A DNA stretch of 30,098 nucleotides from a virus. Position numbers and translations under genes: made by a program. Under the pieces are notes generated by a model. The model was not told the origin of the DNA, did not search any database, and saw nothing but the letters and a program-made list of their open reading frames with translations. Location: positions 1 to 30,098 of the IMG/VR virus record IMGVR_UViG_3300023184_003625; one strand, given 5' to 3'. This document shows positions 1 through 30,098 of the stretch, piece after piece (positions within the stretch are counted from its first letter, which is position 1; each line of letters begins with the position of its first letter).

Positions 1-127
1 AGTCTGGATTGGCAGGATCTGAATTGTCTAGTATTGCAAATCTCATGTCTTCTACCTGTTCGGGCAGATGATCTAGATCGTAAGGAGAGTTATCTAGTGT
101 TAGTATGCGCATGAGTTGATAATACAT
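1..127 (-). CDS. Hypothetical protein, N-terminal part only (runs off the window)
   Basis: An open frame starts at an ATG at 127 (or an in-frame ATG at 112) and stays open to the window edge, giving about 42 residues. The start reads MYYQLMRILTLDNSPYDLDH and is followed by an acidic stretch. It begins 16 bases after the uvsW stop, so it is probably co-transcribed with uvsW. The composition (many D and E, ordinary codon use) looks like a real small phage protein, but I do not recognise the family. No Shine-Dalgarno is obvious before 127. The gene is incomplete here, so its function cannot be given. Confidence 0.5.
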   Translation of the reverse strand, partial: MYYQLMRILTLDNSPYDLDHLPEQVEDMRFAILDNSDPANPD

Positions 128-143
128 TATGTTGACACAAATG

Positions 144-1613
144 TCAAGCGATTTTCATCCACTCTAGTCGTTCTTGAGTAAAGGGATAGTTGGCTTCTCG
201 ATAAAAAGTTTTACGTTTGGTCAAGTGTCTTTTGGCAAACTTGCAGGTTGAAGTGACGTCCCAAATTTGCACATGATCTTTGTCCTCTGCTTTTCGGATA
301 CCGCGGCCAATCGACTGGATAACCCTAACAAAACTCTTGCCAGGCTCAACGAGCACAAGATTAAAGATTCGCGGAATGTTAATTCCAACCGCTGCCACAC
401 CATAGGTGGCCACGATAATTTTGTCTGTGCTTTCTGCAACTTCATCATATTCATCTTGACGGTCCTTGGCTTTGGTGGCACCAGATACAAACACAGCCCG
501 ATCACCCAGGCGTTCCACTAGAGCATGTCCGGCTGCCACTCGGTCCACAAGCACCAGAGTGTTGCCTGTTTCGTTAACTCGCTTTATGAGTTCGGCCATG
601 GTATCCAGCCGGCCAGACTCTTCCAGCAGGTATTTAAGTTCGGTCTGATACTCTTTATACTCCACGTGATCCACTAACTGCACAATGTTCACGTGACAGT
701 TGGCCAATACGCCTTGTTGTTGTAGTTCATTGGCACTCAAGCGACCAATCACAGGACCAAGGCCGACCAATAGGGCCTGGCTTTCAAACTTTTCTTTGGG
801 TATGGTTCCAGTCAAACCCCAGCGAATTGGCACTTTAGCCATCACTCCAGTCAGCAAAGTTTTCAGTGCATCTGCTTTGGCCATGTGTACTTCGTCTACA
901 ATAACACATACCACACCTTCCAAGAACTCGCCGATGGTCACTTCACCCACGCCCGATTTAGTGTTCTTTAACAGCACATTCAAACTCTGCCAGGTACAAA
1001 TGGTATGCTGACGTCCATATTCTTTTCTGTCGCCAAAATACACACCCACATCCTGTTGCATGTTGACATAGTCTTTTTCTGTTTGTGTGACCAAACTTTT
1101 GTTGGGCACAATCACAATTGATCTACCATATGGTGTAACTGCATTTGACAAGGCCGCTGTCATTATGGTCTTGCCTGCGCCTGTGGCTACTTCTTGTAGG
1201 CACTGCGGATTGGCCAAGAAGTTGTTGACAATCTCTACTTGATAGTCCCGCATGACAATAGGTTCGCCTGCGGCAGGGTGGCCTTTGGGCCACTTCACGT
1301 GTGCAAAACTATCTTCACGCACTTGTTCAAATGCAAAAGTAGTAGAGTAATCTCTCTGATCATCCAGTTCAATATCGTAATCAAACTTCTCAAGTATGGG
1401 TATGATCTCAGGTAGCAAGTTTGTGTAGGTACTGCCACTTAGTTGGAAGTAACTTACTTTGCCATCCCAACGGCCAAGACGAACTGCTGGCAAGTACCGT
1501 GCATATGGTACGTCATATTTGAAAGCCATGGTCAAGGCTCTGCGCACATCTAAGTCTAGTCCTTCTAATCGGATGTTTACTTCGTCTTTAATTTGTATTG
1601 TACATCTTTTCAT
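144..1613 (-). CDS. uvsW: UvsW-like superfamily 2 DNA/RNA helicase
   Basis: This 489-residue protein has a complete set of SF2 helicase motifs: Walker A ATGAGKT at residues 143-149, a DEVH box at 240-243, motif III LTGT at 267-270 and motif VI QSIGRGIRK at 433-441. An N-terminal domain of about 110 residues precedes the helicase core, as in T4 UvsW. In T4, UvsW unwinds R-loops and branched DNA, drives fork regression and helps switch origin-dependent replication to recombination-dependent replication. The ATG at 1613 lies 7 bases after a -10 box, so the mRNA would have almost no leader. The start overlaps the last 26 bases of the upstream oxygenase gene. The family call is firm; the UvsW name rests on length, the N-terminal extension and the T4-like context. 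Confidence 0.93.
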   Translation of the reverse strand: MKRCTIQIKDEVNIRLEGLDLDVRRALTMAFKYDVPYARYLPAVRLGRWDGKVSYFQLSGSTYTNLLPEIIPILEKFDYDIELDDQRDYSTTFAFEQVREDSFAHVKWPKGHPAAGEPIVMRDYQVEIVNNFLANPQCLQEVATGAGKTIMTAALSNAVTPYGRSIVIVPNKSLVTQTEKDYVNMQQDVGVYFGDRKEYGRQHTICTWQSLNVLLKNTKSGVGEVTIGEFLEGVVCVIVDEVHMAKADALKTLLTGVMAKVPIRWGLTGTIPKEKFESQALLVGLGPVIGRLSANELQQQGVLANCHVNIVQLVDHVEYKEYQTELKYLLEESGRLDTMAELIKRVNETGNTLVLVDRVAAGHALVERLGDRAVFVSGATKAKDRQDEYDEVAESTDKIIVATYGVAAVGINIPRIFNLVLVEPGKSFVRVIQSIGRGIRKAEDKDHVQIWDVTSTCKFAKRHLTKRKTFYREANYPFTQERLEWMKIA

Positions 1614-2304
1614 TGTGTTTATTATACAGGGATTGATAAGAATTTACAACCAACTGTTGAAAATCGGTATTATCAAAAGATTGATGTACAATTAAATGCC
1701 ACCGAGGCTGGCTACTGTTGTTAAAAACTGTATGCCTGTTAGAAATGTCTAACCAAAAGGCGCTGCCAACTTCAAAAGGCACTGATCCGTATTTTTCCAT
1801 TACAAATTTACAGCCATCTGGTTGAGTGATTGCGATATTGATTGCTGTCAACATCGATTGATCAGAATCCGAATGTATGCTAATGTATCCACCGGGTTCC
1901 AGTAACATTACTCTTATACGATAAAATGATACTTCTGGCCACTTGGTACAAAAATACTTTACAGTCTGTGGTAGATATTGTTTGGCTTCTGGAGTCCAAA
2001 TATACGGGCGTGAATCATTGTAGTATGCGTTTTCTCTGGTGGCTGTAAAACTTTTACCATGTATACAAAAACTTTTCCATCCTTGATGTTCACTATAATC
2101 ATCTCTATGGGGAACCATTAAAGATTGAATGGATTCAAGTTCTTTTGCAATTTCCCAATGGGGTACATCAATGTTTAAACACAACCATGGTAAACCAGAT
2201 TGGCATTTGATCCAATCAAAATTCGCCTCAGGATTGTAGCCTGGCAATTGGTATTCGGTATTGATGTATTTTTTTAACATCAGTTGACTTATTTTTTGTT
2301 TCAT
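1588..2304 (-). CDS. 2-oxoglutarate/Fe(II) oxygenase, aspartyl/asparaginyl beta-hydroxylase-like
   Basis: The 238-residue protein carries the facial triad and 2OG-binding pattern of the aspartyl/asparaginyl beta-hydroxylase superfamily: HSD (H144, D146), a distal H191 in SNRHTVFNNS, and R201 ten residues later in PRWHLIVH. The segment before the first His (MLLEPGGYISIHSD) is typical of the double-stranded beta-helix core. Such enzymes hydroxylate protein side chains or free amino acids, using oxygen and 2-oxoglutarate. The substrate is unknown. It is the last of three overlapping AT-rich genes; its ATG overlaps the stop of the 381-residue gene by four bases and its end overlaps uvsW. The N-terminal 40 residues are unassigned. 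Confidence 0.82.
   Translation of the reverse strand: MKQKISQLMLKKYINTEYQLPGYNPEANFDWIKCQSGLPWLCLNIDVPHWEIAKELESIQSLMVPHRDDYSEHQGWKSFCIHGKSFTATRENAYYNDSRPYIWTPEAKQYLPQTVKYFCTKWPEVSFYRIRVMLLEPGGYISIHSDSDQSMLTAINIAITQPDGCKFVMEKYGSVPFEVGSAFWLDISNRHTVFNNSSQPRWHLIVHQSFDNTDFQQLVVNSYQSLYNKHNEKMYNTN
1621..1649 (-). promoter_or_regulatory. Sigma-70-type promoter for uvsW
   Basis: On the minus strand a -35 box TTGTAA (1644-1649), a 17-base spacer and a perfect -10 box TATAAT (1621-1626) precede the uvsW ATG by 7 bases. The expected transcript start is at or one base before the ATG, so the message would be leaderless. The promoter lies inside the 3' end of the upstream oxygenase gene and would allow uvsW to be expressed independently of that AT-rich cassette. 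Confidence 0.55.
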
Positions 2305-3446
2305 TTTTTAAGTTTGTCTTGAAAGTTTTTGTACTCGTCAACTGTGGTGTGTAATAATGTCCACTTGTAATTTAATATATTAGAGCACCAGATATAATCG
2401 TACTTATCTATATCATTATTCAATACCCAAGTAATCAAATTATCGTTGTAAAAATGGACAATTTTATTTTGTTTTGCTTGAGCCCAATCTCTTTCAAAAT
2501 GTTCTCCCATTATACTATAAAACTTGTTGTTAACATATTCAACAAAAGTTTTTTTACTTTTAAATTTTAATCGTTCCAATGGTGTTAAGTCCGGTTTGTC
2601 TAGTTCGTAATGACCTAGTTTATTCCGAACAATAAACTCCCAAACAAAGTTTCCGTAGTCAAGTCCATTCCACGTATTCCATAATTCCCTACAAAATTTA
2701 ATTTGTGTCAGACTAATATCGACTATTTGTATTTGTTGCGTGGCTGGTTCTATTATGTTTATCATCCAAAACAATCCTGAACCGGGTGATAATAATCTTT
2801 GTTTCTTGACTACATCAATTGATTCATTGTTGAAAATCCACAATTGATTTTCGGCTATGTTGTTATATTCTTGGAATATATCTAAATTTAGTTTTTTTTT
2901 GTACAAAAAAAACTTTAACTCTCGAGCATGATTATTCCAATTAACCACTGACCGGTAGTTTTGTAACTGTCGAGCAATCAAACCTTGTCCAAATTTTGTA
3001 CTTGAATGTGAGATCAACTGGTCTCCTGGGCTCACCCATAATGGTGTATAGTCGTCGTGTAAATTTTGACTACTACGTATAGGTTTTGGATATGTCACGG
3101 TGTCGCAATCAAAATCTGTTGTGTCAAAATTCTTTATGTTCATAAACCAGCACTGGTCATTGAGATATAAGTCTTGATCCGGATGCCAAATTAAATGTGC
3201 TATTAATCCTTTGTGAGGATAACTGTCAATTAGTGTTTTCCATTTGTCCCAATCTATAATTATAGTGCCACTTTTAACAAACAATGCTTGTGTATAATTG
3301 TTCTCTCTGGCCCACAAAAATCCTGATTTCCAGTTATCGCATATAAAAATTTCCTGCCCTGTACTATTACCAAATTTACCAAATTGTATTCCACTCAAAG
3401 TTTGATTCAAATCATGGCCATTTAAGATTACTACCGGCCAACTCAT
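2301..3446 (-). CDS. Hypothetical protein, 381 aa, AT-rich phage accessory gene
   Basis: I do not recognise a named family. The protein is soluble and rich in W, Y, N and K. Around residues 57-110 it has an alternating strand/helix pattern with LFVKSGTIIIDWDKW and an acidic turn, reminiscent of a Rossmann-like or GT-A-like fold. The C-terminal segment IDKYDYIWCSNILNYKW resembles the motif IV region of a class I methyltransferase, but no glycine-rich SAM motif is visible. Both ideas are weak. The start overlaps the 266-residue gene by ATGA, and the end overlaps the oxygenase by four bases, so the three genes are translationally coupled and may act together. Base composition is much more AT-rich than in uvsW or the AAA ATPase. 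Confidence 0.75.
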   Translation of the reverse strand: MSWPVVILNGHDLNQTLSGIQFGKFGNSTGQEIFICDNWKSGFLWARENNYTQALFVKSGTIIIDWDKWKTLIDSYPHKGLIAHLIWHPDQDLYLNDQCWFMNIKNFDTTDFDCDTVTYPKPIRSSQNLHDDYTPLWVSPGDQLISHSSTKFGQGLIARQLQNYRSVVNWNNHARELKFFLYKKKLNLDIFQEYNNIAENQLWIFNNESIDVVKKQRLLSPGSGLFWMINIIEPATQQIQIVDISLTQIKFCRELWNTWNGLDYGNFVWEFIVRNKLGHYELDKPDLTPLERLKFKSKKTFVEYVNNKFYSIMGEHFERDWAQAKQNKIVHFYNDNLITWVLNNDIDKYDYIWCSNILNYKWTLLHTTVDEYKNFQDKLKK

Positions 3447-4243
3447 AACAGGACTTTTAAAGGTGTTTGATTGTTTTTCAATTGCGATATGATTGCTTCA
3501 AAATTTGGCACTTGCCCAAATATAGTAACTGAAAAAATATCATTTATATCCCATGATGAAATGTTCCAATATTGGCACCATGATTTGCTATGTTGCACCC
3601 ACCAAGATTCAAATTCTTCAATTTCAATATCTTTCAATGTGTCTATATCTTCAAGTGCTATTAGAATCTTAGGTCTGAGTTTTATCCATGGTTTAATCAA
3701 CTCGCGCATACGATTTATGTCATTGGGTTCGCCATTTTTCCAGTAATGATATGGTGTTTTTCCTAACTCTGACCAGTGTACAAACGCATCACCTGCTTTG
3801 ATTTTTGTTGTTGCATTTTCCAACCATTTATAATCAAATGGCCTTTCTAACCTACCAGATTTTTCTCTAAAATCAATTGGCAAAACTTTTGATTTTTGCC
3901 CATATCGACGTTCGCATAGATGAATATGCTCGTGAAAATTTAACCAGTTAGGATCCCCATTATAATTTTTTTCATAAATTTTATGTAGGGCATTAAAATA
4001 ATTTTGATCTTGGGTCAAACAGCGTTCTTGATCAATTTGAATATGCACTTTATCTGCATGTACAATTAACCTTTGAACTAAATCACAGTGGTCCAGATTG
4101 TCTTTGTAAAAAGGATTGTCCCAGTCGCGGAATGGAATTGGTACGTGCTGAAGATGCTTGTATATTTGCTTGTAGACAGCGGTTATCGGGGTTTTGTTAA
4201 GAACTAATTCTACGATTTCGTTATTAGAAAAAACAATTTGCAT
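3443..4243 (-). CDS. Hypothetical protein, 266 aa, paralogue of the gene at 20753-21529
   Basis: No known family is recognised. The protein has a histidine-rich middle (FHEHIHLCERR) and a diagnostic motif LGKTPYHYWKNGEPN near residue 160. The 258-residue protein at 20753-21529 has LGRTSYNKWENGDTN at the equivalent place, along with a matching upstream segment (FNALHKIYEK against LNSLHQRWVK) and a downstream match (IEEFESWWVQHS against PEQYQKWCNTHN). The two are therefore diverged members of one family. This gene leads a three-gene AT-rich operon and starts 15 bases after the terminator of the AAA-ATPase operon. An ATTAAATA box lies four bases before the ATG, with no Shine-Dalgarno. Confidence 0.78.
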   Translation of the reverse strand: MQIVFSNNEIVELVLNKTPITAVYKQIYKHLQHVPIPFRDWDNPFYKDNLDHCDLVQRLIVHADKVHIQIDQERCLTQDQNYFNALHKIYEKNYNGDPNWLNFHEHIHLCERRYGQKSKVLPIDFREKSGRLERPFDYKWLENATTKIKAGDAFVHWSELGKTPYHYWKNGEPNDINRMRELIKPWIKLRPKILIALEDIDTLKDIEIEEFESWWVQHSKSWCQYWNISSWDINDIFSVTIFGQVPNFEAIISQLKNNQTPLKVLL

Positions 4244-4247
4244 GGCA

Positions 4248-4255
4248 TATTTAAT
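4248..4255 (-). promoter_or_regulatory. Candidate late promoter box ATTAAATA
   Basis: ATTAAATA on the minus strand lies 4 bases upstream of the ATG at 4243 and just beyond the terminator at 4258-4291. It matches the T4-type late box TATAAATA at 7 of 8 positions. If used, transcription would begin at the start codon. In such AT-rich DNA a chance match is possible. Confidence 0.35.
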
Positions 4256-4257
4256 AT

Positions 4258-4291
4258 AAAAAAACAGGTACCTTTTTTAAGGGTACCTGTT
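4258..4291 (-). terminator. Rho-independent terminator after the AAA-ATPase operon
   Basis: On the minus strand the sequence folds into a 10-bp stem AACAGGTACC / GGTACCTGTT with a short A-rich loop, followed directly by a run of seven T. It lies downstream of the 33-residue micro-ORF and just before the next gene at 4243, separating the two operons. The orientation of the T-run supports termination of minus-strand transcripts. Confidence 0.85.
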
Positions 4292-4345
4292 GAGAAAGGA
4301 TCACCGGGCTAGTAAGAGTTGGCGATCCTGATCTGGAGCATCACA

Positions 4346-4447
4346 CTAAATCTTTCGTACCGTATATCCTTCAGTGCGGTAGTAGTCTGCTTCTTCTTTG
4401 TCATTGGTTGCAAACAACAACAAGTCACCTTCATAAATTTCGTACAT
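4346..4447 (-). CDS. Micro-ORF, 33 aa soluble peptide
   Basis: ATG at 4447, TAG at 4346-4348, 33 residues. It begins MYEIYEGDLLLFATNDKEEA and ends YTVRKI. The mix of charged residues, an ordered beta-alpha-beta-like pattern and normal codon use suggest a real small protein. The ATG comes one base after the stop of the 30-residue membrane peptide, and a terminator follows, so it is the last gene of the AAA-ATPase operon. The pattern (YEIYEGD, then ATNDKEEADYYRTEGY) resembles short phage proteins that read like a single amphipathic domain. Function unknown. Confidence 0.55.
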   Translation of the reverse strand: MYEIYEGDLLLFATNDKEEADYYRTEGYTVRKI

Positions 4448-4448
4448 G

Positions 4449-4541
4449 TCAATCTCCAAAAAATAGAATTATCAGAGCAAAAAACAATGCCCAGCCCAGG
4501 TGCCCCAACATCAGCAACATCAAGACACCTATCCAGGCCAT
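4449..4541 (-). CDS. Micro-ORF, 30 aa single-pass membrane peptide
   Basis: ATG at 4541, TGA at 4449-4451. Nearly the whole peptide is one hydrophobic segment (MAWIGVLMLLMLGHLGWALF, then a second aliphatic/aromatic stretch ending in GD), consistent with a transmembrane helix. It starts one base after the TAA stop of the AAA ATPase, so it is probably translated by re-initiation. Tiny membrane peptides are common in phages, but I cannot assign a function. It could also be a chance hydrophobic frame; the tight junctions on both sides argue that it is coding. Confidence 0.5.
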   Translation of the reverse strand: MAWIGVLMLLMLGHLGWALFFALIILFFGD

Positions 4542-4542
4542 A

Positions 4543-5565
4543 TTAGGCACTCTTCATACAAGTTGTTTCTGCCAAACGTTTCCAATTCAACATGGACATC
4601 TTGCGCAGGTCTGCAATCTTGAGAGCCATACGCAAACTCAGTTCACGCAAACGATCTTTGTTGACATGCATAAAGTCAATGATGTCGTCTTGTGTGGTTT
4701 CATCAAACTCATAGTCTGCAAACAACACACCGTCTTTGGCAATTTGTTTGATGCGCAACAATTTGTCACGCTGTGAGTCCAAGGTCAGGTCCAAATAGTG
4801 ACAACGGCTTTGAAGAGCGTCCAAGTGATCACGCAATTTTTGCGATTTCATTTGATCAAACTTCAAGTTGGTAATAAAGATCACCGAACCTTTGAACTCG
4901 AAACGATCTGGAATGCCTTCACGGCGCAGGGCACTGGATTCACTCAACCATGAAATGGTACGTTTCTTGCCGGAGTCTAGAGCGCCCTTCAGCAAGTTAA
5001 GAGCCACGTCATCTAGCAAGATTGAGTCACAGTCATCAAACACTAATACACAATTGGCGTCTGAGTATTTGTAAAGTGTTTGGAACAGGCCAATTGGAGT
5101 GGCTGAGCCTTTGACAACTTCTGCGCGAAGTTTCTTGCCTGAGATCTTGTCAAACAAGCAGGCCTTCTCTATCTCTTGCTCCACGCCAAAACTCTTGCCA
5201 ACACCTGGAGGGCCGGATACAATCATGGCACGGATGTCACCGGCAGTGGCAGCCTTGGTCATCTCTGTAAGAATGTCAAAACGCTCGCGGATACGAGTCA
5301 TAGCATCTTCATCAGATTCCACAACAGGTGCGGGTTTTTCAAAATGAATGGTGTTGGGTTGTGTCATGCCGCTAGTATACTCAATATTTGAGATGTTGTC
5401 TACGCTGATACGTATCGTTTCAGGGCAGTTAGGAAAGGCGCCACCATTTTTTACAGTAACAAAATTACCTCGGGCGCCAGTTTGAAAACCGCTCACAAGA
5501 ACAAATTCTTGATTACGGACGGGTTTGTTACGGTATGTACCGTTTACTACTCGAATTGCACTCAT
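4543..5565 (-). CDS. AAA+ ATPase of T4-like phage type
   Basis: The 340-residue protein has an N-terminal beta-rich region (about 1-75) and an AAA+ module: Walker A GPPGVGKS at 118-125, Walker B VLVFDDCDSI at about 173-182, sensor 1 in VIFITNL and a likely arginine finger in LQSRCHYLDL. AAA proteins of this size accompany replication genes in many marine T4-like phages; their precise role is not settled. It is expressed from a strong sigma-70-type promoter at 5601-5629, with AAGGGG about ten bases before the ATG as a weak ribosome binding site, and is followed by two micro-ORFs and a terminator. It is not the gp44 clamp loader as far as I can see: no clamp-loader SRC motif context or gp62 partner lies nearby. 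Confidence 0.85.
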   Translation of the reverse strand: MSAIRVVNGTYRNKPVRNQEFVLVSGFQTGARGNFVTVKNGGAFPNCPETIRISVDNISNIEYTSGMTQPNTIHFEKPAPVVESDEDAMTRIRERFDILTEMTKAATAGDIRAMIVSGPPGVGKSFGVEQEIEKACLFDKISGKKLRAEVVKGSATPIGLFQTLYKYSDANCVLVFDDCDSILLDDVALNLLKGALDSGKKRTISWLSESSALRREGIPDRFEFKGSVIFITNLKFDQMKSQKLRDHLDALQSRCHYLDLTLDSQRDKLLRIKQIAKDGVLFADYEFDETTQDDIIDFMHVNKDRLRELSLRMALKIADLRKMSMLNWKRLAETTCMKSA

Positions 5566-5600
5566 GGTTACTAGCCCCTTGTGTTGTTTACTAAGCCTAT

Positions 5601-5629
5601 ATTATAGTGGATTTTGAATTATTAGTCAA
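5601..5629 (-). promoter_or_regulatory. Strong sigma-70-type (early) promoter for the AAA-ATPase operon
   Basis: Minus-strand TTGACT (5624-5629), 17-base spacer, TATAAT (5601-5606). This is a near-consensus bacterial promoter 36 bases before the AAA-ATPase start codon, leaving a leader of about 30 bases with an AAGGGG ribosome binding site. It lies in the 78-base gap between the 73-residue membrane gene and the ATPase. Confidence 0.85.
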
Positions 5630-5643
5630 TTACGCAGAAAGTA

Positions 5644-5865
5644 TTACTTTTTGTTGATTTCTTCTAGTTTTTGATTGAATTCAAGCCGTGCCTTTACCAT
5701 GTTGTAAACTAGATACGCCATGGCACCCAACAACACAACAGCGGAAAAGATTCCCGGAGCGGCTGGGTCCAGCAAAGACAATAAGTAACTGGTTAGGGTT
5801 GATCCACCTATTACTATTGCAAAAACTGCCACTGTCTGCAACAGTGCTTTTTGATTCAGAGTCAT
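5644..5865 (-). CDS. Small membrane protein, 73 aa, two predicted transmembrane helices
   Basis: Residues 7-31 (LLQTVAVFAIVIGGSTLTSY) and about 36-57 (PGIFSAVVLLGAMAYLVYNM) are hydrophobic and separated by a short loop with D and P. The C-terminus is charged (EFNQKLEEINKK) and helical. A good Shine-Dalgarno AAGGAA lies eight bases before the ATG, and a near-consensus sigma-70 promoter lies further upstream, so this is a monocistronic early gene. Two-helix small proteins can be holins, but the early-type promoter and absence of a lysis gene nearby do not support that. It is better left as an unassigned inner-membrane protein. Confidence 0.75.
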   Translation of the reverse strand: MTLNQKALLQTVAVFAIVIGGSTLTSYLLSLLDPAAPGIFSAVVLLGAMAYLVYNMVKARLEFNQKLEEINKK

Positions 5866-5894
5866 TTGTGAGTTCCTTTTTGTTTCTATGCTGT

Positions 5895-5923
5895 ATTATA
5901 GCAAATTGCCAATTCCTGGTCAA
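5895..5923 (-). promoter_or_regulatory. Strong sigma-70-type (early) promoter for the 73-aa membrane gene
   Basis: Minus-strand TTGACC (5918-5923), 17-base spacer, TATAAT (5895-5900), with the ATG 30 bases downstream and AAGGAA in between. It follows the terminator of the upstream late gene by a few bases, so it restarts transcription in a separate unit. Confidence 0.85.
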
Positions 5924-5929
5924 ATGCCA

Positions 5930-5955
5930 AACAAAAACCCTGCACAGGGCAGGGT
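5930..5955 (-). terminator. Rho-independent terminator after the 187-aa gene
   Basis: Minus-strand ACCCTGC / GCAGGGT 7-bp GC-rich stem (5949-5955 with 5937-5943) with a 5-base loop, followed by TTTTGTTT. It lies 40 bases beyond the stop codon of the 187-residue gene and ends that late transcript before the next early promoter. Confidence 0.85.
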
Positions 5956-5995
5956 CATTGCAAAAGTAGTACTTTTTACTGGTAATACTTTGGTT

Positions 5996-6559
5996 TTAGA
6001 CCGGTGGAACATATGGATCCAGCACAATTTTTGCTGGATCTACAAAAAAGTCAAATGTAAAAGTTTCTGCATTATAGATTGGGTATGCCCAATCTCCTAG
6101 TTGGCCATCTGCATTAGTCCGCCAATTCCATGCTGTTCCGTTTTTCATAGTGTTTAACACCCCATCTGACTCAACTGTGTTTGTGTTTGGGTCACCGAAA
6201 TAATCTACAGGTAAAATTGGAATAGTGATGTACTTGCTTGGGTCATTTGGATCTTTTTGCCAAATATAATTACCTGTATAATTCATCCAGATATGACCAA
6301 AAAATACTGTGCCGTTTGCCACAGAGATTCTCATTGGTATCTGCCCAGTTATGTCTGTATCTGTTGAGAATGAAAATAATTCTTTTTCCCATGATGTAGC
6401 ATCTAAATCTTGTTCTGGTCGGTCAACAGGCAAAGGATCGCGTGTAACTGCTGGTAATGTATCGGAATACACAATAGTGTTGTTGTATTCAACTTCGAGT
6501 GTCACTGTGGATCCTGTTGAATATGCTTGTCCCATAAATTTTGCTGTTCTTGCTACCAT
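5996..6559 (-). CDS. Hypothetical beta-rich phage protein, possible carbohydrate-binding or virion protein
   Basis: The 187-residue protein is rich in T, V, D and aromatic residues and predicted to be mostly beta strand, with no catalytic motif I recognise. The start TLEVEYNNTIVYSDTLPA is similar in pattern to PQLFIKYNGETLYRSELPE in the C-terminal part of the split radical-SAM protein, where it resembles calcium-dependent carbohydrate-binding modules. The link is suggestive only. A GGAG ribosome binding site lies eight bases before the ATG, and a late-type box ACTAAATA lies at 6580-6587; a terminator follows. Late expression plus a beta-sandwich pattern fits a virion or host-surface-binding role. 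Confidence 0.7.
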   Translation of the reverse strand: MVARTAKFMGQAYSTGSTVTLEVEYNNTIVYSDTLPAVTRDPLPVDRPEQDLDATSWEKELFSFSTDTDITGQIPMRISVANGTVFFGHIWMNYTGNYIWQKDPNDPSKYITIPILPVDYFGDPNTNTVESDGVLNTMKNGTAWNWRTNADGQLGDWAYPIYNAETFTFDFFVDPAKIVLDPYVPPV

Positions 6560-6579
6560 AATAGTATCTCCATTTGATA

Positions 6580-6587
6580 TATTTAGT
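6580..6587 (-). promoter_or_regulatory. Candidate late promoter box ACTAAATA
   Basis: Minus-strand ACTAAATA lies 20 bases upstream of the ATG at 6559, directly after the stop codon of the glycosyltransferase gene. It resembles the T4 late box TATAAATA. Here, unlike the other late-type sites in the window, a normal short leader with a GGAG ribosome binding site follows. Confidence 0.5.
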
Positions 6588-7400
6588 CTAGCGCCAGTGA
6601 TTTTTTATCTCAGAATCTGAGACTTGATCTGGTTTGGGTTGTCCGTGAAAAATCAGTAGACTGGTTTCTGGACCAAATCTGGTGCCTGCACCAGGGGTAA
6701 GATGGGTGCGTTTGATCGGGTCCAGGCCCCCATCTAGTGCTTGCCAACGCCAACTCAAGGCTGATTTTTCAGGAAAAAAACGTCGTTGATTGGGCTTTAA
6801 AACAGCAGTGAGATAGTCTTGATCACCATGATACTTGGCGCACAACCTAAGAACATCTTGTTGAGAAAATTCTGTCCAAATATAGGCAAACTTTTCTGTG
6901 TGCCAATACATCACACTTGAATTGATGCCTTGAAATTTAGGTTTCCAGAGTGTTCGGTAATCTCGTATGGCCCAAATGTGTGTTGAACTCAATTGTGTGA
7001 TCCAGTCCAAATTGTTGACTATCACTGTATCAAGATCTAGGTACAGCAATTGACCGGAATGGTGTGCAGGATTGAACAACTGCATCTTGTACCACCAGGA
7101 TTTTTTGCTGCCACGTATGCCTGGCCATTCAGTCAACACATGTTTGATCATGTGTGGCGGAACCATGCGGTCATGTTCGGTATACACATGCATGCGAATT
7201 TCACGTGATAGATTACGACTCAGCATGCTGTAGAGAATATCCACATAATTCCAATTATAAACATCTCCGTGTATAACGCAAGCACAGTCAACTGGTGCGT
7301 TCGGCTGAGGTGTATCAACCATTGTTTGATTATATTTGGCCGCACGATGGGCTTCCCTGGCCGCACGATGCTCTTGCTTCAATTGCTCTGGAGTTTTCAT
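6588..7400 (-). CDS. GT-A type glycosyltransferase (GT8-like), phage-encoded
   Basis: The 270-residue protein shows a GT-A pattern: a DxD motif in LLYLDLDTVIVNNLDW (DLDT at 122-125), a substrate-binding-like segment KSWWYKMQLF before it and HGDQDYLTAVL after it. Such enzymes transfer a sugar from a nucleotide donor, using a divalent metal held by DxD. The first 30 residues are a charged helical extension with a repeated EHRAARE / AHRAAKY pattern, encoded by a 13-base direct repeat at 7337-7349 and 7358-7370. The start overlaps the GT17-like gene by ATGA. Acceptor and donor are unknown. Confidence 0.8.
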   Translation of the reverse strand: MKTPEQLKQEHRAAREAHRAAKYNQTMVDTPQPNAPVDCACVIHGDVYNWNYVDILYSMLSRNLSREIRMHVYTEHDRMVPPHMIKHVLTEWPGIRGSKKSWWYKMQLFNPAHHSGQLLYLDLDTVIVNNLDWITQLSSTHIWAIRDYRTLWKPKFQGINSSVMYWHTEKFAYIWTEFSQQDVLRLCAKYHGDQDYLTAVLKPNQRRFFPEKSALSWRWQALDGGLDPIKRTHLTPGAGTRFGPETSLLIFHGQPKPDQVSDSEIKNHWR

Positions 7401-8188
7401 TCAGTTAATGGAGCATGATTCCAATATTGTGGATAATTTTTTAAAATGTTTTGCACTATGGCAGGATATGCGGTGACAATAGTTTGAGTAGTACACTTGT
7501 GATTGATTGCGGAAACAGTATCTAGTCGTTTGAATGCTTCTAGTATTTGTTCAGGATCTCGGTGCTGACTTTCAATGCAACTTACAACTTTGTTTTTTAC
7601 CAATTCATCAGTGCCAATCCAGGTCCAGTGCCAACCCACTGGCTCCTTGAGTCCCACACAATGACTTCGATCTTTACGTTTGACGTTTTGTCCTTTGTAT
7701 AATTCGTGCGGAGTTGCAAACATGCGTTTTCGAGCAACCACACTGCCTTTCCAATTGCGATCGGCTTTTTGATCAAAACGGTACAGGTACATTTCAAATC
7801 CACATGTGACTGGACGGTCATGAGAGTTCATCAAATCAACTATGGCAGACCATTTGGTGGGATCGATAATTTCATCAAGATCACCGTGTATCACAATATC
7901 ATCCTCACTGTATTGATCAATTGCAGGTTGTAAACCTTGTCGCATCATGGTCTCACAAATCAAATTGGTTTGATCTTGATTGAGTTCCAGTGTGACCACT
8001 TGGATACGATCTTTGTATTTTTCTTGGAATCTTGACAAGTTGTTGGTCAAATGGTAAGGCTTGGGTCGGCCGCTGAATGTTCTGCTGGCTTCTAACACTA
8101 TCCACCTATCCACATAGTGGTTAGTGATTGCTAGATGTATGTCCAGCATGTCAAATTCATCATTGAATAAAAGTGTATCTATGACCAT
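7397..8188 (-). CDS. Glycosyltransferase family 17-like (N-acetylglucosaminyltransferase-like)
   Basis: The opening, with LLFNDEFDMLDIHL followed by a W-V-L-E-A segment and TFSGRPKPYHL, and the central HGDLDEI (101-107), match the pattern of GT17 (beta-1,4-mannosyl-glycoprotein beta-1,4-N-acetylglucosaminyltransferase family), which is common in aquatic phages and bacteria. HGDLDE provides the DxD-type metal site. The 263-residue length fits the catalytic domain alone. The start overlaps the stop of the methyltransferase (TAATG), and its end overlaps the next glycosyltransferase, so these genes form a translationally coupled minus-strand run. The eukaryotic activity should not be assumed; the acceptor is unknown. 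Confidence 0.85.
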   Translation of the reverse strand: MVIDTLLFNDEFDMLDIHLAITNHYVDRWIVLEASRTFSGRPKPYHLTNNLSRFQEKYKDRIQVVTLELNQDQTNLICETMMRQGLQPAIDQYSEDDIVIHGDLDEIIDPTKWSAIVDLMNSHDRPVTCGFEMYLYRFDQKADRNWKGSVVARKRMFATPHELYKGQNVKRKDRSHCVGLKEPVGWHWTWIGTDELVKNKVVSCIESQHRDPEQILEAFKRLDTVSAINHKCTTQTIVTAYPAIVQNILKNYPQYWNHAPLTE

Positions 8189-8826
8189 TAGAATTGAAAT
8201 ATTATTTGATATTCATCGTAGATGGGCAAATGATTTTTTGTTTCAAGGTATTCAACAACAGCCCGACCTTTACCTGTGCGACGGTTGTTGGCCGACCATC
8301 GGCTGTTGTCATCAATGGCCACTACACAGCCAGACTTCAAGTGTGGCTCAATTGCTAAGAACTCTTTTAAGTGATGGTTGGCACTGTCTGTGTCATCATC
8401 CCATTTGACGTCCCATGAATCTAAATAGTATAGGTCGACTTGACCCAAGTCATCCAGTGACTCAAGCCAGTCCACACTGTCACTACAAGTCACACTAAAT
8501 CGATTACTAGTCAAGTGTCCACGTGCGGTTGCCACTGCGGCAGGATCAATGTCTACACTTCGTACCTGACCGCCATGCCAGTCCACAAACTCTGTGAACA
8601 GTGCGGCACTTTGGCCATCTTTCCAATTACCTGGGGTACGCAAGGTGCCGGTTTCAACAATAGAAAAGTTTTCTTTGCGTTGATTCAACAACAAACGAAA
8701 CATGATGTCAAAGCCAATGGCTCGTTTGTAAATGCCCTCTGCTAGTAGTCTTTTTGCTCCACTTACTTCAGGACTCAGCAATTCATAATATGTGTTACGG
8801 TAGTGTTCCAACCAGGATTTGTTCAT
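8188..8826 (-). CDS. Class I SAM-dependent methyltransferase
   Basis: A 212-residue Rossmann methyltransferase: motif I region IVETGTLRTPGNWKDGQSA, an acidic end of strand beta-2 in VRSVDIDP, and motif IV in VDLYYLDSWD, followed by GCVVAIDDN. The arrangement fits the Methyltransf_24-type group often found in glycan-modification loci. In the surrounding glycosyltransferase run it may methylate a sugar hydroxyl or carboxyl; this is inferred from context. The ATG overlaps the stop of the upstream methyltransferase (ATGA), and a TTTAAATA box sits four bases before it. Confidence 0.8.
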   Translation of the reverse strand: MNKSWLEHYRNTYYELLSPEVSGAKRLLAEGIYKRAIGFDIMFRLLLNQRKENFSIVETGTLRTPGNWKDGQSAALFTEFVDWHGGQVRSVDIDPAAVATARGHLTSNRFSVTCSDSVDWLESLDDLGQVDLYYLDSWDVKWDDDTDSANHHLKEFLAIEPHLKSGCVVAIDDNSRWSANNRRTGKGRAVVEYLETKNHLPIYDEYQIIFQF

Positions 8827-9416
8827 GGTGTATTTAAATGATCTTGTTGGTTGTCATGCGGTTTTGACACCAGCCAGCAACGTCCGGCTCTGCGTACTTT
8901 TATATTCTGTGGTCCAAAAAAATCCCAAATTGCTTGTTGCACACCTGGATAGCCTTTGGTGTAATCATCTCCGCCAAACAAGGCACCTGGTCGCATTTTT
9001 GGCCACCAGGCTTCAAGATCCTTGGTCACTGCTTGATAACTGTGTCCTGCGTCTACATAACAAAAGTCCACAGACTCATCATCAAACTTTTTGGCGGCAT
9101 TCCAACTCATCATATTCAACATGGTAATGTGTTTGATAACTGGTTTCAAATTTTGTCTAAATATCTTTTTCAAGTCCTGCACAGTGTCAGGATCATATGC
9201 TATGTCGGCTTCACCCTTCCAACTATCCACACAATAAAATTCACCTAGTTTTTGTCGATTCAGCAATTCAACCACGCAATAGGCCGCACTGCGTCCAGTC
9301 CATGACCCCAACTCCACCCAGGTTCCTGAATTGGGAAATTGATCCAATACTATATCAAGCATCACTGTGTTTTTGTGGCTCATGAAACCCGAGATGTCTT
9401 GATAAAAATGATTCAT
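8823..9416 (-). CDS. Class I SAM-dependent methyltransferase (Methyltransf_24-like)
   Basis: With the start at the ATG at 9416 the protein is 197 residues. Motifs are WVELGSWTGRSA (SAM-binding loop), FYCVDSWKG (beta-2 acidic residue), VDFCYVDAGHSYQAV (motif IV) and PGALFGGDDY. I chose 9416 over the longer frame to 9506 because the extra 30 residues are not conserved in style and overlap the divergent gene at 9454, and because a late-type box GGTAAATA lies four bases before 9416. The H in DAGHSY and the GGDD pattern are typical of the group. It leads the minus-strand run 9416-6588. Confidence 0.82.
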   Translation of the reverse strand: MNHFYQDISGFMSHKNTVMLDIVLDQFPNSGTWVELGSWTGRSAAYCVVELLNRQKLGEFYCVDSWKGEADIAYDPDTVQDLKKIFRQNLKPVIKHITMLNMMSWNAAKKFDDESVDFCYVDAGHSYQAVTKDLEAWWPKMRPGALFGGDDYTKGYPGVQQAIWDFFGPQNIKVRRAGRCWLVSKPHDNQQDHLNTP

Positions 9417-9420
9417 TTTG

Positions 9421-9428
9421 TATTTACC
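9421..9428 (-). promoter_or_regulatory. Candidate late promoter box GGTAAATA (divergent pair, minus side)
   Basis: Minus-strand GGTAAATA is separated by CAAA from the ATG at 9416. It shares a 37-base intergenic gap with a perfect TATAAATA on the plus strand (9441-9448), making a compact divergent control region for the two halves of the glycan island. Confidence 0.45.
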
Positions 9429-9440
9429 GTAATATACGCC

Positions 9441-9448
9441 TATAAATA
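9441..9448 (+). promoter_or_regulatory. Perfect T4-type late promoter box TATAAATA
   Basis: TATAAATA is the exact T4 late promoter consensus, which T4 places at -13 to -6. The ATG at 9454 begins five bases after the box, so the predicted +1 is the A of the start codon and the mRNA of the five-gene plus-strand operon would be leaderless at its first gene. No Shine-Dalgarno is present in the gap. Confidence 0.75.
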
Positions 9449-9453
9449 TCAAC

Positions 9454-10212
9454 ATGAAAATTGTAATTGTCACTGGTGGATTTGATCCACTGCATTCCGG
9501 ACACATATCTTTACTTAATCATGCTGATCACCTGGGCGATCATGTGATTGTGGGTTTGAACTCTGATCACTGGCTCGCACGCAAAAAAGGCAGACCGTTT
9601 ATGTCATGGCGTGAGCGAATGACTATATTGGAAAACCTACACATGGTCGACGAAGTGATTGCATTTGACGACAGTGATGATACAGCCTGTGATGCTATCC
9701 GCCAGGTTCGCGTAAAGTATCCCAATGATAACATTGTTTTTGCCAACGGTGGAGATCGCACAGCAGACAATATTCCAGAAATGACGTTTGACGATGTGGA
9801 GTTTGTGTTTGGCGTGGGTGGCAACAACAAAGCCAACTCTAGCAGTTGGATTTTGGACAACTGGAAAAAACCACGCACCGAACGTGCCTGGGGCTACTAC
9901 CGTGTGTTGCACGAAGTAGGCAATCATGTCAAACTCAAAGAACTCACGGTGAATCCCAAAACATGCCTAAGTATGCAACGTCATGACCAACGTGCAGAAT
10001 TTTGGTTTGTGGCCGAGGGAGAAGCCACAGTGTACACAGTAGATCCCCACAGCACTGAATATGACTTGATGGCCAGCCCAGCACGACATCAAAGCACCTG
10101 GATCCGACTCAATGAATGGCATCAATTGTGTAATGAAACAGATGAACCTTTGCGACTGATTGAAATTCAGTACGGTGAAAATTGTGTGGAAGAGGACATT
10201 GAACGCAGATGA
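9454..10212 (+). CDS. Bifunctional cytidylyltransferase / mannose-6-phosphate isomerase-type cupin
   Basis: Two domains are visible in 252 residues. Residues 1-135 form a HIGH-type nucleotidyltransferase: GGFDPLHSGH (H14, H17), then a GxN segment VGLNSDHW and a dinucleotide-like GGDR, as in HldE C-terminal or TagD-type cytidylyltransferases; the usual ISS-K end motif is altered (SSSWILDNW). Residues 143-250 form a cupin of the type II mannose-6-phosphate isomerase family: RAWGYYRVL, LSMQRHDQRAEFWFVAEG and VYTVD. In bacteria this cupin is usually fused to a GDP-mannose pyrophosphorylase of a different fold. It opens the plus-strand operon and overlaps the next gene by ATGA. Likely role: supply or modify a nucleotide-activated sugar. 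Substrate is inferred only. Confidence 0.85.
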   Translation: MKIVIVTGGFDPLHSGHISLLNHADHLGDHVIVGLNSDHWLARKKGRPFMSWRERMTILENLHMVDEVIAFDDSDDTACDAIRQVRVKYPNDNIVFANGGDRTADNIPEMTFDDVEFVFGVGGNNKANSSSWILDNWKKPRTERAWGYYRVLHEVGNHVKLKELTVNPKTCLSMQRHDQRAEFWFVAEGEATVYTVDPHSTEYDLMASPARHQSTWIRLNEWHQLCNETDEPLRLIEIQYGENCVEEDIERR

Positions 10213-10892
10213 AGCCCATTCCTGTTTTCATAGGTTATGATCCAAGAGAGGCTGTGGCCTATCATACCTGTGTAAACTCAATCATAAGACATTCGTCTAG
10301 ACCTGTGGCTGTGATTCCCTTGGCGTTGAATCTGTTTGAAGACTACACCGAAACACACACAGATGGGTCAAATCAATTTATCTACAGTAGATTCTTGGTA
10401 CCGCATTTGATGAACTATGTAGGTTGGGCTATTTTCATTGACGGCGACATGATTTTACGCGATGACATAGTCAAACTTTGGGAACTTCAAGAATTAAACA
10501 AAGACGTCATGGTGGTCAAACACAATTATCAAACGCGAATGACTGAAAAATATCTAGGATCAAAAAACGAAAATTATCCAAGAAAAAATTGGTCCAGTGT
10601 GATATTATGGAACTGCAACAGTTTTCCTAACAGACGATTGACACCTGAATTTGTACAAAAATCCACTGGCAGTTTCTTGCATCGTTTTTCTTGGCTTGAA
10701 GATGACAGAATTGGCGAATTGCCACCGGAGTGGAATTGGTTGCCCGACGAGTATGGCGTGAATTTGGATGCCAAACTGTTGCATTACACACTTGGGGCTC
10801 CTTGTTTTCATGAGTTTGCCACAACACCACAAAGTGATGAGTGGCACAGAGAACACATGTTGACAGATTACTGTTTGCAAAGGATGATTTGA
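10209..10892 (+). CDS. GT-A type glycosyltransferase
   Basis: 227 residues. The N-terminal FIGYDPREAVAYHTCVNSII is a typical donor-binding opening of small phage/bacterial GT-A transferases, and the DxD motif is IFIDGDMIL (DGD at 78-80). A downstream WNWLPDEYG and HYTLGAP are consistent with a metal-binding His near the C-terminus. It overlaps the fusion gene by ATGA and the next gene by TGATG. It probably adds a sugar to a glycan chain; the linkage is unknown. Confidence 0.82.
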   Translation: MKPIPVFIGYDPREAVAYHTCVNSIIRHSSRPVAVIPLALNLFEDYTETHTDGSNQFIYSRFLVPHLMNYVGWAIFIDGDMILRDDIVKLWELQELNKDVMVVKHNYQTRMTEKYLGSKNENYPRKNWSSVILWNCNSFPNRRLTPEFVQKSTGSFLHRFSWLEDDRIGELPPEWNWLPDEYGVNLDAKLLHYTLGAPCFHEFATTPQSDEWHREHMLTDYCLQRMI

Positions 10893-11278
10893 TGAATCAA
10901 GACTGGTTGTTCCTGAGCAAAAACAACAAGGATGAGTATATCAACATGCTGGCAGCCAGTGCTGGAATTGAACCAACTGACAGTGACTATTTTGATTTTC
11001 ACTATGACATTGAAGTAGACAAGAAAAAACTTGTGTTGCGTGGTATTCTCAAGCACAAAATCATGCAAAAGTGCTGGCAAGGTGCCCACGATTTTTGGTA
11101 TATAGACTCGGGTTATGCTGGCAACAACGTGTCACCAACCAACCCTCGAGGAATAAAAATCTATCACAGGATAGTAAAAATAATTTACAGCATAAAGAAA
11201 TTCAACAAAGACCTGCTGATCGTTGGTCTAAATTGGGGATTATCTTACAACCTCGACGTCACGGACGAAGAATCATAG
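10892..11278 (+). pseudogene. Capsule-synthesis-like protein, N-terminal fragment (frameshifted gene)
   Basis: The start is the ATG at 10892, overlapping the stop of the glycosyltransferase (TGATG). The sequence is protein-like up to about residue 95 (NPRGIKIYHRIV) and then becomes a meaningless frame ending at 11278. The expected continuation lies in the -1 frame from 11176, so one A appears to be missing in the A5 run at 11176-11180. Adding one A restores a single 270-residue protein, close to the 280 residues of the paralogue at 14997. Either the gene is broken, or the genome or assembly carries a homopolymer error. Its N-terminal part is less similar to its paralogues than its C-terminal half. 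Confidence 0.65.
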
Positions 11279-11703
11279 TGGCAGCACCTGACGAAAAGCC
11301 TTGCAGATTTTATGGCATTGATCAAGCACAATGGATCGACGATACGGTGACCCAAATCAGACAACTCACAGACCGTCCTGTAGAAGTTCGACAACGTTCT
11401 CCCAAACGCATTGATAGAGTTGCCACAGCACCATTGAGCCAAGAACTAGTCAATGATGTACATGCCCTGGTCACATTCAACAGTGTGGCCGCAGTAGAAG
11501 CCATATTCGCAGGAGTTCCTGCGTTTGTACTGGCACCTGTTCATGTGGCAGCACCAGTGGCAAACACCACGTTGGACAGTATTGAAGATCCTGCCTGGGC
11601 CGATCAAGACCTATTAGATGCTTGGTGTCACAGCATGGCCTACGGTCAATATCACGTGAAAGAACTTAGAAATGGCACAGCATTTAGGATGATGCAAGAA
11701 TGA
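11176..11703 (+). pseudogene. Capsule-synthesis-like protein, C-terminal fragment (frameshifted gene)
   Basis: From 11176 the frame reads KNNLQHKEIQQRPADRW and then a segment clearly related to the two paralogues in this island: SKLGIILQPRRHGRRIIVAA against KLGIHLQPWRQGNNIVIAV at 14997; EAIFAGVPAFVLAPVHVAAP against QSIIAGVPAFVGVDSLAAP; and the C-terminal WCHS pattern. The family resembles KpsS/capsule-polysaccharide biosynthesis (Kdo-transferase-like) proteins. The strongly conserved HP after the RPV segment is replaced by QRSP here, so the copy may be degenerate besides the frameshift. The end overlaps the next start by ATGA. Confidence 0.65.
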
Positions 11704-12665
11704 AAGTTGTGAGTTATTTGGCCACCTTGCCCAAAAAAGATCAATACACAGCAGAGTCTTTGCAAAAGGCACAAGACAAAAGCAATACCTTGAGATACTT
11801 TATACAAGGTGTTAATGCCTGTGATGATGATGGTATCATATCTGATGATTTAGCATACCAACCCAGTGATGTTGCAGTGATACTGGGTTGGGTACACGAG
11901 CATGGAAAGACTGCCGCACATTTGCAATTACGTCAGAATATTGTGGACGGCCAACGTGCCAATAATGGCAGAACTGTGATAGCAGATTCAAATTTATTTT
12001 TGTATAAAAATACTGAGAATCCTGGTTACTGGTTGCGCTACAGTTTTGATGGGGTGTTTCCCAACACAGGGGAATACTGCGATCAGACTCCCGATCCTGA
12101 TCGTTGGCAAACAATCCAAGCACAAACAGGTATCAGACTGGAGCCCTGGAGAACCCAAGGCAATCATATTCTGATTTGTCTACAGCGTGATGGCGGTTGG
12201 AGCATGGCTGGTTGGGACGTGATAGACTGGGCTGTCAAAACAATTGCGGAGATTAGAAAATACAGTGATCGTCCCATAAGAATTCGACCACATCCTGGCG
12301 ACAAACGAGCCGTGAAATATTGTGAACGACTGATCAAACTTTGCGTTGGACGTAGATTGCTCAATGTACATCTCAGCAAAACAGCATCAACTCTCATGCA
12401 AGATTTTGTCAATTGCTGGGCAGTGGTCAATCACAATTCCAGTCCTGCTGTGGCAGCGGCCATAGAAGGCATACCTGTGTTTGTGACTGATCCTGATCGT
12501 AGTCAGGCCCGAGACATAGCAGGATCCGGACTCAATCGCATAGAAAAACCACATACTCCTGATCGAGAGTCCTGGATACAACGTATTGCACAGTTTCACT
12601 GGAGTCATGAAGAACTCAAATCAGGTGCTTGCTGGGCACACATGAGAAAATGGGCAAACAAATGA
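11700..12665 (+). CDS. Capsule-polysaccharide-synthesis-like protein, 321 aa
   Basis: Paralogue of the genes at 10892 and 14997. Shared landmarks are IRLEPWRTQGNHILICLQRDG, IRKYSDRPIRIRPHPGDKRA, WAVVNHNSSPAVAAAIEGIP and VFVTDPDRSQARDIA followed by LNRIEKPHTPDRESW. The conserved RPHP and the NxSxP-A-A-I-GxP blocks recall the C-terminal nucleotide-sugar-binding half of KpsS/capsule synthesis glycosyltransferases. The N-terminal 130 residues are specific to this copy. It starts by ATGA overlap and ends by ATGA overlap inside the plus-strand operon. Transferase activity is likely but not proven. Confidence 0.72.
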   Translation: MKVVSYLATLPKKDQYTAESLQKAQDKSNTLRYFIQGVNACDDDGIISDDLAYQPSDVAVILGWVHEHGKTAAHLQLRQNIVDGQRANNGRTVIADSNLFLYKNTENPGYWLRYSFDGVFPNTGEYCDQTPDPDRWQTIQAQTGIRLEPWRTQGNHILICLQRDGGWSMAGWDVIDWAVKTIAEIRKYSDRPIRIRPHPGDKRAVKYCERLIKLCVGRRLLNVHLSKTASTLMQDFVNCWAVVNHNSSPAVAAAIEGIPVFVTDPDRSQARDIAGSGLNRIEKPHTPDRESWIQRIAQFHWSHEELKSGACWAHMRKWANK

Positions 12666-13396
12666 TACAAGTTATAACCAGTTTCAATCAGTCCTACTAC
12701 GATCTTATTGGGCAAGACAGCGTGGAGAGTTTTATAAAGTATTGGCCACAGCACATAAAATTAACATGCTATGTTGAAGAGTTTACACTGCCTGACCATG
12801 AGAGACTTGAACAGATAGGCTTTGACAGTCTTGATCCTGATTACAAACGCTTTCAGGCTCAAACAGATCTAAATCAAAGTCAAAAAAAGTTTGCCAAAAA
12901 GGCCTACAGTTTCATGCATGCCATTGCCAGTCCACAAGCAGATTGGATTTTTTGGATGGATGCTGATGTGGTATCAGTCAAAGAATTACCTTTAGAATTG
13001 TTGGAAAGAATACTAAAACCAGGATGCTTGAGCATGTACATGGGTGTGACCTACACTGCCGACAAAGCAGGTAATGCTGGTCATTGGCTGGTACCCGAAA
13101 CAGGAATCTTTGCTGTAAATACCCGCCACTGGCAGTTCAAAACATTTAGATCCGAGTATGTGCGAAGATATCACCAAAGAGACTACAGTGACTTACGTAG
13201 ATTTTATGACAATGATGTTTTTGGTGCCGCACTCGGTGTGGTCAAACAATGTCGTGTGAATGACCTTTGTCATGGATTCGCTAAACCTTACAAAACACCA
13301 CTTCCGCACACTGTCATGGGTGAATACTTGATACACTACAAGGCCAAACACTCAAAGGCCGAATACAGTCAAGAACCTACTGAACAAGACCAGTAA
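12662..13396 (+). CDS. GT-A type glycosyltransferase-like protein
   Basis: With the ATG at 12662, overlapping the upstream stop by ATGA, the protein is 244 residues. It has the GT-A pattern KKAYSFMHAI, then ADWIFWMDADVVS (DAD metal motif), ETGIFAVNTRHW and FYDNDVFGAAL. It is a relative of the convergent gene 13369-14199, which has HKAYSVAHCAANCSADVLFW and DADMV in the same order. The longer frame from 12629 would overlap the upstream gene by 37 bases and is less likely. The gene's 3' end overlaps the opposing gene by 28 bases, with no terminator between them. Confidence 0.78.
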   Translation: MIQVITSFNQSYYDLIGQDSVESFIKYWPQHIKLTCYVEEFTLPDHERLEQIGFDSLDPDYKRFQAQTDLNQSQKKFAKKAYSFMHAIASPQADWIFWMDADVVSVKELPLELLERILKPGCLSMYMGVTYTADKAGNAGHWLVPETGIFAVNTRHWQFKTFRSEYVRRYHQRDYSDLRRFYDNDVFGAALGVVKQCRVNDLCHGFAKPYKTPLPHTVMGEYLIHYKAKHSKAEYSQEPTEQDQ

Positions 13397-14199
13397 TTTT
13401 CTGTTCTAGGACATATTAGATCTTTTGCCGCGCTCTTGCCTGTATCTTTGCGCTTGCCTTTGAGATGGTCCAAGTAAGCACCCCAGGCAGTGTTGATCAG
13501 CGGATGACCTTCGCCTTTGATGAGTCCTGCTGACCAGTTGAGTTGTCGCCATGCAGGATTGGCACTTTGTACTTCTTTTCTAGTTTCATCAAACACCCAA
13601 CAGTCATTCCATTCTGCCATGGTCATTAGTCTGCCAGAATCATATGCCAATTGGAATTCTTTCAGCCAGACCCGTGTCACAGGATCCTGCAAGTTCATAC
13701 CATACAGACCACACTCTGTGAATTTCTTTTCTCTTCCCAAATAGGCCAGTCCTGTGCCAGCAGGCATTTGACTTGTGACAAAATCCAATGTTATGGGTGT
13801 GTGACACACCATGTCCGCATCCATCCAGAACAGCACATCTGCTGAACAGTTGGCAGCACAGTGAGCAACAGAATATGCCTTGTGACTGAAACGTATGGCA
13901 TCCCAACGAAAACCTATTCCAGGTGCTTTGCCTTTGCGATCCACAGGTCCGGTGGCAACCAAGCCACGTGCTCTAGGGTCATTACCCCAGCGTTGTTTGA
14001 ACGCCACAATCTCTGGACTCACTGCGTGTAAGTCTCTTACGTGTAAATTGGGCGCACTCTGTGTGATGGTACAATCTTCTGTGTAAACATACAGGTCAAC
14101 TTCTTGGGGCCAGTTTTGTAAAAATGTATCAATCATGCGACTGGCATATTTTCGATAGCCAGCGGCGTGAAATGTTGTTAATACTGCATATTTGGTCAT
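13369..14199 (-). CDS. GT-A type glycosyltransferase-like protein, paralogue of 12662-13396
   Basis: 276 residues. The opening YAVLTTFHAAGYRKYASRMI and LQNWPQEVDLYVYTED align with VITSFNQSYYDLIG and IKYWPQHIKLTCYVEE of the convergent neighbour; the metal motif is FWMDADMV. A conserved ECGLYGMN follows. It is transcribed toward the plus-strand operon and ends 28 bases inside its last gene. Its ATG overlaps the FkbM-like methyltransferase stop by four bases. Donor and acceptor unknown; a role in the same surface glycan is inferred. Confidence 0.78.
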   Translation of the reverse strand: MTKYAVLTTFHAAGYRKYASRMIDTFLQNWPQEVDLYVYTEDCTITQSAPNLHVRDLHAVSPEIVAFKQRWGNDPRARGLVATGPVDRKGKAPGIGFRWDAIRFSHKAYSVAHCAANCSADVLFWMDADMVCHTPITLDFVTSQMPAGTGLAYLGREKKFTECGLYGMNLQDPVTRVWLKEFQLAYDSGRLMTMAEWNDCWVFDETRKEVQSANPAWRQLNWSAGLIKGEGHPLINTAWGAYLDHLKGKRKDTGKSAAKDLICPRTENYWSCSVGS

Positions 14200-14978
14200 T
14201 CAAAATCCCTGTAAATGACATTTACATAATCTTTCCAGAACCAATGTTCTGATATCATTTTTTTAAGTTCGCTGTCATCATATAGCACAGTGTCCGGGCT
14301 GGATGTTTCTGTCTGTAGCAACCAATCAAAGTGATTTTGATTTACTTTAGTAATAGTTTCTACAACAGGAAGAGTCACTCTAGCAGGATCATAATAAAAT
14401 GCGTTATGGTAACTCACACTGTTGAGTGTAAAAAATTCTAGGCCATGTTTGTTAAACAACTTTGTGTATTTGCTTAAACTGGCACCGCGAAAATATCGAC
14501 GGTCGTAAGTTTTTTTCTTTACGTTAGGAATGTAAGGAAAACTTGCTTCTACAGTGGAACCAAAATGTGGATTTATTTCTACACAGACCACAGCCGGCTT
14601 GAACCCAGTTTCCAACAACACACGAGCAACTTCATAATCAAAACTATCTATGTCAAGACTAAAAAAATCACAGTTCCAATCAGACACAGGGCGTAAAATA
14701 TCTACTATATCCTCTGTGGTGATCATTTGTTTGAGTTTGGTGATAGCATCACCCCAACGGTTGGGAGTATCTGGTTCCCAGTCTCTTCCGTCAACACCAA
14801 CGCCTGTGTATCCTTGATCCAACAGATCCATGGTCATGTTTTGATTTCCAGTGCCAAATCCAATTTCAACAAAAGTTCGGCGGGGATCTTGGAGTCCAGA
14901 TAACATAAGGCCTATAATGCCAGTTTCTCCAAATTGGCTGTAGCCTTGTCTTTCGTATGGTAGGGTGAATGTATACAT
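14196..14978 (-). CDS. FkbM-like SAM-dependent methyltransferase
   Basis: 260 residues with a class I methyltransferase core: FVEIGFGTGNQNMTMDLLDQ, GVGVDG (beta-2) and CDFFSLDIDSFDYEVARVLL (motif IV region), followed by PAVVCVEINPHFGS. This resembles FkbM-type and related O-methyltransferases found in polysaccharide loci. It shares an 18-base divergent gap with the capsule-like gene at 14997. Minus-strand ATTAAATA lies seven bases before its ATG. The methylated substrate is unknown. Confidence 0.78.
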   Translation of the reverse strand: MYTFTLPYERQGYSQFGETGIIGLMLSGLQDPRRTFVEIGFGTGNQNMTMDLLDQGYTGVGVDGRDWEPDTPNRWGDAITKLKQMITTEDIVDILRPVSDWNCDFFSLDIDSFDYEVARVLLETGFKPAVVCVEINPHFGSTVEASFPYIPNVKKKTYDRRYFRGASLSKYTKLFNKHGLEFFTLNSVSYHNAFYYDPARVTLPVVETITKVNQNHFDWLLQTETSSPDTVLYDDSELKKMISEHWFWKDYVNVIYRDFE

Positions 14979-14985
14979 ATATAAC

Positions 14986-14993
14986 TATTTAAT
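14986..14993 (-). promoter_or_regulatory. Candidate late promoter box ATTAAATA in an 18-base divergent gap
   Basis: Minus-strand ATTAAATA followed by GTTATAT and the ATG at 14978. The predicted start leaves a leader of about two bases. The whole gap between the divergent genes is 18 bases, so any promoter for the plus-strand gene at 14997 must lie inside the methyltransferase coding region. Confidence 0.45.
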
Positions 14994-14996
14994 CCA

Positions 14997-15839
14997 ATGA
15001 AAATTAGCCTATTTGATAATTTTGGTGCACTTAACTCTGGACCTGTGTTTGCTGCCTTTGAACAGGGATTACATGCCCTAGGTATTCAATCTAACAATCA
15101 CGATATAGATGCTGACGTGGCGGTGATATGGAGTCAGTTATGGTCTGGACGCATGCGACACAATCAAGAAATTTGGAACGCATTCAGAGACTCTGGACGC
15201 AACGTGATTGTGTTAGAAGTAGGAATGCTACGTCGTGGACACACATGGAAACTGGGACTAAACGGTGTAAATCGACGTGCTTGGTTTGGTTTGGACTATC
15301 AACTCAACAGGGCACAAAAGTTAGGCATACATCTGCAACCGTGGCGCCAGGGCAATAACATTGTGATTGCCGTCCAACGCAGTGACAGTGAACAATGGTC
15401 TGGACTGCCAGAGCCCAAAACATGGGTTGAACAAACTGTTGCAAAAATTCAATCAGTTACTGACAGGCCTATTGTTGTTCGTCCGCACCCCAGACAACGT
15501 ATCACTGGCATAACAGGTGTGACCATACGCCACCCAAGGCCGTTGATCAACACCTATGACAGTTTTGATTTTGATACTGATCTGGCCAATGCCTGGTGTG
15601 TGATCAACGAAAACTCAGGACCGGGTTGTCAAAGCATTATAGCAGGTGTACCTGCATTTGTTGGTGTGGACAGTCTAGCCGCTCCGGTGGCCAATCTGGA
15701 TCTACTGGATATAGAAAAGCCGTGGATGCCAGATCGCACGGCTTGGTTGCAAGATATTGCTCACACAGAATGGACTACAGAAGAGATTGCATCAGGATTG
15801 CCTGTGCAAAGATTATTGTCTAGATTGCAGTCTCACTAG
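14997..15839 (+). CDS. Capsule-polysaccharide-synthesis-like protein, 280 aa
   Basis: The cleanest member of the three-paralogue set. Key blocks are KLGIHLQPWRQGNNIVIAVQ, VTDRPIVVRPHPRQRI, WCVINENSGPGCQSIIAGVP, AFVGVDSLAAPVANLDLLDI and EKPWMPDRTAWLQDIAHTEW. RPHP and the ENSGPG/GVPAFV segment match the nucleotide-sugar-binding half of KpsS-type capsule synthesis proteins. The N-terminal 95 residues, with DADVAVIWSQLW, form a first Rossmann-like half. It is monocistronic on the plus strand and its 3' end overlaps the Gmd gene on the other strand by 27 bases. Confidence 0.75.
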   Translation: MKISLFDNFGALNSGPVFAAFEQGLHALGIQSNNHDIDADVAVIWSQLWSGRMRHNQEIWNAFRDSGRNVIVLEVGMLRRGHTWKLGLNGVNRRAWFGLDYQLNRAQKLGIHLQPWRQGNNIVIAVQRSDSEQWSGLPEPKTWVEQTVAKIQSVTDRPIVVRPHPRQRITGITGVTIRHPRPLINTYDSFDFDTDLANAWCVINENSGPGCQSIIAGVPAFVGVDSLAAPVANLDLLDIEKPWMPDRTAWLQDIAHTEWTTEEIASGLPVQRLLSRLQSH

Positions 15840-16793
15840 GTCAGCGTCGACCATGTCACGTATCATGGTCTCAAAGTTGGTGCGTGGCCGCCAACCCAAC
15901 TGTTCTCTAGCACGAGCACTATCACCACGTAAACTGTATAGTTCAGCAGGACGTTTGAATCGTGGATCACTCTTGACAAGATGTTGCCAATCTTGAATAC
16001 CCACATGTTCAAATGCCACGCGGCACAAGTCACCTATAGTATGCTGTTCGCCAGTGGCAATCACATAGTCACTGGCTCGTTCTTGTTGCAACATCAACCA
16101 CATGGCTTCCACAAAGTCCCCAGCAAAGCCCCAATCACGTGCGGCATCTAAATTGCCCAGAGTGACATCATCTGCTAGTCCCAATTTGATACGTGCAACT
16201 GCGTCTGTGATCTTGCGTGTGACAAACTCACGACCACGCAAGGGCGATTCATGATTGAACAAGATGCCTGAGCAAGCATATAGGCTATAACTTTCACGAA
16301 AGTTAATAGTCATCCAGTGTGAGTACAACTTGCTTACACCATAAGGGCTTCTTGGACGAAACGGTGTGATCTCACTTTGCAAGCCAGGTTCTGTGGCATT
16401 ACCAAACATCTCTGAAGTAGATGCTTGATAGAATCTAGCATTGGGATTGTGTTGGCGTATGGAGTTTAACAAGTTCAACGGGCCCATGCAATTGACTTCG
16501 GTTGTGAGTTTGTTTAATTCCCAACTGATGCCCACAAAACTTTGCGCCGCCAAATTGTAAACTTCTTGTGGCTTGAGGCTTTGCATAATGTGATTCATGT
16601 TGTTCTCATCAGTGATGTCACCTGTGATGAGTTCAATGTCGTTTTCAATACCCAACCATTTGAGATTTTCCAAATTGGGATTTGAATAGCGTTTGACCAA
16701 CCCGTATACATGGTAGTCTTTTTTGAGTAGATATTGGGCAAGATATGGGCCATCTTGGCCGGTCATGCCTGTAACAAATGCTGTCTTTTTCAT
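15813..16793 (-). CDS. gmd: GDP-mannose 4,6-dehydratase
   Basis: 326 residues from the ATG at 16793; a GTG at 16808 is a less likely start. All hallmarks of the extended short-chain dehydrogenase family are present: FVTGMTGQDGPYLAQ (NADP-binding), QASTSEMFG (catalytic T and E), YGVSK (catalytic Y and K), FNHESPLRGREFVTRKI and LGNLDAARDWGFAGDFVEAM, the last two being diagnostic for Gmd. The enzyme converts GDP-mannose to GDP-4-keto-6-deoxymannose, the precursor of fucose, rhamnose, perosamine and related sugars. No fucose synthase or aminotransferase is in this window, so the following step must be elsewhere or host-supplied. Length is slightly below typical bacterial Gmd (about 340-370). Confidence 0.96.
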   Translation of the reverse strand: MKKTAFVTGMTGQDGPYLAQYLLKKDYHVYGLVKRYSNPNLENLKWLGIENDIELITGDITDENNMNHIMQSLKPQEVYNLAAQSFVGISWELNKLTTEVNCMGPLNLLNSIRQHNPNARFYQASTSEMFGNATEPGLQSEITPFRPRSPYGVSKLYSHWMTINFRESYSLYACSGILFNHESPLRGREFVTRKITDAVARIKLGLADDVTLGNLDAARDWGFAGDFVEAMWLMLQQERASDYVIATGEQHTIGDLCRVAFEHVGIQDWQHLVKSDPRFKRPAELYSLRGDSARAREQLGWRPRTNFETMIRDMVDADLVRLQSRQ

Positions 16794-16818
16794 GCTATTA
16801 TGTATCACATATGATGGA

Positions 16819-17277
16819 TTACACCTGAATATCTTCCATGCCTGCTGTTCTCAGTCGCACCACATGTCCTGACATCCAGGATTTGGAGTCTAGACCTTTC
16901 ATGACTCCCAGCCAACGATTGCGTAAGTATGCCACTTCGTTAATTATGGTTTCATAATCAATCACTTCATCCTCGCCGTCTACATACTTTTCAGCATCTC
17001 TTGAAGTAAGAGCACGAGCATAATTTTCGAGATATTTTTGAAAGTGTTTTCTGCGTATTTTTCTCAATTGTATGTTGAGATAGTTTAGAACTGCTTCAAT
17101 CTCTTGCAGTTGATTGAAACGATGTTCGGTAATGCCGGGCAGGGCAGTGATGTTTTTTTCTACTATGCCCGAAATTTTACAATCTCGTTTGGCATCTTCG
17201 AGTTCACGCTCATAGTGACTGATAAAATCAGGAACAGCACCAAGACTGGCAACTACGCGACTATACCACATGATCAA
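16819..17277 (-). CDS. Conserved T4-like phage helical protein, 152 aa
   Basis: The protein is mostly helical and highly charged: CKISGIVEKNITALPGITEH, a helix with EIEAVLNYLNIQLRKIRRKH, then SRDAEKYVDGEDEVIDYETI and RNRWLGVMKGLDSKSW. It resembles a conserved hypothetical protein I associate with marine T4-like phages; this is recall, not a search. A recombination-mediator (UvsY-type) role is conceivable because uvsX, uvsW and gp32 are nearby, but the classical UvsY sequence pattern is absent, so I do not name it. Its ATG overlaps the C-terminal radical-SAM fragment by four bases. Confidence 0.75.
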   Translation of the reverse strand: MIMWYSRVVASLGAVPDFISHYERELEDAKRDCKISGIVEKNITALPGITEHRFNQLQEIEAVLNYLNIQLRKIRRKHFQKYLENYARALTSRDAEKYVDGEDEVIDYETIINEVAYLRNRWLGVMKGLDSKSWMSGHVVRLRTAGMEDIQV

Positions 17278-18218
17278 TATTCATATCTATAAACAAAAGA
17301 TTTAATCTTTTCAAGCATTTCTCCTATTTGATTATTGTCGTTTAAATTTTGCCAGTTCATCGCTTCCGTCAGTTGATCTTTAATATACCATTTCCAGTAA
17401 GGAGCCTGAAACTTAATATTCAGTTGACTATTCATAAAAAATCCTGGTCGGCTGATTGGTAACTTCACATTATTTTCTTTATATTCAAGTTGATTATAAT
17501 AATAATTTGAATTTTTTAAAATATCAATATCATCAATTTTAATACTATTAAACAAAATGCGCTTGTCTGCTACTATGTGTCCTTGTTTATCAACTTGGGT
17601 ATCATTTGCATTTTTGTTATCCATACCTATTTCAATTTGAGATTGATCAACAAAATTGTACTTGATTTCAACATTTACTGTAGAGTTACCTTCTGGCAAT
17701 TCACTGCGATACAATGTTTCTCCATTGTATTTTATAAACAATTGGGGGCCACCAAAGCAATGTCCTGAATCAACTTCTAATACTACTTTGGTACTAGGAA
17801 ATAATTCTTGCGTTCTTTTATCAATGTAGTCCTGCCAATTTTCTAATAGAGCAATAGATGGACAAGCATCATAGTTGTTTTGGTCTACATTATTAAGTAT
17901 GAAATCTCGACCTTTTTCAAATGACTCATTAAGTCTTGTTTGCATATAAATTACTTGCTGTCGCTGAGAATAAACTGGCAATCCTAAATAGTATCCAAGT
18001 CTGTATATGATGTACCATCTCGCTATTCGGGCTTTTATTGTTAAATTTGGGTTTATAGGGGTATACCAAAAAAAAGAAAAATTATCATCGCTTGTGATTA
18101 ATTTATTTTTTTCTGTGTTATCTGTGGCGGGTGTGTTACGTAAAGTTGCATAACCTTGACCAAGGTCAACAGCAGTAACAGTACGGTTGGCAATAAAAGG
18201 TCCTAGTTTAAGTATCAT
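17274..18218 (-). pseudogene. Radical-SAM protein, C-terminal fragment with carbohydrate-binding-like domain
   Basis: The ATG at 18218 is probably an internal codon rather than a start. Reading the same frame upstream gives SEEFSDFLLHLDMILKLGPF, a natural continuation of the radical-SAM protein at 18215-19441. One missing base near 18252-18259 explains the split. After the rest of the TIM-barrel-associated part comes a helical stretch with LTIKARIARWYIIYRLGYYL. About residues 146-240 form a beta-sandwich-like region, with GPQLFIKYNGETLYRSEL, VEIKYNFVDQSQIEIGMDN and NDTQVDKQGHIVADKRILF, resembling calcium-dependent xylan-binding-type modules. The gene is strongly AT-rich. It could be translated as a separate product by ATGA re-initiation. 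Confidence 0.65.
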
Positions 18219-19441
18219 ATCAAGATGTAGAAGAAAATCTGAAAACTCTTCAGACAGTGTCCTACAATATTGTTTATAATGGCACCAATTCCGACATCGC
18301 GCATGTGATTTAATTCATAAAATAATCCATCTACTGTGGTTTTTTTGTCCATTGCTTTTAATACTTTATCGCTTCCCGATTCTGCTCCTATAGTCACATG
18401 ATTAAACCCGGCTTTGATCATTAAATTAAAAAATTCAGGCTTGATTGAATTAGGAGGTCTTGAGATCCAATTCCCAGAAATTTTAATTTTGTTGTCTGTC
18501 AGAGAATCATTATATTTTGCAATTTCTATCAAACATTCACTGAGTGCTTTCATGTTACCATTAGCAATCGAATCTGATAGCACAAATTCATTTCTATTAT
18601 ATTTTTGGCTTAGATAAATTATTTCTTCTGCCAGTCGTGTGCCATTTTTACTTTGGAATTTACTAAAATTTGAAGACACATCACAAAAATCACAAGACCT
18701 TACGCAACCTTTACTGCTGATTACTGGTATCATTAATCTAGAGGCAATGCCTTTGTAATTATCAAAATCATAATCATCAAAGTTACTGAATGGATATGAC
18801 AAAGTTATATTCGAAGTAGTGTTCCAAAAATCTGGAGAATACAATTTACCATTCAAGAATTCTAAAAGACTGTCCTCAGCATCACCTAGTATTGTATGAT
18901 ATACTAGTTTTTTCTTCATTATGATCTCATGAAATTGCATTAATTTTTCAATTTTGGTTAGTTTACTCCAAAAATTAATGTAAGGGCCTGTGGTAAGTCC
19001 CTTACCACCCAATACAATTTTCCAATTTGGATACCGTTCTTTAACACGATTGCAAAATTCCCAAGTTGCAATATGTGTCCATACACTGAACACACTGATA
19101 CCAATGAACTTTGTTGAATATTGTGCAAGCCAATCAATTATATAATCATAAATTTGCTTAACATGATTGTGTAATTCTTGTGAATGTGGGCCTTCGGCTA
19201 TCCAGTAGTTTTGTAAATCTTGATATTTTTCAGACTTAGACTCACAAAAAATTTTGTGTATATCAACATTGAAATCATGAGTAAGAACTTTAAATCCGTG
19301 ACTTTGTGCTATTCCTTTTAGGATAGCCGGAGCGGTAGGCGGCACCATTAAATCCGACGCTGGCAAGTTGATCAAAATCATATCATAATCATAACTATCT
19401 CCGGTTTTATCTATTTCATAATTTTCTAATGTTAACTCCAT
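18215..19441 (-). pseudogene. B12-binding-domain-type radical SAM protein, N-terminal fragment (frameshifted)
   Basis: 408 residues before the frame ends. Residues 20-150 resemble a cobalamin-binding-like Rossmann domain (DMILINLPASDLMVPPTAPA, FIGISVFSVW, IVLGGKG), but I do not see the DxHxxG cobalamin motif. The radical SAM cluster motif is CVRSCDFC (C246, C250, C253), followed by ISGNWISRPPN and TIGAESGSDKVL. The end NNIVGHCLKSFQ then turns to nonsense, whereas the -1 frame carries on with SEEFSDF; restoring one base gives a single protein of 722 residues. Radical SAM enzymes of this class do methyl transfer or other difficult chemistry. The start overlaps the acidic gene stop by one base (TAATG). 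Confidence 0.75.
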
Positions 19442-19698
19442 TAGTTTTCCCAGTCTTCGTCTTCTTCGTCTTCTTCGTCTTCTTCGTCTTCAGTCTCATA
19501 GTCCTTGTCATTGTCAAGGTAGGCTGTCAGCGCACGTTTGATGTCTGAGTCGCCCTTGAAGGCGTCACGAATGTCTTCAACATCCGAATCATTGTCCATC
19601 AAGATCTGTATCACAGTTTCTGCGGCTTCAGCACGGTCCACTGTGTTTATAAAACGCTTGAGTTCTCCCCAAATTTCACTTGCTATCGCTTCACTCAT
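19441..19698 (-). CDS. Small acidic protein next to uvsX
   Basis: 85 residues. The first 60 are helical (SEAIASEIWGELKRFINTVD) with a DNDSDVEDIRDAFKGDSDI segment; the tail is almost purely D and E, encoded by a GAAGACGAA-type repeat at 19453-19491. Small acidic proteins with the same design sit beside uvsX in other T4-like marine phages, as far as I recall. The acidic tail may mimic DNA or contact a basic partner such as UvsX; this is inference. The ATG overlaps the uvsX 3' end by eight bases, so the two are translated together. Confidence 0.75.
   Translation of the reverse strand: MSEAIASEIWGELKRFINTVDRAEAAETVIQILMDNDSDVEDIRDAFKGDSDIKRALTAYLDNDKDYETEDEEDEEDEEDEDWEN
19453..19491 (-). repeat. 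In-frame GAAGACGAA repeat encoding an acidic tail
   Basis: About four copies of a 9-base unit (GAAGACGAA on the minus strand) within the acidic gene, giving the pattern DEEDEEDEEDED. Such repeats can change copy number by slippage without breaking the frame. Confidence 0.8.
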
Positions 19699-20749
19699 CT
19701 GCTGTTTCCTCCGGAGTACTTACCTCTTCTTTGCGTTTTCCAAACTCAGACATCACAACGTCTAGCACACCGCCTTCGTTTGATTCCCAAGCCTTGCGGA
19801 AATGTTTGAGGATTTCGCCATCCAGTGTAGTATAGGCCAGTCGGTTGCCGTCTTTTTTCAAGAAACCTTTTTTCTCAGCCAAGTCCACGAGACCCGAATA
19901 AGGATTCATACCTGTTTCGTAGGGAATCTTTACCTGCACACCTTCGAAGGGTTTGGCATAGCGTGTTTTCATGACCTTGCAGGCCGAGCGAATTCCCATG
20001 ACATCTGACACTTTGTTGCCGTCCTCGTCCTCTTTGAGTTTGAGTTTTTTCATGGCAACAACTATCGAACTAGCATAAATGAAACCTTGACCACCGCTGA
20101 TCTTATCGTCAGGGTCGAACATATCCTGACTTGCGTAGGTGTGGTTGGTACATACTAGGCCAACGTTATAACTACCAAACATGTTTACACAGTTACGCAC
20201 CAAGGCTGTAAGTGCCTTGGGTTTACGTCCTAGATCGCCCTTCATTTCTCCAGCATCAAACTGGTTGACGTCTGTGGGGGTGAGCAACATGCCTAACGAA
20301 TCAATCACAAACAACACTTTAGGACGTTCGCCATCTGCTAGAGTTTTGTAGTCACTCATGAATGTGCTTATGGTCTTAGCCACATCGTCAATCATGGCCA
20401 TACTCAACTTCAAAAGTTTAGATTCAGAAGTATCAACGCCAAGTGCTTTTAGCCAATCTTCATCAAGTGCGTTCTCTGAGTCAATTAGAACTACAAAGAT
20501 ACCTTGCTCTTGTGCGTTCTTGATAATGTTACCACTACAGATATATGACTTTCCTGCACCGGATTCACCAGCGAACACAGTGACCTTGCCTAGTGGGATG
20601 CCACGGTTGAAGTCTCCTGAGATCAAATAGTTCAAGGCATAATTGCCTGTGCTGATCCAATCTGTAGGATCGTTGAAGCCGATTGACAATCCGTCAATGC
20701 TCTTGGTAATTTCCTTGCGGAATTTGCTCACGTCAAATGGTTTTCCCAT
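19691..20749 (-). CDS. uvsX: UvsX, RecA-like recombinase
   Basis: 352 residues with the RecA/UvsX core: Walker A FAGESGAGKSY (61-68 for the loop), Walker B in KVLFVIDSLGM, and a DNA-binding loop region around GGQGFIYASS. T4 UvsX (about 390 residues) forms filaments on single-stranded DNA and drives strand exchange in recombination-dependent replication, assisted by gp32 and UvsY. The N-terminal segment STGNYALNYLISGDFNRGIP is typical. TTGGAG lies seven bases before the ATG, inside the end of the upstream gene, providing a ribosome binding site. The acidic protein gene follows with an eight-base overlap. GC content is normal for the phage core, unlike its AT-rich upstream neighbour. Confidence 0.95.
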   Translation of the reverse strand: MGKPFDVSKFRKEITKSIDGLSIGFNDPTDWISTGNYALNYLISGDFNRGIPLGKVTVFAGESGAGKSYICSGNIIKNAQEQGIFVVLIDSENALDEDWLKALGVDTSESKLLKLSMAMIDDVAKTISTFMSDYKTLADGERPKVLFVIDSLGMLLTPTDVNQFDAGEMKGDLGRKPKALTALVRNCVNMFGSYNVGLVCTNHTYASQDMFDPDDKISGGQGFIYASSIVVAMKKLKLKEDEDGNKVSDVMGIRSACKVMKTRYAKPFEGVQVKIPYETGMNPYSGLVDLAEKKGFLKKDGNRLAYTTLDGEILKHFRKAWESNEGGVLDVVMSEFGKRKEEVSTPEETADE

Positions 20750-20752
20750 GTG

Positions 20753-21529
20753 TTACTCCAATGTAAAAAAATTATTTTCTATAAGTGAATTCTTATAGAA
20801 CAGTTGCCTATATCGAGATAGATTGTCATCTAGTTTGTTAAAGTTTGCCAAAGGCATTTCTTTGCCTACACACGGTATGTTGTGTGTATTGCACCATTTT
20901 TGATATTGTTCAGGTAGTGTTTGTTGGAATGATGGTACTACTCTCAATCTTAATGTTGTGCTCAATTCGGAAAAATTATTTAGATCAAAGTCTTGGTTAG
21001 TATCGCCGTTTTCCCACTTGTTATAACTTGTTCTGCCTAAGTTTTGAAATGCTACTGACAAATTAAATATTCCGTTTTTAAGTATATTTGTTCCAAAATG
21101 ATTGGGAATCATTTCATTGGCATTTGATGATTTAGCATCAATCATATGTGTCAACCCTTCTATACTATGAATTAATACATTTATCCTGTCAAGGGCGCCC
21201 GGAATTTTTGTGTCAAAAATTTTTTTAATGTATGGAAATTCTTTATGTAGTTTTACCCAACGTTGGTGTAGAGAGTTCAAATTTTCTTGTTTACTAGGAT
21301 CAAGTTCAAATTCCAAAATTGAATATTTGAACTTATCTTTCAAGAGTTTTTGTACCTGAGAAAATTTAGTTTCTAGTTCTTGACTTAATTGCTTATATCC
21401 CAAATCGGGCATATTATAATGATTAATATCACGTTGATTTAATTGTTCAACAAAATAATCATATACCCTGCTATCAATTGGATTAAGTTCAATCATGTCA
21501 CCTGTGCTTATCCAAACCAATCTTGACAT
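20753..21529 (-). CDS. Hypothetical protein, 258 aa, paralogue of the gene at 3443-4243
   Basis: No known family is recognised. LGRTSYNKWENGDTN and PEQYQKWCNTHNIP place it with the 266-residue protein at 3443-4243. The middle contains DRINVLIHSIEGLTHMI and NHFGTNILKNGIF. It is strongly AT-rich against uvsX and gp32, and is inserted between them: it starts a few bases after the gp32 terminator and ends three bases before uvsX. The ATG at 21529 follows an AT-rich TTTTAATAT with no Shine-Dalgarno. It has no signal peptide or membrane segment. A moron-like insertion is inferred from composition and position. Confidence 0.75.
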   Translation of the reverse strand: MSRLVWISTGDMIELNPIDSRVYDYFVEQLNQRDINHYNMPDLGYKQLSQELETKFSQVQKLLKDKFKYSILEFELDPSKQENLNSLHQRWVKLHKEFPYIKKIFDTKIPGALDRINVLIHSIEGLTHMIDAKSSNANEMIPNHFGTNILKNGIFNLSVAFQNLGRTSYNKWENGDTNQDFDLNNFSELSTTLRLRVVPSFQQTLPEQYQKWCNTHNIPCVGKEMPLANFNKLDDNLSRYRQLFYKNSLIENNFFTLE

Positions 21530-21535
21530 ATATTA

Positions 21536-21558
21536 AAACAAAGCCCATTATGGGCCTT
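21536..21558 (-). terminator. Rho-independent terminator after gene 32
   Basis: Minus-strand AAGGCCCA / TGGGCTTT stem of 8 bp (one G-T pair) with a 3-base loop, then GTTTTAA. It lies six bases after the gp32 stop codon and before the AT-rich 258-residue gene. A terminator here explains how gp32 can be made at high level without the downstream genes. Confidence 0.75.
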
Positions 21559-21563
21559 GTCGC

Positions 21564-22556
21564 TTATTTTTGTTGGCGTGCGCGGATCATAGCCAAAATA
21601 TCTTCGGCCTTTTGTCCACCTGCAGGTTTTGTGACAGGAGCAGAAGCCACCGGAGTGTCATCCTCCTCGAAGTCACTTGCGGCTGTAGGTGCAACCACTT
21701 TTAGTGCAGGCTTGGCCACTGGAGCAGGTGTGTCCTCATCCGCGGCTGGAGCGGATCCACCAGCAGGTGCTTGTACACCAGCAGGACGGAAGTATTGACC
21801 CCAACGTTCAGTGTCATATGGCTGACCATCTACTGATGCTTCGAACATCTCTTTGATGACCTTGAGTTCAACCTCTGTGGGTTTCTTGGGCAAGAATGTG
21901 CTCAAATCAAACAAACCATGTGCATCCACTGCGGCCTGTTCGGCTTCGGTCAGTGCCGATTCTTTACGTGCCCACTTTGATCCATTGTAGTCAGCAAAGC
22001 CGCCTTTTGATCCTTTGGTGATACGGAAGTCTAGACCACGCAAGTAGTCTGTTGGCAATTCTTCCAGTTCAGGATCCATCAAGGCGCCTTTGATAGTTGT
22101 AAAGATTTGTGGACCAATGATGAATCTGCGTATGGGATTCTCTGGTGTTTTGTCATCGCTGAGTGGGTTTTCACGCACAAAGCCTTGGAAGATGTAACTG
22201 CGTTTCTTCCAATACTTACGACCCATGTCTTCAAGTGATTTGTCCTTGAACCAGGTGCGTACTTCTGCCAGAATAGGACATGCCTCTCCCCACATTTCCA
22301 CGCAAGGTACTTGTACCATAACTTGCTTGGATTCCATCTCTCCTTTGATGCCGTTAAAGGGCAAACGAATCATTGCTCGTTCTTGCCAAAAGAAAGTGTT
22401 TTTACTGTTACCATCAGGTAGGAAGCGTACGGTAGCCGATTGGCCTTCTTCCATGTTCCAATGTGGGTAAATTGAATTGTCCCCACCGGTGGATTGCCCA
22501 CCTTGTTTTGATTCCGCTGCCTGTAGTCTTGCTCGAATTTCTGCTAAAGATGCCAT
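21564..22556 (-). CDS. 32: gp32-like single-stranded DNA-binding protein
   Basis: 330 residues with the gp32 plan: a short N-terminal helix (SLAEIRARLQAAESK) for cooperative self-association, a core OB-fold region with ATVRFLPDGNSKNTFFWQER and VPCVEMWGEACPI (two Cys; the full T4 zinc-ligand set is not obvious), and a Pro/Ala-rich acidic tail with DFEEDDTP. The last residues DILAMIRARQQK echo the N-terminal LAEIRARLQ. In T4, gp32 coats single-stranded DNA and organises replication, repair and recombination. AAAGGAG lies eight bases before the ATG. A promoter at 22635-22664, a repeat-containing leader and a terminator make it an independent unit. Confidence 0.93.
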   Translation of the reverse strand: MASLAEIRARLQAAESKQGGQSTGGDNSIYPHWNMEEGQSATVRFLPDGNSKNTFFWQERAMIRLPFNGIKGEMESKQVMVQVPCVEMWGEACPILAEVRTWFKDKSLEDMGRKYWKKRSYIFQGFVRENPLSDDKTPENPIRRFIIGPQIFTTIKGALMDPELEELPTDYLRGLDFRITKGSKGGFADYNGSKWARKESALTEAEQAAVDAHGLFDLSTFLPKKPTEVELKVIKEMFEASVDGQPYDTERWGQYFRPAGVQAPAGGSAPAADEDTPAPVAKPALKVVAPTAASDFEEDDTPVASAPVTKPAGGQKAEDILAMIRARQQK

Positions 22557-22575
22557 AGTTGTTTCTCCTTTAAGT

Positions 22576-22619
22576 TGCCTATGTTATATGCCTGTTTATC
22601 TAGATTTTAGATGTTGCCT
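22576..22619 (-). promoter_or_regulatory. Gene 32 leader with spaced AGGCA repeats, possible operator
   Basis: The leader transcript of about 70 bases carries AGGCA at 22576-22580, 22589-22593 and 22615-22619, with intervals of 13 and 26 bases; two copies extend to AGGCAAC. T4 gp32 represses its own translation by binding its leader, so a repeated element just before the ribosome binding site is a plausible operator. The evidence here is only the repeat. Confidence 0.3.
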
Positions 22620-22634
22620 GTGCATACAAATTAC

Positions 22635-22664
22635 ATTATATGCGAATTTATTTAGCATAGTCAA
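22635..22664 (-). promoter_or_regulatory. Sigma-70-type promoter of gene 32, with overlapping late-type box
   Basis: Minus-strand TTGACT (22659-22664), 18-base spacer, TATAAT (22635-22640). Inside the spacer lies CTAAATAAA (22647-22655), a late-promoter-like box. The two together could keep gp32 expressed both early and late. The ATG is 78 bases downstream. Confidence 0.7.
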
Positions 22665-22678
22665 CACAAAAGACAAAT

Positions 22679-23317
22679 TTATTTTTGCCTAATTTTGATA
22701 TAGTAAATCTGGGTGTGGTGTTCCGCAATGTAGTGATTTGGACTGTTAAATACGTCTGTGATTTTGAGTCCACCAGCATCAATCAAAGACTCAAACTCTT
22801 GTTCTCTTTTCAAAGACCCGGCTTGATTTTCTTGCAAAAGAATCACTCCGTGGGGCAAAAGATATCGCTTTATATTTGAAAAAAATTCTTGGTGGGCAGT
22901 CCAATTTTGATCCACTGCAATACGTTGGTAGTTGTCATCTCCGGGGCATGTCAAGAAATGTGGCGGGTTACTGACCACCAAATCAAATTTTTCATGCAGA
23001 GGCAGGTCTGACACTGCGCCAGTGGCGTAGGCAGCGACATTGGTTAAGTTGTGCATTTTGATTGTTTCATTTACTCGATCAATAGCAGGGCCATATATGT
23101 CACTCATGCACAGACTAGAACACAGGCCATGATCCAATATGTTGAATCCAATAAAGCCTGGCCCGGAACACCATTCGTAGCAACGTTCAAACTGTGAGTT
23201 GGGATAGAGTTTGGTTATCACATCCACATACTCTTGTCCAAACCAAGTGCCGCCACCGTCCATCCAACTGTCGTACTGCACACAATATCTATTGTGTCCT
23301 GAAGTCTCGAAATACAT
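22679..23317 (-). CDS. SAM-dependent methyltransferase with NPPH motif
   Basis: 212 residues. The SAM-binding loop is YEWCSGPGFIGFNILDHG, the acidic strand end is MSDIYGPAI, and the catalytic-type motif is FDLVVSNPPH (116-120). NPP(Y/H) is used by enzymes that methylate amide or amino nitrogens, such as PrmC/HemK-like glutamine and N6-adenine methyltransferases. The 'small methyltransferase' (MTS) fold fits the length. No target-recognition domain is visible, so the substrate could be protein, nucleic acid or small molecule. The start overlaps the SGNH gene stop by one base, so it is the last gene of a three-gene cassette. Confidence 0.78.
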   Translation of the reverse strand: MYFETSGHNRYCVQYDSWMDGGGTWFGQEYVDVITKLYPNSQFERCYEWCSGPGFIGFNILDHGLCSSLCMSDIYGPAIDRVNETIKMHNLTNVAAYATGAVSDLPLHEKFDLVVSNPPHFLTCPGDDNYQRIAVDQNWTAHQEFFSNIKRYLLPHGVILLQENQAGSLKREQEFESLIDAGGLKITDVFNSPNHYIAEHHTQIYYIKIRQK

Positions 23318-24093
23318 TATAGCCTAATAGGCCGATTGGGTTCGGTCCATTTTCCTGATCCGTTGATTATTGTTTGTTGCCAATCAAACATGTACTGTTT
23401 TGCCTGAGTTGAAAGCAAACCTGGAGCAACATGGTCCAGATATTCCACATGTTCTAACGGAGTTGGATGAAAATCTCTTTTTTTGTCTGCAGGGCTGAGT
23501 GGGATACCCCCAGGGCGAGTCCACCATTCGCCATTGAAAACAATCTGTAACACACTGGGTTTGATCATGCCTAGTACATCACAGTAAAGAGTTTTGACAT
23601 CTTGATCGCTTCCACGTGAATCATTGGGATTATAACCCAAGCCTGTTGCTTCATTGGTTTGTGACAGCGGAACCATGCTTAGGAATTGGTATTGACACCC
23701 CCAATGATCCAACAGTTGTTTGGCGGCAGCAATGTTGGCCATATCTCTTATGAGATATCCTCGCTCGCATGCAAAATTTTTAACGTACTCAACGGGCAAT
23801 TGACTGCCTGCTGTCCAATACACATTGCCACCTTCAATCCATTTACCACCTACATAACGATCTTCTCTACTGGTATTGGTCCACATGATCCAGATTTGAT
23901 CATTTTGATTTAATTTATTGCGCTGATAGCACTCTATCAAACTCCATAGAATGTAACTGTTTCCGCCGCCACACAGGCCCCAATTTTCATAATGATCAAA
24001 CTGTTGTCCTAGCGCATCTGCCCAGGTTGGCCAACGCCAGTATTGTGTAAAACTACATCCAAAAGTAAAAAGTCTAGGCACGATGTTTTCCAA
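23317..24093 (-). CDS. SGNH/GDSL-type hydrolase
   Basis: 258 residues. LFTFGCSFTQYW carries the nucleophile (S14 in GCSFT), GGGN (42-45) supplies the oxyanion glycine/asparagine, and DFHPTPLEHVEYL near residue 207 carries the catalytic D207 and H209. IWIMWTNTSR fits the block III region. SGNH enzymes de-esterify or transfer acyl groups; in phages they often remove acetyl groups from host polysaccharides. No signal peptide is present, so it acts in the cytoplasm or on the virion. It overlaps its neighbours on both sides (20 bases with the glycosyltransferase), suggesting joint translation. Confidence 0.78.
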   Translation of the reverse strand: MENIVPRLFTFGCSFTQYWRWPTWADALGQQFDHYENWGLCGGGNSYILWSLIECYQRNKLNQNDQIWIMWTNTSREDRYVGGKWIEGGNVYWTAGSQLPVEYVKNFACERGYLIRDMANIAAAKQLLDHWGCQYQFLSMVPLSQTNEATGLGYNPNDSRGSDQDVKTLYCDVLGMIKPSVLQIVFNGEWWTRPGGIPLSPADKKRDFHPTPLEHVEYLDHVAPGLLSTQAKQYMFDWQQTIINGSGKWTEPNRPIRL

Positions 24094-24916
24094 ACAGTTG
24101 AATCAATTCCCACTCTCGATTGCTTACAACAACATTGCGTTGTTCAAAATAATCTCGTTCAAACTCCCAATCTTTGATCGAACTGTGGTGGAAATTGCTC
24201 ACACAAAATTGACCAATGGGCAATGGGGTATGATAGAATCTGTGTCTAAAAATCTCAATCAGTTGAAATTCACTCATGATCATGGTTTGACCTTGGGGGT
24301 CGTATGCAACCAGTTGATTAGATTCAAACAAACTCAAGTGTAATTCAAACAATGATTGATGATGTACACTTTCTACTCTGTGTTGAAGTTGTTGCAACAG
24401 GTCTGTTTGTATGTATCTAAACGGCACTGTGCTTAGGCACCAAAATTGCTGTTCATCCACTACCCAAGGTTGATCACAATCCAGCATGTGATGCACATAC
24501 AACCGATTACCAATATCTATAGGATCTGGCTGAGTCCTTACCATGGCACTAATTTTGTCTAGGCATGGTGGTTCCAAAAATTCAACATCTGCATCTACCA
24601 CCAACCAATTGTGCCCTTGCACAAAATTGTTCAAATGCAGTTTGACCAACTGTTGTCTAAACCAGCCACCAGTTTGTACACGTTGCATGCCGGGAAAGTC
24701 GCTGAATTTATGAAAGACTATGTCTAAGTAAGGAAAGTTTGTTTGTATGAATTGTTGGCAGTCCTGCACATAAGATGGCCAATAATCAATTTCAAAATCA
24801 TCTACAATAATATCGATAGGATATCCGCTGGCATACTGTTGTATGCTACGCAAACTGAATATTTGTGAAAAATAGTATCCTGGAAAGGTAGTTAAAACAA
24901 TGCGATCAATGTTCAC
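24074..24916 (-). CDS. GT-A-like glycosyltransferase (DUF6492-type)
   Basis: 280 residues from a GTG at 24916. The segment GGWFRQQLVKLHLNNFVQGH followed by NWLVVDADVEFL is the hallmark of DUF6492-type putative glycosyltransferases (VDAD at 107-110 as the metal motif). No ATG in frame lies between 24916 and the upstream stop, so the GTG, ten bases after that stop, is the best start. It begins the accessory cassette that includes the SGNH hydrolase and the NPPH methyltransferase. Substrate unknown. Confidence 0.75.
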   Translation of the reverse strand: MNIDRIVLTTFPGYYFSQIFSLRSIQQYASGYPIDIIVDDFEIDYWPSYVQDCQQFIQTNFPYLDIVFHKFSDFPGMQRVQTGGWFRQQLVKLHLNNFVQGHNWLVVDADVEFLEPPCLDKISAMVRTQPDPIDIGNRLYVHHMLDCDQPWVVDEQQFWCLSTVPFRYIQTDLLQQLQHRVESVHHQSLFELHLSLFESNQLVAYDPQGQTMIMSEFQLIEIFRHRFYHTPLPIGQFCVSNFHHSSIKDWEFERDYFEQRNVVVSNREWELIQLFGKHRA

Positions 24917-24926
24917 GCCATACTTA

Positions 24927-26669
24927 TTAACGCACCAAAGCCAATGATTTTAATCTTGCCAATTCCGATTCGTACATGCCGTAGTTGCCGCACTCTTCCA
25001 AACCGTGTTCTGGGCAGTACTCACCTTCCATGGTATGGTTGCACTGTGCTTCTTCAAATGTGGCCAAGTTATCACCTTCCGCCATCTCATCATCATAATT
25101 ATCATCACTACCCATGGGTTCTTTAGTGTCACGACCATAATAGTCATCGGGCATAGGAGGGTGTTCACTTTCGCCTTCCGCCACACCTTGCTTTTTCTTA
25201 GCATGATATTCATCTTGTGCTTTTTTAACACGTGCCTGGTCAGCACGGAGTCTGCGCTGATCTGGATCCATGAAATCTGGATCATCCTCGTGTCTTCTTG
25301 GAATACTACCGCTATGTGGTAGTGGCTTCTTGCCCGGTGCAGGTGCGCCGTATTCTCGACCTAGGTCGTATACTTCACCTTCGGCCACAGGAGGTGTCTC
25401 AGTGGCAGTGGCTGGTTCTGCTGGGCTGACCATGTATACGCCTAGTTCTTCAAGGCGATCTTGCACACGCGGATCATCCCAACAGTTGGCATCTGGATCA
25501 GTGGCAGCAATATCACCAATGATGTCAAACAACTCGTCATCGCCAATCAGGCCATACAGTTGTTCTGTGGCATTCATGCCGTCAGCACCCACTGGTAGTG
25601 GTTGACTCATCAACGTCTTGAGTTCATCTTGTTGCTCAGGAGTGTCTGGCAACGCCCAAGTACCTTCTACGATACGTGTGGCCCAGGATTCAAATATTTC
25701 TGCTTCTTTCATGGCTTGTGCTTCCTTTTGTATACGTGCCAACATGGGCAATGCTTGTTCTATTCTGGGATCTATTCTAGTTTCCACAAATAGATCACGC
25801 AGGTCTTCCACTATGAGATCAGATTCCGACACTTCAGCCGGGCTCCAGGATTCAAAGTATTGAGTGTAACCGCGATCGTTGGCCACAGCCTTGAGGTTGT
25901 GTCGCAATTGATCAAGGTATTGAGTTGTTTCTGCTACCAGTTCGCCGGCAGCACCTTCAAACACTCGACCTTGATGTGCTCTGCGGAACTGGCTTAATAC
26001 GTTGATCTGTTCTACCATTTCTGAGATGTGCTGTCCACGTGCATCATAGGGTGTGCCGCCGTGACGTACATGTTCCAGCATGGCTCTACCACCGGCTAGT
26101 TTACGGAATGGCAGTTTGAAACGCTCACCGTCGGCTGTTTCAATGAACAGGCTTTCTACATAACGGAAACGTGCATCGTTCTCACCTAGAGTGCGATCAT
26201 GTTTGATCATCAGTCTGGCCTGTGTGGGCTCGCCAGCATAACTGACCTTGCGATTGCCATAGTAGCCTTCAAACAGGCCTTCCTTGATGGCAGCCATTCC
26301 GGCCATGGTGTATTTTAGTCTGCGTAAGTTTTGTAAGTCATAGCGTAACAAATTGCGCTTGGCAAAGTTACGCAGTTGATCCAGGAATTCGTACCAGTCA
26401 GCCTTGTCGTCAAAATCCATGCCGCGGCCCAGATTGTCGCCAAAGTAAACTTCAAAGTTGTTGTCAGCGCCCAGCAAGCACACAACTGTGCCGTAGTTTT
26501 TACCGGAGTCTGCTACCCAGTCAAATGTGAACATGTCGGCCGCTTCTGGGTCCGGAGCACCTTGATCATCCAAGGGCGGTTTGCCAGTTCGTGCATCCAG
26601 TGCTTCAGGGTCAAAGTTTCTAGTGACCAATAAATCGTTTAGTTGTTGTCCGGGTGTGTTCGCTGCCAT
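24927..26669 (-). CDS. Large conserved T4-like virion-type protein, 580 aa
   Basis: The opening MAANTPGQQLNDLLVTRNFD and internal TMAGMAAIKEGLFEGYYG resemble a conserved structural protein I associate with marine T4-like phages, placed beside the terminase; this is recall, not a search. The first 200 residues are beta-rich, the middle is helical (EMVEQINVLSQFRRAHQGRV), and the last 150 are acidic and probably disordered (DDYYGRDTKEPM). The C-terminal tail has a Cys/His cluster (CNHTMEGEYCPEHGLEEC) that could bind a metal. A late-type box GATAAATA seven bases before the ATG supports late expression. Its exact place in the virion is unknown. Confidence 0.72.
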   Translation of the reverse strand: MAANTPGQQLNDLLVTRNFDPEALDARTGKPPLDDQGAPDPEAADMFTFDWVADSGKNYGTVVCLLGADNNFEVYFGDNLGRGMDFDDKADWYEFLDQLRNFAKRNLLRYDLQNLRRLKYTMAGMAAIKEGLFEGYYGNRKVSYAGEPTQARLMIKHDRTLGENDARFRYVESLFIETADGERFKLPFRKLAGGRAMLEHVRHGGTPYDARGQHISEMVEQINVLSQFRRAHQGRVFEGAAGELVAETTQYLDQLRHNLKAVANDRGYTQYFESWSPAEVSESDLIVEDLRDLFVETRIDPRIEQALPMLARIQKEAQAMKEAEIFESWATRIVEGTWALPDTPEQQDELKTLMSQPLPVGADGMNATEQLYGLIGDDELFDIIGDIAATDPDANCWDDPRVQDRLEELGVYMVSPAEPATATETPPVAEGEVYDLGREYGAPAPGKKPLPHSGSIPRRHEDDPDFMDPDQRRLRADQARVKKAQDEYHAKKKQGVAEGESEHPPMPDDYYGRDTKEPMGSDDNYDDEMAEGDNLATFEEAQCNHTMEGEYCPEHGLEECGNYGMYESELARLKSLALVR

Positions 26670-26676
26670 AGTGTTA

Positions 26677-26684
26677 TATTTATC
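26677..26684 (-). promoter_or_regulatory. Late promoter box GATAAATA before the 580-aa gene
   Basis: Minus-strand GATAAATA matches the T4 late consensus at 7 of 8 positions. TAACACT and then the ATG follow, so the predicted leader is about two bases. The box overlaps the last codon and the stop of gp17, which ends immediately upstream. Confidence 0.6.
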
Positions 26685-28254
26685 AATACATAGTTGATAT
26701 AAAGGGCATGGGCTCTATGACATTATCCGAGTGATCCTTCATTTGACTGTCCAGTTCTGTGTAAAAACTCTGCAAAACCTGCATCATACGCACGGCCAAC
26801 AGCATGCTCATGACCAAGTCATCTGTTTCGCCAATTTTTGCGGCAAAACTCAGCCCCGATGCCACAAAGGTTTTGAGTTCACTGATCAAGGCCGCGCTTG
26901 ACACAGTCATTCTGTTGGTTTCTATTAGATTTTTAACTTTGGCACAGGCACTGAGTTTGCTCTTGTGCGTAGTATTAAACCCTTTGCGCATACGGCGATT
27001 ACTGCCCGACATGTGCGGATCTGTCAAAAAGTAGCCCTGTATGTTTTCTTCGCCAAATTCTGCAATAGAAATTAGTCCTGCTTCACCAATGGTGTTGTTT
27101 TCAATTGAATAGTAGATGTTCTTGTCGTTTTGCACAGTTTCATTGATGTATTTGCAAATATCCGACAAGATGCGTATCTGTTCAGGAATGGGTGTGCGGT
27201 TGTGTGTCCATTCACCTACCTGGCGTGTGGTGTTGGCTTCAAAGATTTGTATGGCTGCTGGGTCACCACCGGTGCCCAAACTAGGGTCCAAGGCCACAAC
27301 ATAGATTGAGTCGGGTTTGATGGCTTCGTACCAGCGCACATGCCCTGTGCGTTTCCAAGGATCTGTGGGTGTTAGATCCAATAGTTTGGCTGGAGCAATC
27401 AAGGTTTCATCATTGATGATAAATTCACAGCCAATCTCTCTGCGAAAACGATCTTCGCCCAGTTGGGCCCGCATGTTTTCGCCCCACTTTTCATCACGGT
27501 CCGGATGTTCTTGCCAGTAACTTCTAAATGCTCGGAATCCGTTGATGCCAAGATCAGTTGGGTTGCCAAACTCATCTACACATTTATTAGCACCTTTCCA
27601 GATTAGCGCAAACTGATCTTCGTCTGAGTTGGGAGTTGAAGTGATAATGGCCTTACCACCTGTGGCCAATGTTGGACTGATACTGGTCCAGAACTCGGTG
27701 GCAATGGTGGGTCGTACGAATGCAAACTCGTCAGCGTACAACAAGGTAATACTCATACCACGACCAGTTGTTTCGGTTGTTGTGGCTGACACAATACGCG
27801 ATCCGTTTTCAAAGTCTATTGACCCTTTGTTGTAACTTGTGACACCTGCTCGAATATGATCTGGGCACAGTTCGTATGCAAAGCGAATGCGTTGCATGAT
27901 CTCTTGGGCACCGGTATATTTGTGGGCGGCTATGAGTATTGTAGAGTCGGGAATGAACATAGCATACCAAAGAATATACCCGGCTGCTGATGTTGATTTG
28001 CCAGTCTGTCGCGGCATCATGGAGATTGAGTAGCGATTGTTGTGATAGGTATCAATCAGTCTTTTTTGATAATCATACGGATGATACAGCATCTTGCCCT
28101 GCGTGGGGTGCTGTATGTAGAAGAAGTTATCTAAAAAGTAGTGTGGACCATCAACAGGATCAGCACAGGCAAGAAAATCTTGCAGTTGCTCATCTGAAAA
28201 TGTCTGGCGCTTGTATGGTGCTTTGACCAAGACGCCTTCTAGTGTTTTGGTCAT
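26683..28254 (-). CDS. 17: gp17-like terminase large subunit
   Basis: 523 residues with both functional halves. ATPase: Walker A MPRQTGKS (80-87), Walker B LLYADEF (D175, E176), coupling motif ITSTPN (205-209). Nuclease: VVALDPSLGTGGDPAA (D323) with further acidic residues in SIENNTIGEA and GETDDLVMS. The protein cuts concatemeric DNA and drives it into the prohead. T4 gp17 is about 610 residues, so this copy is shorter, mainly at the N-terminus. A small hairpin GCCTA-CAAT-TAGGC lies at 28269-28282, fifteen bases before the ATG; no Shine-Dalgarno is seen. Confidence 0.95.
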   Translation of the reverse strand: MTKTLEGVLVKAPYKRQTFSDEQLQDFLACADPVDGPHYFLDNFFYIQHPTQGKMLYHPYDYQKRLIDTYHNNRYSISMMPRQTGKSTSAAGYILWYAMFIPDSTILIAAHKYTGAQEIMQRIRFAYELCPDHIRAGVTSYNKGSIDFENGSRIVSATTTETTGRGMSITLLYADEFAFVRPTIATEFWTSISPTLATGGKAIITSTPNSDEDQFALIWKGANKCVDEFGNPTDLGINGFRAFRSYWQEHPDRDEKWGENMRAQLGEDRFRREIGCEFIINDETLIAPAKLLDLTPTDPWKRTGHVRWYEAIKPDSIYVVALDPSLGTGGDPAAIQIFEANTTRQVGEWTHNRTPIPEQIRILSDICKYINETVQNDKNIYYSIENNTIGEAGLISIAEFGEENIQGYFLTDPHMSGSNRRMRKGFNTTHKSKLSACAKVKNLIETNRMTVSSAALISELKTFVASGLSFAAKIGETDDLVMSMLLAVRMMQVLQSFYTELDSQMKDHSDNVIEPMPFISTMY

Positions 28255-28293
28255 GGTCTATTAGTTATGCCTAATTGTAGGCCAAAAGCAAAA

Positions 28294-28371
28294 TCACACA
28301 GGACTGTAGGGGTTACGATGTCGATCGCGACCATCGTCTTCTGGCAATACAGGATATGGGTTATTCTGCAT
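28294..28371 (-). CDS. Micro-ORF, 25 aa, between nuclease and terminase genes
   Basis: ATG at 28371, TGA at 28294-28296. The peptide begins MQNNPYPVLPEDDGRDRHRN and ends PYSPV. Its ATG overlaps the end of the nuclease gene by eleven bases in another frame, as usual for phage micro-genes. The repeated NPY-P pattern and high charge look coding rather than random. It is too small to be the terminase small subunit. Function unknown; it could be a chance frame. Confidence 0.35.
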   Translation of the reverse strand: MQNNPYPVLPEDDGRDRHRNPYSPV

Positions 28372-29176
28372 TTCGACCACACCGAGCACGTTTGGCATTG
28401 GTCAATGCACCAAAGTCCACAGCCCATTCTGTGCCTGGAGGCAGTTCACGAACACCTGGGGGTAGTGCATATCTAACACCAGCGTACTCTTGAATTTGAG
28501 CAATGGGCGCACGGAATCGGGTTAGATCGTTGCCCAGGTTAACATAGGGTTTGACATGTGGAAACAACCAGCCGGCTGTTTCGTTGGTTTGTTGATTCAC
28601 CACAATCTTGTAGTAGCCACGTGGCACAATCACACCGTTGCCAATCGTGGGATCACCTGCACCATATATAGCACCCACATAGATTGTGTAGGCCTGATTG
28701 CGTTGTACTGCCCAACCACGTACTGATGTTTCTAACAATTTCCAAATGCCACGATTCAAACTTCCGTGTTGTGGATACATGTTGGTCATCAAGAATGATT
28801 CATACTCCACTTGTTGGCTCCATGATAGGTCGCCGTCAGGGGCGGCATGTCCTTTGTCGTAACCAGTGCCAGCATAATCATCAGGTCTAGCGCCTGTGCC
28901 GCCTAATGATTGGTCTGCAACAAATGCATTAGTGCGTGGAAAGCAACCCAATGCGTTTTGTGGTAATAAAGTATAGGCAACATAAACTGGAATCTTTACC
29001 GGAGCGTCATAGGCCACAAAGTATGCTTCTCTGCAGATAGGAACGGCTGTTCTAGCAGTTTGTGCCCAACCCCAAGGAGAATGCACAGCACAGGCCTGTG
29101 GCGGCAATGGAGCACGTTGATCCCAGGCCCAGACCTGCGTAGTTAAAAATAGCAAGATTAGTAGTAGTTGTTTCAT
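28361..29176 (-). CDS. Secreted DNA/RNA non-specific endonuclease (DRGH family)
   Basis: From the ATG at 29176 the protein is 271 residues with a clear signal peptide: MKQLLLILLFLTTQVWA followed by WDQ. The active site is YDKGHAAPDGDLSW (H110; the family motif is DRGH, here DKGH), and the metal-binding region is TNMYPQHGSLNRGIWKLLE. These match the NUC1/Serratia nuclease family, which cuts DNA and RNA without sequence preference. The start at 29176 comes one base after the stop of the tail-type gene; longer frames would overlap it by about 70 bases. Export suggests action in the periplasm, outside the cell or on incoming DNA. Such a secreted nuclease is unusual beside a terminase. Confidence 0.88.
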   Translation of the reverse strand: MKQLLLILLFLTTQVWAWDQRAPLPPQACAVHSPWGWAQTARTAVPICREAYFVAYDAPVKIPVYVAYTLLPQNALGCFPRTNAFVADQSLGGTGARPDDYAGTGYDKGHAAPDGDLSWSQQVEYESFLMTNMYPQHGSLNRGIWKLLETSVRGWAVQRNQAYTIYVGAIYGAGDPTIGNGVIVPRGYYKIVVNQQTNETAGWLFPHVKPYVNLGNDLTRFRAPIAQIQEYAGVRYALPPGVRELPPGTEWAVDFGALTNAKRARCGRNAE

Positions 29177-29177
29177 T

Positions 29178-30098
29178 TTAGTTTGTGAGTTCTTGCCAAC
29201 CAAATTTCCAAATAACATCAGCGTTGTTAGAACCATATCCAGCACACAATGTTAATACATCCGGAGTGCCATTGGCGGATCTACTGAGTTGTAGACGTCG
29301 AGACACATCGTCACTTACCGCAAATGTATCTCTACTGCTGGTCAATCCTGCATACAACACAGTGCCATCAGTTATTTGTACTGCACTTGTGTTGGCTTGT
29401 ACTATGTTGGTTCCTACATTGGCAAAAGTTAAACCTGTGGCGTTACTGGCGTTGAGCACCAACTGAAAACTACCATATTGCACATCGGTTAATAAAAGAT
29501 CAATCTGCGCAGGGGTTACCACCGCATCAGGAAATGCTGGATTCAATCTAATAGAACCTAGGTTGGTATAAACGTTACCGGTGCTGAGTCTAGTGGGCTG
29601 AATACCACTGCTGATATAATTTATAGTAGTAGAAGGATTGTAGCCGCCTTCCGAAATTACTGTACTACAAATCTGTTTCATTGTTCTAGAACCATCTGTG
29701 GCTGTGGTATTGGTGATTTCGTATCTGGGATTCAGTGTGGCTGTGGTCATATAGACCTTGGTATTGCCAGCCTGATTGGCATGCTGGAATGTGTGGCATA
29801 CAATGAACTGTCCGTTGATTATGAATCCTGCTCGTACATTACCAACTCCTAACCATTCAACATCGCACCAAAAAATTTGTGTTAATGTAGGGTCAAGATT
29901 GATACCAGTTGGATTGGGACTAACACCAGTTTTTAAAGTGTTTGTATTCCAACTGGCTTGTGCCACCCGCTCTTCTACTACAGCACCCGATGCTGAACTT
30001 CTAATGACCAAGTAAAGAGTTGTGCCGTCGGCTTCAAAATACACACCATTTTTATCAGTGAAATAACCCACACGCTGACGACAACCAGGAGCAAGAGT
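29178..30098 (-). CDS. Phage tail/virion structural protein, C-terminal part (runs off the window)
   Basis: The frame is open to the right edge; the first residues visible are TLAPGCRQRVGYFTDKNGVY, so the GTG at 30071 is not the true start. The visible 306 residues are beta-rich with QIFWCDVEWLGVGNVRAGF, CHTFQHANQAGNTKVYMTTA and MKQICSTVISEGGY, a pattern I associate with long structural proteins of marine T4-like phages. A C-terminal half with many T, S and N (TSSRDTFAVSDDVSRRL) suggests a tail-fibre or surface domain. The gene ends one base before the nuclease gene, so the two are probably co-transcribed late. Confidence 0.75.
   Translation of the reverse strand, partial: TLAPGCRQRVGYFTDKNGVYFEADGTTLYLVIRSSASGAVVEERVAQASWNTNTLKTGVSPNPTGINLDPTLTQIFWCDVEWLGVGNVRAGFIINGQFIVCHTFQHANQAGNTKVYMTTATLNPRYEITNTTATDGSRTMKQICSTVISEGGYNPSTTINYISSGIQPTRLSTGNVYTNLGSIRLNPAFPDAVVTPAQIDLLLTDVQYGSFQLVLNASNATGLTFANVGTNIVQANTSAVQITDGTVLYAGLTSSRDTFAVSDDVSRRLQLSRSANGTPDVLTLCAGYGSNNADVIWKFGWQELTN

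Follow-up and report, generated by a model that had tools for sequence, protein, structure and literature searches.

Two neighbouring reading frames on the minus strand of a phage genome raise the question of whether they are separate genes or the broken halves of one, and of what their product might do. The window, meaning the whole stretch of DNA analysed here, is a virus record of 30,098 bases with T4-like genes, identified by sequence reading, for a helicase, a clamp loader, UvsX, a single-strand binding protein and a terminase. A sequence-only reading of this DNA had proposed that a radical SAM gene in it is split by a single base near 18252–18259, and that the rejoined protein ends in a beta-sandwich resembling calcium-dependent carbohydrate-binding modules.

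One gene interrupted by a frame break

The N-terminal piece (18215–19441, minus strand, 408 aa), assigned from PF04055, NCBIfam profiles and its match to the intact relative L002, holds a Rossmann/B12-like domain and most of the radical SAM core with its CxxxCxxC motif in SKGCVRSCDFCDV, and terminates in ...NNIVGHCLKSFQIFFYILI. The C-terminal piece (17274–18218, minus strand, 314 aa), also placed by its match to L002, supplies the end of the core, a helical region and a CBM60-like beta-sandwich; upstream of the break its frame reads ...TLSEEFSDFLLHLDMILKLGPF. L002 is one 714-aa ORF, of which residues 1–396 are 68% identical to the first piece and residues 401–714 are 67% identical to the second. 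With intact relatives as the reference, a one-base frame break lies right behind the Gly-His codons (18249–18260, minus strand), and the frame switches at 18257/18254 (about 18257–18254), inside the radical SAM core. The second tblastn segment obtained with intact relatives begins at 18254 in at least 19 of the 20 listed cases, and the first stops at 18257 or over-extends a few codons beyond it. All 20 complete relatives in IMG/VR, a set that includes some near-duplicates, are uninterrupted single ORFs of about 690–735 aa and colinear with both pieces (additional loci are fragments ended by contig ends); none of these 20 shares the break, which is confined to this record. The two ORFs are pieces of a single gene, and the one-base split and its position stand as first proposed.

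The frame break itself is ordinary. Differences from L002 at the three codon positions are 0.25/0.14/0.45 in the first half and 0.24/0.16/0.41 in the second; since both halves retain a coding-type substitution pattern, the break is either of recent origin or an artefact. A glycosyltransferase-like gene at 10841–11703 (plus strand) is likewise divided between two frames, with a break at about 11,100–11,200, and an intact version of it occurs at L025:6532–7338 (268 aa). The radical SAM break is likely an assembly error or a fresh mutation and not a split enzyme, and because the record contains another broken gene, an assembly error is likelier than a real mutation. Programmed frameshifting was also considered: the sequence around the break showed no slippery heptamer and hence no sign of such a mechanism, and with every complete relative uninterrupted this candidate was rejected.

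It might still be argued that this phage makes a truly split enzyme from the two ORFs, linked through the ATGA stop-start overlap at 18218–18215, because the ATG that opens the second ORF overlaps the stop of the first and because distant relatives encode the C-terminal domain as a separate overlapping gene. However, L002 also has that ATG, as a Met codon in the interior of its ORF, the complete relatives are whole in 20 of 20 cases, and the record contains another broken gene. The break also lies within the catalytic barrel, away from the natural junction between domains near residue 535. We consider a true split enzyme extremely improbable and reject it on the position of the break within the catalytic core.

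Predicted enzyme class and C-terminal fold

Pfam and an AlphaFold2 model bear out the proposed order of a Rossmann/B12-like domain, a CxxxCxxC radical SAM core, a helical region and a beta-sandwich, and the protein is predicted to be a divergent cobalamin-type (B12-type) radical SAM enzyme. The N-terminal piece matches the radical SAM family PF04055 (E 5.4e-14, 53.1 bits against a cut-off of 29.5), and the cysteines of the motif (C237, C241 and C244 in L002 numbering) are invariant in eight aligned relatives. The B12-binding family PF02310 matches below its cut-off (E 4e-4). No conserved DxHxxG motif was seen in the alignment of relatives; this motif is absent from many enzymes of the cobalamin-dependent (class B type) radical SAM class. 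The whole-protein AlphaFold2 model of L002 has a mean pLDDT of 79.5, with the cluster-binding stretch 232–255 poorly modelled, and a Foldseek search of the PDB with it returns TsrM (6.8e-11), OxsB (5.9e-9), AprD4 (9.7e-9) and MgmA (1.0e-8), as well as 2xhh and 2xfd. By fold match to TsrM, OxsB and MgmA, an N-terminal Rossmann domain of the B12-binding type is present. In NCBIfam, the responding profiles belong mostly to B12-radical SAM families, and none of the profiles comes close to its own cut-off. TIGR03975 (RiPP maturation C-methyltransferase) is the best of them for the window and several relatives, and ApyD is also high; the TIGR03975 scores of 64–106 bits (64.3 for the window piece, 71.6 for L002) fall short of the curated cut-off of 281.85. 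The phage enzyme is predicted to use cobalamin.

The C-terminal domain (17367–17810, minus strand) is delimited by AlphaFold2, Foldseek and conservation of the motif NKx(3)DTxV[DN]x(2)GxIx(2)DK. The structure prediction recommended in the sequence-only reading, made for the window's own domain together with 11 relatives, has a pLDDT of 93.7, and its best PDB matches are both CBM60 entries: 2xhh (TMt 0.61) and 2xfd (TMt 0.69), each at probability 1.00 and with modest E-values (2.7e-3 and 6.9e-3). The remaining high-ranking PDB matches have far lower TM-scores, so that the suggested likeness to calcium-dependent carbohydrate-binding modules is good as to fold, with these two the nearest solved structures. 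Among viral models, separate proteins of 144–158 aa from uncultured Caudovirales phages match the domain at TM 0.67–0.79. The motif is largely preserved in fused and separate forms, and, in window-domain numbering, N29, K66, D70, G77, I79, D82 and K83 do not vary across 15 aligned members. Ten members matched no Pfam CBM family even at E 10, searches of PHROGs and Pfam gave chance-level matches only, and a sequence search of the PDB found none. The fold is consistent with a domain that would bind calcium and have a glycan as its ligand, and the conserved acidic motif could also serve a non-sugar ligand.

Pairing and fusion of the enzyme with the domain

Outside the fused family, the domain was traced by means of a DNA pattern that describes its conserved motif. 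In L042/L047, L052 and L055 a B12-type radical SAM gene of about 470–485 aa is followed by a separate gene for the domain that overlaps its end. A scan with the separate-type radical SAM enzyme, using three query enzymes that were themselves picked for pairing, located 80 loci, several of them near-duplicates. A CBM60-like ORF of 129–194 aa overlaps the radical SAM stop in 24 of these loci (enzyme length 447–535 aa), two loci (L091/L092) contain an additional fusion of 666 aa, and the other 54, mostly with more distant enzymes, have no such partner. The loci without a match were also checked for a diverged partner downstream of the radical SAM gene, and none was found. Because the 80 loci were located through the enzyme and not the domain, the adjacency is not an effect of the search.

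The sequence-only reading had named homologues consistently ending at the break, together with an independently occurring C-terminal gene, as evidence against it. No homologue ends there. Distant phages do, however, carry the C-terminal domain as a gene of its own, and in all 24 separate cases from the scan that started with the enzyme this gene overlaps the end of a radical SAM gene, which strengthens the functional link instead of breaking it. A 39-row tree places the window within the main fused clade (100/99) as the sister of L002, with L091 fused separately, and requires the fused label to change separately at least twice. The domain was joined to a radical SAM enzyme at least twice. Overlapping genes and two fusions imply that the two parts work together, and suggest that the enzyme and the CBM60-like domain are a working pair. 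Several radical SAM relatives are without the C-terminal domain, so it is not needed by all of them.

Other arrangements were observed among these loci. The second fusion, at 2992–4992 of L091/L092, is an independent combination of a B12-type radical SAM enzyme with a CBM60-like domain and lies on contigs of 236 kb and 75 kb. In L090:2992–7111, radical SAM genes and CBM60-like ORFs occur in tandem, two of each. At L038:5163–6429, a separate ORF of the CBM60-like type, truncated by the end of the locus, sits behind a gene that by eye is aminotransferase-like, and no radical SAM gene was seen within the available stretch. Partnerless related B12-type radical SAM genes lie directly upstream of a replicative-helicase-like gene in L073, L074, L077, L079 and L080.

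The search against phage proteins advised in the sequence-only reading had a divided outcome. Annotated phages yielded no homologue apart from Streptomyces phage SF3, which matches the core at 20%, and IMG/VR supplied the 20 complete relatives. Two scans of cellular genomes with strict peptide patterns found none, a result compatible with the existence of distant cellular relatives. The combination of enzyme and domain has so far been encountered in uncultured phages alone; Pfam, PHROGs and the annotated phage genomes miss it. What seems to be new here is that distant phages encode the domain in a gene of its own, which overlaps the stop of a B12-type radical SAM gene, and that the domain was fused at least twice.

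Genomic setting, proposed function and relation to known systems

The gene is flanked by a UvsY-like recombination mediator (16819–17277, minus strand, phrog_231 E 1e-12) and, on the other side, by a small acidic conserved ORF with a DEEDEEDEED tail (19441–19698, minus strand, cluster C2 in 16 loci), for which no family match was found. Next to the latter is a UvsX/RecA-like recombinase recognized by sequence reading (19691–20749, minus strand, cluster C1 in 20 loci). The GC content of the radical SAM gene is 32–33% as against 41–46% in its neighbours, and the gene stands before uvsY in the window and L002 and after it in L003 and L005. It looks like cargo within a recombination-gene neighbourhood. 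Further low-GC ORFs without family match at 2301–4243 and 20753–21529 (31–33% GC, measured for 2301–3446 and 20753–21529) are perhaps cargo of the same kind. An aspartyl/asparaginyl beta-hydroxylase-like gene occupies 1588–2304 (minus strand, PF05118 E 8e-11). Different radical SAM-like genes, judged by eye, lie a few genes upstream in L002 (3–770 and 1303–2448) and also in L008, L027 and L031 (cluster C13). The glycan island previously described beside the gene is real: it includes a GDP-mannose 4,6-dehydratase (15813–16808, minus strand, PF16363 E 1.5e-121), and GT8, GT17, methyltransferase and nucleotidyltransferase-cupin genes are interleaved with the T4-like genes.

The simplest reading of a carbohydrate-module fold with glycan genes nearby is that the enzyme recruits a glycan, which it then alters through radical chemistry. 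In the mechanism we propose, a 4Fe-4S cluster on CxxxCxxC would split SAM to give a 5′-deoxyadenosyl radical, and the N-terminal Rossmann domain would hold cobalamin. Radical and cobalamin together would then bring about C-methylation of the substrate, with deoxygenation or rearrangement less likely. The CBM60-like domain, fused or as a separate partner, would hold the substrate, which would most likely be a host-surface or virion glycan made by the adjacent glycosyltransferase genes. In our preferred reading the domain would bring in the substrate, probably a glycan; methylation is the reaction we would expect. Overall, we see an even chance that this single gene, broken by a one-base change, codes for a cobalamin-type radical SAM enzyme that carries its own recognition domain and acts on a probable glycan.

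Two other readings of the enzyme were weighed. It may be a peptide-modifying radical SAM enzyme (a RiPP-type C-methyltransferase or similar) whose beta-sandwich is a protein-recognition domain and not a sugar-binding one. The top rank of TIGR03975 among NCBIfam profiles for the window and for several relatives, the high ApyD score and the conserved small acidic ORF close by in 16 loci fit such an enzyme, but TIGR03975 scores far under its curated cut-off, clustering did not recover the small ORF beside the radical SAM gene of L033, and the C-domain fold is best matched by CBM60; we think this reading unlikely. Also improbable, to a similar degree, is an enzyme of this fold that deoxygenates or epimerises a sugar without cobalamin. 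AprD4, a radical SAM enzyme of the B12 fold, is not known to use cobalamin, and its structure with bound substrate paromamine is a strong fold match; the B12-binding Pfam score below cut-off points the same way. However, TsrM, OxsB and MgmA match equally well or better, and methyltransferase families are prominent among the NCBIfam matches.

Returning to the glycan-modifying reading, we tentatively suggest, while doubting that every part will hold, that these phages possess a class of B12-type radical SAM catalysts with a dedicated CBM60-like recognition subunit, supplied as an overlapping pair or a fusion, for the radical modification (e.g., C-methylation) of an assembled host-surface or virion glycan. 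If true, this would tie B12-type radical chemistry to a carbohydrate-binding-like module in a concrete and testable way. In a superfamily whose substrates are usually unknown, repeated pairing and fusion would offer a lead on the substrate class, and the pairing may help explain radical SAM cassettes in the host-recognition islands of aquatic T4-like phages.

Such cassettes are described in the host-recognition islands of pelagimyophages, whose GT8/rfaE and O-chain-type glycosyltransferases are thought to alter host surface O-chains against co-infection (PMC7029224). The resemblance to the window is that these T4-like aquatic phages combine radical SAM genes with rfaE and glycosyltransferases of the LPS type; unlike the window, the cassettes, in the passages that describe them, include no B12-type enzyme and no CBM-like partner (PMC7029224). 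TsrM, a tryptophan 2-C-methyltransferase (PDB 6wte/6wtf) that is a cobalamin-binding radical SAM methyltransferase, is the best fold match to the phage enzyme (E 6.8e-11, sequence profile E 0.0025), and in both a Rossmann B12-like domain precedes the radical SAM core. The two are 14–15% identical, the TIGR04428 score is far under cut-off, and the CBM60-like domain would be an addition of the phage enzyme not expected in TsrM. The B12-fold radical SAM enzymes OxsB, AprD4 and MgmA have the N-terminal and core layout in common with the phage enzyme at 12–15% identity, and their C-terminal parts presumably differ. CBM60 itself (vCBM60, PDB 2xfd and 2xhh), a Ca-dependent carbohydrate-binding module, shares the beta-sandwich fold of the phage C-terminal domain (TMt 0.61–0.69, rmsd about 4) at 8–10% identity and with no Pfam match; in contrast to CBM60, the phage domain carries the NK..DT..D..G.I..DK motif and is linked to a radical SAM enzyme.
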